From: Tessaracoccus flavescens
GTDB lineage: Bacteria; Actinomycetota; Actinomycetes; Propionibacteriales; Propionibacteriaceae
Direction: 5' to 3'
NCBI RefSeq assembly: GCF_001998865.1
Contig: NZ_CP019607.1
Span: 620,001 to 684,000, forward strand
DNA length: 64,000 bases
The notes under the pieces are model-generated. The model did no database searches. It was not told the DNA's origin and saw only the letters and a program-made list of their open reading frames with translations. The translations under genes and the position numbers were made by a program. Of this stretch, positions 1 through 64,000 are shown piece after piece (positions within the stretch are counted from its first letter, which is position 1; the number at the start of each line of letters is the position of its first letter).

Positions 1-695
1 GCGGCGGGAGCCTCGGCGGCGGCCTCAGACTCGGTGGCGACGGCCTTGACCGACTTACCGGTCGCGGGGCCGGCGACGAACGCGGCAAGCGCTGCCGAGG
101 TGAACACGACCTTCTCGTTGACCAGCACGTCGTAGGTGTTGAGCTGGTCGACGGCGAGGGCGTGCACGGTGGCCGCGTTGCGCAGGCTCAGCCAGGCGAC
201 GTCCTCGAAGCGGTCGAGCACGACGAGCACCTTGCTGATGTCTCCGGCAACCTTGGTCAGGCTCTGGATCGCGGCCTTCGTCGAGGGCTGCTCGCCCGAG
301 ACGATCTCCGAGATCACGAACACCTGGCCGTCGCGGGCGCGGTCCGAGAGAGCGCCACGCAGAGCGGCGGCGATCATCTTCTTGGGGGTGCGCTGCGAGT
401 AGTCACGCGGGGTCGGGCCGTGGACGACGCCACCGCCGGTCCAGATCGGCGAGCGACGCGAACCGTGACGTGCACGGCCGGTGCCCTTCTGGCGCCACGG
501 CTTGATGCCACCGCCGCGGACCTCGCCGCGGGTCTTGGTGTCGTGCGTGCCCTGACGGGCGGCGGCCAGCTGGGCCACGACGACCTGGTGGATCAGGGGG
601 ATGTTGGTCTGCGCGTCGAACAGCTCCGCAGGCAGCTCGGCCTTGCCGGCCTTCTCGCCCTTGGCGTCGATCACGTCAACGGTCAGATCGCTCAT
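1..695 (-). CDS. rplD: 50S ribosomal protein L4 (3' end beyond window)
   Basis: Ribosomal protein L4 binds 23S rRNA early in 50S assembly and lines the exit tunnel with L22. The minus-strand frame opens with [18 protein letters not shown] and contains the family-diagnostic stretch [19 protein letters not shown] at about residues 60-80, followed by the typical [16 protein letters not shown] helix. The ATG shares four bases (ATGA) with the rplC stop, so the two genes are translationally coupled. About 231 codons are present. The reading frame runs off the left edge in an Ala/Glu-rich tail, so the C-terminus is not visible. It belongs to the S10 operon with rpsJ and rplC. Confidence 0.97.
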
Positions 696-1348
696 GCTGC
701 GTCACCCTTCTTAGCTGCGCTGCGGACGACGACGAGGGAACCGGTGTTGCCGGGGATGGCGCCGCGCACCAGCAGCAGGCCACGCTCCGCGTCGACGGCG
801 TGAATCTTCAGGTTCTGGACGGTGACCTTGTCATTGCCCATGCGACCCGCCATGCGAAGGCCCTTGAAGACCCTGCCGGGGGTGGCGCAGCCACCGATGG
901 AGCCGGGCGAGCGGTGCTTGCGGTGCACACCGTGCGAGGCGCGCAGGCCCTTGAAGCCGTGGCGCTTCATGACACCGGCGGTGCCCTTGCCCTTGGAGGT
1001 GCCGGTCACGTCGACGACGTCGCCGCCGGCGAAGACCTCGGCGGTCAGCTCCTGGCCCAGTTCGAACTCCGACGCATCAGCGGTGCGGAGCTCGACCAGG
1101 TGCTTACGGGGGGTGACGTCAGCCTTGGAGAAGTGACCAGCCTCAGGCTTGGTGACCTTCTTGGCCTTCACGGCACCGTAACCGAGCTGCACGGCGTTGT
1201 AGCCGTCGACCTCGGGGGTGCGGACCTGCGTCACGACGCAGGGACCGGCCTGGATGACCGTCACAGGGACGACCTTGTTGTTCTCGTCCCAGAGCTGGGT
1301 CATGCCGAGCTTGGTGCCCAGGATGCCCTTCACAATTCGTTCACTCAT
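692..1348 (-). CDS. rplC: 50S ribosomal protein L3
   Basis: L3 is a primary 23S rRNA-binding protein near the peptidyl-transferase centre. The 218-residue product starts [18 protein letters not shown] and has the loop signature [19 protein letters not shown] followed by SPGSIGG and [16 protein letters not shown]. An in-frame ATG lies five codons further upstream, but the ATG at 1348 is preferred because it has a GAGG ribosome binding site at a suitable distance and matches the family N-terminus. The gene lies 11 bases after rpsJ and overlaps rplD by four bases. Confidence 0.97.
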
Positions 1349-1359
1349 TTCAGCAGACC

Positions 1360-1671
1360 TCACGGAAGCTTGATCTCGATGTCAACACCGGCAGGCAGGT
1401 CGAGACGCATGAGCGAATCGACCGTCTTCGGCGTCGGATCGAGGATGTCGATCAGCCGCTTGTGCGTGCGCATCTCGAAATGCTCACGGCTGTCCTTGTA
1501 CTTGTGGGGCGAACGGATAACGCAGAACACGTTCTTCTCCGTCGGCAGCGGCACCGGGCCGGCCACCTTCGCACCCGTGCGAGTCACGGTGTCGACGATC
1601 TTGCGCGCCGAGCTGTCGATGACCTCATGGTCATACGCCCGCAGCCTGATGCGGATCTTTTGTCCAGCCAC
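1360..1671 (-). CDS. rpsJ: 30S ribosomal protein S10
   Basis: S10 is a small-subunit head protein that also acts with NusB in antitermination. The start is GTG at 1671 (residues [19 protein letters not shown]), preceded by AAGGA. This gives 103 residues, the usual family length. The motif [36 protein letters not shown] is split over residues 45-80 and typical. It is the first gene of the S10 operon here. In most bacteria tuf lies directly upstream, but here tuf is 39.4 kb away and the upstream neighbour is an unrelated membrane protein gene. Confidence 0.97.
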
Positions 1672-1937
1672 AGTCGTTCCTTCTTCTCGTCCCTTTGGAA
1701 ATTTCAAGTTCCTACGGGGTAAAACCCCTTGTCGCCCCGACCCCCGCGCTCGGGAGTGTCGCACTAGCCGCCGCACGTGAGTCCGCCTTCCTCTTGGCTT
1801 TCGCCGTGGACGGTGGCCTCATTCCGCGCCCGGGCAGAAGAGCCGCGCTCGTGGGGCGGCCAGGCGCTTCCACGCCTCGCACCCCTCGCGGAGCAACCGG
1901 TCCATTCTGGCACGAGCCCCGCCAGTGACCAAATCGA
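1672..1937 (-). promoter_or_regulatory. S10 operon leader and promoter region
   Basis: This non-coding stretch lies between the terminator of the upstream gene and the rpsJ start, so it must hold the S10 operon promoter. A short hairpin (GGGGT/ACCCC arms, about 1716-1728) lies 45-60 bases before the rpsJ GTG. I could not identify a convincing -10/-35 pair. No protein-coding signal is seen. Confidence 0.4.
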
Positions 1938-1965
1938 GGGGCCCGTTCCCCTCGGAACGGGCCCC
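1938..1965 (-). terminator. Rho-independent-type hairpin after the Pro/Gln-rich gene
   Basis: A 12-bp perfect stem (GGGGCCCGTTCC paired with GGAACGGGCCCC, 4-base loop) lies 14 bases past the stop of the gene ending at 1980. The following bases on the minus strand are only weakly T-rich. It isolates that gene from the S10 operon. Confidence 0.7.
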
Positions 1966-1979
1966 CCAGGTCGGTGTGA

Positions 1980-2663
1980 CTACTTCGTTGCCGCGACGAA
2001 GTCCTTGAGCGCCGCCTCGGCTGGCCCCGGCGTCTCCGAGCTGAACATGACGGCACCGTTCTCGTAGACGGCGAAACAGGAGGTCGAGATGATGCCCGAG
2101 TACTCGACGTCCGTGCACGTCATGCCGGCGCCGACCTTCCTGGGCTCCGGCACGTCCATGCCCTCGAAGTCGCTCGGGACTGCCGTGGGGTCGGGCATGT
2201 CGTCCGGATCGGCCTCGACCCGCATGGCGGTGACGGAGTCGCCGCCCTTCTCGTAGGTGTCGCCGAAGCTGATGCCGAGATCGTCCTCGGAGGGTTCGGT
2301 CTTCGACCAGCCGCCGAAGCTCGACGGGAGCGCCGGGACCTCCTTACCCGCGTACTGGCCTCCGCCGAAGATCCCAGGGGCGAAGAGCCACACGAGCACG
2401 CCGATCACGACGACCCCGAGCACCGCAACGGCGATCCACTGCCAGAGGCTGCTCTTGGGTGGCTGATTGAACTGCTGCTGGTTGTAGCCACCCTGCTGCT
2501 GGGTGTACGCACCGTTCTGGGGGCCGGGCTGGCCGTAACCCTGCTGCGGGTTGTACCCGCCCGGCTGCTGGCCGGGCTGACCGTAGCCCCCGTGGGGCTG
2601 CTGCGCCTGTGGGTAGCCTCCCCCCTGCGGGTTGAAGCCACCGGACTGCGGCGGATAGGTCAT
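1980..2663 (-). CDS. Pro/Gln/Gly-rich single-pass membrane protein of unknown function
   Basis: The 227-residue protein has three parts. The N-terminus (residues 1-80) is low-complexity and rich in Pro, Gly, Gln and Tyr (repeated GGY/PQQ units). A single hydrophobic helix follows (about 85-105, [19 protein letters not shown]). The rest is a soluble extracytoplasmic domain of about 120 residues with three cysteines (in TCTDV and TSCFA). The architecture is common among actinobacterial surface or stress-related proteins, but I do not recognise the C-terminal domain. The ATG at 2663 is chosen because GGAGGGCAC precedes it. It is followed by a strong terminator and is probably monocistronic. Confidence 0.8.
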
Positions 2664-2717
2664 GTGCCCTCCTCGATCGACGCTTGGCACACTGTAACCG
2701 CCTGGCGGCCGGATCCG

Positions 2718-3584
2718 TCAGTAGGTCAGCAGGCTGCGGGAACGGAAGATCTCCCGGACCGCCTCGACGGCGTCGGCTTCCGGGGGCCGGGTGTCTGCGA
2801 GTTCGTAACGCATCCCGATCTCCGCCCACTTGTCCTGGCCCATCTGATGGAAGGGCAGCACCTCGACCCGTTCGACGTTGCCCAGGCCCGCCGCGTGGTC
2901 GGCCACGAGCGCGACGTTTGCGGGGTCGTCGGTCAGGCCCGGGACGAGCACGAAGCGGATCCACGTCGCGATGCCGAGCGCATCAAGCCGGTGCGCGAAC
3001 TCGAGGGTGGGCGCGAGGTCGCGGCCGGTGACCCTCCGGTAGGTCTCCGGATCGCCCGACTTCACATCCAGCAGGACGAGGTCCACGTCCGCGAGCAGTT
3101 CGTCGCTCGCGTTGCGCCCGAGGAACCCGGAGGTGTCGATCGCGGTGTGGATGCCCATCGCCCGGGCACCGCGCAGGATCCGGGCCGCGAACGCCGGCTG
3201 CTGCAGCACCTCTCCGCCGGAGAGGGTGATGCCTCCCTTAGTGGCCAGGAAGACGCCGCGGTAACGACGGATCCTTGCCAGCAGGTCCTCGGCTCTCACG
3301 GGGACTCCACGGTTGGCGGACATCGTGTCCGGGTTGTGGCAGTAGAGACAGCGCAGCGGGCACCCGGCAAGGAAGGTCGTCATCCGGGTTCCCGGACCGT
3401 CGACGGCCGTGACGAGCTCCCAGGAGTGGACCGACCCGATCTCACCCAGGCGCTGCGCGGCCAGCAGCTCGGAGCGACCGAGGCCCTCGGCGACGGGGAT
3501 GCCGCCGAGCATGGTCGCCCTCGTGGCGGGAGGGGTGGACGACCCGGAGCACCGCCCCGGGACGTCCAGCAGCGCCTCGCTCAC
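2718..3584 (-). CDS. pflA: Pyruvate formate-lyase activating enzyme (radical SAM)
   Basis: A radical S-adenosylmethionine enzyme that installs the glycyl radical on PflB. The radical SAM cluster motif CX3CX2C is seen as CPLRCLYCHN at about residue 74, followed by GGITLSGGEVLQQ (the SAM-binding GGE) and DTSGFLG. It starts with GTG one base after the pflB stop, so translation is probably coupled to pflB. The start is not certain because the N-terminal 25 residues are not family-like and an ATG at residue 25 (MLGGIPVAEG) is possible. At about 288 residues it is slightly longer than E. coli PflA. Confidence 0.95.
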   Translation of the reverse strand: MSEALLDVPGRCSGSSTPPATRATMLGGIPVAEGLGRSELLAAQRLGEIGSVHSWELVTAVDGPGTRMTTFLAGCPLRCLYCHNPDTMSANRGVPVRAEDLLARIRRYRGVFLATKGGITLSGGEVLQQPAFAARILRGARAMGIHTAIDTSGFLGRNASDELLADVDLVLLDVKSGDPETYRRVTGRDLAPTLEFAHRLDALGIATWIRFVLVPGLTDDPANVALVADHAAGLGNVERVEVLPFHQMGQDKWAEIGMRYELADTRPPEADAVEAVREIFRSRSLLTY

Positions 3585-3585
3585 G

Positions 3586-5856
3586 TCAGAGGGCCTCGTG
3601 GAAGGTCCGGGAGAGGACGTCGAGCTGCTGCTCGCGGGTCAGCTTCACGAAGTTGACCGCGTAGCCGCTGACGCGGATCGTGAGCTGCGGGTAGTTCTCC
3701 GGGTGTTCCATGGCGTCGATCAGCGTCTCGCGGTTCAGCACGTTGATGTTGGCGTGGTAGAGCCCCTCCGCCATGCCCGCGTCGAGGATGCCGACCAGGT
3801 TGTCGATCCGCTCCTGCTCGGTGCGACCGAGCGCGGTGGGGGTGATCGTGTTGGTGAGCGAGATGCCGTCGAGGGCGTCGTCGTAGGAGAGCTTTCCCAC
3901 GCTCATCATGGAGGCGAGCATGCCGTGGGTGTCTGCACCGTTGGCCGGGTTGGCGCCGGGCGCGAACGGGGTGCCCGCCGCGTGTCCGGAGGGGAACGAG
4001 CCGGTGGCCTTGCCGTAGACGACGTTGGAGGTGATCGTCAGCACGGACTGGGTCGGGACGGCGTCGCGGTACAGCCTGATGCCGCGGATCTTGTCCATCA
4101 CGGTGGACACGACGAGCTTCGCCAGCTCGTCTGCCCGGTCGTCGTCGTTGCCGTACTTCGGGAAGTCGCCCTCGGTGATGTAGTCGATCACGAGGCCGGA
4201 CTCGTCGCGCACTGGGGTGACGGTGGCGTAGCGGATGGCGGAGAGTGAGTCGGCCACGATCGAGAGGCCTGCGATGCCGCAGCCCATGGTGCGCACGATC
4301 TCGTCGTCGTGCAGAGCCATCTCCATCGCCTCGTAGGCGTAGCGGTCATGGCTGTAGTGGATGATGTTGAGCGCCTCGACGTAGGTCTCGACCGCCCAGG
4401 TCAGCATCTTGTCGTAGGCGGCCCAGACGGTGTCGAAGTCGAGCGGCTGGTCACCCGTGAGCGGGGCGTAGCCTTCGACGATCTGCCTGCCAGACATCTC
4501 GTCGCGGCCACCGTTGATGGCGTACAGCAGCGCCTTCGCGGAGTTGAGCCGCGCCCCGAAGAACTGCATCTGCTTGCCGACCGCCATGGGCGAGACGCAG
4601 CAGGCGATGGCCGTGTCGTCGCCCCAGTGGCTGCGGATCTCTGCGTCGGACTCGTACTGGATCGCGGAGGTTTCGATCGAGATCAGCGAGCAGAACTCCT
4701 TGTACCCGGCAGGCAGCGCGGGGTCCCAGTAGATGGTGATGTTCGGCTCGGGCGCCGGGCCGAGGTTGCGCAGGGTCTGCAGCAGGCGGAACGACGTCTT
4801 GGTGACGAGGGTGCGCCCGTCGTTGGCGAACCCGCCGTCGGACCAGGTGGCCCAGTAGGGGTCGCCAGAGAAGATCTGGTCGTAGTCGATGGTGCGCAGG
4901 AAGCGCACGATACGCAGCTTCGTGACAAGCGCGTCGATGATCTCCTGGGCGCCGGACTCGGTGAGCGTCCCCGCGGCCAGGTCACGCTCGGCGTAGACGT
5001 CGAAGAAGCCGGAGAGGCGGCCGATGCTCATGGCTGCACCGTCCTGGCTCTTGACCGAGGCGAGGTAGGCGAGGTAGGTCCACTGGACCGCCTCGTGGAA
5101 GTCGGCAGCGGGGCGGCCGAGGTCGAAGCCGTAGCTCTCTCCGAGGTTCTTGAGCTTCTTCAGCGCCTTGATCTGCTCGGAATGTTCCTCGCGGTAGCGG
5201 GCCCAGTTCTCGCTGAACGGCTGGTCGGCGACGGAGTCCTTGTCCGCCTGCTTGGCTTCGATCAGCCGGTCGACGCCGTAGAGGGCGACGCGGCGGTAGT
5301 CGCCGATGATGCGCCCGCGACCGTAGGCGTCGGGCAGACCGGTGATCAGGTGGGAGCTGCGGGCGGCCCGGATGCGGGGAGTGTAGATGTCGAAGACGGC
5401 CTCGTTGTGGGTCTTGCGATAGCGGGTGAAGATCTCCTTGATCTGCGCATCGGGCTCGAGTCCCGCCTCGCGGGTGGCGGTCTCGACCATGCGCCAGCCG
5501 CCTGCAGGCATCATCGGACGCTTCAGCGGGGTGTCGGTCTGGAGGCCGACGATCACGTTGTCGTCCTCGCAGATGTAGCCGGCGGGGAAGGCGTCGACGT
5601 CGGCGGGGATCTTCGTCTCGACGTCGTAGACGCGCTTGGCGCGCTCGACGCTGAGGTAGTCGCGCTGCAGCGTGTCCCAGACGTTGAGGGTGCGTGCGGT
5701 CGGGCCGGCAAGGAAGGCGGCATCGCCTTCGTAGGGGGTGAAGTTGGTGAGGATGAAGTCACGCACGTCGATGGTCACGCGCCATGCGCCGGGGACGAAA
5801 CCTCCCCACGGGTCTTCGGGCACGATGGATTCGCGGGTGGGGGCCGAGGCCGTCAT
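3586..5856 (-). CDS. pflB: Formate C-acetyltransferase (pyruvate formate-lyase)
   Basis: Converts pyruvate and CoA to acetyl-CoA and formate under anaerobic conditions. The 756-residue product has the catalytic cysteine pair in IACCVSPM (about residue 425) and the C-terminal glycyl-radical loop RVSGYAV near residue 730. Both are required for activity. The ATG at 5856 is preferred over an in-frame start 20 codons upstream because AGGAG lies 4 bases before it. The gene forms a two-gene operon with pflA, one base apart. It indicates mixed-acid type fermentation in this organism. Confidence 0.97.
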
Positions 5857-5912
5857 ATCGCTCCTGAGCAGAGGTGTCTGTATGAGGGCGTGCCGAACGA
5901 CCGCCCGGATAC

Positions 5913-5929
5913 CCACCTCCCGGAGGTGG
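5913..5929. promoter_or_regulatory. 17-bp perfect palindrome upstream of pflB
   Basis: CCACCTCC and GGAGGTGG are perfectly complementary arms around one C, 57-73 bases before the pflB ATG. It could be an operator for a dimeric regulator or a 5'-UTR hairpin that exposes or hides a GGAGG sequence. No known consensus (FNR, Rex, CRP) is matched. Confidence 0.4.
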
Positions 5930-6087
5930 CCGACCTGGCGTTACGGTACGTCGCTGTGGGCTTAATACTACCCCTTGTAGGAGGCAGGATTTACCACCGG
6001 GCCCGCCGTCAAGGTTGCGCTCAATGACGATGAGCGATCCGCGCCCGCGGCGCCGCCGTGACGCCCCTCACGACGGCTGACGCGGCG

Positions 6088-8140
6088 TCACCGCGCAGCG
6101 AAGGTGAGCGACCAGGCGGCCGCTCGGGGACGCCGCTGGTACTCGGGCCGCACGTCGGGCCCGCAGGAACGCGAGCCGAGTCCGTGCTGCTGAGCGTCCA
6201 GGTACAGGTGGGTGGCCGTCGAGCGGGGCAGCTCGTACGGGTGCGCCGCCGCCGTGACCTCGGCCACGTCGTGGGCCCGCAGCGCGAACCCCGGCAGCTT
6301 CCCCGCCCTCCTCGTCGCTGTGACCGCGAGGCCGGGGAGCAGCAGCTCCCCAAGCTCGGCCCGATGCCCGCTCTCCTGGGGGACTGGCGTAGTCGACGAC
6401 CAGGTCGTCCACGTCGGACTCGAAGCGTCCGACCCGGGCCGCCGCGCGGGAGTCGGCATAGTTCTCCTCCGGCCCTGTGCCGAACCATTCGACCCGCCCG
6501 AGGTCTGCCGGGAGCTCGAAGTGGAGTCCGATCCGCGGCCATGTCCCCTTCCACCCCATGGGTCGGGTCGGCTGTCGCCTCGAGGTGGAGCGCAACTGCG
6601 CGGAGCGTCCAGGTCAGCTCGACAAGGACGGCCTCGCGGGAGGCGGCCGGGGCGTAGCGGTGTCGCACGACGAGCCGGCCCGGCTCCGCGTTGACGGCGA
6701 GCACTCGCCGATGCAGCCGGTCAAGCCCGTGTGCGCGCCACTGCTCGGCCGACGACGGCGCCGGGGCACCCCTTCCACGGGTCGCGTCCGGCTCGGCGTC
6801 GACATAGGCGGGGAACGACCCGAGCGAGTCGTTCTCGGTGGGAGCGCGCCACAGCTCGAGGCGCGGGCCGCTGACCTGACGCCCGTCGAGCTCGGTCAGG
6901 TCGCCGGTGCGGGCGTCGAAGCGGGCGGTGCCGAAGACGATCGTCGCCCCGTCGAGTGCCGGAGCCTCGTCCGCGGTCGCCACCGACGGGCAGGTCGCAC
7001 CGTCGGCGAGGTGGACCTGCGTGCGGCTGACGACGTGGCCCTCTTCCGCCCAGGGGGTGGCGGCGACGGTGACGGCCTCGACGGTGCGCCACAGTTCGCC
7101 CTCGCGCGGCTCGAACCCGGGAAGCGAGACGGTGCAGCTCTCCCCTGGCTCCAGGTCGGGCACAGACAGGTCGCCGGTGCCGATCCGGCGGCCGTGGAGC
7201 TCGTCGTGCCAGGTGAAGCGCAGGTCGGAGGTGTCGCCGTCGTGCCGCCGGTTCTCGATCGTGACCTTCCCTGCGTCAGCGGTGAGCTTGATCGGGGTGG
7301 TGACGGCGGCGAACTCGGCGAGCATCGGCGTGGGGGTGCCGTCCGAGAGGACCATGCCGTCGCAGACGAAGGACCCGTCGTGGATCTCCTCGCCGAAGTC
7401 TCCACCGTAGGCGTAGAACTGCCTGCCGTCTTCGGTGGTCCTGCGCAGGCCGTGGTCGCGCCATTCCCACACGAAACCGCCGTGCCACTGGGGCAGGCTG
7501 TCGAAGCGGCGCTCGTAGTCGGCGAGCGTGCCCGCGCCGTTGCCCATCGCGTGCGCGTACTCACAGAGGATCATGGGGCGCTTCGCCAGCTCGGCGTTGC
7601 GGCCGGGCGAGGCCCACGTGTTGTCGCCGGTGCCCGCGGACATGTCCTCCATCTCCTCCACGGGCGCGTACATGCGCGAGACGATGTCGGTGTAGCGGCC
7701 CTCGAAGTCAGGCTCGAAGTGCACCGGTCGTTCGGGGTCGCGGCGGTGCACCCACGCGGCCATGGCGGCCGCGTTCTGGCCGGTCCAGGATTCGTTGCCG
7801 AGCGACCAGGCGATGATCGACGGGTGGTTCTTGTCGCGCTCGACCGTGCGCTCGATCCGATCGAGCAGCGCATCGCGCCAGCGCGGGTCGTCGGTGGGGT
7901 TCTCGACCCAGCCCGCGAACTCGAACCCATGGGTCTCCAGGTCGCACTCGTCGATCACCCAGAACCCGAGCTCGTCGGTCAGGTCGAAGAACAGCGGATG
8001 CGGTGGGTAGTGCGAGGTGCGGATGGCGTTGATGTTGTTGCGCTTCATCAGGTGCAGCTGCGCGCGCACCGACTCGACGTTGAACACGCGACCGTTGTCT
8101 GGGTCGTACTCGTGCCGGTTGACGCCGCGCAGCCGCAGCT
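6088..8140 (-). pseudogene. lacZ: Beta-galactosidase, C-terminal two thirds (broken)
   Basis: GH2 beta-galactosidase (LacZ type) from the catalytic barrel to the C-terminus. It resumes at KLRLRGVNRHEYDPD on the minus strand. It holds the acid/base glutamate in SLGNESWTG and the nucleophile glutamate in ILCEYAHAMGNG, and ends with the beta-sandwich. Two frameshifts break it: one at about 6560 (in a GGGG run before PRIGLHFELP) and one at about 6385 (before LGELLLPGLAVTAT). The true stop is at 6088. The N-terminal part lies at 12881-13594. The two halves are separated by about 4.7 kb of foreign DNA and some tens of codons of domain 2 are lost. Not functional as it stands. Confidence 0.9.
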
Positions 8141-9888
8141 TCCGCTATACCCATGATCCGGTCGGCCGGGTGCTGTCCGAACATCAGGACGGGGCCGAGC
8201 TGCTGCACAGCTATTCCGAACGCGGTATGCGGCTGACCAGCGTGCTGCCCGATGGCCGCTTCATCCGCTATGGCCATGACCGCAACAACGCGCTGGATGC
8301 CATTCATTACGGCGACCGGCAGATTCTGGACATCCGCCGCGACCGGCTTGGGCGCGAGCTGCACCGGCAGGCGGGCACCCTCGCGCGGCAGACCGATTAT
8401 GACCCGCAAGGCCGGATCCGGCGTCAGGCGGCTTATCGCACCACCACGCGCGAGCAGGTCTTCGCGCGCGGCTACAACTATGACAGCGTGTCGAACATCA
8501 CCTCGATCGAGGATGCCACCCGCGGCGAATTCGCCTTCCGCTATGACGAGCGTGACCGGCTGCGCAGCGCCGCCTCGGCCGATCACGAGGAGCGGTTCGC
8601 CTTCGATCCCGCCAGCACGGTGCTGGTCGGCGTGGACAATCCGCGCGATGCCTCGGTCGAACATGGCCTGCTGCGGATGCGCGGCGATTGCCATTACGAC
8701 TACGACGATGCCGGCAACCGCATCGCCATGCGGCGCGGGCAGGGCGGGGCGCATCAGTTCCGCTATGTCTATAATGACGACAACCGCCTGATCGAGGTCC
8801 ACGAGACCCGTGGCCGCACCCGCCGCCTGACCCGCTTCGCCTATGACGCGCTTGGCCGGCGCGTCAGCAAAGCCCACCGCGAGACGATCGAGGCCGCCAA
8901 CACCCCGACCGCCCCCGGCATCGACAGCAGCGCCGAGCTGGTCCGTGATGACACCATCTGGTTCCTGTGGGATGGTCCCGTCCTGCTGGCCGAAGGGCGC
9001 GGCAATCATGACGGCGCCATCGACCCGCTGGCCATTGTCTATGTCCACGAGCCGGGCAGCTTCCGCCCCGCCGCCCAGATCCGCCGCCATTCGGCCGAGG
9101 AGGAGGCGCGGGTGCTGATCTATTGGCTGGATCATCTGGGCACCCCGCAGGAGCTGTCGAACGACAACGGAGAGCTGGTCTGGCAGGTTGCGCTGAAGGC
9201 CTGGGGTCGCGTCGACCGGATGCTGATCGGGCGGGTCGAGCAGAACCTGCGCTTCCAGGGCCAGTATCACGACGCCGAAACCGGCCTGCATTACAACCGC
9301 TTCCGCCATTACGACCCAGCGGCGGGGATCTATCTGAACCAGGACCCGCTGGGCCTTCTGGGCGGCACCAATATTTACGCCTACCCGACTGACCCGCTGT
9401 CGGGCATCGACCCGTTTGGGTTGGTTGAGTTGGATTACAAGGGCGCGGGAGGCAACGGTTACACCGTCTATGGTTTGGGTGAGTTCGACAAGAGCGGTAA
9501 CCTGATCCGCACCGTCTATGTCGGACAGACCGAAACGGACCGCTATCATACCCGCATGCAAGAACATAAAGATTCCGGCAGATATTACCGTGGCCTGCGA
9601 CATTACGAGATCACCCGCGTCGATACCTACGCCGAGGCGCGCGGTGCCGAGCAATATCACATTGAAAACGTCAATGATGGCAAGGGAAGTCTCGACACGT
9701 CGCAACGCGGCGGCTGGTACGATGAAGCCAATGGCAAACGCTATGGTCCCGGTCTTGAAGCCAACCGTGTCAACTCGTACAATCAGGACCGGGTTCTGTC
9801 TGGCGATGATAAGCGTGCCAAAGCGTTCAACAAGGCCTACATACAGGAACGCGACCGGATGGCCACGACCACCAGTACGTGTAAGTGA
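8141..9888 (+). pseudogene. Rhs/YD-repeat protein C-terminal half with GIY-YIG-like toxin tip
   Basis: The frame begins abruptly inside an Rhs core (RFRYTHDPVGRVLS) at the lacZ junction, so the N-terminus is missing. It carries many YD repeats (YDPQGRIRRQ, YDDAGNRIAMR, YDALGRRVSK) and the usual end of the Rhs shell, HYDPAAGIYLNQDPLGLLGG then DPFGL at about 9420. The polymorphic tip after DPFGL (about 155 residues) contains GYTVYGL, TVYVGQT, HTRMQEHK and YAEARGAEQYHIE. These fit the GIY...YVG, basic and Glu motifs of GIY-YIG nucleases. In its original host this would be a contact-dependent or type VI toxin. Sequence style is alphaproteobacterial, unlike its neighbours. Confidence 0.8.
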
Positions 9889-9903
9889 TCGAGGGGTGAT
9901 CCC

Positions 9904-10419
9904 ATGCAAGACGGAAGACGAACCGCGCGCAATGGCTATGATTGGTTCGGACGCAAGTTCAAAGGAGTGGAGGCGGGTAGCGTCTTCGCTGTGCCGCTGC
10001 CGGATGGGACTTATGCCTTTGGGCGATTGATGAACGCCAAGGATGGTGCAACCATCGCCGAGTTTTTCCGCGCGCGTCGTAAGACGCCCGAGTTCGCACC
10101 AGAAATTCTGCAATCAGGGCGCTTGTTCGGGCCGGTCGGGGTTTTGATTGGCGAGATCGAAGGCCCTAACCGCAAACGGCCATGGAAGGTGATCCACAAG
10201 GATCCCGAATATTATCCGTCTGACCTTTATGATATTCCGTTCTTCCGCGGCACCGGGGCTGGGACTTGGCGGTATTTCACGCTCAACGATGATCGTGAGA
10301 TCCTCGGACCGGTTGCCGACAAGGATGTCGGCAGTTGGAAAGTCGCATCGGTGCTGCCGCAATATGCGGACGAGATCACGGACATGATCGTCTGGAACAT
10401 GGAGCAGCAAGGCCTCTAG
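9904..10419 (+). CDS. Putative immunity protein, Imm26-like
   Basis: A 171-residue soluble protein directly after the Rhs toxin tip (15-base gap), the standard place for the cognate immunity gene. Residues 22-40 read GSVFAVPLPDGTYAFGRLM, resembling the opening strand pair of the Imm26 family. Family assignment is from memory of that motif and is moderate. It is the only complete gene of the foreign block. Its codon use and lower GC than neighbouring genes support transfer together with the Rhs fragment. Without an intact Rhs delivery protein it could at most protect against a kin toxin. Confidence 0.65.
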   Translation: MQDGRRTARNGYDWFGRKFKGVEAGSVFAVPLPDGTYAFGRLMNAKDGATIAEFFRARRKTPEFAPEILQSGRLFGPVGVLIGEIEGPNRKRPWKVIHKDPEYYPSDLYDIPFFRGTGAGTWRYFTLNDDREILGPVADKDVGSWKVASVLPQYADEITDMIVWNMEQQGL

Positions 10420-10489
10420 CCTCACCGAAACACTGTTGGGGGGCAACTCCGATTGGCAGCACGGCATCTGCCTTCCGACCCCCTTTTGC

Positions 10490-10881
10490 GGCTCTTCACA
10501 GAAGTGAGTGGATGAGGGGTCTGAATCCGCCGGCGTCGAGTAGGCAGCGGGCGATGTAGTTGACGATGTTGCGGAACCCTCTTGCGGTGCCGCGGAGGTG
10601 TTCCAGGAGGCCGTTGATGGCCTCGGTGGGACCGTTCGAGGTGCCGGGGTGGTCGAAGAACGCGAGGATGTCATCTCGGCGTCGCTGGAGGGTCTGGCCC
10701 AGCGACCTGAGTTCGTCGAGGCCGACGGGGACACCGGTCTTGAGCTGGTCGATGACCCGGGTCATGATCGTCTTCCCCTCGGCCGGCTGGTCGGCTTGGT
10801 AGGCGTCGATCACTGTCTGGTAGACGATCCAGGTGATCTGAAACGCGACATGCCGATCATCGGTGAGAACTTTGGCTTGGC
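10490..10881 (-). pseudogene. ISL3-family transposase, C-terminal remnant with one IS end
   Basis: The minus strand encodes the last 125 or so residues of an ISL3 transposase: DDRHVAFQITWIVYQTVIDAY, then the DDE glutamate region NGPTEAINGLLEHLRGTARGF. Left of it at 10490 is GGCTCTTCACA, the ISL3-type terminal repeat also used by the neighbouring element. The copy is cut at 10882 by a second ISL3 element, and its other half is not found beyond that element. So a simple nested insertion was followed by deletion or recombination. Confidence 0.8.
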
Positions 10882-12347
10882 GGCTCTTCACACTTCCGGT
10901 GGGGGTGGCGGGGTGAGTCCGCCGCCGATGAGGAGCATGCGTAGCCGGTAGTTGTCTCGGTTGCGGAAGCCTCTGGCGATGCGTCGGTGGAGCTCGATGA
11001 GCCCGTTGATGCTCTCGGTGCCGCCATTGGATGCGCGGCCGGTGTCGAAGTAGGCCAGGAAGGCGTCTTTCCACTGTCTGAGGGTGCGGCCGAGTCGGGC
11101 GATCTCGGGGATCGGGCAGGAGGGGAACCCGTCGACGACTTGCTCGGCAATCTGGCGGCCCTTGGCTGGGTCGGGGTGGGCGTAGGCGGCTCGAACCTTC
11201 TGGGCGCACTGCCAGGCGACGTGGACGGCGTCGTGGCGCTCGTCGGCGGCGATCGCCGCGGCGAGGCGGGCGTGTTGCTTGTCTGTGAGCCGTTCGGCCG
11301 CGCAACGCAGGATGTTACGGATCCCGTAGAGCGGGTCGCCGGAACGACCCCGGTGGCCGTGGATCTCCTGCTGCACGCGGCGGCGGACCTCATCGACGGC
11401 CCGGCTGGCCAGAGCGACCACATGAAACGCATCAAGGACGGCGGTGGCGTCGGCGAGCTTGTCGTCGATGGCGTTCTTGTAGCCGCGGAACGGGTCCAGG
11501 GTGGCGACCTCGACCCCAGCCTTGAACGCCGTGCCGCGTTGGTCGAGCCATGTCTTGTACACGGTCCCGGAGCGGCCGGGTACGAGGTCGAGCAGCCGGG
11601 CTCGCACGCGTCCGTCCTTGTCACGGGTCAGGTCGACCATGCCGGTGAGTTCCTTCGGGCCGCGCTTGCGGGGACTCACGTGGTGCCACAGGTGTTCGTC
11701 CACCCCGAGGGTGGTCACGCCGGCGAACCGGGCCTCGTCGTCGGCCAGCGTCGCCAGGATGGGTTGGATCGAGCCCCATACCGTCTTCCACGCCACCCCC
11801 AGCTGCCGCGCGAGTCCGTGGATGGAGGCGTGCTCGCGGCGGACCTGCTCGATCACCCACCGGCACGCCCGGGTGGTCAACAGCCCGCGCGGGCGGGCTA
11901 TCTGCTCGTCCTGCTCGGTGAACACCCTGGTCGGGCACGCCGGCTCCAGGCACCGCCACGTGCGTTTGCGCCACCGCAGCCGGGTCGGCCGGGCGAAACA
12001 CGGGATGTCCACCAGCGTGGTCGTGCGTCGGCCGCGACTCTCAGCGACCACCCCACACGTCGGGCAGCCCATCACCGTCGGCGCGGACTCCATCGTGACC
12101 ACGAGCACTCCATGGCCGGTCTTGTCGACGTCGACCACGTGCAAGCCGTCCAGGCCGACCAGCAGGTCGCAATGGTCACAGTACGAAGGGGTCGTGGAAG
12201 CGCAGCAGCACCCCGTAGGCTCGGACACGTCGAGGCCTTCCGGTCAGGTTGAAGAGACGCTTCCGATCCTGAAGGCCTCGACCCCCAACCACCCTCACCC
12301 CGTGCTCTGGCGTGTCGCGCTCACCCCCACCTCAAGGTTGAAGAGCC
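10882..12347. mobile_element. ISL3-family insertion sequence, complete
   Basis: The 1466-bp element is bounded by imperfect inverted repeats. The left end begins GGCTCTTCACACTTCCGGTG and the right end (reverse complement) begins GGCTCTTCAACCTTGAGGTG; both continue GGGGTG. It contains one full-length transposase gene. No 8-bp target duplication is seen (GGCTTGGC on the left, GGATTGCG on the right), consistent with rearrangement after insertion. It sits between a truncated ISL3 copy and a TRAP-transporter fragment. Confidence 0.85.
10888..12228 (-). CDS. ISL3-family transposase
   Basis: The 446-residue DDE transposase has the ISL3 layout: an N-terminal zinc-finger-like region (CDHCDLL, CPTCGVV), a helix-turn-helix at about 130-165 (GLARQLGVAWKTVWG), then catalytic Asp in TLGVDEHLWH, Asp in AVLDAFHVVAL and Glu in GGTESINGLIELHRR. 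Length matches the family. It appears intact and could mobilise both ISL3 copies here. The C-terminal stop lies 6 bases inside the left inverted repeat. Confidence 0.93.
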   Translation of the reverse strand: MSEPTGCCCASTTPSYCDHCDLLVGLDGLHVVDVDKTGHGVLVVTMESAPTVMGCPTCGVVAESRGRRTTTLVDIPCFARPTRLRWRKRTWRCLEPACPTRVFTEQDEQIARPRGLLTTRACRWVIEQVRREHASIHGLARQLGVAWKTVWGSIQPILATLADDEARFAGVTTLGVDEHLWHHVSPRKRGPKELTGMVDLTRDKDGRVRARLLDLVPGRSGTVYKTWLDQRGTAFKAGVEVATLDPFRGYKNAIDDKLADATAVLDAFHVVALASRAVDEVRRRVQQEIHGHRGRSGDPLYGIRNILRCAAERLTDKQHARLAAAIAADERHDAVHVAWQCAQKVRAAYAHPDPAKGRQIAEQVVDGFPSCPIPEIARLGRTLRQWKDAFLAYFDTGRASNGGTESINGLIELHRRIARGFRNRDNYRLRMLLIGGGLTPPPPPEV

Positions 12348-12880
12348 GGATTGCGCCATCTCGGGCACCGCCATTCTGGGGAATTTCGACGCAAGGCTGG
12401 GGGTGGTCGATCTGCCCTATCTGTGGGCCGATTACGACCATGTTCATCGCGTGCTGGACGGCGCGGTCGGCGATCAGCTGGCCGACGGCCTGCGCGAAGC
12501 CGGGTTCGAGGTGGTGGCCTGGCTGGACAGCTGGGGCTATCGCAACGTCGCCACCAAGGCCCCGGTCGCCAGCGCCGATGACTTGAAGGGCCTGAAGATC
12601 CGCACCATCCCGACCGACACCTATGTCCAGACCATCAACGCCATGGGCGCCAATGCCACGCCGATGGCCTTTGGCGAGATCTATACGGCGATGGAAACCG
12701 GCGTTCTGGACGGGCTGGAACACAGCGCAGCACTGGTTCAGGCCAACAAGTTCAACGAGGTCGCGGGCAATTACACCCTGACCCGGCACCTGTTCGGGCC
12801 GGTGGCCTTTGTCTGCTCGACCGCTTTCATGGGTCGGCTGGATGAGGATCAGAAGGCGCAGGTGCTGGCGGCGGCCGAGC
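12348..12880 (+). pseudogene. TRAP transporter substrate-binding protein (DctP) fragment
   Basis: An open frame without start or stop of its own encodes the middle of a DctP-type periplasmic solute receptor: CAISGTAILGNFDARLGVVDLPYLW, then SADDLKGLKIRTIPTD (the substrate-binding arginine region), MGANATPMAFGEIYTAMETGVLDGLE. It begins at the right end of the ISL3 element and stops at the lacZ junction (AAAE, then lacZ sequence). TRAP systems of this sequence type are typical of marine and soil alphaproteobacteria, matching the style of the Rhs block. Confidence 0.85.
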
Positions 12881-13594
12881 TCCGGAACCCGGACGGTCAC
12901 CGGATAGGCGAAGCGTCCGGCGCGGATCTCGGGCAGCAGCCACCCGGTCCCGGTTGCCGCGTCGTAGTCGGCGCGCAGCCAGATGTCATCGATGCCGTCG
13001 GCCGGCCGGGACACGACGGTGACCTCACGGAAAGATGCCGGGCAGCCACCACTGGTCCTGATCCTCCACGTAGGTGGCCGCGGACCACTGGTGCACCCGC
13101 ACGTGCAGCACGTTGCGCCCCGTGACCGCCTCGTCGGTCACGTCGAGTTCCTGGGCGAGCCTGCTTCCCCGCACGATGCCGACCTGGACGCCGTTGAGGT
13201 GGACGATGGCCAGCGACTCGACACCATCGAAGCGCAGGAACACCCGCTCGCCGAAGTCGGAGGGCAGGTCGAAGTCGATCCGGTAGTCGCCGGTGGGATT
13301 GTCGTCGGGCACGAAAGGCGGCTCGACGGGGAACGGGTAGTTGATGTTGGTGTAGATCGGGGAGCCCCAGTCCTCGCGTCCCTGCAGCACCCAGTGGCTC
13401 GGCACCGTGATGGTGTCCCAGCCGGAGTCGTCGAAGCCGATCTGTTCGGCGCCCTGCGGCGCGAGCTCCGGTCGCGGTGAGAAGGCGAACCGCCAGGTCC
13501 CGCTCAGGTCGTATTCGACGGCGTCGGAGGCGAGCCGGGAGCGGGGCCTCACGCGGCGACCGGATCCGGGTGCGAACGAGGTGATCTCCGACAC
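12881..13594 (-). pseudogene. lacZ: Beta-galactosidase, N-terminal part (broken)
   Basis: Start GTG at 13594 with GGAGGAA just upstream. It encodes the sugar-binding domain of a GH2 beta-galactosidase (LSGTWRFAFSPRPEL, VPSHWVLQGREDWGSPIYTN, RFDGVESLAIVHLNGVQVG, DQWWLPGIF). A one-base insertion in a TTT run at about 13032 shifts the frame between GIF and REVTVVSRPADGIDDIWLRA. The gene then breaks off at about 12881 at PVTVRVPEL. It continues, after a foreign block, at 8140. With the two downstream frameshifts this makes three frame breaks plus one large insertion. Confidence 0.9.
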
Positions 13595-13661
13595 ATTTCC
13601 TCCATCGGGCTGGGCGTCCGGCCATCCTAGCGACGGCCCCGGGAACCGGTCACAGGGCGGG

Positions 13662-14189
13662 TCAGGCGAGGATGTGGAGCTCACCGTCCCAGCCACGCAG
13701 CAGCCTTGTCGCGAGCTCGGGAAGCTCGGGCGGAAAGACCTCGACGTCGACGGCGGACAGTTCGTCGAGTCCCAACCAGCGCAGACCGTCCATGGAGGCC
13801 CGCTCGAGCTCGGTCCAGCGGGACCGGTCGAGCCGCACATAGCCTTCCAGGCGGGCGAAGTAGTACTCCTCCTCCTGGCGGACGGTTCCGGAGGCGAAGT
13901 CGAGCAGCGCGCTGCGGGTGGCCACCGGTCCGAGCAGCGCGTCCGGGTCCAGCTCGATTCCGGTCTCCTCCTCGACCTCCCGCACCGCAGCCGTGCGGGC
14001 GTCCTCGCCTGCCTCGATGCCGCCGCCGAGGGTGAACCACCACGACCTTGAGAGGTCGTGCAGGTCGTGCGAGGTGGCCAGCAGCAGCCTGCCGTCGGCA
14101 CTGAAGAGGAGCACGCGGGCCGCGCGACGCCAGGGCACGCCGTCCTCGCCGACCTCCCAGTCGGCCCCGGGCAAGTCGAACGAGGTCAC
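13662..14189 (-). CDS. Nudix hydrolase
   Basis: A 175-residue Nudix-fold pyrophosphohydrolase. The Nudix box is seen as GGGIEAGEDARTAAVREVEEETGIEL (over residues 55-80), with the REVEEE metal-binding core intact. Substrate cannot be told from sequence. It starts with GTG at 14189, exactly 6 bases after a TAGCAT hexamer (complement of 14196-14201), which suggests a leaderless transcript. It is followed on the same strand, 67 bases on, by lacZ. Confidence 0.92.
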   Translation of the reverse strand: MTSFDLPGADWEVGEDGVPWRRAARVLLFSADGRLLLATSHDLHDLSRSWWFTLGGGIEAGEDARTAAVREVEEETGIELDPDALLGPVATRSALLDFASGTVRQEEEYYFARLEGYVRLDRSRWTELERASMDGLRWLGLDELSAVDVEVFPPELPELATRLLRGWDGELHILA

Positions 14190-14244
14190 GAGTCGATGCT
14201 ACCGACGCCGTCTATCCTGCAACCACCAGTCATGAGGGGGACCC

Positions 14245-14504
14245 GTGAAGCACCTCCTGTCCATTCTGCTCGCTGTCATCGCGGCGTCGATCGGCTACCT
14301 GATCGTCTGGTGGGTGGGCTGGAACTCGCTCGTGAGCCTGCAGCGGGCCTTCGCCGCCTCGTCGCTGTTCCAGACCCTCGGCCTCATCCTTCCGGGTGCC
14401 CTGCTGCTTGCTGTGGCAGCGGCCTGCGTCCGGCTGTCACCAGCGGGCCCGATCGTCGCCGGGTGGCGAATCACAGCCTTGGGATTTGGCCCCCGGCTGA
14501 CTAG
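14245..14504 (+). CDS. Small membrane protein, unknown function (3' end uncertain)
   Basis: GTG start at 14245 after GAGGGGGAC. Two or three hydrophobic helices follow (LLSILLAVIAASIGYLIVW; LFQTLGLILPGALLLAVAAACV). The frame stays open to 14706, but that would overlap the helicase gene by 190 bases with low-complexity sequence. A one-base slip in the GGCCCCC run near 14490 would end it at 14504. I therefore give 14504 as the probable original end. No family recognised. Confidence 0.5.
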
Positions 14505-14516
14505 AGTGGCGCACCG

Positions 14517-16268
14517 ATGTCTTCGTCCGCTCTGGAAAACCTCTCCCCGGCCTTCCCCCAACGCGCAGCGTGGGGGACGGCTTCCTCGCTGCGCGCATGG
14601 CAGCAGGAGGCGATCTCTCAGTACGAGCGTGACCAGCCGCGCGACTTCCTGTGCGTCGCGACGCCCGGGGCAGGCAAGACGACCTTCGCCCTGCGCGTCG
14701 CGCTGATGCTGCTGCAGAGGCGGGAGGTGCGCCGGATCGTCGTGGTCACCCCCACCGAGCATCTGAAGGTGCAGTGGGCAGATGCGGCCGCCCGCGTCGG
14801 GATCCAGCTCGACCCCGGGACAGGAGGCTCATCGAGGAAGGGCAGGTCGAAGGAGTACGACGGCTCGGCCATCACCTACGCGGGCGTCGCCGCCCGCTCC
14901 TACGTCTATGAGGCGCTGTGCGTCTCGAAGGACGTGCTCGTGATCTTCGACGAGATCCACCACGCAGGCGACTCGAAGAGCTGGGGCGAGGCGGTCCAGT
15001 ACGCCTTCACCAACGCCAAGCGTCGGCTCTCCCTGACCGGAACCCCGTTCCGCTCCGACGACAACCCGATCCCCTTCGTCGCCTACGACGAGCTGGCACC
15101 CGGGGTGAAGCAGTCGCGCGCCGACTACACCTACGGCTACTCCGAGGCGCTGGCCGACCACGTGGTGCGTCCTGTGCTGTTCATGAACTACGGCGGCCCG
15201 ATGCGCTGGCGCACGAAGTCGGGCGACGAGTTGGCCGCCGACCTTGGCGTTCCGATGACGAAGGACCTCACCTCCGCCGCCTGGCGCACCGCGCTGGCCC
15301 CGCAGGGCGAATGGGTCGGCGCCGTGCTGCGGGCCGCAGACCGCCGACTGACCGAGGTGCGCCGCCACATCCCCGATGCGGGAGGGCTGGTCATCGCGAC
15401 CAACCAGACCACCGCCCGCGCCTATGCGAGGCTGCTGACCGAACTCACCGGGACGAAGCCGTGCGTCGTGCTCTCCGACGACTCGAAGGCCAGCGGCAGG
15501 ATCGACGAATTCTCCGCGTCTGAGGACCGGTGGATGGTGGCCGTGCGCATGGTCTCCGAGGGCGTCGACGTCCCCCGGCTGGCGGTGGGCGTCTATGCGA
15601 CGGCGACGTCGACCCCGCTGTTCTTCGCCCAGGCCGTCGGGCGGTTCGTGCGGAGCCGCCGCAAGGGCGAGGTGGCAACGGTCTTCCTGCCGACGGTGCC
15701 GGTGCTGCTCGCCCACGCCGCCACGATCGAGCGCCAGCGCGACCACGTGCTCGGTCGCCCGAAGAGCGACGAGACGGACATCTGGGCCGAGACCGAGGCG
15801 CTGATGGAGCAGGCGAACCGCTCGGAGTCCGCCTCCGACGATCTGCTCGGCGAGTTCGAGGCCCTCGAGTCGCAGGCCACCTTCGACCACGTGCTGTTCG
15901 ATTCGCAGCAGTTCGGCATGCACGCCGAGCCGACCTCACAGGACGAGGCCGACTACCTGGGCCTGCCAGGCCTGCTCGAACCGGCCCAGGTCAGCGCCCT
16001 GCTCGCCGACCGTCAGCGCCGTCAACTGAAGCGGCGCGAGCGCCAGGACCGCAAAGCGGAGCCGGAGGTGGCGCTGCACCGCGCGCTCGCCTCGAAGCGC
16101 AAGGAACTCAACTCACTCGTCGCCCAGTACGCGCGGCTGAAGGGGATTCCCCATTCGCACGTGCACGCCGACCTGCGCCGCGAGTGCGGCGGCCCCAAGC
16201 TCGCCCAGGCGAGCCAGAAGGAGGTCGACGAGCGCGTCCAGACCATGCGCGGCTGGCTGCGCAGCTAG
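14517..16268 (+). CDS. DEAD/DEAH-box superfamily 2 helicase
   Basis: 583 residues with all core SF2 motifs in order: Q-like LRAWQQEAI, Walker A CVATPGAGKTTFA, motif Ia VVVTPTEHLKVQW, Walker B as DEIHH, motif III SLTGTPFRSD, then motif V MVSEGVDVPRLAVG and motif VI QAVGRFVRSRR. The C-terminal 120 residues are charged and helical (RQRRQLKRRERQDRK) and probably bind nucleic acid or partners. The family is common in Actinobacteria with no assigned role. It begins with ATG at 14517, 9 bases after a TAGAGT hexamer, so its leader is very short or absent. Confidence 0.92.
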   Translation: MSSSALENLSPAFPQRAAWGTASSLRAWQQEAISQYERDQPRDFLCVATPGAGKTTFALRVALMLLQRREVRRIVVVTPTEHLKVQWADAAARVGIQLDPGTGGSSRKGRSKEYDGSAITYAGVAARSYVYEALCVSKDVLVIFDEIHHAGDSKSWGEAVQYAFTNAKRRLSLTGTPFRSDDNPIPFVAYDELAPGVKQSRADYTYGYSEALADHVVRPVLFMNYGGPMRWRTKSGDELAADLGVPMTKDLTSAAWRTALAPQGEWVGAVLRAADRRLTEVRRHIPDAGGLVIATNQTTARAYARLLTELTGTKPCVVLSDDSKASGRIDEFSASEDRWMVAVRMVSEGVDVPRLAVGVYATATSTPLFFAQAVGRFVRSRRKGEVATVFLPTVPVLLAHAATIERQRDHVLGRPKSDETDIWAETEALMEQANRSESASDDLLGEFEALESQATFDHVLFDSQQFGMHAEPTSQDEADYLGLPGLLEPAQVSALLADRQRRQLKRRERQDRKAEPEVALHRALASKRKELNSLVAQYARLKGIPHSHVHADLRRECGGPKLAQASQKEVDERVQTMRGWLRS

Positions 16269-16278
16269 CATCGGCGCC

Positions 16279-17280
16279 ATGACCTGGCCGCCCGTCCCGC
16301 TCAGCGCACGGCTGTCGGAACTGGTCGGGTGCCGGTTCGCCGTGACCGGCAGGGGCCCGGACGGCGCAGAGACCCTCGCCTACGTCCAGGTGAACCGCAG
16401 GCTCGCCTCCAAGCGACTCCTCGTGACGATCAGCGACACCGCCACCCGCACCCCTCTGCCGAGCATCGTCTCGGTGACGGTCCCGGCCGACCTGACGCTC
16501 GCGGAGGTGCTGCTCTCCCACGCCGACATCTCCGCCGGCGTCGCCGCGCTGGTCCCCGGCCTGCGCTGGCCGATGGGCGCAAACCCGGTGCTGCGGGACC
16601 TCTGGTGGATCGGCCTGGTCGTCCCGATGGCGTTGGCTGTCGCCGCGCAGTCACCGATTCCGCTGCTGCTCGTCTTCCTGACGGGGTTGGTCCCCTTGGC
16701 TCTCGGGGCCCGCAGGCGGGTGACCCGCAGCGGCGTGCAGATCCCTGCGACCGCCGTCGACGAGGCCGGGCGCGAACTTCTGCCGAGTCGGGTGCGCCCC
16801 CTGCTGCCCGACGCGGAGGCACTCGCGTCCGCCGGCCCCACCCCGTCGGACAGGGTGGGGCTCGTCCGGGACCGTCTCGCCGATCTGCGCGACGACATCG
16901 TCTACCAGATCGGCAACTCGGCTCTCTTCGATCCGGCTCACCCGGCGACGGAGCGGCTCGAGCTCGCCCTGCTCGCCTGGGCGCCGGGCTCGCCTGCGGC
17001 CGACGAGTTGGCCACGGAGGTGGAGGATGCCTTCGAGGCCGCGCGGAGAAGCGCCGAGGAGCTGGGCTTCGACCACCTTCCGCAGACGGCCCGGCCGACG
17101 GCGCGCAGAGCGCAGAGCGCGGCCCGCACCGCGCTGTCGGCGAGAACGCGGGAGGAGAGGACCGCCGCGGCAGCAAAGGCGGCCGAGTTGCTCTCCTCCC
17201 TTGCCCTGTACTACCTGCCAGGCATCGACGCCGACGCCCCTGGGTTGATCGCGCCGCGCCGGATGATCGAGCCGCGATGA
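16279..17280 (+). CDS. Membrane protein with novel helical repeat domain (family copy 1)
   Basis: 333 residues. The N-terminal 105 residues form a predicted mixed domain, followed by two close membrane helices (about 115-150, LWWIGLVVPMALAVAA and IPLLLVFLTGLVPLALG). A cytoplasmic helical domain (about 200-320) begins DIVYQIGNSALFDPA and ends ELLSSLALYYLPG. The same domain recurs in three further places in this cluster. I recognise no function. ATG follows TAGCAT by 7 bases, suggesting a leaderless promoter. Its stop overlaps the next gene (ATGA), so the two are co-translated. Confidence 0.8.
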   Translation: MTWPPVPLSARLSELVGCRFAVTGRGPDGAETLAYVQVNRRLASKRLLVTISDTATRTPLPSIVSVTVPADLTLAEVLLSHADISAGVAALVPGLRWPMGANPVLRDLWWIGLVVPMALAVAAQSPIPLLLVFLTGLVPLALGARRRVTRSGVQIPATAVDEAGRELLPSRVRPLLPDAEALASAGPTPSDRVGLVRDRLADLRDDIVYQIGNSALFDPAHPATERLELALLAWAPGSPAADELATEVEDAFEAARRSAEELGFDHLPQTARPTARRAQSAARTALSARTREERTAAAAKAAELLSSLALYYLPGIDADAPGLIAPRRMIEPR

Positions 17281-18128
17281 GCGGGTCGGCGCCGTCTCCC
17301 CGGGACGATCGGCTTTCGCTCCAGGGACTGCGACCGCTCGGCCTGGATGCGCCAGTCAGCGACTACACCGGCGGCCTCGCCATCGGGATCGCCGGCGCCG
17401 ACATCCTCGCCGCGACGACGCAGGTCGACGAGGTCAGCGTCTTCGGCCAGGTCCGCCGGGCGCGCTCCGTGATCACCTGGCGCAACTCCGGTCCGATCCC
17501 GCGTCGGCGGGTGCGCACCGTTGCCGACTTCTCCACCCTGGCGTCGCTGGCCCTCGAACGCGACCTCCGCCTGGAGCGCGCCTTCCTCGCGGCCGAGTGG
17601 CGCTGGGGCGTCACCGGCCCACGGATCCTGCTCGAGAGCGGGGAGCACCTCACCCCCGGCGAACTGGTCGCACGCCTCCCTTCCCCCGACGCGGCCCGTG
17701 ATGCGGCGCTGGCCCGCGTGGCCGACGTCCGGGCGCTCTACGGCCGGATGCTGAGCGATGTCGCCTACCGGATCGAAAACTCAGCGCTCTTCGACTCGGC
17801 GGTCCCCCTCACGAGCCGGTTCGAGACCGCCCTCACACTGTTCTCCGACGCGACCGACCAGACCACCGATGCGGAGCTCACGCGCAGGGCGGGTCTTGTC
17901 CGGGTGACCTTCGACGCGGCAAGGGCCAACGCAGAGACCCTCGGGCTCGGGCACCTGCCGGTCACGGCCCGCGACGACGCCAGGCGTGCGGCGGGGGCCG
18001 CGCGGCTCGCCGCGGGCGCCGCCACGGAGGCGGAGCGCGCGGCGGCAAACGCCCAGGTGGTGCGGATCCTCGGATCGCTCGCGCTGTACTACCTGCCCGA
18101 CGTCGGTCGTGGACAGCTGGAGCGCTGA
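17277..18128 (+). CDS. Protein with novel helical repeat domain (family copy 2)
   Basis: 283 residues, overlapping the upstream gene by 4 bases. It has no obvious membrane helix. The C-terminal half (about 160-275) is the shared domain: DVAYRIENSALFDSA, then FDAARANAETLGLGHLPVTA, ARLAAGAATEAERAA and ILGSLALYYLP. The N-terminal half (QVDEVSVFGQVRRARSVITW) is not recognised. It ends three bases from the convergent ABC exporter gene. Close pairing with copy 1 implies they act together, possibly as membrane-anchored and soluble partners; this is inference. Confidence 0.8.
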   Translation: MSGSAPSPRDDRLSLQGLRPLGLDAPVSDYTGGLAIGIAGADILAATTQVDEVSVFGQVRRARSVITWRNSGPIPRRRVRTVADFSTLASLALERDLRLERAFLAAEWRWGVTGPRILLESGEHLTPGELVARLPSPDAARDAALARVADVRALYGRMLSDVAYRIENSALFDSAVPLTSRFETALTLFSDATDQTTDAELTRRAGLVRVTFDAARANAETLGLGHLPVTARDDARRAAGAARLAAGAATEAERAAANAQVVRILGSLALYYLPDVGRGQLER

Positions 18129-18130
18129 GC

Positions 18131-20130
18131 TCAGCCGATCCAGGTCCCCTCTGCGGAGGCCATCAGCGAGGCGAAGGCGGCGGGACCCGCGACGGCTGGC
18201 GCGAGCGTGTCTGCGACCTCGGGGGTGGGCGCCTTGTCCGCGCGCCGCTCCGGGTAGGCCTGCGGCTCGACCCCCTCGATCTTCGCCGCCTCCATCTGCT
18301 GTGCCGCGAGGCTCGCGTACAGGCCGCCGAGGGCGAGCAGCTCGGCATGGGTGCCCGACTCCACGATGTGGCCGGCCTCGATGACGTGGATCACGTCGGC
18401 GTTGACGACGGTGGACAGGCGGTGCGCGATGCTGAGCGTGGTTCGGCCCTCGGCGACGTTGTCGAGCGCCTCCTGGACGACGCGCTCGGACACGGTGTCG
18501 AGGGCGCTGGTCGCCTCGTCGAGCAGCAGCACCGGCGGGTCTTTGAGGAGGACCCGGGCGATGGCGATGCGCTGCTTCTCTCCGCCGGAGAGGCGGTAGC
18601 CGCGCTCACCGACGACCGTGTCGTAGCCCTGCTCGAAGCTCGAGATGATGTGGTGGATGTTGGCGGCGGTGCACGCGCGGCCTCGATGTCCTCCTGGGTG
18701 GCGTCCGGCTTGGCGTAGAGCAGGTTCTCCCGGATCGTGGCGTGGAACAGGTACGTCTCCTGCGAGACGATGCCCACGTGGTCGATGATCGACTCCTGGG
18801 TGAGCCGCCGCACATCGGTGCCCGCGAACTCGACCACGCCGGCGGTTGCCTCAGAGCCGCGGTGCGAGGTAGAGCACCGTCGACTTGCCCGCCCCGGACG
18901 GGCCGACGAAGGCCACGTTCTGCCCCGGCTCGGCGACGAAGGTGAGCGTCGGCCTCGTGTCGGGAGCGGCGTCCGGGTACCGGCAACACACGTCGCGGAA
19001 AGCGATCCGTCCGGGCGGGCCGGGTCCCTGTTCGACGCTGATCGCATCCGGTGCGTCGGAGATCGCGGGGGTCATGTCCAGGTACTCGAAGATGCGGGCG
19101 AAGGTGGCGCCGGAGGTCTGCAGGTCGAGCGCGACCCGCATCAGGCCCATCAGCGGCTGCAGCAGCCGGGCCTGCACCGTGGTGAAGGCCACGATCGTGC
19201 CTGCCGTGATGGTGTCGGCTCCGCCGGTGACGAGGTAGCCGGCCACGAGATAGATCACCGCAGGAATGCTGGCCGTGATCACCTGCACGACGGCGAAGAA
19301 CCCCTGGCCGCTCATCGCGCGTCGGACCTGGAGGGCGATCTGGTTGGAGTTCTCCTTCTGGTATCTGGCCGACTCGGTGCGCTGCCGGTTGAACGCCTTC
19401 GACAGCAGGATGCCGGAGACGCTCAGCGTCTCCTGCGTGATCGAGGTCAACTCGGAGAGCGACTCCTGGGTCTGTGTCGCGATCCGTGCGCGCACCTGCC
19501 CGACGCGGCGCTGGATGAACACCAGGATGGGCATCAGGACCAAGGCGATCGGCGTCAACCGCCAGTCGATCAGGATCATCGCGACGAGCGCGGAGATCAC
19601 GGTCACGACGTTGCCGAGGATGCTGGTGACGGTGTTGGTTAGCACGCCAGAGACGGCCCCGACATCGTTGTGCAGTCGTGACTGGATCACGCCGGTCTTC
19701 GTCCTGGTGAAGAAGCCGAGTTCCATCGCCTGAAGATGCTCGAACAGCTTGACCCGCAGATCGCCTGTGACCCGGTTGCCGACAGTCGAGGTAAGCCACG
19801 TCTGCAGCACCCCGAGCGCCGAGGACAGGAGGTAGAGGGCGATCATGGCCACCACGAGGCGGACGAGCAGACCCATGTCGGGCCCGCCATCGACCGGGAA
19901 CAGCGCGTCGTCGAAGCCCGCTGCACGATCAGTGGAGGCACGACGGCGATCGCCGCGCCGAGCACCACGATCAGGCCGGTGACCACGATCTTGCCGAGGT
20001 AGGGCCTGAACAGCGCCACGATGCGCTTGCCGAGATCCTTGATCTGCGGCGCCTCCGCGTTCAGCCTCCGCTGCGCCGCCTCGTCAACACCCCTGAAACC
20101 GCGGCCTCCGCCGCCTCCTCCAACAGACAT
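18131..20130 (-). pseudogene. ABC exporter (fused membrane and ATPase domains), frameshifted
   Basis: Type I ABC half-transporter. Six-helix membrane domain (GKIVVTGLIVVLGAAIAVVP, VAMIALYLLSSALGVLQTW) then an ATPase with Walker A GPSGAGKST, Q-loop VSQETYLF, signature LSGGEKQR, Walker [13 protein letters not shown] and H-loop SIAHRLST. The pieces lie in different frames, with breaks at about 19915 (after LIVQRA), 18860 (after VLYLAPR) and 18675 (after DIEAARA). All expected motifs are present once the frames are joined, so decay is recent or the sequence has indel errors. ATG at 20130 is 6 bases after TAACCT (complement of 20137-20142), another leaderless-type start. Confidence 0.88.
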
Positions 20131-20142
20131 GGGCTCAGGTTA

Positions 20143-20410
20143 GTGACCAGCCGCAGACCGCGGGGGCGGACCCACCCGGCGCAGCCCTTGGCCGATGAGC
20201 ACTCCGGCCAGCCAGACATCGCGTGGAAGGCGGCCGAGACCGCCCTCGCGGCAGAGCATCCGGGAGAGCGGGAAGCGGCCGGCAGGTCGGCCGCGCAACT
20301 GCTGGCCTCGCTCGCCCTGAACTACCTCCCCGTCGTCGACCCGGCCGTCGCGTCGCTGATCGGTGCGCGCAGGGCCATCGACACGGGGCACGCCCGTCCC
20401 GGCGAGCGAC
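20143..20410 (+). pseudogene. Remnant of the novel helical repeat family (copy 5)
   Basis: A plus-strand frame reads AAETALAAEHPGEREAAGRS, then AQLLASLALNYLPVVDPAVA and LIGARRAI. This matches only the last 60 or so residues of the shared domain, including the terminal SLALxYLP signature and a tail like LIAPRRMI of copy 1. No start codon and no upstream half exist, because the DNA upstream is the ABC exporter promoter. It shows that the family cluster was once larger and was cut at this point. Confidence 0.65.
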
Positions 20411-20422
20411 TAGCGTTGGGGC

Positions 20423-21379
<957 letters not shown>

Positions 21380-21598
21380 CCCCTCCATACCGGCCCGGAC
21401 GCTCGTCTCGACCGAGGCACCGGTGCGGCTCTTTGAAGGAAAGGCATTCGTGGCTGGGATGCCTGGTGGGTCGCTCTGCTCGGCGCTCTTCGTGACCCGG
21501 TTTCGCGCACATAGGAAGGTCCACAGGCCCCCAACAGCGGTGCTGCACGAAAACCACCGGGGCTGGGCGGGCCCCGCTGAGCCCGTATTCTGGGCACG

Positions 21599-23486
21599 GT
21601 GGCATCGACTCCCCCACCCCTTGACCTCAGCCCCGTGCGCTTCGCGACCACGCTCGCTGAGCTGACCTCGCCGGTCGTGATCGAGTCGGAGGACGGCTCC
21701 ATCACCGTCCTTGAGGTGCTCGGGGCAGGCAAGGTGCGGCTCAGCCGGGCGGACAAGGCCGATCCCGAGTACCTGAACGGGCGCCCGATGGCGACCGAGG
21801 TGGGCGATCTCGCCGTGCTCGAGTGCCCGTCCAGACCGGTCAGGGCCTTCGCGCTGCCTGCGGGAGCCATGCAGGTGCGCCACAGGCTCACGGTGATGCT
21901 GGCGACCTCGCTGTTCGCGCTCGCGATGCTCGCCGTGATCGCCCTTGTCCTGCTCAGCGGCCTGAGCGACGCCATGAAGGTGTTCTGCACCGTTGCCCTG
22001 ATGACGATCGCGGCGGTCGCACCGCTGCTGCGCGCCCGGCTCCGCCCCTCTGCGAAGCACAGCTACCGCACGGCCGGCGGCGACTACCCCCTCGACCGGC
22101 TGCTCGACGCCCGACCGGCGGGTGGCCGCCGCGGCCGCACTCGTCGACTCGATCAAGGAGGAGTACGGGGCGCTGTTGTCAGACCTGTGCTACCGGATCG
22201 AGAACCCAGCGCTGTTCGACCCCGCAGACGATGCCGCCCGCCGGTTCACGACCGCCCTGATCCGCTGGGACAGCCGCGCCGCGGAACTCGAGGCTTCCGA
22301 GGTGTCGACGCTGGCCGCGGAGGTGCGGGTCGCCTTCGACGCGGCCAGGTCCCACGCCGAGACCCTCGGCATGGACCACCTCCCCGCCGCGTCACGACCC
22401 GAGGCGGAGCGGGCACTCGAGACCGCACGCCTCGCTGAGCGCGCAGCGACCCCCTCGGAACGCTCGGCTGCCCTGACGAGGGTCTCGGAGATCCTCGCCT
22501 CGCTCGCGCTGTACTACCTCCCGAGCCCAACCGAGGCCACACAGATGGTGGAGGGTCGACCCGTCCTCGCATTGCCGGAAGGATCCCGGCCGGTACGCTC
22601 CGTCAACGCCTCCGCCCTCGACTCCCCGCCCGTCCAACGCGACCTGTCCGGCGGGACCCTCGCCGACGTCGTCCGACTCGTCTCCCGGGGTACAGGCCAC
22701 GAGGCCATCGCCCTTCCGCCCGTCGACTGGGCAGGCCGGGCCGAGGGGTTGCGGCTCCAGTGGCCCGGCACCATCCTCGTGGGCGTCATCGTGACGGTCC
22801 TCCTCATCCTGCCTGGTCTTCCCGTGTTGGCCGGGTCCGCGATCCCCATCGCGGCTGCGGCCGCCGCGATCACCTGGTCGCTGCTGCGTCGGCGCCGGCC
22901 AACCAGAATCCGCACCGCAGGCGATCTCCGGCTCGACTCGTCCAACCTCGTCGACTACGCCATCGCGCGGCGACTCGGCGAGCGGCCGGAGGCACTCACC
23001 GACGACCAGCGACGCGGACGCATCACCGCGAGGATGGACGCCGTCCGGGCCGAGTACGCACGGCTCTCCGCCGACATCGTCTACCGGATCGAGGCGTCGG
23101 CGCTGTTCGATCCGGCCTCGACCCCGACGAAGTCGTTCGAGGTCGCCCTCGTCCGTGCGGAAACCGAGGCAGGATCGCTCACCCTCGATGACCTGGACGA
23201 GATGGCCACCGAGCTCGAGATCGCATTCTCCGTGGCGCGCGACCACGCGGAGACCGTCGGCATCGGACATCTCCCCGCGACCGCACACGAGGACGCGCGC
23301 CGCGCCTCGAAGGCCGCCCGGCTGGCCTCGCGTGCAGCCACCGAGGGCGAGCGCGAGGCGGCGCTGGCCCGGGTGGTGCGGATCCTCGACGCGCTCGCGC
23401 TGCACTACCTGCCGGCTCCGGACACCGCCCGGCGCCAGCTGACGACGGGTGCTCAGTCGAGCGAGACGGCCGCCTCGGACGTGTAG
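21599..23486 (+). pseudogene. Double-length membrane protein with two copies of the novel domain (frameshifted)
   Basis: GTG at 21599, 7 bases after TATTCT. The first half has two membrane helices (TVMLATSLFALAMLAVIALVL; VFCTVALMTIAAVAPLL) and a domain copy starting LCYRIENPALFDPA. A one-base shift at about 22115 (after LLDARP) separates them. The frame then runs on into a second unit: membrane helices at about 22770-22895 and a fourth domain copy, IVYRIEASALFDPA to ILDALALHYLP. It looks like a tandem duplication fused in frame. The stop overlaps the 3' end of the convergent encapsulin gene by 34 bases. Confidence 0.75.
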
Positions 23487-24247
23487 TCGAGGAACGTGAA
23501 CGTCTCCTGCAGGTAGAGCGTCACGCTTGCCAGGTCGTGGGTGAGGTAGCCGATCTCCACGTCGGAGCCCAACTGCAGGTCGAAGTCACCGCCGCGCGTG
23601 GTCAGCACGAAGGCGCCGTCGATCGCCGGGGCCCAGATGATCTTTCCGTCGACCAACCGCTGGATGTGCTCGAGGATCGGGTAACCGTGATCGGAGGTCT
23701 CCGCGACCGCGGTGTAGGCGTCGGCCGAGAGCAGCACGCTGTAGGGGCCCTGCACTCCGGCCAGCCGCAGCTCCGTGATCGCGCGCGCGATCACGTCAGG
23801 GATGTCGATGGCATCCGCCGGCAGCTTGAGGGGGGTGTTCGAGGCGGACTTCCTGATCCCCTCGATGCCTGCGGCCGCATAGCCCTCGAAGATGGCGCGG
23901 TCCTCGGCGAAGGCCAGCTTCTTCGCCGCCTCCTTCACCGGATCCCAGTCGGAGTCCTGGCCGCCACGCTCACAGTTGTCGATGTCCTCGCGGCCGACGG
24001 TGAACGGCACCCGCAGCCGGACCATGGGCTGGGTGACCCGCAGGTTCGCCTCGATCCCGTCGCCGGGCGGGTCCGCGGGCGCGAGGTGGCCGGTGTTGGT
24101 GGCGGCGGCCTCAGGGCCGTGCGGGCCGTTGACGTCGACGACGCGTCGCCCTGCGATGTGACGCTTGAAGGTGCGGGCGGCCTCCTCCTCGATCTGGGCC
24201 CAGGCCTCGGAGGTGACGGGCGCGAGGTCGCGGTACAGGTTGTTCAT
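23453..24247 (-). CDS. Encapsulin shell protein (family 1, linocin M18-type)
   Basis: 264 residues with the HK97 fold of encapsulins: MNNLYRDLAPVTSEAWAQIE at the N-terminus, then RTFKRHIAGRRVVDVNGPHG, the E-loop region REDIDNC, DRAIFEGYAAAGIEGI and the closing EIGYLTHDLASVTLYLQETF with FLDYTSEAAVSL. It self-assembles into a protein nanocompartment that holds an enzyme cargo, here the DyP peroxidase encoded just upstream. The ATG shares one base with the DyP stop (TGATG). There are no phage genes nearby, so this is not a prophage capsid. Confidence 0.96.
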   Translation of the reverse strand: MNNLYRDLAPVTSEAWAQIEEEAARTFKRHIAGRRVVDVNGPHGPEAAATNTGHLAPADPPGDGIEANLRVTQPMVRLRVPFTVGREDIDNCERGGQDSDWDPVKEAAKKLAFAEDRAIFEGYAAAGIEGIRKSASNTPLKLPADAIDIPDVIARAITELRLAGVQGPYSVLLSADAYTAVAETSDHGYPILEHIQRLVDGKIIWAPAIDGAFVLTTRGGDFDLQLGSDVEIGYLTHDLASVTLYLQETFTFLDYTSEAAVSLD

Positions 24248-25275
24248 CAGTTCTGTCCTTTCAGGCTGCCGATCGAGAGGGAACCGCCCTGAGCGGGCGG
24301 CGCGGAATCAGTGGATGGCTCGGGTGCGGAGGCGACGCTGTCCGCACCCGCGAACGGGAGCGGATCGTCGAGGAACGCGTCGGTGGCGACGTAGAACATG
24401 CAGCCGGTGACGGCCGTCGAGAAGTCGAGGATGGCGTCGGTGTTGCCAGGAGGGTCGCCGATGAACATGTTGTCCAGCATGCGCTCGGTCACGTCGGGGT
24501 TGCGCGAGTAGCCGATGTAGAACGTGCCGAACTCGCCCTTGCCGACGTCCCCGAACGGCATGTTGAGCCGGACGATCTTGAGCTCGCGGCCCTGCTCGTC
24601 GTCGATGGTGTTGAGCACGATGTGCGCGTTGGGCTTCTTCTTGTCATCGGGGATCTCGATGTCGTCGAGCTTCTTGCGCCCGATCACGTTCTCCTGCTCC
24701 TCGACGGTGAGCGCCTTCCATGCCGTCATGTCGTGCAGGTACTTCTGGATGTGCACGTAGTGGCCGCCCGCGAACCGCGGGTCCTCCCCGCCGATCGTCG
24801 TCGACGACTCGGCGAGCTCGCCGGTGGGGTTCTCGGTTCCGTCGACGAATCCGAGCAGGTCGCGCTGGTCAAAGTAGCGGAAGCCGTGCACCTCGTCGAC
24901 GACGGTGATCGCGCCGTCCATGGTGTCGGAGATGCGGGTGGCGAGTTCGAAACACATGTCCATCGTGTCTGCGCGGATGTGGAACAACAGGTCGCCTGGC
25001 GTGGACGGCGCGACGAAGCGGTCCCCCTTCACCTCCTTGAAGGGGTGCAGCTGCGAGGGTCGCGGGCCCGCGAACAGCCGGTCCCACGCATCGGAGCCGA
25101 TGCCGACCAGCAGCGTCAGCTCCCGCTCCGGGTACCGGAATCCGACGCCGCGCGTCAGCCCGGAGAGATCCTCGAGCGCGTCATGGACGGTCGACTCGCC
25201 GCATTGGTTGATGGTGGCGACCAGGAACATGGCCGCGGGGGTGATCCGCCAGGTGTCAGAGTGAGAGGAAACCAC
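24247..25275 (-). CDS. Dye-decolorizing peroxidase, encapsulin cargo
   Basis: 342 residues. Heme peroxidase of the DyP family with the signature GFVDGTENP (GxxDG, distal Asp), the likely proximal heme His in PNAHIVLNT and the distal Arg in KIVRLNMPFG. After about residue 310 a flexible Ala/Pro/Ser linker leads to the C-terminal SLSIGSLKGQN, which matches the known cargo-loading peptide (SLxIGSLKG). It should therefore be packed inside the encapsulin made by the next gene. The start is GTG at 25275, 6 bases after TAAGGT (complement of 25282-25287), suggesting a leaderless operon mRNA. Confidence 0.95.
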   Translation of the reverse strand: MVSSHSDTWRITPAAMFLVATINQCGESTVHDALEDLSGLTRGVGFRYPERELTLLVGIGSDAWDRLFAGPRPSQLHPFKEVKGDRFVAPSTPGDLLFHIRADTMDMCFELATRISDTMDGAITVVDEVHGFRYFDQRDLLGFVDGTENPTGELAESSTTIGGEDPRFAGGHYVHIQKYLHDMTAWKALTVEEQENVIGRKKLDDIEIPDDKKKPNAHIVLNTIDDEQGRELKIVRLNMPFGDVGKGEFGTFYIGYSRNPDVTERMLDNMFIGDPPGNTDAILDFSTAVTGCMFYVATDAFLDDPLPFAGADSVASAPEPSTDSAPPAQGGSLSIGSLKGQN

Positions 25276-25381
25276 GCTTCAACCTTAACGCCCGGAGTCG
25301 GAGGCTGTGTGGATACGCTCTACTCGACGCGAGCAGGCAGAACTTCAATCATCTGCCCGCGCGCGACACTAGGCTGACGCC

Positions 25382-27100
25382 ATGCCCAGGCGACAGTATG
25401 AGGTCCTGCCCGGCGGGCACGGCTCCCGCGTCAAGATCAACGCTCGTGGACGCGCGATTCTGCGCAACCCCCGGATCAACCGTGGGACGGCCTTCACCCA
25501 GGAGGAGCGCAAGCAGCTTCAACTGGTCGGGCTCCTGCCGACCCATGTCACGCCGCTGGAGGCCCAGCTTCGCCGCGCCTACGAGCGTTTCCGCAAGGCG
25601 GAGACGGCACTGGAGCAGTTCGCCTACCTCCAGGCGCTCCGCGAACGCAACACGGTGCTCTTCTACCGTCTGCTCAGCGACCACCTCGCCGAGATGATGC
25701 CGATCGTCTACACCCCGACGATCGGCGAGGCGATCAAGGAGTTCAGCCTCTGGTACCAGGCAGTCAACGGGGTGTTCCTCTCCATCGACCAGCCCGACCT
25801 GCTGGAGCGGGCGCTCCGCTCCAACGTGCACGGACCCGACGACGTCGACCTGCTGATCGTGACCGACTCGGAAGGCATCCTCGGCATCGGCGACCAGGGC
25901 GTCGGCGGCATCCAGATCTGCATGGGAAAAAAGTCGATCTACACGGCGGCCGCAGGTCTCGACCCCGACCGGATCCTCGCCGTCGTGCTCGATGTCGGCA
26001 CAGACAACCTCCGCCTGCTCAACGACGAGCTGTACTTGGGCGAGCGTCACGGCCGCGTCCGCGGGGCACGCTATGACGAGTTCATCGAGCAGTTCGTCGA
26101 GGCGGCCTCAAAGGTCTACCCGCACGCGATGCTGCACTGGGAGGACTTCGGAGCGGGCAACGCGCACCGCCTGCTCGAGACCTACCGCGACCGGGTGTGC
26201 ACATTCAACGACGACATCCAGGGCACCGCGGCCGTCGTCGCGAGCGCCATCCTGGCAGGTGTCAAGGGCAACCGGGAGCGCCTGCGCGACCAGAAGTTCG
26301 TCATCCACGGCGGCGGCACCGCGGGGGTCGGTGTGGCCGGCCTGCTGGTCGACCTGCTGATCAAGGACGGCCTCACCGAGGACGAGGCGAGGTCCCGGTT
26401 CTGGATCACCAGCAGCCGCGGCCTCGTCACCGACGACGCGACGCAGAAGTTCCGCGACTTCCAACGTCCCTACGCGCGCGGCATCGGCGAACTCGAGGAG
26501 TGGGAACTCGACCAGCCCGGGCACTACATGCTCGCCGACATCGTGCGCAACGTGCATCCCACCGTGCTGATCGGCACGTCCGGGCAGCCAGGGTCGTTCA
26601 CCGAGGACATCGTGCGCGACATGGCCGGCCACGTCGATCGCCCGCTGATCCTCCCGCTGTCCAACCCGACCGCGCTCGCCGAGGCCGTGCCGTCCGACCT
26701 GATCGAATGGACCGACGGGCGCGCCATGATCGCCACCGGCTCCCCCTTCGCCCCGGTCAGCTACCAGGGCGTCGCCTACACCATCGCCCAGGCGAACAAC
26801 GCACTCATCTTCCCCGGGATCGGTCTTGGCGTCGCCGTCTGTCGGGCCAACCGGGTCACCGACGGCATGGTCGCGGCCTCCGCGGAGGCGGTGGCCTCGC
26901 TGTCGGTCGTGCAGATCCGCGGCGACTCGCTGCTTCCCAGCGTCAAGGACCTGCGCCGGGTCTCGGCGACGGTCGCGCTAGCCGTGGCGGCGGCCGCCGA
27001 GCAGGACGGCGTGGCCGAGCGTCCGCTGACCGATCCGGTCGAGCAGATCTACGACGCGATGTGGCAACCCGTGTACCCCGAATTGATCATCGAGAACTGA
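25382..27100 (+). CDS. NAD-type malic enzyme (oxaloacetate-decarboxylating)
   Basis: 572 residues, the length of the long bacterial and mitochondrial-type malic enzymes. Motifs in order: MMPIVYTPTIGEAI (malate and metal site tyrosine), EDFGAGNAHRLLETYR, FNDDIQGTAAVVASA (metal-binding Asp), the nucleotide-binding HGGGTAGVGVAGL, LPLSNPTALAEA and GRAMIATGSPFAPV. It converts malate to pyruvate and CO2 with reduction of NAD, feeding pyruvate to the fermentative route that includes PflB. The ATG lies 6 bases after TAGGCT, again a leaderless arrangement. Confidence 0.95.
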   Translation: MPRRQYEVLPGGHGSRVKINARGRAILRNPRINRGTAFTQEERKQLQLVGLLPTHVTPLEAQLRRAYERFRKAETALEQFAYLQALRERNTVLFYRLLSDHLAEMMPIVYTPTIGEAIKEFSLWYQAVNGVFLSIDQPDLLERALRSNVHGPDDVDLLIVTDSEGILGIGDQGVGGIQICMGKKSIYTAAAGLDPDRILAVVLDVGTDNLRLLNDELYLGERHGRVRGARYDEFIEQFVEAASKVYPHAMLHWEDFGAGNAHRLLETYRDRVCTFNDDIQGTAAVVASAILAGVKGNRERLRDQKFVIHGGGTAGVGVAGLLVDLLIKDGLTEDEARSRFWITSSRGLVTDDATQKFRDFQRPYARGIGELEEWELDQPGHYMLADIVRNVHPTVLIGTSGQPGSFTEDIVRDMAGHVDRPLILPLSNPTALAEAVPSDLIEWTDGRAMIATGSPFAPVSYQGVAYTIAQANNALIFPGIGLGVAVCRANRVTDGMVAASAEAVASLSVVQIRGDSLLPSVKDLRRVSATVALAVAAAAEQDGVAERPLTDPVEQIYDAMWQPVYPELIIEN

Positions 27101-27269
27101 AGGTGCCTGGCACGGGACGGGGGCCGCGACGACCGCGTCCTGATCCGCCCTCACAAACCGTCGCCGCTTCACGAAAGACATAGGGACACCCCCCTCGGCC
27201 CCGCAGGGTACTCGCCGCCCGGCTGCGTGGCGGAACGGCGATCGTGCTCGCCTCGAGGCGTCTGGTCGC

Positions 27270-27503
27270 GGTCGATCGCGACCGGTGCTGCATGGCGAGC
27301 AGGTCCGCGCGGTTCTCCTCGACGGTGAGGTCGTCCGCCGGCCAGTCGGACTGGCTCCACAGGCGCAACTGCGTCCGCGCGTCCATCACCGCGGCGTGGT
27401 CGGCCTCCGCATCGTCGACGGTGACCGGGCGCAGCACGAACTCATCGATCACCAGCCGCTCGGGGAGGACGCGGTCGGGATCGGTCAGTCGCATGAGGCG
27501 CAC
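27270..27503 (-). pseudogene. GNAT acetyltransferase N-terminal fragment
   Basis: The frame starts MRLTDPDRVLPERL and continues LVIDEFVLRPVTVDDAEADH, like the first two strands and helix of GNAT N-acetyltransferases. It breaks off after RADLLAMQHR at about 27290, where the sequence becomes non-family. The acetyl-CoA binding motif is absent. It lies 8 bases after the gltX stop on the same strand, so it was probably the second gene of a gltX operon. Confidence 0.6.
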
Positions 27504-27511
27504 CGCATGCC

Positions 27512-28975
27512 CTACAGCTGGGCCCGGAGCGAACGGAGACGGGTGAGCGACGAGTCACGGCCGAGGATCTCCATCGACTCGAACAGCGGCGGGGAGACCC
27601 GACGACCCGACACGGCGACGCGGATCGGGGCGAACGCGAACTTGGGCTTGATCCCCATCCCCTCCACGATCCGCTCGCGCAGACCCGCCTGGATCGACTC
27701 GGCGTCGAAGGCGACGTTCTCGGTGACGGCGATCGCCGCGTCAAGCACCTCGGCCGCGTTCTCGGGCAGAGCCGCGATGGCCTCCGGGTCGATGACGAGG
27801 TTCGCGTCGGACCCCAGCAGGTAGTCCAGCTGCGGCACGGCGTCCTTGAGCAGCACGAGACGCTCCTGGATGATCGGCACCGCCTGGCGCAGCACCGCGA
27901 GCTGCTCGTCGTTCGGATCGACCCACTGGCCCGTGTCGCTTGCGAAGGCCGCGATCCGGTCGGCCAGCTCGTCCGCGCTCAGGGAACGGATGTAGTGGCC
28001 GTTGAGCCAGTCCAGCTTCTTCAGGTCGAAGATCGGGCCGACGGTGTTGACCTTCGACCATGCGAAGTTCTCGACGAACTCCTCGAAGGTCGAGACCTCG
28101 CGTTCCTCGTCGCCCGCGTAGCCGAGCAACTGGAGGAAGTTGCGCACGGCCTCCGGCAGGTAGCCCTGCTCCTTGAACCACATGAGGCGCGCGGCGGGGT
28201 TCTTGCGCTTGGAGATCTTCGACTTGTCCGTGTTGCGCAGCAGCGGCATGTGCGCGAAGGCAGGAAGCTCCCAGCCGAGCCAGCGGTACAGCAGGATGTG
28301 CTTCGGCGTGGACGAGATCCACTCCTCCCCTCGGACCACCGTGTTGATGTCCATGAGGTGGTCGTCGACGACGACGGCGAGGTGGTAGGTCGGAAAGCCG
28401 TCCGCCTTCAGGATCACCTGATCGTCCGGGCGGGGAGCCTTTACCGTGCCGCGGATGATGTCGTCGAACTCCAGCGGCGCATCGTCGGGGATCAGCATCC
28501 GCACGACGGGCGTCTCGGTGAAGCCCGGCAGCTCGGCGCGCTCCTCGCGGGTCTTGCCGACGCACAGCCGGTCGTAGCCGGTCGTGGACAGCTTCTGACG
28601 GTTCTGCTCGTCGCGCAGCTCGGCGAGCCGCTCCTGCGAGCACCAGCAGTAGTAGGCGTGGCCCTGCTCGATCAGCTGCTCGACGAATGGGCGGTAGGTC
28701 TCGAGACGCTCCGACTGCTTGTACGGGGCGAACGGCCCGCCGACCGCTGGGCTCTCGTCCGGGGAGAGGCCCAGCCAGTCGAGCGACTCGTAGATCTGGG
28801 CCTCCGAGCCGGGAACAAGGCGGTTCTGGTCGGTGTCCTCGATCCGCAGCACGAACCGCCCACCCGTGCGCCTCGCCCATGCGAGGTCGAACAGCGCCAT
28901 GAAGGCGGTGCCGACGTGGGGGTCCCCGGTCGGGGAGGGGGCGACGCGGGTGCGGGCAGGCTGCGGTGTTGTCAT
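27512..28975 (-). CDS. gltX: Glutamyl-tRNA synthetase
   Basis: Class I aminoacyl-tRNA synthetase, about 487 residues. The HIGH-type motif is seen as PSPTGDPHVGTAF and the KMSKS-type motif as KISKRKNP near residue 255, with RIEDTDQNR and YHLAVVVDDHLM of the Rossmann core. The start at 28975 (MTTPQPARTRV) is preferred over GTG at 28987. A TAGAGT hexamer (complement of 28986-28991) would give a leader of only a few bases. It coexists with glnS 0.7 kb away, so tRNA-Gln can be charged directly. Confidence 0.96.
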   Translation of the reverse strand: MTTPQPARTRVAPSPTGDPHVGTAFMALFDLAWARRTGGRFVLRIEDTDQNRLVPGSEAQIYESLDWLGLSPDESPAVGGPFAPYKQSERLETYRPFVEQLIEQGHAYYCWCSQERLAELRDEQNRQKLSTTGYDRLCVGKTREERAELPGFTETPVVRMLIPDDAPLEFDDIIRGTVKAPRPDDQVILKADGFPTYHLAVVVDDHLMDINTVVRGEEWISSTPKHILLYRWLGWELPAFAHMPLLRNTDKSKISKRKNPAARLMWFKEQGYLPEAVRNFLQLLGYAGDEEREVSTFEEFVENFAWSKVNTVGPIFDLKKLDWLNGHYIRSLSADELADRIAAFASDTGQWVDPNDEQLAVLRQAVPIIQERLVLLKDAVPQLDYLLGSDANLVIDPEAIAALPENAAEVLDAAIAVTENVAFDAESIQAGLRERIVEGMGIKPKFAFAPIRVAVSGRRVSPPLFESMEILGRDSSLTRLRSLRAQL

Positions 28976-29101
28976 AGTGGTGCCCACTCTAGTGTCGAGC
29001 GGCTGATGATGTCCCTGCGACAGACCCTGCCCACCCGGCGCCGACGACCCCCAGGACGGCAGTTCCCGCCGTAGAGGCCGCCGACCCGGCAGAATTGGTC
29101 C

Positions 29102-29677
29102 ATGGTCTCCGAGAAGAAGTCCGACGCCCTCGCCAGGCGCGACGAGTCAGCCACACCGGCGCCCGTCGAGAGCCCGACCGATCCCATCGCGGCAGCCCGC
29201 GAGGAGGCCGAGCGCGCCCTCGCCAGCGAGCGGCCCGCGAAGGCCACGCGGATGCTGACCTACGTGCTCGAGGATCTCGTGCCCATTCCGGGCACGAAGT
29301 ACCGGGTCGGGATCGATCCGCTGCTCAGCCTCGTCCCTTGGGCGGGAACCGCGGCCGGTGCCGTCTTCGGAACCGTGCTCGTGTTCGACGCGATCCGGCT
29401 CAAGGCCCCGATTCCGGTGTTGGCGCGGATGCTCGGCAACTGGGTGATCGACTGGGCCGTCGGGCTCGTCCCGTGGGCAGGGGCGCTGCTCGATGCGGTG
29501 TGGCGGTCGAACAACAAGAACCTGAAGCTGCTCAACCGCACCATCGACAACCGCCAGCAGGTGCACCAGGCCTCGGTCAGCTACTGGATCGCCGTCGCGG
29601 CCATCTTGACCTGCATGGTCCTGCTGACCATCGCGGTCCCGGTCGCGCTGATCGTATGGCTCGTCTCCCGGGGCTGA
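29102..29677 (+). CDS. DUF4112-like membrane protein
   Basis: 191 residues with the family core LVPIPGTKYRVGIDPLLSLVPWAG at about residues 65-88, followed by hydrophobic segments (AAGAVFGTVLVFDAI; VIDWAVGLVPWAGALLDAVW) and a clear C-terminal membrane helix (VAAILTCMVLLTIAVPVALIVWL). Function unknown for the family. It starts 6 bases after a CAGAAT hexamer, a weaker version of the leaderless promoter seen at its neighbours. Confidence 0.85.
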   Translation: MVSEKKSDALARRDESATPAPVESPTDPIAAAREEAERALASERPAKATRMLTYVLEDLVPIPGTKYRVGIDPLLSLVPWAGTAAGAVFGTVLVFDAIRLKAPIPVLARMLGNWVIDWAVGLVPWAGALLDAVWRSNNKNLKLLNRTIDNRQQVHQASVSYWIAVAAILTCMVLLTIAVPVALIVWLVSRG

Positions 29678-29707
29678 GCACCACGCCCGAACCGGTAGCA
29701 TGACGCC

Positions 29708-31387
29708 ATGACTGATCCCGCCATGCCCAGCAACTTCATCTACGACGCCGTCGCCGACGACGTCGCACAGGGGAAGCGTGGCGGACGGGTCCAGACCAGG
29801 TTCCCACCGGAGCCCAACGGCTTCCTGCACATCGGCCATGCGAAGGCGATCGTGGTCGACTTCGGGGTCGCCGACGACTTCGGTGGCATCTGCGTGCTCC
29901 GCCTCGACGACACCAACCCCGAGACCGAGGACGTGTCCTTCGTCGAGTCGATCGCCGACGACATCCGCTGGCTCGGCTACGACCCGGCAGACGAGCGCTT
30001 CGCCTCCGACTACTTCGAGCAGCTCTACGCATGGGCGGAACAGCTGATCGAGGCAGGACTCGCCTACGTCGACGACCAGAACGGCGAGGAGATCTCCGCC
30101 AGCCGCGGCGGCTTCGGCAGGCCCGGAGTCAACTCCCCCTACCGCGACCGCACGGTCGAGGAGAACCTCGACCTTTTCCGCCGGATGCGCGCAGGCGAGT
30201 TCGGCGACGGCACCCACGTGCTGCGCGCCAAGATCGACATGGCACACGAGAACATGCAGATGCGTGATCCCGTGATGTACCGCATCCGCCGCGCCCACCA
30301 CCACCGCACCGGCGACTCCTGGGCGATCTATCCGACCTATGACTGGGCGCACGGCCAGTCCGACGCCATCGAGGGCGTCACCCACTCGCTCTGCACCCTG
30401 GAGTTCGAGTCGCACCGCCCGCTCTACGACTGGTTCCTGGAGAAGCTGGGCATCCCTGACGCGCCGCGCCAGTACGAGTTCGCCCGGCTCGAGCTGACCC
30501 ACACCGTCACCTCGAAGCGCCGACTCGCGAAGCTCGTCTTCGACGGGGTCGTCGACGGCTGGGACGATCCCCGGATGCCGACGCTGCGAGGCCTCCGCCG
30601 CCGGGGCTACCCCGCGAGCGCGATCCGGGCCTTCTGCCGCGAGGTCGGCACCACGCGGACCAACTCCCGGCAGTCCATCGAGTACCTCGAGAGCTACGTC
30701 CGCCGCGACCTCAACGCGACGGCCCAGCGCCGGATGGCGGTGCTGCGCCCGCTGAAGCTGCGGCTGACCAACTGGCCGACCGACGAGAACGGCGACCCGG
30801 TCGTCGAACACTTCGAGATCGCCAACAATCCCGAGCGGACCGAGGACGGGACCCGTAAGGTGGCCTTCACCGGCGAGTTGTGGATCGAGCAGGAGGACTT
30901 CCAGGAGGTGCCCCCTCCGAAGTACTTCCGTCTCTCCCCCGGCCGGGAGGTCCGGCTGCGGGGTGCGTATCTCGTCACCGCGACCGACGTGGTCAAGGAC
31001 GACGAGGGCAACGTCGTCGAGGTGCACGCCACCTACGACCCGGAGACAAAGGGCGGCAACGCCCCCGACGGTCGACGGGTGAAGTCGACGATGCACTGGG
31101 TCTCGGCCCCACACGCCGAGGACGCGACGGTCGCCCTGTACGACCGACTCTTCACCGCGGAGGCTCCCGGCGAGCGCACGGGTGAGGCGCTGGACGACCT
31201 CAACCCCGAGTCGCGTGAGGTGCTCTCCGGTTGCAAGGTGGAGGCGGCACTCTCCGACACCGCACCCGGCGACGTGGTGCAGTTCGAGCGGCTCGGCTAC
31301 TTCGCCGCCGACACCGAGCAGCCGATGCTCTTCCACCGCACGGTCGGCCTGCGCGACGAGTGGGCGGCGATCCAGAAGCGCGGCTGA
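29708..31387 (+). CDS. glnS: Glutaminyl-tRNA synthetase
   Basis: 559 residues, E. coli GlnRS-like. The HIGH motif appears exactly in PEPNGFLHIGHAKA (about residue 35-48). The region YPTYDWAHGQSDAIEGVTHS forms the glutamine/tRNA acceptor pocket, and the KMSKS motif is HTVTSKRRLAKLV, with Thr in place of Met. The C-terminal two-barrel anticodon-binding domain is complete (to QFERLGYFAADTEQPMLFHR). GlnRS is patchy in Actinobacteria, many of which use GatCAB transamidation. ATG follows TAGCAT by 6 bases. Confidence 0.96.
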   Translation: MTDPAMPSNFIYDAVADDVAQGKRGGRVQTRFPPEPNGFLHIGHAKAIVVDFGVADDFGGICVLRLDDTNPETEDVSFVESIADDIRWLGYDPADERFASDYFEQLYAWAEQLIEAGLAYVDDQNGEEISASRGGFGRPGVNSPYRDRTVEENLDLFRRMRAGEFGDGTHVLRAKIDMAHENMQMRDPVMYRIRRAHHHRTGDSWAIYPTYDWAHGQSDAIEGVTHSLCTLEFESHRPLYDWFLEKLGIPDAPRQYEFARLELTHTVTSKRRLAKLVFDGVVDGWDDPRMPTLRGLRRRGYPASAIRAFCREVGTTRTNSRQSIEYLESYVRRDLNATAQRRMAVLRPLKLRLTNWPTDENGDPVVEHFEIANNPERTEDGTRKVAFTGELWIEQEDFQEVPPPKYFRLSPGREVRLRGAYLVTATDVVKDDEGNVVEVHATYDPETKGGNAPDGRRVKSTMHWVSAPHAEDATVALYDRLFTAEAPGERTGEALDDLNPESREVLSGCKVEAALSDTAPGDVVQFERLGYFAADTEQPMLFHRTVGLRDEWAAIQKRG

Positions 31388-31439
31388 TCCATCCCTCCCG
31401 GCCGGTCCACGCCGACCACCATCGACGAAAGGGCCCCCG

Positions 31440-31672
31440 GTGCGAAGCCGTCGTGGTGCTTGAGGGTCAGGATGCCCATCTTGAAGCCCTGGTCGCGCAG
31501 GGTCTTCACCCAGGCGTCGACGTCGACCTCACCGGTCGGATCGAAGCGGTGAAGGCCCGCGTCTGGGCGCCCTGGTTGGCCTCGTTGCCGAAGGCCACCG
31601 AGCCGCGCGCGCCCTGGCGGCTGAGCAGGTTGCCGGTGACCTCCGCCTCCTTGTACCCGTCGAGCCACAGGG
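31440..31672 (-). pseudogene. LamG end and GH29 alpha-L-fucosidase-like fragment (3' part of split gene)
   Basis: Continuation of the secreted protein gene whose first part lies at 39687-40890. It reads LWLDGYKEAEVTGNLLSRQG (last strands of the LamG-like fold), then after a one-base shift at about 31550 VDVDAWVKTLRDQGFKMGIL and TLKHHDGF, which is the conserved opening of the GH29 fucosidase barrel. The match ends at about 31440. The rest of the catalytic domain is deleted, and the glnS stop follows within 55 bases. The gene was therefore broken independently of the transposon. Confidence 0.7.
31665..31672. repeat. 8-bp target site duplication, left copy
   Basis: CCACAGGG here is repeated at 39687-39694 on the other side of the transposon. 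Removing the element and one copy restores a reading frame through AQVTLWLDGY on the minus strand. Confidence 0.85.
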
Positions 31673-31749
31673 TGTGACTGGCAGCGATACATGGCGGGCT
31701 TCTGGTGACGCTGAGTGGCACCCAGCTCGGGGCCGGCATCGCTGGGGCT

Positions 31750-31926
31750 AGCGGACCTCTGCTCCTCAGAAGATCGATCTCGAGCTCCCTAGCCGTGGGG
31801 TACTCCTGCCGTCCGGCGCCTCGCAGTTACACGCGGTCTTCGAGGGAGGCCAAACGCCCAGCCTCAGGGGCGGAACTTCGCCCCCATGTCCCGCGGGCAA
31901 GAGCCCGACCCAGCGCAGACCGGTGA
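31750..31926 (+). pseudogene. Possible transposase (TniA-like) C-terminal remnant
   Basis: A basic, Arg/Ala-rich tail (SREAKRPASGAELRPHVPRA) ends in a TGA at 31924-31926 that overlaps the GTG of the ATPase gene (GTGA). Such an overlap is usual between the transposase and ATPase genes of Tn552/Tn5053-type elements. The catalytic part is missing because the left transposon end is only 77 bases away. Assignment rests on position and composition. Confidence 0.4.
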
Positions 31927-32663
31927 GCCGGCACTACCAGTCGCTTCATGATGCGGCGGTTCTCGCGACCGAGGATCTGCTCGATGTCCGCGACCTGATC
32001 GGCGAAATCTGCGGTGCGGTCGCGATGGGCGCCATCTATGGACCGTCGGGGACCGGCAAGTCGTTCGCCGTCGACGAGGCCGTCGCCGACCGCGCCGAAC
32101 ATGACCACGTGCGCACCGACTTCCGCGCCCGGCCGACGATGCGTTACGTCCGGCAGGAGCTGGGGCGGCTGCTCGGTGTGGCTGCGACGTCCAGCGCGTT
32201 CGATGCCGACTGGGCGTTGAAGCGGGCCCTGTCGGAACGATTCCGGTTGGTGATCATCGACGAGGCCCAATGGCTGAACCGGGAGTGTTTCGAGTATCTG
32301 CGGCACCTGCACGACGACCCCGACACCACCTTCGCCCTGCTGTTCGTCGGCGGCGACGGCTGCTACGAGGTGCTGCGCCGCGAGCCCATGCTGGACTCCC
32401 GCTTGTATGCCCATCACAGGTTCGCGCCGTTGACACCAGCCACGGTGGTGAAAGCGATCCCGACGTACCACCCGATCTACGCCGACGCCGACCCTGCCGT
32501 GCTGCGGTTGGTCGACGACACGTGCGGGCACGGCAACTTCCGCTCCTGGGCCAGGTTCACCTGCCACGCGACACGACTCTGCCAGCGGACCGGCCGGACC
32601 GTCTGCGACGAGGAGATCGCCCGCAACGCCTTCCGAACCCTCGGCGGCGGTCGTGGCCGCTAA
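31923..32663 (+). CDS. TniB/TnsC-like AAA ATPase of the transposon
   Basis: 246 residues with Walker A GAIYGPSGTGKSFAVDE (about residue 38), Walker B RLVIIDEAQWLN (about 115), sensor-1-like TTFALLFVGG and a C-terminal helical region. This is the ATP-dependent target-selection and regulator protein of transposons that use an rve-type transposase. It starts with GTG overlapping the transposase tail and overlaps the next gene by 11 bases. It is apparently intact although its transposase partner is destroyed. Confidence 0.85.
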   Translation: MSRHYQSLHDAAVLATEDLLDVRDLIGEICGAVAMGAIYGPSGTGKSFAVDEAVADRAEHDHVRTDFRARPTMRYVRQELGRLLGVAATSSAFDADWALKRALSERFRLVIIDEAQWLNRECFEYLRHLHDDPDTTFALLFVGGDGCYEVLRREPMLDSRLYAHHRFAPLTPATVVKAIPTYHPIYADADPAVLRLVDDTCGHGNFRSWARFTCHATRLCQRTGRTVCDEEIARNAFRTLGGGRGR

Positions 32664-33192
32664 CCAGGCCACGCGGCTGGCCCCTCGGGTGACGGTGTGT
32701 GTCGATCTGGACGACGACGTCGCCGTCATCCGCGGCATCCACCGCGCCTGCGTTCTCGACCGCGGGCATCTCGTTCTCACCGCGGCCCCAGCCAGCAGCG
32801 CTGATGACCTGGTCCGCGCGATGCTCATCACCTTGAACGTGTTGTGGCGGCTGCCCGCCAGGCTGCGACCCGGCGGAGTCTCCCTCAACGATGTCGGCCG
32901 AGACATCGCCGAGTGGGAGATCTCTTGGGCGCTGAGCCGAGTCGGCATCACCAGCTTGTGGGTCATCGACGCCGACCGGGCGAAACTGTTCGCCTGGCTC
33001 TGGCTCCGCCACACCGCTGAGCGCGAAGACCTGCGCCTGGTCCTGCACACCACGACCGTCCCCGATCACTGGCAAGCCGCCGCGCTGACCGGATGCCGCG
33101 TGCGGACCATCAGCCCCGAGCAGCTGCTAAACCCGCGGAACCTGTCCCTGACTCGCCGGCACGCAGGTACTGATAGACGGTCTCGCGGCTGA
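32653..33192 (+). CDS. Transposon-encoded protein of unknown function
   Basis: 179 residues, GTG start, co-translated with the ATPase. It looks like a single mixed alpha/beta domain (VTVCVDLDDDVAVIRGIHRA; ITSLWVIDADRAKLFAWLWL) with a basic tail. The position matches that of TniQ or accessory genes in related elements, but I see no TniQ motif. Its last 83 bases overlap the 3' end of the convergent recombinase gene. Confidence 0.6.
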   Translation: MAANQATRLAPRVTVCVDLDDDVAVIRGIHRACVLDRGHLVLTAAPASSADDLVRAMLITLNVLWRLPARLRPGGVSLNDVGRDIAEWEISWALSRVGITSLWVIDADRAKLFAWLWLRHTAEREDLRLVLHTTTVPDHWQAAALTGCRVRTISPEQLLNPRNLSLTRRHAGTDRRSRG

Positions 33193-33709
33193 TCCCGAAC
33201 TCACGCGCCAGCTCAGCTTTCGCCCGACCCGCGGCGGCACCGGACCGCAGCCGGTCGACCTGCTCGGGAGTCAAGGACCTGCGCCGCCCCCGGTAGGCGC
33301 CGCGCTTCTTCGCCAGGGCGATGCCTTCCCGCTGACGCTCACGAATCAAAGCCCGCTCGAACTCGGCGAACGCGCCCATCACCGACAACAACAAGGTGGC
33401 CATCGCGGTGTCCTCGCCGGTGAAGAGGAGCCGCTCCTTCACGAATTGCACCCGGACCCCGCGGGCGGTCAGTCCGCGGACGGTGCCGCGGAGGTCGTCG
33501 AGATTGCGCGCCAGCCGATCCATCGAATGCACCACGACGGTGTCGCCGTCACGGACGAACCGCAGCATGTCCTCGAACTCCGGCCGGTGCAGGTCCTTGC
33601 CCGAGACATGGTCGGCGAACACCCGGTCCACCTCGACACCGTCGAGCTGCCGGCTGGTGTTCTGCTCCAGCGTGCTCACCCGGGTGTAGCCGACCCGCTG
33701 ACCCGTCAC
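33110..33709 (-). CDS. Serine recombinase (resolvase) of the transposon
   Basis: 199 residues, GTG start. Catalytic serine in VGYTRVSTLEQNTSRQL (Ser at about residue 10). Other resolvase motifs are VVVHSMDRLARNLDDLRG, LLLSVMGAFAEFERALIRER and a C-terminal helix-turn-helix (KAELAREFGISRETVYQYL). It would resolve cointegrates formed during transposition. A second, distinct resolvase sits at the other end of the element. Confidence 0.93.
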   Translation of the reverse strand: MTGQRVGYTRVSTLEQNTSRQLDGVEVDRVFADHVSGKDLHRPEFEDMLRFVRDGDTVVVHSMDRLARNLDDLRGTVRGLTARGVRVQFVKERLLFTGEDTAMATLLLSVMGAFAEFERALIRERQREGIALAKKRGAYRGRRRSLTPEQVDRLRSGAAAGRAKAELAREFGISRETVYQYLRAGESGTGSAGLAAARG

Positions 33710-33869
33710 ACGCCGCCTCGCTCTAACCAAAGTGTCAGGTTGAAATCTAAGACCAGCTGCGGCGAGTGTCAATCAAACACGCAAGAGACCCTAACCTGAC
33801 GCTGGCCCGCCGAGTCGTCCTGACGTCAGCTTGGGGTGTACCTCAACCGGACATGGCGCCCTAATCAAC

Positions 33870-34260
33870 CGATCCCGATGCTCTTCCGCTCGCGGCATCC
33901 AGTGAGACCGGAGACGTTCCTGCTGGAGCGTCTCGCAGGACCCGACGGCTCACGGGAGTTTGGAACGTTCGGACAGAGGGACGATCATGCAGACGCACGA
34001 CAGCGACGTCGGCGGGGACGATCCGGCCGGCTGCGGCCAGGGTGGCGAGTGCCCCGAGTGCGATTCGATCCGAGCCGCACAGGATCGCCTCGATGTCGGG
34101 ATGGCGCTCCAAGAGGTCACGGGTAGCCGCCGCGCCACTGACGGAATCCCAGCCTGAGAAGACGACCCGGCTGTCGGGGATTTGGGCACCAAGGATTTGA
34201 CGGTAGCCGCGAAGTCGGTCGGTGGTGGCGGGGGTCGACTTAGCAGGTGAGCGAATCCGG
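33870..34260 (-). pseudogene. LacI-family transcriptional regulator remnant
   Basis: The frame RLRGYRQILGAQIPDSRVVF, AAATRDLLERHPDIEAILCG and SDRIALGALATLAAAGRIVP matches the ligand-binding domain of LacI/GalR regulators. The N-terminal DNA-binding domain is absent and the end (VVRLHDRPSVRTF in place of VVGFDD) is frame-disturbed. It lies next to the sugar transporter genes and was probably their original regulator. The flanks of this pseudogene (33710-33869 and 34261-34425) show nothing else. Confidence 0.7.
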
Positions 34261-34425
34261 TTGTTTGGTGATTGCAGGGGTCGCGCGTACGCGGCTGCCA
34301 CTCTGCCCGTCCGAACCATGGCAGAGGTCTGTCCAGTGAGTTCGGACGTTGCGTGGTGGACCGCAAGGGTTTTGCGGGAGGCACCTTGGCCCGACGCGCT
34401 GGTCGGCAGCTACAGAACTGCTTGC

Positions 34426-35340
34426 CTATTTGACGGCGCCTTCGGTGAGTCCGCCTCGCCAGAACCGTTGCAGCACGATCATGGCGATCGCCAGCGGGAT
34501 CACCGACAGCAGCACGCCGGCGATGGTCAGCTGGTAAAATTCGGGCAGGCGGTTGGTCTGGCTGAGCCAGTTGTTCAGGCCGAGGGTGATCGGGTACAGC
34601 TTCGTGTCCGAGAGCATCACCAGCGGCAGGAAGTAGTTGTTCCAGATGCCGACGAGCTGGAACAAGAAGACCGTGACCAGCGCGGGGGTGAGCACGCTGA
34701 GCCCGACCGAGTGGAAGATCCGCAACTCGCCCGCACCGTCGATCCGGGCCGCTTCGAGCAGGGCGTCGTCGACAGTCGCCTCCGCATAGATCCGGCACAA
34801 GAAGAGCCCGAACGGTGACACCAGCGAGGGCAGCAGGACAGACAGATAAGTGTTGGTGATGCCCAGTTGGCTGAACTGCAGGAACAGCGGCAGGGCGATC
34901 GCTGTGCCGGGCACGAGCACGCCGCCGAGGACGGCGCCGAAGACGGCCTCGCGACCCCGGAACTTGTACTTGGCGAGCGCGTACCCGCCGGCCGCGGCGA
35001 AGTAGGTGGCCAGGGCCGCCCCCACACCGGCGTAGAACACGGAGTTGAGGAACCACCGCACGTAGATGCCGCCGTCGTAGGTGAGCACCTGCTGGATGTT
35101 GCTGAACAGGGCGAAGTCGGAGGCGAACCAGAAGCCGTTCGTGGAGAACAGGTCCTGGGTCGTCTTGGTCGAGGCGACGATGACCCAGTACACCGGCATC
35201 AAGAAGTACACCGCGACGACGATCAAGATGCCGGTCACCAATATGGTGGACCCGCGGGTGGCGGTGGCCCCGTGGACCGTGCGGTGCGAGGGCCGCGTCT
35301 TGCCCGGGGCGGCGGTGGACGCCTTTGCGGTGGTGGTCAC
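34426..35340 (-). CDS. Carbohydrate ABC transporter permease (MalG type)
   Basis: 304 residues, six predicted membrane helices starting at STILVTGILIVVAVYFLMPVYW. The coupling EAA motif is EAARIDGAGELRIFHSVGLS. GTG at 35340 is preceded by AGGAGG and overlaps the stop of the upstream permease gene (GTGA). It pairs with the gene at 35337-36287 to form the membrane channel. No ATPase gene is present in the element, so a shared chromosomal MsiK-like ATPase is likely needed (inference from actinobacterial sugar systems). Confidence 0.93.
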   Translation of the reverse strand: MTTTAKASTAAPGKTRPSHRTVHGATATRGSTILVTGILIVVAVYFLMPVYWVIVASTKTTQDLFSTNGFWFASDFALFSNIQQVLTYDGGIYVRWFLNSVFYAGVGAALATYFAAAGGYALAKYKFRGREAVFGAVLGGVLVPGTAIALPLFLQFSQLGITNTYLSVLLPSLVSPFGLFLCRIYAEATVDDALLEAARIDGAGELRIFHSVGLSVLTPALVTVFLFQLVGIWNNYFLPLVMLSDTKLYPITLGLNNWLSQTNRLPEFYQLTIAGVLLSVIPLAIAMIVLQRFWRGGLTEGAVK

Positions 35341-36287
35341 TTCGACCTCCTGTTGGTCAGGCGAAGGAAGGCGAACGAGAGGATGAATGCGACGAGCGCG
35401 ATGAGCACCGCCTGGGCGGCGGCGACGTTGTAGTCGTTGTAGGCGAACGCGGTGGTGTAGGCGCTCAGGTTGGGCGTGTACTCGGAGTTGATCGCCGGCG
35501 AGACGCTCTGCAGCACCTGGGGCTCGGCGAACAGCTGCAGCGTCCCGATGATCGAGAACACGGTGGTCAGGATCACCGCCGGTCGGATCAGTGGCAGCTG
35601 GATGCTGCGCGCCACCCGCCAGGAGCTGGCGCCGTCGACCTTGGCCGCCTCGTAGACCTCGTTGGGGATCGTCTTCAGCTGGGCGACGATGATCAACATG
35701 TTGTAGCCGGTATAGCTCCAGGTCACGATGTTGGCGATCGACCAGAGCACGGTGTTCGGGCCCAGGAAGTCCAGCTCGATCCCGAACTGCGCGGCGATGT
35801 CGATCAACGGGCTCAGCCCCGGGACGTACAGGAACGACCACAGGATCGTGGCGATCACACCGGGAATCCCGTACGGCATGAAGTAGGACGCCCGGAAGAA
35901 GGCGGGCCAGCGGGCGGAAGCGCCTTCCAGCAGCAGGGCCAGGATGATGCAGAGCACCATCATGACCGGGACCTGGACGATACCGAAGAGCAGCATCCGG
36001 CCGATCGAGGCGATGAAGTTCTGATTGGACAGCGCCTGGGCGTAGTTGGCGAATCCGGCGAACTCGGTGGTCACGCCCTGCTCGCCGAACACGCCTTGGC
36101 GCGTTACCTTGGTGAAGCTCTGGGCGACGGCGGTCAGGATGGGGATCGCGAACGTCAGGATGAACAGCAGCAGGAACGGCGCCAGGAGCGCCCAGGGCGC
36201 CCAGGCCTTGCTGTTCCTGCGGTGTCGGCCCGGGCTCGGGACGAGGAGGGCGGCGGGCTTCTCGGCGCGCCGGGTCGTGGTGGTCAC
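35337..36287 (-). CDS. Carbohydrate ABC transporter permease (MalF type)
   Basis: 316 residues with six predicted helices (APWALLAPFLLLFILTFAIP at the N-terminus) and the EAA motif EAAKVDGASSWRVARSIQLP. It starts with GTG at 36287, sharing its first base with the TAG stop of the solute-binding protein gene, with AGGAG upstream. Gene order SBP-MalF-MalG is the classic CUT1 arrangement. Substrate is not evident. Insertion next to a fucosidase-like gene is due to the target site and not operon logic. Confidence 0.93.
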   Translation of the reverse strand: MTTTTRRAEKPAALLVPSPGRHRRNSKAWAPWALLAPFLLLFILTFAIPILTAVAQSFTKVTRQGVFGEQGVTTEFAGFANYAQALSNQNFIASIGRMLLFGIVQVPVMMVLCIILALLLEGASARWPAFFRASYFMPYGIPGVIATILWSFLYVPGLSPLIDIAAQFGIELDFLGPNTVLWSIANIVTWSYTGYNMLIIVAQLKTIPNEVYEAAKVDGASSWRVARSIQLPLIRPAVILTTVFSIIGTLQLFAEPQVLQSVSPAINSEYTPNLSAYTTAFAYNDYNVAAAQAVLIALVAFILSFAFLRLTNRRSK

Positions 36288-37618
36288 TAAGACGTCTCCT
36301 TCCGGATGGTCAGCCCCTTGTTGCGGAACGCGTCGATGATGTTGGCCTCGGACGCGCTGATGGCGTCGACGAGCGTGCCGCCCGACGCCTTCTTGCGGAA
36401 CTGGTCCGCAATGATGTTGAACGACTGCTGGGTGATCGGCCACCACGTCCAGTCGGGGTTCTGCTCCTTGGTGGCGGGAAGGAAGATCTCCTCGTTGTAG
36501 CTCTGGCCGCCGAAGAACTCCGAGGGCTGCTGCCGCTGCGCCCCGATGTAGTCCGGCAGCGGCGACCAGCCGATGCCGCAGTACTTGATCAGGGCGTCGA
36601 TGCCTTCCTTGCTGGTCTGCATCCAGATCGCGAAGTCGAGCGCCTCCTTCGGATGCTGGCTGTTGGCCAGGATGGCGGCGGTGGAACCACCGATGTAGCT
36701 GGAGCCGAAGCCGCTCGAACCCCACCGCGGCATGCTCGCGACCCGCCACTTGCCCTCGGCTCCGCTGACCCCCTCGAGCAGTGCGTCGCCCCAGCTTGCG
36801 CTGGTCAGCGAAGCGATCTGGTCGGCCGCCGCGGCCGCGAACCATGGCGTGGAGTACTGACCGAACGCCGTCGTCACCAGGTCGTCGTCGATGGCCTTGT
36901 CGAAGAAGCGGGCCGTTTTCATGGTGGCGTCGTCGGTCATGTTGATCACCCAGCCGTCGCCGTCCACCTTCAGCCAGCTCGCGCCGGCCTGGGTCGCGAT
37001 CGCGGTGAACCAGGATGGGTCGGCGAGCGGGAAGCAGTCGATGTAGACCTGGTTCTTGCGCAGCTCGCCCGCGACGTCGGCCCACTCGTCCCAGGTCTTG
37101 GGCGCCTCGGCGCCGACCCGCTGCAGCAGGTCGGGCCGGAAGTAGGTGGCCATCGGGCCCGAGTCCTGCGGAATCCCGTACACGCCGTCGACGAAGCTGA
37201 CCTGGCTCCACAACGTCTTGTCGAAGCGGTCCGCGTAGTCGTGGGCGCCGTAGCGGGCCAGGTCGACCAATCCGTTGACCAGGATGAACTCGGGGATGGT
37301 CCGGAACTCGATCTGTGCCAGGTCCGGTCCGGTGCCGGCCGCGAGCGCCGAGTACATCTTCGGATATCCGCCGCTGTTGCCGCTGGGGATCCAGATCGCC
37401 TCGACCTGGACCTGCGGGTTGTTGGCGTTCCAGATGTCACAGACCTTCTGCAGGTCCTTCAACCAGGCCCAGTAGGTGAGCTTCACAGGTCCGGTGGCCG
37501 GCGGGATGGCGGGTTCGGCGTTGACCGACGCGGTGCCCGGCGTGGAACATCCGGCCAGCAACGCAGCGCCCGCGGTCAATCCCAACCCGAGTAAACCTCG
37601 GCGCGACAAGGGAGACAT
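36287..37618 (-). CDS. Extracellular solute-binding lipoprotein, family 1
   Basis: 443 residues. The signal sequence has an arginine pair (SRRGLLGLGLTAGAALLAGC) ending in a lipobox LAGC, so it is a membrane-anchored lipoprotein, possibly Tat-exported. The body has the family-1 features YSALAAGTGPDLAQIEF, WDEWADVAGELRK and STAAILANSQHPKEALDF. It delivers an unidentified sugar to the two permeases. ATG at 37618 has GGAGG 5 bases upstream. Confidence 0.93.
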   Translation of the reverse strand: MSPLSRRGLLGLGLTAGAALLAGCSTPGTASVNAEPAIPPATGPVKLTYWAWLKDLQKVCDIWNANNPQVQVEAIWIPSGNSGGYPKMYSALAAGTGPDLAQIEFRTIPEFILVNGLVDLARYGAHDYADRFDKTLWSQVSFVDGVYGIPQDSGPMATYFRPDLLQRVGAEAPKTWDEWADVAGELRKNQVYIDCFPLADPSWFTAIATQAGASWLKVDGDGWVINMTDDATMKTARFFDKAIDDDLVTTAFGQYSTPWFAAAAADQIASLTSASWGDALLEGVSGAEGKWRVASMPRWGSSGFGSSYIGGSTAAILANSQHPKEALDFAIWMQTSKEGIDALIKYCGIGWSPLPDYIGAQRQQPSEFFGGQSYNEEIFLPATKEQNPDWTWWPITQQSFNIIADQFRKKASGGTLVDAISASEANIIDAFRNKGLTIRKETS

Positions 37619-37701
37619 AGCACCTCCAACGACGGTGTGGATGCGGCTGCGCCGACGCTCCCAACCGGGCGAAGTCGGCGATGGTGCGGTAACCTTAGCA
37701 G

Positions 37702-37726
37702 GAAACCAAGCAGGTGACCTAGTTTC
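37702..37726. promoter_or_regulatory. Candidate operator between the transporter operon and tetR
   Basis: The divergent 132-bp promoter region contains GAAAC and GTTTC as outer arms around AGGTGACCT. A TetR-type dimer encoded next to it could bind here and control both directions. This is a symmetry argument only. Confidence 0.35.
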
Positions 37727-37750
37727 ATTTCGGACGAGTTTGGAGGATCG

Positions 37751-38377
37751 ATGGCGAAGGCGTATTCGCGACGTCGAGGGCCCTGCGCCAAAACGGCCGA
37801 GCGGCGCCAACGGATCCTCGACGCCGCTCTCCAGGTCTTCGCGGCCCACGGCTACCGCGCCGGGTCGATGCGTGAGGTGGCCCGAGTCGCCGACATGAGC
37901 CTGTCCAACCTGATGCACCACTTCAAGACCAAGGACGACCTGCTGCTGGCTCTCCTCGAACGGCGTGACGCTGACAGTCCCGGGCAGCGGACCGGCACCA
38001 ACGACCTCGTCGCCGACATACTGGCCCAAGCACGCTGGAACCAGACCATGCCCGAGCTGATCGCCCTGTACTCGGTGCTGTCAGCGGAGTCCCTGACCGA
38101 CGGCCATCCCGGACGCGATTACTTCATCGAACGGTTCACCACCGTCCGGCGCGGCTTCGAAGAAGAGTTCGCAAAGCTACACGACGCCGGACGGCTGCGA
38201 CCCGGAGTGGACCCGCACATGGTCGCCGGTTCCATCACCGCATTGTGGGACGGGATCCAGTTGCAGTGGCTACTGCAGCCCGACCAGATCGACGTCGTCG
38301 CATACCTGCAGGCCTTCCTTGACCTCGTTACCCAGCCCGCCGACTCCGCTCTCGTTCGGGTCATCCCAGAGAACTAA
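37751..38377 (+). CDS. TetR-family transcriptional regulator
   Basis: 208 residues. N-terminal helix-turn-helix: RRQRILDAALQVFAAHGYRA then SMREVARVADMSLSNLMHHF and KTKDDLLLALLERRD, typical of TetR. The C-terminal ligand domain is family-variable (ELIALYSVLSAESLTD is usual for regulators next to carbohydrate genes). GGAGG precedes the ATG. Divergent orientation to the solute-binding protein operon suggests it represses that operon. Confidence 0.92.
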   Translation: MAKAYSRRRGPCAKTAERRQRILDAALQVFAAHGYRAGSMREVARVADMSLSNLMHHFKTKDDLLLALLERRDADSPGQRTGTNDLVADILAQARWNQTMPELIALYSVLSAESLTDGHPGRDYFIERFTTVRRGFEEEFAKLHDAGRLRPGVDPHMVAGSITALWDGIQLQWLLQPDQIDVVAYLQAFLDLVTQPADSALVRVIPEN

Positions 38378-38389
38378 CGGCCTGAACCG

Positions 38390-38579
38390 ATGGTCGATCG
38401 CATGGTCGCCGCTGTCGAGCTCGACAAAGAAGCCATGGTCGACGGCGCGGCCATCCCTCGGGTGGTGGGACGGGCGTCTGAAGGTGCCGATGCCGTCCTG
38501 TGGGCTGTGCAGCATCAGCTCCTCCTACGTCACCGGCGTGGCACTTCCCGTCGATGGCGGGCTCGCCGCCGGCCTCTAA
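38390..38579 (+). pseudogene. Short-chain dehydrogenase C-terminal remnant
   Basis: The end SSYVTGVALPVDGGLAAGL is the conserved C-terminus of SDR oxidoreductases (YVTGxxxxVDGG). Upstream, in another frame, AAIPRVVGRASEGADAVLW resembles the usual IPLGRWGxPEEVADAV. Frame is broken and the N-terminal Rossmann part is absent. Probably once co-transcribed behind tetR. Confidence 0.65.
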
Positions 38580-38589
38580 GCCTAAGTCC

Positions 38590-38960
38590 CACTTTGATCG
38601 CGAAGCCGCGTCCGACCCCAGACTGGGACTTGCGGGTCAACCGATCCTCAGACTCGGCCACCTCCAGCCACCGCCACAGCGTCCTCACCGATACCCCAGC
38701 TCGGCCGCCGCCGCCTCGACGCGCCATGTCGGCAACGTCTGCGCGCGGCGCACCGCCAGCAGCGCGGACACCACGCTCGCGCGAGCCTCGCCCGGCACGC
38801 AGCTCGTCTTCACCTTCTCTGAATTTGGCACCCGCCCGCTCCCGTCCCGAGCGCGCAGCGGCCGAGGGACGGCGCGATCACCACACGCCCACAACGACCG
38901 GCCTATACCCGCACTGTCAACTTCGCCAGCCGTGCCAGTGACAACTTCGCAGGGGTTCAC
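38590..38960 (-). pseudogene. Transposase (TniA/Mu-type) N-terminal remnant
   Basis: Minus-strand pieces in two frames read ARASVVSALLAVRRAQTLPT, WRVEAAAAELG and VSVRTLWRWLEVAESEDRLT. Together they form the N-terminal helix-turn-helix found in rve transposases of Tn552-like elements. The catalytic DDE part is missing. It points away from the right end and is opposite in direction to the C-terminal remnant at 31750-31926. Confidence 0.5.
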
Positions 38961-39052
38961 ACCTCGACGACTCTTTACGAGGGATTGCCATGTACGGAAG
39001 ACCCGTACGGTGATATGGGCGGTGAGGGGAGGGCAACTGGAACAATGGGCAC

Positions 39053-39625
39053 ATGCATGTCGGCTACGCGCGCGTCTCGACTCTCGAGCAAGACCTCTCC
39101 GCCCAACGGGAAGCGCTCGAGCGCCTCGGAGTCGAGAGCAAGAACATCTACTTCGACCACGGCCTGACCGGAACTACCCGCGCCCGGCCCGGGCTGCGCG
39201 AAGCGCTGGCCGCGACCCGGGAGGGCGACACCCTGGTGGTGACCAAGCTCGACCGGCTAGCCCGCTCCCTCCCGGACGCGAGGGACATCGCCGACGAGCT
39301 CACCATCAAGGGAGTCGCGCTCAGCCTCGGCGGCAGCGTCTACGACCCCAACGACCCCGTGGGCCGCCTGCTCTTCAACGCGCTCGGCATGGTGGCCGAG
39401 TTCGAGGCGGACCTCATCCGCCTGCGCACCCGCGAGGGCATGGCCATCGCCAGATCCAAGGGCAAGCTCAAGGGCAAGAAGCCCAAGCTCTCGCCCTCTC
39501 AGCGCAAGCACCTCATGACCTTGCATACGGCTGGCGAGCACACCCAGGCAGAGCTCGCCGAGCTGTTCAACGTCTCCCGCACCACCATCTACCGCGAGCT
39601 GCGCCGCACCACGACCACCTCCTGA
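39053..39625 (+). CDS. Serine recombinase (resolvase), second copy type
   Basis: 190 residues. Catalytic serine in HVGYARVSTLEQDLSAQ (Ser at about residue 9), LVVTKLDRLARSLPDARD, NALGMVAEFEADLIRLRTRE and a C-terminal helix-turn-helix (QAELAELFNVSRTTIYREL). It ends 15-60 bases before the repeated CGCCACTGAGC sequences that form the right transposon end. It differs clearly from the recombinase at 33110-33709 and is not a duplicate. Confidence 0.93.
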   Translation: MHVGYARVSTLEQDLSAQREALERLGVESKNIYFDHGLTGTTRARPGLREALAATREGDTLVVTKLDRLARSLPDARDIADELTIKGVALSLGGSVYDPNDPVGRLLFNALGMVAEFEADLIRLRTREGMAIARSKGKLKGKKPKLSPSQRKHLMTLHTAGEHTQAELAELFNVSRTTIYRELRRTTTTS

Positions 39626-39686
39626 CCGCCCATGCCCCCGCCACTGAGCGATCACAGAAGCCCGCCACTGAGCCATCAAATCCACA

Positions 39687-39694
39687 CCACAGGG
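39687..39694. repeat. 8-bp target site duplication, right copy
   Basis: CCACAGGG, identical to 31665-31672, immediately outside the right end of the 8.0-kb transposon. Confidence 0.85.
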
Positions 39695-40890
39695 TCACCT
39701 GTGCGCCACCGTCGCCGTTAGGCACGTAGGCCACGGACACGACGTGCTTCTCCCCCGCCTTCACCGTGCCGGTGCCGGCACGGAAGTCGCGCCAGGTGCC
39801 GCCGGAGTCAGCGGAGTAGCCGTCCTGCAGCGAGCCGTTGTTGAACCGGACGAAGAAGTTGCCGCCCACGCCGATCAGGGTGGCGAGCTCGCGCTGGCTG
39901 CCGGTGGGGTTGAACTCCGCCTCCGCGACGAAGCCTGCCTCGATGTCCTCGTTCGGCATCGGGTTGGTGGCCGGGGTGAAGACCAGCGACTGGGTGGCGC
40001 CGCCGAAGGTAAGCGCCGAGTTGGCGAGCGAGACGCCGTTGTTCAGCGTGACGGTTCCGGCGGCGACCTCGGCGGCCGCGGGGGCGTAGACGCCTCCGGT
40101 GGCCGTGCCGTCGAAGCCGAGCAGGAGCTGATCGACCGCGGCGGGGCTCGGCTGGAGCTCGTAGCCGTCGCCTGCGCCGTCGGTCCCGTTGACCCGGACC
40201 TGGTGCAGCATGCCGACCATGCCGCGGTCGTCGCCCTGGGCGTTGACGTCGTTGCCGAGGCCGAACGCCTTGTTCAGACCGGCGGCCACCGTCGCGGGTG
40301 GGTTCCCGTGACGGCGGGCTGAGCCTCACCATCGACGCTCACGTCCATCACGACCCCGGCGAAGGTGGCGCGGTAGTGCATGGAGAGGGCGTACTTCTCG
40401 TTCAGCGCCGGAAGCGTCGCCTCCTTGTAGTTCTTCACCCAGGCGCCGGTCGCGTTGGTCGAGTAGCCGTAGCGAAGCTTGCCGTCCTGGGCGCGGACGA
40501 AGACGTTTCCTCCGGCGAGAGGTAGGTGGTGAGGGTCGGGTTCGCGGTGGGCGTGAACACCGTCTCCATGACGAAGCTCTGCGACCCGGTCCCGAGGTGG
40601 AGAGCGGCCGCGTCGAAGCGGAGCCCCTGGGTTCCGCCCCCGAGCTTCACCCCCTCGGGAACCTGCTCCTCGGCGCCGCTGATCCGGTGCAACGAGCCCC
40701 GCTGGGCCTCGTCCCCCTGAGTCGTGTACTGGGTGGTGCCCTCGAGCGAGCCCCCGAACGACACGTCCAGCGCATCGGTGGGGCTCGCCTGGGCGGTGAG
40801 GCCGGCTGTTACGCCGGCGGACAGCGCCACGGCCAGCAGGCCGATCATGGCGGCGCGTAACGTGGAGGGACGGTTGGTCAGTTGTCGCAT
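39687..40890 (-). pseudogene. Secreted LamG-domain protein, 5' part of split gene
   Basis: ATG at 40890 opens a Sec signal peptide (TLRAAMIGLLAVALSAGVTA, cleavage near LTAQA). Two concanavalin A-like (LamG) domains follow: QSFVMETVFTPTANPTLTTY with RAQDGKLRYGYSTNATGAWV, and GGVYAPAAAEVAAGTVTLNN with FFVRFNNGSLQDGYSADSGG. Frameshifts occur at about 40515 and 40310. The gene is cut at 39687 inside AQVTLW by the transposon. Its continuation lies at 31440-31672 and adds the beginning of a GH29 fucosidase domain. Confidence 0.8.
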
Positions 40891-41026
40891 GGAACTGCCA
40901 TCGGGATCAGCATTGATCGAGACGACAGTCATCCTATGTCAGCGTTAACATTCTATCCGCGCGACAGAACAGGCGCGCACAGAGCGTGAGCGCTTACGCG
41001 GCCGGCCGAAGAATCAGGGCATGCGG

Positions 41027-41056
41027 AAGGGCCGCGTGGAGATCCACGCGGCCCTT
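41027..41056 (-). terminator. Intrinsic terminator after tuf
   Basis: A 14-bp perfect stem (AAGGGCCGCGTGGA with TCCACGCGGCCCTT) starts 24 bases past the tuf stop on the minus strand. It ends the rpsL-rpsG-fusA-tuf transcript, so the distant S10 operon cannot be read through from tuf. Confidence 0.85.
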
Positions 41057-41079
41057 CGACGACTCAGTGAGTCAGGAGA

Positions 41080-42279
<1,200 letters not shown>

Positions 42280-42475
42280 GAGGGCTCCTTCTTGAATTTC
42301 GCCACACGGGTGCGTGGCGTACGAACATTCCTCTATGAGGGTCGGCAACCGAGCATACCGCCCGGTGCCATACCTTTCCAATCGTAGCGATGCGGCCCCT
42401 CGACACCAAACCGAGGGGGCTCCTCTCCCCTGCAGGCATACACGAGGCGCGGCATCGCCGTCCGGGACATGCGAG

Positions 42476-42509
42476 ACGGCCGGCCGGGAGTCTCCTCCCG
42501 ACCGGCCGT
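42476..42509 (-). other. fusA-tuf intergenic hairpin
   Basis: A long GC stem (ACGGCCGG / CCGGCCGT with inner CGGGAG/CTCCCG) lies 26 bases after the fusA stop and about 200 bases before tuf. No T-run follows on the minus strand. It may act as an attenuator or mRNA processing or stability element. tuf probably also has its own promoter in the remaining 195 bases. Confidence 0.5.
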
Positions 42510-42534
42510 ACTCAGGCTGCGTGTGTCCTCAGAC

Positions 42535-44616
42535 TCACTCGCCCTTCGCCTTGGCGATGATCTCCTCGGCGATGTTGCGCGGGGTCTCGGCGTAGGAGTC
42601 GAACTCCATGGAGTACGACGCCTGGCCCGAGGTCTTCGACCGCAGGTCGCCCACGTAGCCGAACATCTCCGACAGCGGCACGAGCGCGTTCACGACGCGG
42701 TTGCCGTGCTGCTCGTCCATCGAACGGACCTGTCCACGACGCGAGTTGAGGTCGCCGATGACGGTGCCGAGGTAGTCCTCGGGCGTGGTCACCTCGACGG
42801 CCATCATCGGCTCGAGGATGGCCGGGTCGGCCTTGCGAGCGGCCTCCTTGAAGGCCTGCGCACCTGCGAGCTTGAACGCCAGCTCCGAGGAGTCGACGTC
42901 GTGGTAGGCGCCGTCGGTCAGGGTGGCGCGGATGTTGTCGACCGGGTAGCCGGCGAGCACACCGAACTGCATGGCCTCCTTGATGCCCTGGTCCACCGCG
43001 GGAATGTACTCGCGGGGAACGCGGCCACCGGTGACGGCGTTGACGAACTCGTAGCCCGAGCCCGGCTCGGTCGGCTCCAGGTCGATGATGACGCGGGCGA
43101 ACTGACCCGAACCACCGGTCTGCTTCTTGTGCGTGTACTCGATCTTCTCCACCTTGCGGCGGAGCGTCTCGCGGTACGCGACCTGCGGCTTACCGATGTT
43201 GGCCTCGACCTTGAACTCGCGGCGCATGCGGTCGATCAGCACGTCGAGGTGCAGCTCGCCCATGCCGGCGATGATGGTCTGGCCGGTCTCCTCGTCCGTG
43301 TGGACGCGGAAGGTCGGGTCCTCCTCCGCCAGGCGCTGGATCGCGTTGGACAGCTTCTCCTGGTCGGACTTGGTCTTCGGCTCGATGGCCTGCTCGATGA
43401 CCGGGTTCGGGAAGGTCATCGACTCGAGCACGATCGGGTTGTTCGGATCGCAGAGGGTCTCACCGGTGGTGGTGTCCTTCAGGCCCATCACTGCGCAGAT
43501 CATGCCTGCACCGATCTGGTCGATCTCCTCACGCTTGTTGGCGTGCATCTGGTAGATCTTGCCAATGCGCTCCTTGCGACCCTTTGTCGAGTTGAGCACC
43601 TGCGAACCGGCGGTCAGGATGCCGGAGTAGACGCGCACGAAGGTCAGCTTGCCCAGGTGCGGATCAGCGGCGACCTTGAACGCCAGGATCGACAGCGGCT
43701 CGTCATCGGAAGGCTTGCGCTCGAGGACGACGGACTCGTCGCCCGGCTTGAAGCCCTTGATGGCAGGCACGTCGAGCGGCGAGGGCAGGTAGTCGACGAC
43801 CGCGTCGAGCAGGGGCTGGACGCCCTTGTTCTTGAACGAGGTGCCGCACACGACCGCGGTGAAGGTGTTCGTGATGACACCCTTGCGGATCGCTGCCTTG
43901 ATCTGCTCCACCGAGGGCTCTTCGCCCTCGAGGTACATCTCCATGATCTCGTCGTCGACGTCGGCGCAACGCTCGATCAGCGTGGCGTGGGCCTCTTCGG
44001 CGCGGGCCTTGAGATCGGCCGGGATCTCCTCGATCTCGTAGTCCTCACCCATGACGGTCTCGCCGCGCCAGGTGAGGGCACGCATCTGCACGAGGTCGAC
44101 GACACCGAGGAAGTCACCCTCAGCGCCGATCGGCAGCTGCAGGAGGACCGGATCGGTGTTGAGGCGCTCGCGGATGGTCTTGACGACGTGGTCGAACGAC
44201 GCACCGGTGCGGTCAAGCTTGTTGACGTAGCAGATGCGCGGGACGCCGTACTTGGTGGCCTGGCGCCACACGGTCATCGACTGCGGCTCAACGCCTGCGA
44301 CACCGTCGAAGACGGCGACGGCGCCGTCGAGGACGCGGAGCGAACGCTCCACCTCGACGGTGAAGTCGACGTGCCCGGGGGTGTCGATAATGTTGATCAG
44401 GTAGTTGTGCCAGAAACAGGTGGTGGCAGCAGAGGTGATCGTGATGCCACGCTCCTGCTCCTGCTCCATCCAGTCCATGGTCGCCGCACCGTCGTGGGTC
44501 TCACCGATCTTGTGGTTCTTACCGGTGTAGAACAGGATGCGCTCGGTGGTGGTGGTCTTGCCGGCATCGATGTGAGCCATGATGCCGATGTTGCGAACCT
44601 TATTCAGGTCGGTCAC
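42535..44616 (-). CDS. fusA: Elongation factor G
   Basis: 693 residues. Translocase GTPase: P-loop [49 protein letters not shown]; domain [22 protein letters not shown] and [17 protein letters not shown]. Starts [13 protein letters not shown] at 44616. Located 72 bases after rpsG in the str operon. No frameshift in 2.1 kb. Confidence 0.98.
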
Positions 44617-44688
44617 AGTGCATTCCTTCTTATGAAGTCTTCAAAAAACGCGAGAGCGCCCCCGGCCTCACGGCGCGGGGGCAGGAAC

Positions 44689-45159
44689 TCACCAGCGGTA
44701 GTGCGCGAAGGCGCGGTTGGCCTCAGCCATCTTGTGCGTGTCTTCACGACGCTTCACGGAAGCACCAAGACCGTTCGACGCGTCGAGAATCTCGTTCATG
44801 AGACGCTCGGTCATCGTCTTCTCGCGACGGGCGCGGGAGAAGGAGACGAGCCAACGCATGGCCAGGGTGTTCTGGCGGGCCGGCTTGACCTCGATCGGCA
44901 CCTGGTAGGTGGCGCCACCGACGCGGCGGGACTTGACCTCGATGGAGGGCTTGACGTTGTCGAGCGCCTTCTTCAGCGTCTGCACCGGATCGACACCGGT
45001 CTTGGCGCGGGTGCCCTCGAGGGCGTTGTAGACGATCGACTGCGCGACGGTCTTCTTGCCGTCGAGCAGGATCTTGCTGACGAGCTGCGTGACGACCGGC
45101 GAACCGTAGACCGGATCGGCGACGACGGGACGCTTCGGGGCGGGACCCTTGCGAGGCAT
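44689..45159 (-). CDS. rpsG: 30S ribosomal protein S7
   Basis: 156 residues, standard length. [20 protein letters not shown] at the N-terminus and the rRNA-binding block [20 protein letters not shown]; end [15 protein letters not shown]. It nucleates assembly of the 30S head. The ATG shares one base with the rpsL stop (TAATG). Confidence 0.98.
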
Positions 45160-45530
45160 TACTTCTCCTTCTTCGCGCCGTAGCGGCTGCGAGCCTGCTT
45201 GCGGCCCTTGACACCCTGGGTGTCAAGCGCGCCGCGGATGATCTTGTAGCGCACGCCGGGGAGGTCCTTCACACGACCGCCGCGGACGAGCACCATCGAG
45301 TGCTCCTGCAGGTTGTGGCCGACACCCGGGATGTAGGCGGTGACTTCGATGCCGGAGCTCAGACGCACACGCGCAACCTTGCGGAGCGCGGAGTTCGGCT
45401 TCTTCGGCGTGGTGGTGTACACACGCGTGCACACGCCGCGGCGCTGAGGGGAACCCTTCAGAGCCGGGGTCTTGTTCTTCGAGACCTTGTCTGTGCGGCC
45501 CTTGCGGACCAGCTGCTGAATAGTTGGCAC
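45159..45530 (-). CDS. rpsL: 30S ribosomal protein S12
   Basis: 123 residues from a GTG start at 45530. Decoding-centre protein. The streptomycin-relevant segments are wild type: [17 protein letters not shown] (Lys in PKKPNS) and [12 protein letters not shown]. It is the first gene of the str operon. The frame continues further upstream but that part is not family-like. Confidence 0.98.
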
Positions 45531-45794
45531 CTGTTTGGTATCACTTTCGTCTTGGTGGACTGTACGTTTGTCTTCCCTGGCCGCAGCTTCGCAGGCCGTG
45601 TTCAGGACACCTTTCTGACCACGACGCAGTTCCACTGCCGTGCGGACTCAGCACGTCCACGCTCTCGACTGCAACGGTTGAGAGCGATCCACCATGCCAG
45701 GGCACGCACAAATGGGCCCGAGCAACCGGGCACCGCCCGACAAGGTTACTCCACGGGGTGTGGAGAATCAAAAGCGCGACGACACTCATACATA
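45531..45794 (-). promoter_or_regulatory. str operon promoter region
   Basis: Non-coding stretch between rpsL and the IS element. It must hold the str operon promoter and 5'-UTR. A short inverted repeat (CTCCAC / GTGGAG, 45749-45765) is visible. No firm -10/-35 could be placed. The IS left end begins 264 bases upstream of rpsL, so insertion may have replaced distal promoter elements. Confidence 0.4.
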
Positions 45795-47200
45795 GTCCCC
45801 GCGAACGAAGGGGCCGTACCTCACATACTTTTCCCCGGGAAACAGTGACCGGCCACGATGGGGTGTGGAGGTTGGAGAGAAGCTGTCGATGGCAGCCCGA
45901 GTCGAGATCACGAAGAAGTACGCCAAGGCCTATGCCGCGGCCCCGAAGAAGGGCAAGTCCCAGATCCTCGACCACGTGGTCGAGATCACCGGCTGGAACC
46001 GTGACCATGCCCGCCAGCAGTTGGTGGCCCGGTTGAAACAGGCCCCGGGACGGGCCACCGCGACGGTCGCGGTGATCGATCGGCGCAAGACCAAGGCGTG
46101 TAAGTACTCCTACGACGCCAGGCTGATCCTGCAGCGGGTATGGGCGGCCTCGGGGGGCAGCTGCGGGCAGTACCTCGCCGCATCCATGAGCGATCTGATC
46201 GATGCGATGGAAGCCGAAGGCGAACTGGTGCCTAGCCAGGACCGTTACAGCGCCGAGGTCAGGGCCGAGCTGGAATCGATGTCGGCGGCCACGATCGACC
46301 GGTACCTCGCACCGGCGCGGGCGAAGGACCCGATCCGAGGAAAGACCGCCACCAAGCCCGGCAGCCTGCTACGAAACTCGATCACCGTGCGTAAAGCCGG
46401 TGACGAGGTCGAAGCCGAACCCGGGTTCTTCGAAGTCGACACCGTGGCCCACTGCGGCCCCACGCTGAAGGGCGAGTTCGCCCGCAGCGTGAACTTCACC
46501 GACATGCACACCGGCTGGAGCTTCACCTACTCCATCCGCAACAACGCCCACCTCCACATCCGGACCGCGTTCGACCACTTCATCGCCCAGGTCCCGTTCG
46601 CGGTCACCGGGATCGATTGTGACAACGGCTCGGAGTTCATCAACCACGACCTGATCGGCTGGGCCGGCCAACGAGAGGTGTTCTTCACCCGGTCGCGGCC
46701 TTACAAGAAAAACGATCAAGCCACCATCGAATCGAAGAACAACCACCTCGTGCGCCGCTACGGCTTCTACCACCGCTACGACACCGCCACCGAACTCGCG
46801 TTACTCAACCAGCTATGGCCGCTGGTCAACGACCGGCTCAACTTCTTCACCCCCACGAAGAAACCCGAAGGCTGGGCCACCGACACCGTAGGGCGCCGCA
46901 AACGCCTCTACGACAAGCCACGCTCCCCCTACCAGAGGCTCCTGGCCGCCGGGGTCCTCAACCCCGCCCAGGAAACAGAACTAGCCGCCTACAAGGCCAC
47001 CCTCAAACCCGTCGCAATGCAACGACGCATCACCGAGATCCAACAGGAGCTCACCCGACTCGCAGGCCGAAAGACAGCCCGTCTCGAACAACACATCGCA
47101 TGGAAGGCACCCGACCCCGCCGGCCTCAAAACCCGGGCCAGCTAACCCTTGTTTTCGCGGGGAAAAATATCTGAGGTAAGGCCTACCATTTCGCGGGGAC
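45795..47200. mobile_element. IS element with rve-type transposase
   Basis: A 1406-bp element. Long imperfect inverted repeats: left begins GTCCCCGCGAACGAAGGGGC, right (complement) begins GTCCCCGCGAAATGGTAGGC. Both continue with TACCTCA-ATA and TTCCCCG-GAAA blocks, giving about 50 bp of interrupted match. It contains one transposase gene. No flanking target duplication was found. It lies between the str operon and the LTD-protein gene. Confidence 0.8.
45889..47145 (+). CDS. IS transposase, integrase catalytic (DDE) type
   Basis: 418 residues. N-terminal helix-turn-helix region (KKGKSQILDHVVEITGWNRD), then an rve domain with Asp in GFFEVDTVAHCG, Asp in GIDCDNGSEFINH and Glu in DQATIESKNNHLVRR. 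ATG at 45889 is preferred over GTG at 45865 because GGAGAG precedes it. A distant relative (same N-terminal motif VTGWHRDHAR) lies at the right edge of the window. It looks intact. Confidence 0.9.
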   Translation: MAARVEITKKYAKAYAAAPKKGKSQILDHVVEITGWNRDHARQQLVARLKQAPGRATATVAVIDRRKTKACKYSYDARLILQRVWAASGGSCGQYLAASMSDLIDAMEAEGELVPSQDRYSAEVRAELESMSAATIDRYLAPARAKDPIRGKTATKPGSLLRNSITVRKAGDEVEAEPGFFEVDTVAHCGPTLKGEFARSVNFTDMHTGWSFTYSIRNNAHLHIRTAFDHFIAQVPFAVTGIDCDNGSEFINHDLIGWAGQREVFFTRSRPYKKNDQATIESKNNHLVRRYGFYHRYDTATELALLNQLWPLVNDRLNFFTPTKKPEGWATDTVGRRKRLYDKPRSPYQRLLAAGVLNPAQETELAAYKATLKPVAMQRRITEIQQELTRLAGRKTARLEQHIAWKAPDPAGLKTRAS

Positions 47201-47261
47201 TTGACAGTGAGGTACCACGAAGCGGCCAGCGTCGTCTTCGCCTGACAGGGGCGGACACAAA

Positions 47262-47294
47262 ACGGGTCGCGCGAGGGGTTCCCGTGCGACCCGT
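47262..47294 (-). terminator. Intrinsic terminator after the LTD-protein gene
   Basis: 9-bp stem (ACGGGTCGC / GCGACCCGT) followed by TTTT on the minus strand, 12 bases past the stop at 47306. It marks the original 3' end of the lamin-tail-domain gene and shows that the IS element at 45795-47200 inserted downstream of the gene. Confidence 0.75.
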
Positions 47295-47305
47295 GTGTCG
47301 AAGGC

Positions 47306-47850
47306 TCAGCGACCGGTGGACGGGAGTCCGGGCCGCCTGCCCGGCGCCGACGAAGTGGCCGACGGCATCGGGGAGGGCGAGGCGGTCGCCGTCGGCCGGG
47401 GTGCGGCTGACGGGGACGCGCTGGGTGCGGGGCTCGGGGACGCGCTCGGTGTCGGCGTCGGGATCGGGCTGGCGACGGGGCTGCAGTCGAGTGCGCCGCG
47501 ACGCAGGGCGCCTGGACGCGCACCGTCGGTGAACCACCACGCGGACCGCTCCCCCGCCACGCACAGCGTGGAGGCGGCGAAGCCCTCGTTGTTGGTGTCG
47601 GGGAGGCCAGCTGGCCGGTCGATCAGCCGCACCGTCGGCTCGTTGGTGCCGTCGAAGGTGATCTGGGCTCCGGTGCCGGAACAGCCGTCGTCGCACATCG
47701 CCCACAGCACGCCGAGGGTCTCGTCGTAGTCGAGCGCCATGACGCCGCCGAGGCCGGGCAGGACCGAGCCCACCTGGTCGAGGCGGCCGTCACTGTTCAG
47801 GGCGTAGGCGTAGACGCCTCCGTTGTCCTCGACGGGACTGCCGAAGGTTT
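47306..47850 (-). pseudogene. LTD/beta-propeller secreted protein, 3' part
   Basis: C-terminal part of the protein starting at 53689. It reads FGSPVEDNGGVYAYALNSDG, LGGVMALDYDETLGVLWAMC, ASTLCVAGERSAWWFTDGAR (end of a beta-propeller-like domain), then a 45-residue Pro/Ala/Ser/Thr linker and the end RRPGLPSTGR. LPSTG is a sortase-type motif, but the following hydrophobic helix and positive tail are absent: the stop comes one residue later. The gene is interrupted upstream by a nested IS3 / Tn554-like insertion of about 4.4 kb. Confidence 0.8.
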
Positions 47851-47908
47851 GGTTGACTCCAAGACCGCATGATTCCTGAGAGGGCGTCGTGCTGAAAGGA
47901 TGGCAACC

Positions 47909-48202
47909 ATGCCGAAGATCACCTACACCGACGAGTTCAAGCGCGACGCGGTCGCGTTGGTCGAGTCGGGTATCCCGCAAAAGCAGGTCGTCAAGGACCT
48001 CGGAGTGGCGAAAACCACGCTGCAGGCGTGGCTCCGTGACGCGAGGTTCAAGTCCCATGGGATGACCCCGACCACCGGTCCAGAGGCGCGCAAGGACATG
48101 TCGCAGGCACTGCGTCGGATCCGGGAGTTGGAGATGGAAAACGAGGTCCTACGGCGCGCGGCGGCGTATCTGTCGCAGGCTCACATCACGCCCCCAAAAT
48201 GA
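47909..48202 (+). CDS. IS3-family transposase OrfA
   Basis: 97 residues. Helix-turn-helix (YTDEFKRDAVALVESGIPQK, DLGVAKTTLQAWLRD) and a C-terminal leucine-zipper helix (ALRRIRELEMENEVLRRAAA) as in IS3 OrfA proteins. ATG at 47909 has AAAGG 9 bases upstream; ATG at 47900 is possible. Its stop overlaps the orfB ATG (ATGA) next to an AAAA run, where -1 frameshifting could make the OrfAB fusion. Confidence 0.92.
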   Translation: MPKITYTDEFKRDAVALVESGIPQKQVVKDLGVAKTTLQAWLRDARFKSHGMTPTTGPEARKDMSQALRRIRELEMENEVLRRAAAYLSQAHITPPK

Positions 48203-48870
48203 TCTATCCGCTCGTGAAGGAGATGGCCGCGGTCGGTGCCCGGGTGAGGGTGCCGGTGGCGGTCGCGTGCCGGATACTGGGATTCTCCAAACAGGGCTAC
48301 TACAAGTGGCTCAAGCAACCGGTGTCAGCCCGTGAGGCCGAGGAGCAAGAGCTCATCTCGGTGCTGCATCAGCTTCACAACGACGACCCGGAGGGCGGCT
48401 ACCGGGTGCTGGCAGACGACCTCGCTGAGTTGGGCTACGAGTTGTCCGAGCGCAGAGTGTGGCGGTTGTGCCGGGTCGCCGGGATCCAGTCGGTGTTCGC
48501 CAGGCGTAAGACTCGCTACAAGAAGGCCGGCGCGCCGGTTCACGATGACCTGGTCAACAGGCAGTTCAGCGCTGACGGGCCTAACCAGGTGTGGCTGACC
48601 GATATCACCGAGCACCGCACCCGCGAGGGCAAGGTGTATCTGTGTGCGATCAAGGACGTGTTCTCCAACCGGATCGTGGGCTACTCGATCGATTCACGGA
48701 TGAAGGCCCGGATCGCCGTCAACGCGCTCGAGATGGCAGTGGCCCACCGAGGCCGGCCCACCGGGGTGATCGTCCATTCCGATAGAGGGTCCCAATTCCG
48801 GTCGCGCCGCTTCCGCAAGGCGCTGAAGCGCCACAGGCTACGTGGCTCGATGGGCAGGGTCGGGGCATGC
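48199..48870 (+). pseudogene. IS3-family transposase OrfB, N-terminal part (interrupted)
   Basis: Encodes the start of the catalytic protein: CRILGFSKQGYYKWLKQP, YRVLADDLAELGYELSERRV, then the rve domain with the first Asp in QVWLTDITEHRT and the second in IVHSDRGSQFRS. The frame is interrupted after LRGSMGRVGA by the Tn554-like element; the catalytic glutamate is in the piece at 52003-52217. Confidence 0.9.
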
Positions 48871-48969
48871 CTGTTAACCGGCTAATCGGGGCGTTGGGGG
48901 TAGTCAAGGGCGCGGTGATGCGGTCAGGCATGCTGGATTTGGTGAGCGGTTTGGCGTAGGCATGGGGGT

Positions 48970-50061
48970 ATGGACAACGATGATGTTCTCCTCCTTGAAC
49001 GCGACGCTCAGTCGTGGCGACTCAGGTGTGACAGCAACCCCGAGTTGGTGTCGCAGGCCAACGCCTATCTGGGGTACCTCGCGGACCGGAACTACTCGCC
49101 ACGAACGGTTCGCACCTACGGCTACGGCCTGCCCGCCTTCCACCGATGGCTCCATCACGTTGGGTTGAGTGTTGGCGACGTCGTCACCGACGACGTGCTG
49201 GGCTTCCTGAGCGCGTGTCGACAAGAAACGATCCCGGGCCGACCAGGGCCCAACGTGGTCGACCTGGCGGGCCGACCCACAGACCGGCTCGCACCAGCGT
49301 CGGTGAACCTGCGGCTGGCCGCCGTCGCCGGGATGTTCGAGTTCTTGTCGATGCGGGACCCGGGAATGCGTTCCCCGATCCCCAAGGGCAAGCCCTCGTC
49401 CTGGTTCGCGACCGGGGAGCGCACCGGCATGCTGGTCCATACCCGCCGACGACCGGCACCACGATCCCGGCTACGGCTGCGCACCCCCAGACGGCTGCCG
49501 CGGGCGTTGAGCGTCGAGGAGACCGCCACGCTGTTGGGGTCGCTGCGTTGCAGCCGGGACCTGTCCATTGCGGGGTTGATGCTCTACTGCGGGCTTCGTT
49601 CCTGCGAGGTCCTGGCCCTGGCGGTCACCGACGTCGATATCGGCGGCCGGTGGTTGAGTGTCCACGGCAAGGGCGGCAAAGACCGTCGCGTCCCCCTTGA
49701 CGAGGACCTGGCCGCGATGATCGCCTCCTACCTCCTGACAGACCGGCCCGAATCCTCATCACCTGTGTTGTTCCTCAGCGCGAAGGGCCCCACCCGCGGG
49801 CAACCACTGACGGCAGCTGGGTTGCGCAGCATCTTCCGTTACCACCGCAGCATCACCGGGATCGTTGCCGGCGCCCCACATGCTTTGCGTCACACCTTCG
49901 GCACCGCCTTGGCGGAGGCCGGGGTTGACCTGGCAGTCATGCAGGCCCTGCTGGGGCACGCCCACGTCGACACCACCGCCCGCTACATCCACCTCGCACC
50001 GACTCACGTGAAGGCCCAATACGATGCCGCTCGCACCCGTCAACGCCTCAACCGTCCCTGA
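48970..50061 (+). CDS. Tyrosine recombinase, TnpA-like
   Basis: 363 residues. N-terminal SAM-like DNA-binding domain (NAYLGYLADRNYSPRTVRTY), then the catalytic domain with Arg in LMLYCGLRSCEVLAL, Lys in HGKGGKDRRVPL, HxxR in APHALRHTFGTALAEAG, His in LLGHAHVDTT and nucleophile Tyr in ARYIHLAPTH. All catalytic residues are present. It overlaps the next gene by 38 bases. Confidence 0.93.
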   Translation: MDNDDVLLLERDAQSWRLRCDSNPELVSQANAYLGYLADRNYSPRTVRTYGYGLPAFHRWLHHVGLSVGDVVTDDVLGFLSACRQETIPGRPGPNVVDLAGRPTDRLAPASVNLRLAAVAGMFEFLSMRDPGMRSPIPKGKPSSWFATGERTGMLVHTRRRPAPRSRLRLRTPRRLPRALSVEETATLLGSLRCSRDLSIAGLMLYCGLRSCEVLALAVTDVDIGGRWLSVHGKGGKDRRVPLDEDLAAMIASYLLTDRPESSSPVLFLSAKGPTRGQPLTAAGLRSIFRYHRSITGIVAGAPHALRHTFGTALAEAGVDLAVMQALLGHAHVDTTARYIHLAPTHVKAQYDAARTRQRLNRP

Positions 50062-51675
50062 CCCCTCCGAAACCCCCAAGCAGGTGGTGGCCGCCTACCT
50101 CACCCACCAACACCGAACCGGTCGGGGCAATGTCTCCTTCACCCAAGCAGCCAGAGTGTTCATGCGTCGCTGGCCCCAGCCCCAGAACTGGGCCGACGAG
50201 GCACTTCAGGTCCAACTCTCCGCAGGTTGCGCTACCCGTCCATTCATCACGTTCCTGCTGGTCACCGGACGGTTGCACCCGGGCTGGGACTACATGGTGA
50301 ACCGGAAGTTCTCCTCGCTCTGGCGCGACGTCGAAGACACCGCCATCGGGGCAGACCTTGAGGCGTTCATCGAAGCCGCCCGCGGTTGCGGCTACAGCGA
50401 GCGCGTTGCCTCCGCGATGGCCTCCCAAGTCATGGCTCGGGTGTTGTTTGCCACCGGCAGGCCGCTGTCACAGACCACCTATGCCGACTTCGACGCCCTC
50501 ACCGCCGCTGGCGTCCGGCGTCAACACGCCACGGGCAGGACTTGGAAGCACTACCGCGCCGCGGCGACAGCAACGAAAACGGTGCTGTTCCACATGGGAA
50601 TTCTGCCCGCCCTGCCCGAGCCCTGCCAGCAACCTTGGCCCTTTACCCGTCGCCTCGAGGGCATTCCGGAGCCGATGCATTCGATCCTGGTGCGATACCT
50701 GCAACGCAAAACTGTGACCTGCAAACCCAAGACAGTCTCCTGCCTGGCCACCCGACTGAAGCACTTCGCCACCTTCATCACCGCCATCGATCCTGAACTG
50801 ATCCCGTCGGAATTGACGCGCTGCGATCACATCGAACCTTGGCTGGTGTCCCTGCCTCACACCCTCAACTCCACTACCGGGGCGTTGGTCACCGTCGCTG
50901 ACCAGGCCCGCCGGATCTTGGCCGCGGCCAACTTTCTGGCTGACATCACCGAGTGGGACTGGCCCGAAGCCCCAACACGGAGGCTGTTCTACTCCTCCGA
51001 CAATCCGCGGCTTCCCCAGCCACTGCCCAGGTTCCTGCCACCCGACGCGGACCGTCGCCTCACCGAAGAACTCACCGCCTCCGAAAACCGGTTGGCCGCT
51101 GATGCTCTCCTGCTGCAGCGCGCTTGCGGGCTCCGCATCGGGGAACTCCTTGACCTTGAACTCGACGCCGTCATCGACACCCCCCACCTCGGATCCTGGC
51201 TCAAGGTCCCGCTGGGGAAACTCGACACTGAGCGCATGGTCCCAATCGACGAGGAAGCACTGACGAGATCATCGACAGAATCATCGCGCTGCGTAGCCCT
51301 GGCCGGGCGATCCCGCACCCACGCACCGGGCAACCCGCACAATTCTTGTTCACCGCCCACGGCCGCCGTCTATCCGCCAACGTCCTGCGCCATGAGCTGC
51401 GGCGCGCGGCGACCTCGGCAGGGATCGGGCATGTCACCCCCCATCAGCTCCGTCACACCTACGCCACTGCATTGGTCAACGCCGGAGTTTCCCTACAAGC
51501 ACTGATGTCGATCCTGGGACACGTCTCCGCCGAGATGAGCCTGCGCTACGGCCACCTCTTCGACACCACCATCCGCGCCGAATACGAACGCGCCCTCGAC
51601 CTGGCCAAGAACCGCATCGGCGCACTACCCCAACCCGCCAACACCGCACCGCCGAGCCCGCCGCAACATGGATGA
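50024..51675 (+). pseudogene. Tyrosine recombinase, TnpB-like (one frameshift)
   Basis: About 550 residues when joined. Arg in LLQRACGLRIGELLDLEL, then a one-base deletion at about 51262 (after IDEEAL, where GAC GAG has lost a G). After it come the HxxR in TPHQLRHTYATALVNAG, ILGHVSAEMSLRYGHL with the nucleophile Tyr. TnpB of Tn554 is the largest of the three proteins, as here. If the deletion is real the element is probably immobile. Confidence 0.85.
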
Positions 51676-51953
51676 CCGGCCCGACGATCAAAACCGCCCT
51701 CGCGAGCGGGTACTGCCTCCGCGCCCCCGCACAACAGGCCTGCACCTACGCCAACATCTGCGAGCACTGCCCGAGCTTCCACACCACGATCCAAGACATC
51801 CCCGCCCTGACCCGGCAACGCGACACCGCCGCCGCCCTGGCCGACGACGCGCAACACCGCGGATGGGACAGCGAAACCGAACGCCACCTCAAACTCATCA
51901 CCCGGCTCAACAACCTCATCGACACCGCCACGACACGCCCGAACGCCGGATAA
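51672..51953 (+). CDS. Small TnpC-like accessory protein
   Basis: 93 residues, overlapping the end of the TnpB-like gene by 4 bases (ATGA). Sequence has a Cys-rich patch (CLRAPAQQACTYANICEHCP) followed by a helical region (LKLITRLNNLIDTA). Position, size and co-translation match TnpC of Tn554-type elements, which aids integration orientation. No catalytic motif. Confidence 0.7.
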   Translation: MTGPTIKTALASGYCLRAPAQQACTYANICEHCPSFHTTIQDIPALTRQRDTAAALADDAQHRGWDSETERHLKLITRLNNLIDTATTRPNAG

Positions 51954-52002
51954 AACCAGACACCTCCATCACCGCAAAATCAGCACAGATTAGCCGGTTA
52001 AT

Positions 52003-52217
52003 GTGGCGATAACGCCGCGATGGAGTCGTTCTTCGCGCTCCTGCAGAAGAACGTCCTCGACCGTCGATCCTGGGGCACACGAGAGGAACTGCGCCTGGCC
52101 ATCGTGTCCTGGATCGAGGGCAAGTACCACCGCAAACGCCGTCAACGCCGACTCGGGAAACTCACCCCCATCGAGTTCGAACTCATCATGAACCCAGCCG
52201 CTACACTGGCGGCATAA
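52003..52217 (+). pseudogene. IS3-family transposase OrfB, C-terminal part
   Basis: Holds the DDE glutamate region and end of OrfB: GDNAAMESFFALLQKNVLDR, IVSWIEGKYHRKRRQRRLGK, LTPIEFE. It joins exactly to the N-terminal part at 48199-48870 once the Tn554-like element is removed. Confidence 0.9.
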
Positions 52218-52232
52218 ACCCGGAGGTCAACC

Positions 52233-53689
52233 AAACCTTCAGCGGACCCGACCGCCACGAAGAAGAGTCCGTCACCGTGCAGAGGGTAGTCCGCGGGCGA
52301 ATAGGGGCGCTTGGCCGCAGCGTCCCACAGCAGGCCTTCCAGCTCGGAGTCGGGGACCCATCCCACCGCCTCAATGCCGGTGTTGGCGCTCACGGCGGGC
52401 AGGGAGGAAGTGAGGTCCAACTCCGCCGTGGCGACGACGTCCGGCCCGGGGGCCGCCGGGTCGACCTTGAGCACTACGTTGCGGTTGACGCCCTTGTCTG
52501 CGTTGTCGCGTTCGCTCGCGATGTAGACGAACCCGTCCCCGGCCACGGTGATCCCCTCGGCGTCGGGCCCTGCGGCTGCGGGCTTGTCGCGATCCTTCGC
52601 GTACCGCGCACGCTTGCCCTCGCTCCACCCGTCGGCGAAGCTCGCCCTACCAGCCTCGTCGAGGTCGAGCTTCCAGAAGGTGCCCGTCCCGTTGTCGACC
52701 GCGTAGAGCACCGCCCTGCCGTCCTCGACCGTGAAGTCCAGGCCGGACGAGTCCTCGAGGAACATCGCCGTCGGATCGAGCACCGCGGTCGCGGAAGCAC
52801 CGGGCCAGGCTTCGTTGCCGGGTTCCGGGGCGGGCGGCTCCTCACCGCAGTTGCAGTAGCCCGGGGTCAGGGTCGTCGGCTGCCCCCACTCCCCCGTGCC
52901 GTTCGGGCAGCGCCCCCAGCTCGGGACGCCGTGCGCGGACCAGGCGTAGGAGTCGACAAGCGTGCCGTCGGGCAGGAACAGGCGTGCCGTGTCCGCCTTG
53001 CCAAGCCCGAAGCTGAAGTCGATGTCGGTGCGCAGCATCAGGTACGCGCCCGGTGCGAGCACAGTCCCAGCGGCGATGGCGTCGGTGCGGGTGTCGTCGT
53101 CGTCCTTGATCAGGAAGCCCCCGAGGTCGACCGGGGTCGCACCGGTGTTGAGCAGTTCGATGTAGTCGCCGGGCGCCGAGTTCGAGTTGACCTCGTTGAT
53201 CACGACGGCGGGTAGCGCAGGCTCGGCGCAGCTGTTCGCCGTACCTTTCGTCGGGGCGAGCGAGTCGCGAAGGGCTCCGGAGCCGTCGGGGCAGCGGGCG
53301 ATGCTCGTGAGCGAGTGCTGGGTCCACGCGTGGGAGTCGACGAGCGTCACACCGTCGGGAGCGAAGAGCCGCACCGAGTCGGCGCCCCCGAGGCCGAAGC
53401 CGCCCTCGACGGTGGCGATGTCGACGACATGGAAGGCGCTCGGGGCGAGCACCGTTCCTGAGGGGAGGACCCATCGGTGATCGTCGGAGTTGTCGCTGAG
53501 CACGTAGCCGCCGAGGTCGACCTGCTCCCCGCCAGGGTTGTAGAGCTCGACCCAGTCGTCCGGCGAACCCGCCTGGGACTCGATCTCGTTGATGACGACG
53601 CCAGCGGGGGCCGCGTCGGCGTCCAGGGGCGCGAGCCTGAGGATCGAGACGGTTACTGCTGCGGCGAGCGCGGCGCGGGCCTTGCGCAT
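52233..53689 (-). pseudogene. Secreted lamin-tail-domain (LTD) protein, 5' part
   Basis: ATG at 53689 with AGGAGG upstream; Sec signal peptide (RAALAAAVTVSILRLAPLDA). Two lamin-tail domains follow: VVINEIESQAGSPDDWVELY...DLGGYVLSDN at about 30-150 and VVINEVNSNSAPGDYIELLN...DLGGFLIKDD at about 165-285. Then a beta-propeller-like domain (LDFTVEDGRAVLYAVDNGTG, AEGITVAGDGFVYIASERDN) is cut at FFVAVGSAEG by the IS3 element. The remaining part is at 47306-47850. LTD proteins are often cell-surface or associated with exonucleases; role here unknown. Confidence 0.85.
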
Positions 53690-53824
53690 GGGTGCCTCCT
53701 GGTCGGTGGTGTGCTGGCACAGCCAACCAGTGGAGGGTGAACATCCGGTGAGCGGGAATGGTCCGGTTCCTGACCGGCTGCCGAAGCAACGGTGACCCGG
53801 CTTGTCGCTGCGGGCAAATGCAGG

Positions 53825-53854
53825 AAGGGCCCGCGACCGGAGTCGCGGGCCCTT
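53825..53854 (-). terminator. Intrinsic terminator after rpoC
   Basis: 13-bp perfect stem (AAGGGCCCGCGAC / GTCGCGGGCCCTT, loop CGGA) beginning 12 bases past the rpoC stop. It ends the rplJ-rplL-rpoB-rpoC transcription unit. Confidence 0.85.
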
Positions 53855-53866
53855 CGGGGATCAGGT

Positions 53867-57805
<3,939 letters not shown>

Positions 57806-57888
57806 GTTTTGCTTCTCTTTCCCCTACTTCAGGGCAGTAGGTGCCTTTGGAAAAGTCTGAGTTCTTGTGGGTGTGACTGAGCTAAGAC

Positions 57889-60800
57889 TCAGACTTCGCC
57901 GACGTCCAGGAAGTTGTCAGAACCGGGGCGGCGACCGAGGTCGATGCCGAAGTCCTCGGCGGAGCGGATGTCATCCTCGGACTCGCGCAGGTCGATGACC
58001 CGGCCGTCGTCGGAGAGCACCTCGACGTTCAGACACAGCGACTTCATTTCCTTGACGAGAACCTTGAACGACTCCGGGATGCCCGGCTCGGGGATGTTCT
58101 CGCCCTTGACGATCGCCTCGTAGACCTTCACGCGGCCGGGGACGTCGTCGGACTTGATGGTCAGGAGCTCCTGCAGGGCCCATGCGGCGCCGTAGGCCTC
58201 GAGGGCCCACACCTCCATCTCACCGAAGCGCTGGCCACCGAACTGCGCCTTACCACCCAGCGGCTGCTGCGTGATCATCGAGTACGGGCCGGTCGAACGG
58301 GCGTGGATCTTGTCGTCGACCAGGTGGTGCAGCTTCAGCATGTACATGTAGCCGACGCCGATCTTGTCCGGGTACTTCTCGCCGGTACGACCGTCGAAGA
58401 GGTATGCCTTGCCGGAGGAGTCGATCAGGCGGTCGCCGTCACGCGTGGGAAGCGAGTTGTCGAGCAGACCCGCGATCTCCTCCTCGTTGGCGCCGTCGAA
58501 GACGGGGGTGGCCACCTTGGAGTCGCCCTCGACGCGGCCGAGGCCGACCTCGCGGAGACGCTCGGCCCATGCCTCTTCGATGCCGGTGATGTCCCAGCCG
58601 GTCTTCGCGATCCACCCGAGGTGGTTCTCGAGGACCTGGCCGATGTTCATTCGGGAAGGAACGCCGAGCGGGTTCAGCACGATGTCGACGGGGGTGCCGT
58701 CCTCGAGGAACGGCATGTCCTCGACGGGGAGGATCTTCGAGATGACGCCCTTGTTGCCGTGGCGTCCGGCGAGCTTGTCGCCGTCGGAGATCTTGCGCTT
58801 CTGGGCGACGTGGACGCGGACCAGCTGGTTCACGCCGGGGAGCAGCTCGTCGTCGTCCTCGCGGTTGAACACGCGGACGCCGATGACCGTTCCGGTCTCG
58901 CCGTGGGGCACCTTGAGCGAGGTGTCGCGGACTTCGCGGGCCTTCTCACCGAAGATGGCGCGCAGCAGGCGCTCCTCGGGGGTCAACTCGGTCTCGCCCT
59001 TCGGCGTGACCTTTCCGACGAGGATGTCGCCGGCGCCGACCTCGGCACCGATACGGACGATGCCGCGCTCGTCGAGATCGGCGAGCATCTCGTCGGAGAC
59101 GTTCGGGATCTCGCGGGTGATCTCCTCGGCGCCGAGCTTCGTGTCGCGGGCGTCGACCTCGTGCTCCTCGATGTGGATCGAGGTGAGGACGTCGTCCTGC
59201 ACGATGCGCTGCGAAAGGATGATCGCGTCCTCGTAGTTGAGGCCCTCCCACGGCATGAACGCCACGAGCAGGTTGCGGCCGAGCGCGAGCTCACCCTGGT
59301 CGGTGCAGGGCCCGTCGGCGAGCGGCGTGCCGATCTCGACACGGTCACCGGGGGCGACCAGCGGGCGCTGGTTGATGCAGGTGCCCGCGTTCGAGCGCAC
59401 GAACTTGTCCAGCTTGAAGCTGGAGTAGGTGCCGTCGTCGTTGGCGATCTCGATCAGATCGGCGGCGACGGAGGCGACCGCACCCGGCTTCTTCGCGAGC
59501 GTGACGTCGCCGACGTCGACAGCGGCGCGGTACTCCATGCCGGTGCCGACAAAGGGGGACTCGTTGCGGATCAGCGGGACGGCCTGGCGCTGCATGTTGG
59601 CGCCCATGAGGGCTCGCGAGGCGTCGTCGTGCTCGAGGAACGGGATCAGCGCGGTCGCGATGGAGACCATCTGACGCGGGGACACGTCCATGTACTCGAC
59701 CTCGGCAACGGGGACCTCGTCCGCGTCGCCGTGCTTCAGGCGGACGAGCACGCGCTCCTCCGTCAGGTGGCCCGACTCGTCGACTGCGGCGTTCGCCTGC
59801 GCGATCGAGTAGCGGTCCTCCTCGTCGGCGGTCAGGTAGTCGATCTGGTCGGTGACCAGGCCGTCGACGACCTTGCGGTACGGCGTCTCGATGAAGCCGA
59901 ACGCGTTGACGCGGGCGAACGAGGCCAGCGAGCCGATCAGACCGATGTTCGGGCCTTCAGGGGTCTCGATGGGGCACATGCGGCCGTAGTGCGACGGGTG
60001 GACGTCTCGGACTTCCATGCCTGCACGGTCGCGCGAGAGGCCGCCGGGGCCCAGCGCGGAGAGGCGACGCTTGTGGGTCAGGCCCGCGAGCGGGTTGTTC
60101 TGATCCATGAACTGCGACAGCTGCGAGGTGCCGAAGAACTCCTTGAGCGCGGCCGTGACCGGGCGGATGTTGATCAGCGTCTGCGGCGTGATGGCCTCGA
60201 TGTCCTGCGTGGTCATGCGGTCGCGGACGACGCGCTCCATGCGGCCGAGGCCGGTGCGCAGCTGGTTCTGGATCAGCTCGCCGACGGTGCGGAGACGACG
60301 GTTGCCGAAGTGGTCGATGTCATCGGCCTCGACGGGGACGTCGCCCAGCATCTCCTGGTGCTCGTGCAGCGCGACCACGTAGCGGATCGCCGCGACGATG
60401 TCGTCGATGGTGAGGACCTGCTGATCGAACGGCAGCTCGAGACCGAGCTTCTTGTTGATCTTGTAGCGGCCGACCTTCGCAAGGTCGTAGCGCTTCGGGT
60501 TGAAGTAGTAGTTCTCCAGCAGCTGCTGGGCGGCGTCGCGCGCAGGCGGTTCGCCCGGACGCAGCTTGCGGTAGATGTCGAGCAGGGCCTCGTCCTGGGT
60601 CTTGACCGAGTCCTTCTCGAGGGTGAGGCGCATCGACTCGTAGTCGCCGAACTCCTCGAGGATCTTGTCTTCGCTCCATCCGAGCGCCTTGAGCAGCACG
60701 GTGACGTTCTGCTTGCGCTTGCGGTCGAGGCGCATGAAGACCATGTCGCGCTTGTCGATCTCGAACTCGAGCCAGGCGCCACGCGAGGGGATCACCTTGC

Positions 60801-61362
60801 AGGAGAAGATGTCCTTGTCGGACGTCTTGTCGGGGGTCTGCTCGAAGTAGACTCCCGGTGAACGCACGAGCTGGGAGACGACGACACGCTCGGTGCCGTT
60901 GATGATGAAGGTGCCGCGGTCGGTCATCAGCGGGAAATCGCCGATGAAGACGGTCTGCGACTTGATCTCGCCGGTGTCGTTGTTCACGAACTCGGCGGTG
61001 ACGAAGAGCGGTGCGGCGTAGGTAACGTCGCGGTCCTTGCACTCCTCGATGGTGTACTTGGGCTCCTCGAAACGGTGGTCGCGGAACGAAAGCGACATCG
61101 TCTCGTTGAAGTCCTCGATCGGAGAGATCTCAGCGAAGATCTCCTCCAGACCGGAACGGGTGTTGACGTCCGTGCGGCCAGCGGCGAGCTGGTCCTCCAC
61201 CTTGGACCGCCAGGTCTCATTACCGATCAGCCAGTTGTATGCGTCGATCTGTAGATCCAGGAGGTTCGGGACCTCCAGTGGCTCGTGAATCTTCGCGAAG
61301 GAGATTCGGCCGGTGGACGAGACGACATTGGTGTTCTTCATCGCAGAGCGCGAGGCGGCCAA
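57889..61362 (-). CDS. rpoB: DNA-directed RNA polymerase beta subunit
   Basis: About 1157 residues. The rifampicin pocket is wild type ([20 protein letters not shown], then [10 protein letters not shown]). Other landmarks: [37 protein letters not shown] and the C-terminal [20 protein letters not shown] place the start at TTG 61362 ([14 protein letters not shown]) because AAGGA lies 7 bases upstream and the N-terminus then resembles related RpoB proteins. An ATG 21 codons further upstream and an internal ATG at residue 8 are alternatives. No frameshift in 3.5 kb. Confidence 0.98.
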
Positions 61363-61694
61363 GATTCGGTCCTTCCAAGAACGCTTGAAGCAGGTTTTCC
61401 TTGCACGTCGAACGACCCGCGTCAAGTCACGGGCACGATCGCATAGCTGGGCAAATGACCACTATATAGCAAATTGGCAGAGCACACAACTACCCCATCC
61501 CCCAGGGGCATGCGGCTCTCAAGCAGGTCGACGCTGACCTCGCGAAAGATGATAGCGCTCAGGAGTGGCTGCGCAACCCCCTCCGAGCGGGTGTCGCACG
61601 CTCAGTTGGGTCCCCCGGATGGAAGTGCTGCTCAGGCGCTGTTGACCACCGGGAGGCGCTCCCCCGCCGGGTCGAGGGATCTCCCGGGAAAGGA
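61363..61694 (-). promoter_or_regulatory. rplL-rpoB intergenic region
   Basis: About 330 bases without a gene. In other bacteria this region holds a partial terminator and an rpoB promoter. I see an A/T-rich patch (about 61455-61480, ATATAGCAAATTGGC on the plus strand), which could carry the -10 of an rpoB promoter. No conserved coding sequence. Confidence 0.4.
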
Positions 61695-61729
61695 CCGTGG
61701 CCCGCCACCACGAGGGGGACGGGCCACGG
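61695..61729 (-). terminator. Terminator or attenuator after rplL
   Basis: 10-bp stem (CCGTGGCCCG / CGGGCCACGG) located 27 bases past the rplL stop, followed by TCCTTTCC on the minus strand. Probably a partial terminator that sets the rplL to rpoB transcript ratio. Confidence 0.65.
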
Positions 61730-61755
61730 AAAGAGTTGCGCCTATGCGCGTCGGG

Positions 61756-62154
61756 TCACTTGACCTCGACGGAGCCACCGGCGGCCTCGAGGGCCTCCTT
61801 GGCCTTGGCAGCGGTCTCCTTGTCGACGCCCTCGAGCACCGGCTTCGGGGCGCCCTCAACGAGGTCCTTGGCCTCCTTCAGGCCGAGGGAGGTCAGAGCG
61901 CGCACCTCCTTGATGACTGCGATCTTCTTGTCGCCACCGGAGGTGAGGATGACGTCGACCTTGTCGGAGCCCTCCTCAGCAGCGTCGCCGGCGTCGCCGC
62001 CGCCAGCGGCGGGGGCAGCGGCAGCAGCAACCGCGACGGGAGCGGCAGCGGTGACCTCGAAGGTGTCTTCGAAGAGCTTGACGAACTCGGAGAGCTCGAT
62101 CAGGGTCATCTCCTTGAAAGCGTCAAGGAGCTCGTCGTTGGTGAGCTTCGCCAT
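61756..62154 (-). CDS. rplL: 50S ribosomal protein L7/L12
   Basis: 132 residues. Stalk protein that recruits translation factors. N-terminal dimerisation helices ([20 protein letters not shown]), an Ala/Pro/Gly hinge ([20 protein letters not shown]) and the C-terminal factor-binding domain ([30 protein letters not shown]). It follows rplJ by 54 bases. Confidence 0.98.
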
Positions 62155-62208
62155 GTTGGGCGTTCCTTTCAGAAAAAAGTGTGTGATCGCAGCGGGCGCT
62201 GCAACGGA

Positions 62209-62826
62209 TCACTCCGAAGCAGGTGCTGCTTCAGTTGCCGCATCCGCGGCGGGGGTCTCGTCCGAGGCAGCGGCGGCAGGCGCGGAGCCTGCGCCACCGA
62301 TCAGGGAGGGGTTGGCCTCGGCAGCGGTCTGCAGCGCACCGAGGACGCGGGCGCCCTTGGCAAGCGGAGCCGCCAGCATGTAGGCAGCCTTGGCCAGGTT
62401 GGCCTGCATTGCGCCGGCGAGCTTGGCAAGCAGAACCTCGCGGGATTCGAGGTCAGCCAGCTTCAGAACGGCCTTGGCGTCGAGGAACTTGCCCTCGAGG
62501 ACGCCACCCTTGATCGCCAGGGACGGATTGGCCTTTGCGAAGTCACGCAGCCCCTTGGTGGCGGCGGCGATGTCACCGGTGACGAAGGCGATGGCGGTGG
62601 GGCCGTTGAGGGACTCTTCGATGCCCTCAATGCCGGCTTCCTTTGCCGCGATCGTCGTCAGGGTGTTCTTCGCAACGGCGTAGGTGGCGTTCTCACCGAG
62701 GGATCGACGGAGTTCCTTCAGATCCTTGACGGTGAGACCGCGGTACTCGGTCAGCACTGCCGCTGCGGAGTTGCTGAACGCGTCAGTCAGCTCCGCAACC
62801 TTGGCAGCCTTGTCCGGCCTCGCCAT
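62209..62826 (-). CDS. rplJ: 50S ribosomal protein L10
   Basis: 205 residues. L10 anchors L7/L12 dimers to the ribosome. [20 protein letters not shown] at the N-terminus, [20 protein letters not shown] and [13 protein letters not shown] typical of the family. The C-terminus has a long Ala-rich tail. Likely autoregulated through the upstream L10 leader. Confidence 0.98.
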
Positions 62827-62995
62827 GTGGTCTCCTTCCGATTAGCAGCCTTGGGGTTCCCGGCGGGAGCTCCAAGGGCCTCGGACCACAAACAAAAAGC
62901 CCCGTCGCCGGTGGCGTCGGGGCGGCTACCATGAACATGGAAGAAGCTCGTACGTTCACCTGCGCGGGTGCCTTTCGGCTTTAGGACTTGCGTCA
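62827..62995 (-). promoter_or_regulatory. Ribosomal protein L10 leader with attenuator hairpin
   Basis: The rplJ 5'-UTR contains sequence typical of the L10 leader (GCAAGTCCTAAAGCCGAAAG followed by GGTGAACGTACGAGC on the minus strand). Further on, a strong hairpin (GCCCCGACGCC / GGCGACGGGGC, 62900-62924) is followed by TTTTTG (62894-62899), i.e. an intrinsic terminator about 70 bases before rplJ. Binding of L10(L12)4 presumably controls read-through. Confidence 0.75.
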
Positions 62996-63055
62996 CCTGC
63001 GGTCTTCGGCGTCGACAAGATTACCGGCAGGACTCCCCCGCACCAAATCGGCGAG

Positions 63056-63117
63056 TTGACTCACGCTAGATGCCCGCGTAGGTCGATTCGTTGACTCATC
63101 TCAACATGCCCGCGTAG
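63056..63117. repeat. Direct repeat at the IS left end
   Basis: Two copies of TTGACTCA followed after 6-7 bases by ATGCCCGCGTAG (63056-63081 and 63091-63117). They lie 28 bases ahead of the transposase gene. Such repeated motifs are typical transposase binding sites at an IS end. Confidence 0.7.
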
Positions 63118-63144
63118 CGGCACGCTACGAGGATGGAGTTGACG

Positions 63145-64000
63145 ATGGCCCAGCGCAAAGCGATCACCACGGCCCAGGCGAAGGCATGGACGAAGGCGAC
63201 CAAGGCGGAGAAGGCCGCGATTCTGGACGCGGTGGTCCAGGTCACCGGCTGGCATCGCGATCATGCCCGCAAGATGCTGCGCCGCGCCGCGACCGGTCAG
63301 ATGCCCGGGCCCCGCAAACCCCGAGAGGCGATCAGGCGCTACGACACACACGTCACCGAAGCATTGGTGCGGTGCTGGGCCATGCTCGACGGGATCGCCT
63401 CGAAACGTCTCGCAGCCGCCTTGCCACGGTTGCTGGCCGCGCTGGAACGCCTCGACCGACTCGACATGAGCGTCGAGGTCCGTGACCAGCTCCTGGCCAT
63501 GTCACCGGCCACCATGGACCGGCACCTGCAGCCCTACCGCACCGGACTGATCGCTGCCAAAGGCATCGCCCACACCAAACCCGGCTCGTTGTTGAAGTCC
63601 TCGATTCCGCTCAAGACCTGGGCCGAGTGGAACGACACCGAACCCGGGTTCATCGAGATCGACCTGGTCGGCCACGAAGGCGGCGACAACAACGGCACCT
63701 TCCACTACAGCCTCAACGCCACCGACATCGCCACCGGCTGGACCGAAACCTGCACCGTGCGCTCCAAAGGCGAACGCATCGTCGCCGCTGGCCTCGACCA
63801 ACTCATCGGCCGGTTCCCGTTCCTGATCCTGGGAATCCACTCCGACAACGGATCCGAGTTCATCAACCACCACCTCTCCCGCTACTGCAACCTGCGCCAG
63901 ATCACCTTCACCCGCGGCCGGCCCTCCCACTCCAACGACCAAGCCCACATCGAGCAAAAGAACTGGTCGATCGTGCGCCGCGCCGTCGGCTACTGGCGCT
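63145..64000 (+). CDS. IS transposase, integrase catalytic type (3' end beyond window)
   Basis: At least 285 residues, open at the right edge. N-terminal AKAWTKATKAEKAAILDAVV then QVTGWHRDHARKMLRRA, like the transposase at 45889-47145. Catalytic Asp in GFIEIDLVGHEG, Asp in GIHSDNGSEFINH, Glu in DQAHIEQKNWSIVRR. ATG at 63145 is used; an in-frame ATG 12 bases upstream is possible. Confidence 0.88.
   Translation, partial: MAQRKAITTAQAKAWTKATKAEKAAILDAVVQVTGWHRDHARKMLRRAATGQMPGPRKPREAIRRYDTHVTEALVRCWAMLDGIASKRLAAALPRLLAALERLDRLDMSVEVRDQLLAMSPATMDRHLQPYRTGLIAAKGIAHTKPGSLLKSSIPLKTWAEWNDTEPGFIEIDLVGHEGGDNNGTFHYSLNATDIATGWTETCTVRSKGERIVAAGLDQLIGRFPFLILGIHSDNGSEFINHHLSRYCNLRQITFTRGRPSHSNDQAHIEQKNWSIVRRAVGYWR

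Follow-up and report, generated by a model that had tools for sequence, protein, structure and literature searches.

The window analysed here, 64,000 nucleotides from Tessaracoccus flavescens, contains an 8-kb insert (31673-39686) that combines transposon tips with sugar-uptake genes and raises the question of what kind of element it is; the preliminary description saw it as one transposon whose gene set was unusual. The explanation that we favour, with a probability of about 0.85, is a Tn552-like transposon that sits in a LamG-fucosidase gene and holds a second transposon, rearranged by inversion and deletion, with a captured sugar operon. The insertion site comprises:

31665-31672: target-site duplication, left copy, CCACAGGG
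31673-31704, plus strand: outer left tip, TGTG-N15-TGGCGGGCTTCTG; same tip in genus genome G008 (C1:1542694)
39655-39686, minus strand: outer right tip; identical one in G028
39687-39694: target-site duplication, right copy
39695-40932, minus strand: LamG part of the host gene, a LamG-fucosidase pseudogene whose other piece is to the left of the element at about 31430-31664

Read directly from the window, the element opens with TGTG at 31673 and is closed by CACA at 39686, the 13-mer TGGCGGGCTTCTG occupies 31692-31704 and its reverse complement ends 19 bases inside the right tip, and both flanks carry the same 8-bp direct repeat, all at the places originally described. The pattern TGTG-N15-13-mer, searched with up to three mismatches in the 13-mer, matched the 64-kb window only at the two outer tips, and 20 first-order Markov windows used as control gave 0.1 tips per window and zero pairs with an 8-bp duplication. 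When the flanks were joined without the element, the LamG frame was open through the junction, as had been noticed before. The empty site, suggested earlier as a check, was found in the genus relatives G011 and G028, where the order glnS / fucosidase-LamG / EF-Tu / EF-G is conserved and LamG is unbroken; the G011 alignment covers the junction with 237 residues and no gaps, and a LamG match spanning the junction is present in 6 of the 38 other genomes of the genus. Among the nearest strains, a 99% identical glnS gene lies on a metagenome contig of 18.3 kb (P0117). With a fucosidase part that is shortened and out of frame, the host gene already was a pseudogene or turned into one regardless. The 8-kb insert is confirmed as a real transposon insertion: it has true ends, an 8-bp duplication and the LamG gene as its target.

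The outer element consists of two fragments and carries one resolvase gene:

31673-31894, plus strand: left fragment, 222 bp; 99.1% identical to L047/L075 (G008), the match beginning exactly at 31673
38962-39686, plus strand: right fragment; 99.4% to a Cutibacterium modestum plasmid and G028, 93% to a Microbacterium plasmid and G011
39053-39625, plus strand: serine resolvase 2 (Resolvase PF00239); protein 100% identical to L071 and 97% to L072

Matches to the right fragment end at the CACA tip, that from Microbacterium one base beyond it, and this boundary recurs in five loci (L071, L072, L076, L081, and L086). The left boundary recurs in G008 and is otherwise known only from that remnant; the left 253 bp used as query gave a single weak plasmid match, and both outer ends of this copy together were found in none of the loci examined. 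The ends match a widespread actinobacterial Tn552-like group whose cargo often includes metal-resistance genes; resolvase-TnpA-AAA is present in many relatives that have ends and duplications of this kind. The transposase of relatives with such ends is of the Mu-C/rve type, 38% identical over 460 aa to p480 of Tn552 (37-42% among the staphylococcal matches), and in a quick tree, in which Tn402 TniA was a long-branch neighbour, it grouped with p480 (SH-aLRT 95) away from the inner TnpA, the actinobacterial branch forming its own clade beside Tn552 (support 81). Like Tn552 of Staphylococcus (p480, p271, bin resolvase), these elements have the order resolvase-transposase-ATPase and short direct repeats of variable length, and they often insert upstream of recombinase genes. 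TGT...ACA ends and their subterminal repeats, as found by pattern search and tip listing, are common to the autonomous members, and the present copy has such tips and the serine resolvase at 39053-39625. It differs from Tn552 in its diverged ends, its chimeric make-up, the lack of blaZ and its position in the LamG gene, away from host recombinase genes; 6 of 10 plasmid-borne relatives with repeats sit 15-169 bp upstream of an annotated recombinase gene. No pair of a p480-like DDE transposase and a p271-like ATPase was present among the outer-element ORFs, and the outer TnpA query, which matches 18 of 198 family genomes, had zero matches in the source genome at the sensitivity used. The outer element has lost its transposase and ATPase and retains both ends and the resolvase; a TnpA on a plasmid that was lost before sequencing is conceivable.

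Duplications of the Tn552/Tn5053 type had been assumed to be shorter than 8 bp. This was borne out for Tn5053/Tn402, with repeats of 5 bp (PMC7765201), but not for Tn552, for which repeats of 6 bp and 10 bp are in print (PMC3276174). Among 20 elements, Tn552 and this one included, duplications measured 6 bp (2 elements), 7 bp (7), 8 bp (3), and 9 bp (8), so that an 8-bp duplication is unexceptional; three of these (L107, L125, and L151) came from de novo scans, which favour duplicated pairs. In the actinobacterial branch they span 7-9 bp, once 6, and tend to be longer than in the single Tn552 copy measured (6 bp). The 1,934-bp cadD elements L071, L072, and L081 have duplications of 7, 9, and 7 bp, and a 6,702-bp element with two copies 99.9% identical (L079/L080) gave duplications of different length at its two sites, 9 and 7 bp. 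Clear inward-facing tip pairs without duplication numbered four (L078, L086, L110, and L148), after tips with a weak motif, at a contig edge or without a partner had been set aside by eye. In a control of 1,301 cross-locus tip pairs (L071-L123), 1,290 shared less than 4 bp, and repeats of 4, 5, 6, and 8 bp occurred 5, 2, 2, and 2 times, those of 7 or 9 bp not at all.

Queries with the right end and with the ATPase led to different relatives, which indicates that two elements are present. The second, broken transposon spans 31915-38961, inside the outer element:

31915-33858, plus strand: inner core (last tnpA bases, ATPase, ORF, resolvase, presumed res); DNA 95.8% identical to L014 1922-3863
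31923-32663, plus strand: AAA ATPase of TnsC/TniB type, 246 aa; AAA_22, phrog_296 DNA transposition protein; 98% to L014
32653-33192, plus strand: small ORF of no known family; 95.5% to L014
33110-33772, minus strand: serine resolvase 1 (Resolvase PF00239)
33773-33858, minus strand: presumed res of resolvase 1; the cargo begins at its outer edge
38629-38961, minus strand: inner end, tip TGTGAACC at 38961, and 5' transposase-gene fragment; 85% to L014 541-209

The closest relative, L014 (MAG Actinomycetota PROP3), shares 96% identity across 1.9 kb, keeps its transposase frame intact at 546 aa and has, in the place of the cargo, two genes whose weak nucleotidyltransferase matches fall below the Pfam cut-off; more distant kin were found in Streptomyces, Pseudonocardia, and Dormibacterota loci, and the inner ATPase had no match in 38 other genus genomes. 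The inner tip resembles those of L014 and L017. Unlike L014, the window copy has lost its transposase and one end: a genome search for the inner transposase yielded only the 5' fragment, which is broken and inverted relative to the core, and the opposite orientations of 31915-33858 (plus) and 38629-38961 (minus) establish an inversion. The tip at 38961 lies 92 bp upstream of the outer resolvase ORF, and five relatives are continuous across 38961/38962 over at least 30 bp and extend leftwards without it; as the inner element's second end was looked for and not found, the nesting is read from this one tip. When 26 loci were scanned de novo for duplications of the inner type, only L017 gave a convincing pair (TCCACGG, 7 bp) and L014 gave none; that scan recovered neither the Tn402 ends in R751 nor a convincing pair for L124, the S. 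casei relative. The two ends of the L014 contig are near-identical in inverted orientation (198 of 210 bases). In the window, 20 bp at 31895-31914 sit between the outer left fragment and the inner core.

The earlier label of a TniB-like ATPase is based on position and distant homology, the Pfam TniB score of 13.1 bits being below the cut-off of 22.4 (AAA_22, 61.3 bits). The small ORF, which reached the cut-off for no Pfam family and matched nothing in NCBIfam or PHROGs, was rejected as TniQ because no domain was found, and TniQ matched neither the ten ORFs searched nor the third genes of three inner-type relatives. TnsA and TniQ/TnsD of Tn7/CAST likewise matched none of the ten proteins searched (Pfam, NCBIfam). 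Resolvase 1 with its upstream DNA is 71-73% similar to recombinase loci in the eight plasmid matches listed, one annotated as tnpR, Tn3 family resolvase; this similarity extends to about 33852, that with L014 to 33858. Tn5053/Tn402 (tniABQR) shares the Mu-C/rve transposase, ATPase, serine resolvase and res-site targeting, and defective nested copies are known there (PMC7765201), but it differs in its 5-bp repeats, the presence of tniQ (R751) and a TniA 29% identical over 349 aa. For both transposases the top NCBIfam rank went to IS481 (127.1 and 72.4 bits, against a cut-off of 224); IS481 and IS21 were rejected on account of the gene content and of TnsB as best PDB match.

Beyond resolvase 1, in the slot where L014 has other genes, lies the cargo:

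33859-38628: cargo region; 34422-38353 is 83% identical to G143 C1:157364-161331, in the same order
33861-34319, minus strand: LacI-family regulator, C-terminal fragment (Peripla_BP_3; no HTH match in Pfam or NCBIfam)
34426-35340, minus strand: CUT1 permease, GlcU/UgpE/MalG type (BPD_transp_1; best NCBIfam matches all below cut-off)
35337-36290, minus strand: CUT1 permease, UgpA/GlcT/MalF type (BPD_transp_1; best NCBIfam matches all below cut-off)
36287-37618, minus strand: sugar-binding lipoprotein (SBP_bac_1)
37751-38377, plus strand: TetR-family regulator (TetR_N)
38319-38579, plus strand: C-terminal scrap which, from a motif seen by eye in the translation, we take to resemble an SDR dehydrogenase

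The CUT1 operon is probably cargo of the inner transposon. It had been called whole, and the binding protein, two permeases and TetR regulator are indeed there, but it comes with no ATPase or hydrolase gene among the ten ORFs searched. In one relative, G154, a gene for a GH2 beta-galactosidase adjoins the operon. An 11-bp direct repeat, TCAACCGATCC, at 33865 and 38637 brackets the cargo. Since sugar catabolism and transport genes have already been published as cargo of Tn7-like transposons (PMC8649781), this cargo in itself adds little.

The single transposon of the preliminary description is thus better divided: the ATPase, one resolvase and, as we infer, the sugar operon belong to the inner broken transposon, the two different serine recombinases are both real but one per element (33110-33772 inner, 39053-39625 outer), and neither element has a working transposase here. 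Following this, we propose that a Tn552-like transposon, of a Tn7-superfamily branch without TnsA or TniQ that has a resolvase, a TnsB-type DDE transposase and a TnsC-type ATPase, would have inserted in the LamG-fucosidase gene and produced the 8-bp duplication. Another transposon of that broad superfamily, with an ATPase, small ORF, Tn3-type resolvase and cargo of its own, would have entered the presumed res just upstream of the outer resolvase gene, in the manner of res-site hunters; inversion and deletion would then have removed most of the inner transposase gene, the inner element's second end and whatever separated the insert from the outer left end, and a chromosomal sugar-uptake operon may have been captured in the inner element's cargo slot. 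Transposition would have been replicative, via cointegrates, given the absence of TnsA and the presence of a resolvase (PMC8649781), and the 8-kb insert is probably immobile at present.

That both serine resolvases made the inversion and deletion at res sites, as said of Bin in Tn552, is conceivable but doubtful: the cargo border at 33858 coincides with the outer edge of the presumed res of resolvase 1, and Tn552 insertions near res are stated to yield segments open to inversion or deletion by Bin (PMC3276174), but no res-like sequence was seen by eye at 38628, inside tnpA, or at 31894-31914. It is also unlikely that the insert is a single non-autonomous transposon that evolved to carry sugar-uptake genes and that a transposase in trans moves as one 8-kb unit. 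Both ends and the duplication are intact though no transposase lies inside, the non-autonomous 1,934-bp cadD elements do move, and tni-defective Tn5053 elements presumably rely on tni functions supplied in trans (PMC7765201). The cadD elements (Cutibacterium modestum and Microbacterium plasmids, G011) share the right 725 bp with resolvase 2 (93-99%) and the kind of right tip, and differ in the left end and in their cadmium genes as cargo. Against such a unit, the interior is the wreck of another transposon with broken genes, and no second 8-kb copy appeared among the tips listed (198 family genomes) or in the cargo search (197 genomes, two candidates scored each).

A new actinobacterial family with 8-bp duplications and metabolic cargo as its hallmarks is highly improbable. 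The separate clade beside Tn552, the tendency to longer duplications and the non-metal cargo of some relatives (L146 combines fluoride exporters with sugar- or lipid-type enzymes, and L147 has sulfur-type genes) would fit it, and the branch is indeed little described in the literature searched; however, duplication length varies within the group and even within one element, the gene order is that of Tn552, and metal genes (cadD, mer) recur in the mixed cargo. The idea that the relatives' cargo is mostly metal resistance was dropped, the ars genes of L071 lying outside the element.

Taken together, the favoured nested arrangement makes this locus a chimeric element of an already known transposon type, instructive rather than a new kind, and a worked case of a chromosomal transposon-in-transposon beside a resolvase gene whose layers can be separated. 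We tentatively suggest, at somewhat under even odds, that strand-transfer spacing in Tn552-like elements is inherently flexible (6-9 bp with peaks at 7 and 9), unlike the fixed 5 bp of the Tn7/Tn5053 type, and that their ends recombine freely into working chimeric pairs. If true, one transposase would produce different duplication lengths at different targets and non-autonomous elements would gain cargo such as the sugar operon. The range of 6-9 bp measured in the 20 elements, with a length that varies even for one element, is in itself a handle on how TnsB-type transposases set the stagger.

The insert in the LamG gene of Tessaracoccus flavescens is a real, chimeric and nested relic of known transposon kinds, and it is probably immobile. 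On re-reading of the window, every feature reported in a preliminary description, which saw a single 8.0-kb transposon at 31673-39686, was present in its place. A pattern search of the 64 kb gave no tips of this type besides these two, a comparable tip pair was absent from simulated sequence, and the target duplication fits at 8 bp and at no other length. Removal of the insert restores the LamG frame as described, an open frame crossing the joined flanks, and the empty site was found in relatives: the genus genomes G011 and G028 share the neighbourhood of glnS, fucosidase-LamG gene, EF-Tu and EF-G without the insert. The alignment of G011 with the window is gapless over the junction, and a LamG match crosses it in 6 of 38 other genus genomes. 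By its glnS product the host resembles Tessaracoccus, with 85% identity to the counterpart in Tessaracoccus sp. G1721 and 84% to the one in T. bendigoensis. The host gene is decayed in T. flavescens, its fucosidase part being shortened and out of frame. This part (window ~31430-31664) is ~2 kb shorter than in G011, a loss that is an event distinct from the insert. The insert comprises the following parts:

31673-31894: left part of the outer, Tn552-like element
31915-38961: inner element, a second, broken transposon
33110-33772, minus strand: resolvase 1
34422-38353: sugar-uptake operon (two permeases, binding protein, TetR regulator)
38629-38961: inner transposase fragment
38962-39686: right part of the outer element
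39053-39625, plus strand: resolvase 2

The reading as one transposon was not borne out, as the evidence points to two elements: kinship with the MAG contig L014, the transposase fragment, an inner tip and relatives that are continuous at that tip. Window 31915-33858 shares 95.8% DNA identity with L014, in which the matching stretch comes after an intact Mu-C/rve transposase frame of 546 aa. The window holds only the 5' part of this transposase, inverted and frame-broken, and a genome search returned this fragment as the sole match. The fragment terminates in the tip TGTGAACCCCTGCGAAGTTGTCAC, which resembles the tips of L014 and of the related locus L017. Five relatives (L071, L072, L076, L081 and L086) are uninterrupted at the matching point, 92 bp ahead of the resolvase 2 reading frame, with continuity in L076 extending over 30 bp before divergence; this indicates insertion of another transposon into the outer element's presumed res region. 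No second end of the inner element was found. In G028 an istA/istB-like pair, recognized by eye, lies directly upstream of resolvase 2 (L076 ~8071-10762); the frame begins 158 bp from the spot that holds the inner tip in the window, and the sequence diverges ~30 bp from that spot.

Reading back from the positions and orientations of the fragments, we infer an ancestral order of outer left end, cargo, resolvase 1, small ORF, ATPase, transposase, inner tip, resolvase 2 and outer right end. The block reaching from the transposase tail to the cargo end would then have been inverted, with loss of ~1.4 kb of the transposase gene, to give the present order. Proteins close to the inner ATPase (up to 88%) are for the most part metagenome-derived, and a search of the 38 other genus genomes gave no match. 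Resolvase 1 with its upstream sequence (33110-33858) is 71-73% identical to plasmid recombinase loci in the eight matches listed, one of which is annotated as tnpR of the Tn3 family, and at least 5,000 plasmid records match the query at some point along its length. Resolvase 1 may thus be a common module borrowed by the inner element. The ends of L014 (1-210 and 5953-6162) are near-identical in inverted orientation (198/210 bases), which may represent a longer terminal repeat, a flanking repeat or an assembly effect.

The sugar-uptake operon is 83% identical to and collinear with a locus in the family member G143, where outer-type and inner-type tips are absent within 19 kb. Transposase-like frames, seen by eye in translations, lie at either side of that locus (L139 6328-7218 and 17037-18973). 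In G154 the operon adjoins a GH2 beta-galactosidase gene, which makes galactosides a plausible substrate. The LacI-like and SDR-like pieces flanking the operon are fragments. Since L014 carries other genes past its resolvase, namely two with weak nucleotidyltransferase matches below the Pfam cut-off, we assign the operon to the inner element as its probable cargo; it may instead belong to the outer one. An 11-bp direct repeat, TCAACCGATCC, brackets the cargo at 33865-33875 and 38637-38647.

In its right 725 bp the outer element shares 99.4% identity with a Cutibacterium modestum plasmid and with G028, and 93% with a Microbacterium plasmid and with G011; these matches break off at the CACA tip, the Microbacterium match one base further. 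Its left 222 bp match a remnant in G008 at 99.1% identity, beginning precisely at TGTG. With up to two mismatches allowed, 115 of 198 family genomes had at least one tip match, many of which are chance matches, as the reversed control pattern often scores as well; several related tip pairs spaced 2-13 kb stood out. Relatives with outer-type ends carry either a resolvase, a transposase (PF00665, PF09299) and an AAA ATPase, or cadD genes and a resolvase only. The cargo varies among them: genes for cadmium or mercury (L071, L072, L074, L078-L081, L144), fluoride exporters together with enzymes of sugar or lipid type (L146), sulfur-type genes (L147) or little cargo (L151). Ends appear to have been exchanged between elements, as one left end, TGTGGCTTCGTTCGC..., is joined to two different right ends in separate elements (L071, L072, L081, L114, L119).

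Searches for the outer-type transposase matched 18 of 198 family genomes at E up to 1e-30 and 4 of 393 genomes sampled across the class at E up to 1e-80; a search of the T. flavescens genome itself gave none. This transposase shares 38% identity with Tn552 p480 over 460 residues, 29% with Tn402 TniA and 30% with the inner transposase. A quick tree of 46 rows clusters the actinobacterial sequences with Tn552 (SH-aLRT 95), the deeper branching order being unsure due to the long branches of TniA and IstA. Tn552 has been placed as a tnsCBR subfamily within the Tn7 family (PMC8865565), and a Tn552 transposase is named among protein families of Clavibacter (PMC5358740). An Actinobacteria-dominated clade has been described as uncharacterised, and sugar catabolism and transport genes are mentioned near carbon-metabolism cargo (PMC8649781). 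No paper devoted to the actinobacterial Tn552-like branch was found among titles and abstract openings, in a search that covered few subscription journals.

Six of the ten plasmid-borne relatives with duplications are located 15-169 bp ahead of a gene annotated as a recombinase:

upstream of a recombinase gene: L125, L144, L145, L147, L151, L153
away from such a position: L146, L071, two in L072

The position of the inner tip agrees with this pattern, unlike that of the outer insertion in LamG.

The 8-bp duplication, which the preliminary description set against the shorter ones usual for the Tn552/Tn5053 type, falls inside the range of 6-9 bp among 20 elements including this one (6 bp in two, 7 bp in seven, 8 bp in three and 9 bp in eight), one being Tn552 of S. 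equorum with TAAGAG. Four clear tip pairs (L078, L086, L110, L148) had no duplication, and in a control pairing tips across different loci at least 4 bp were shared in 11 of 1,301. Reported repeats are 6 bp for Tn552, with 10 bp around Tn552 copies in res sites (PMC3276174), and 5 bp for Tn5053-type elements (PMC7765201). L079 and L080, copies of one 6,702-bp element that are 99.94% identical, have duplications of 9 and 7 bp. This variable duplication length in Tn552-like elements is the most interesting residue of the case.
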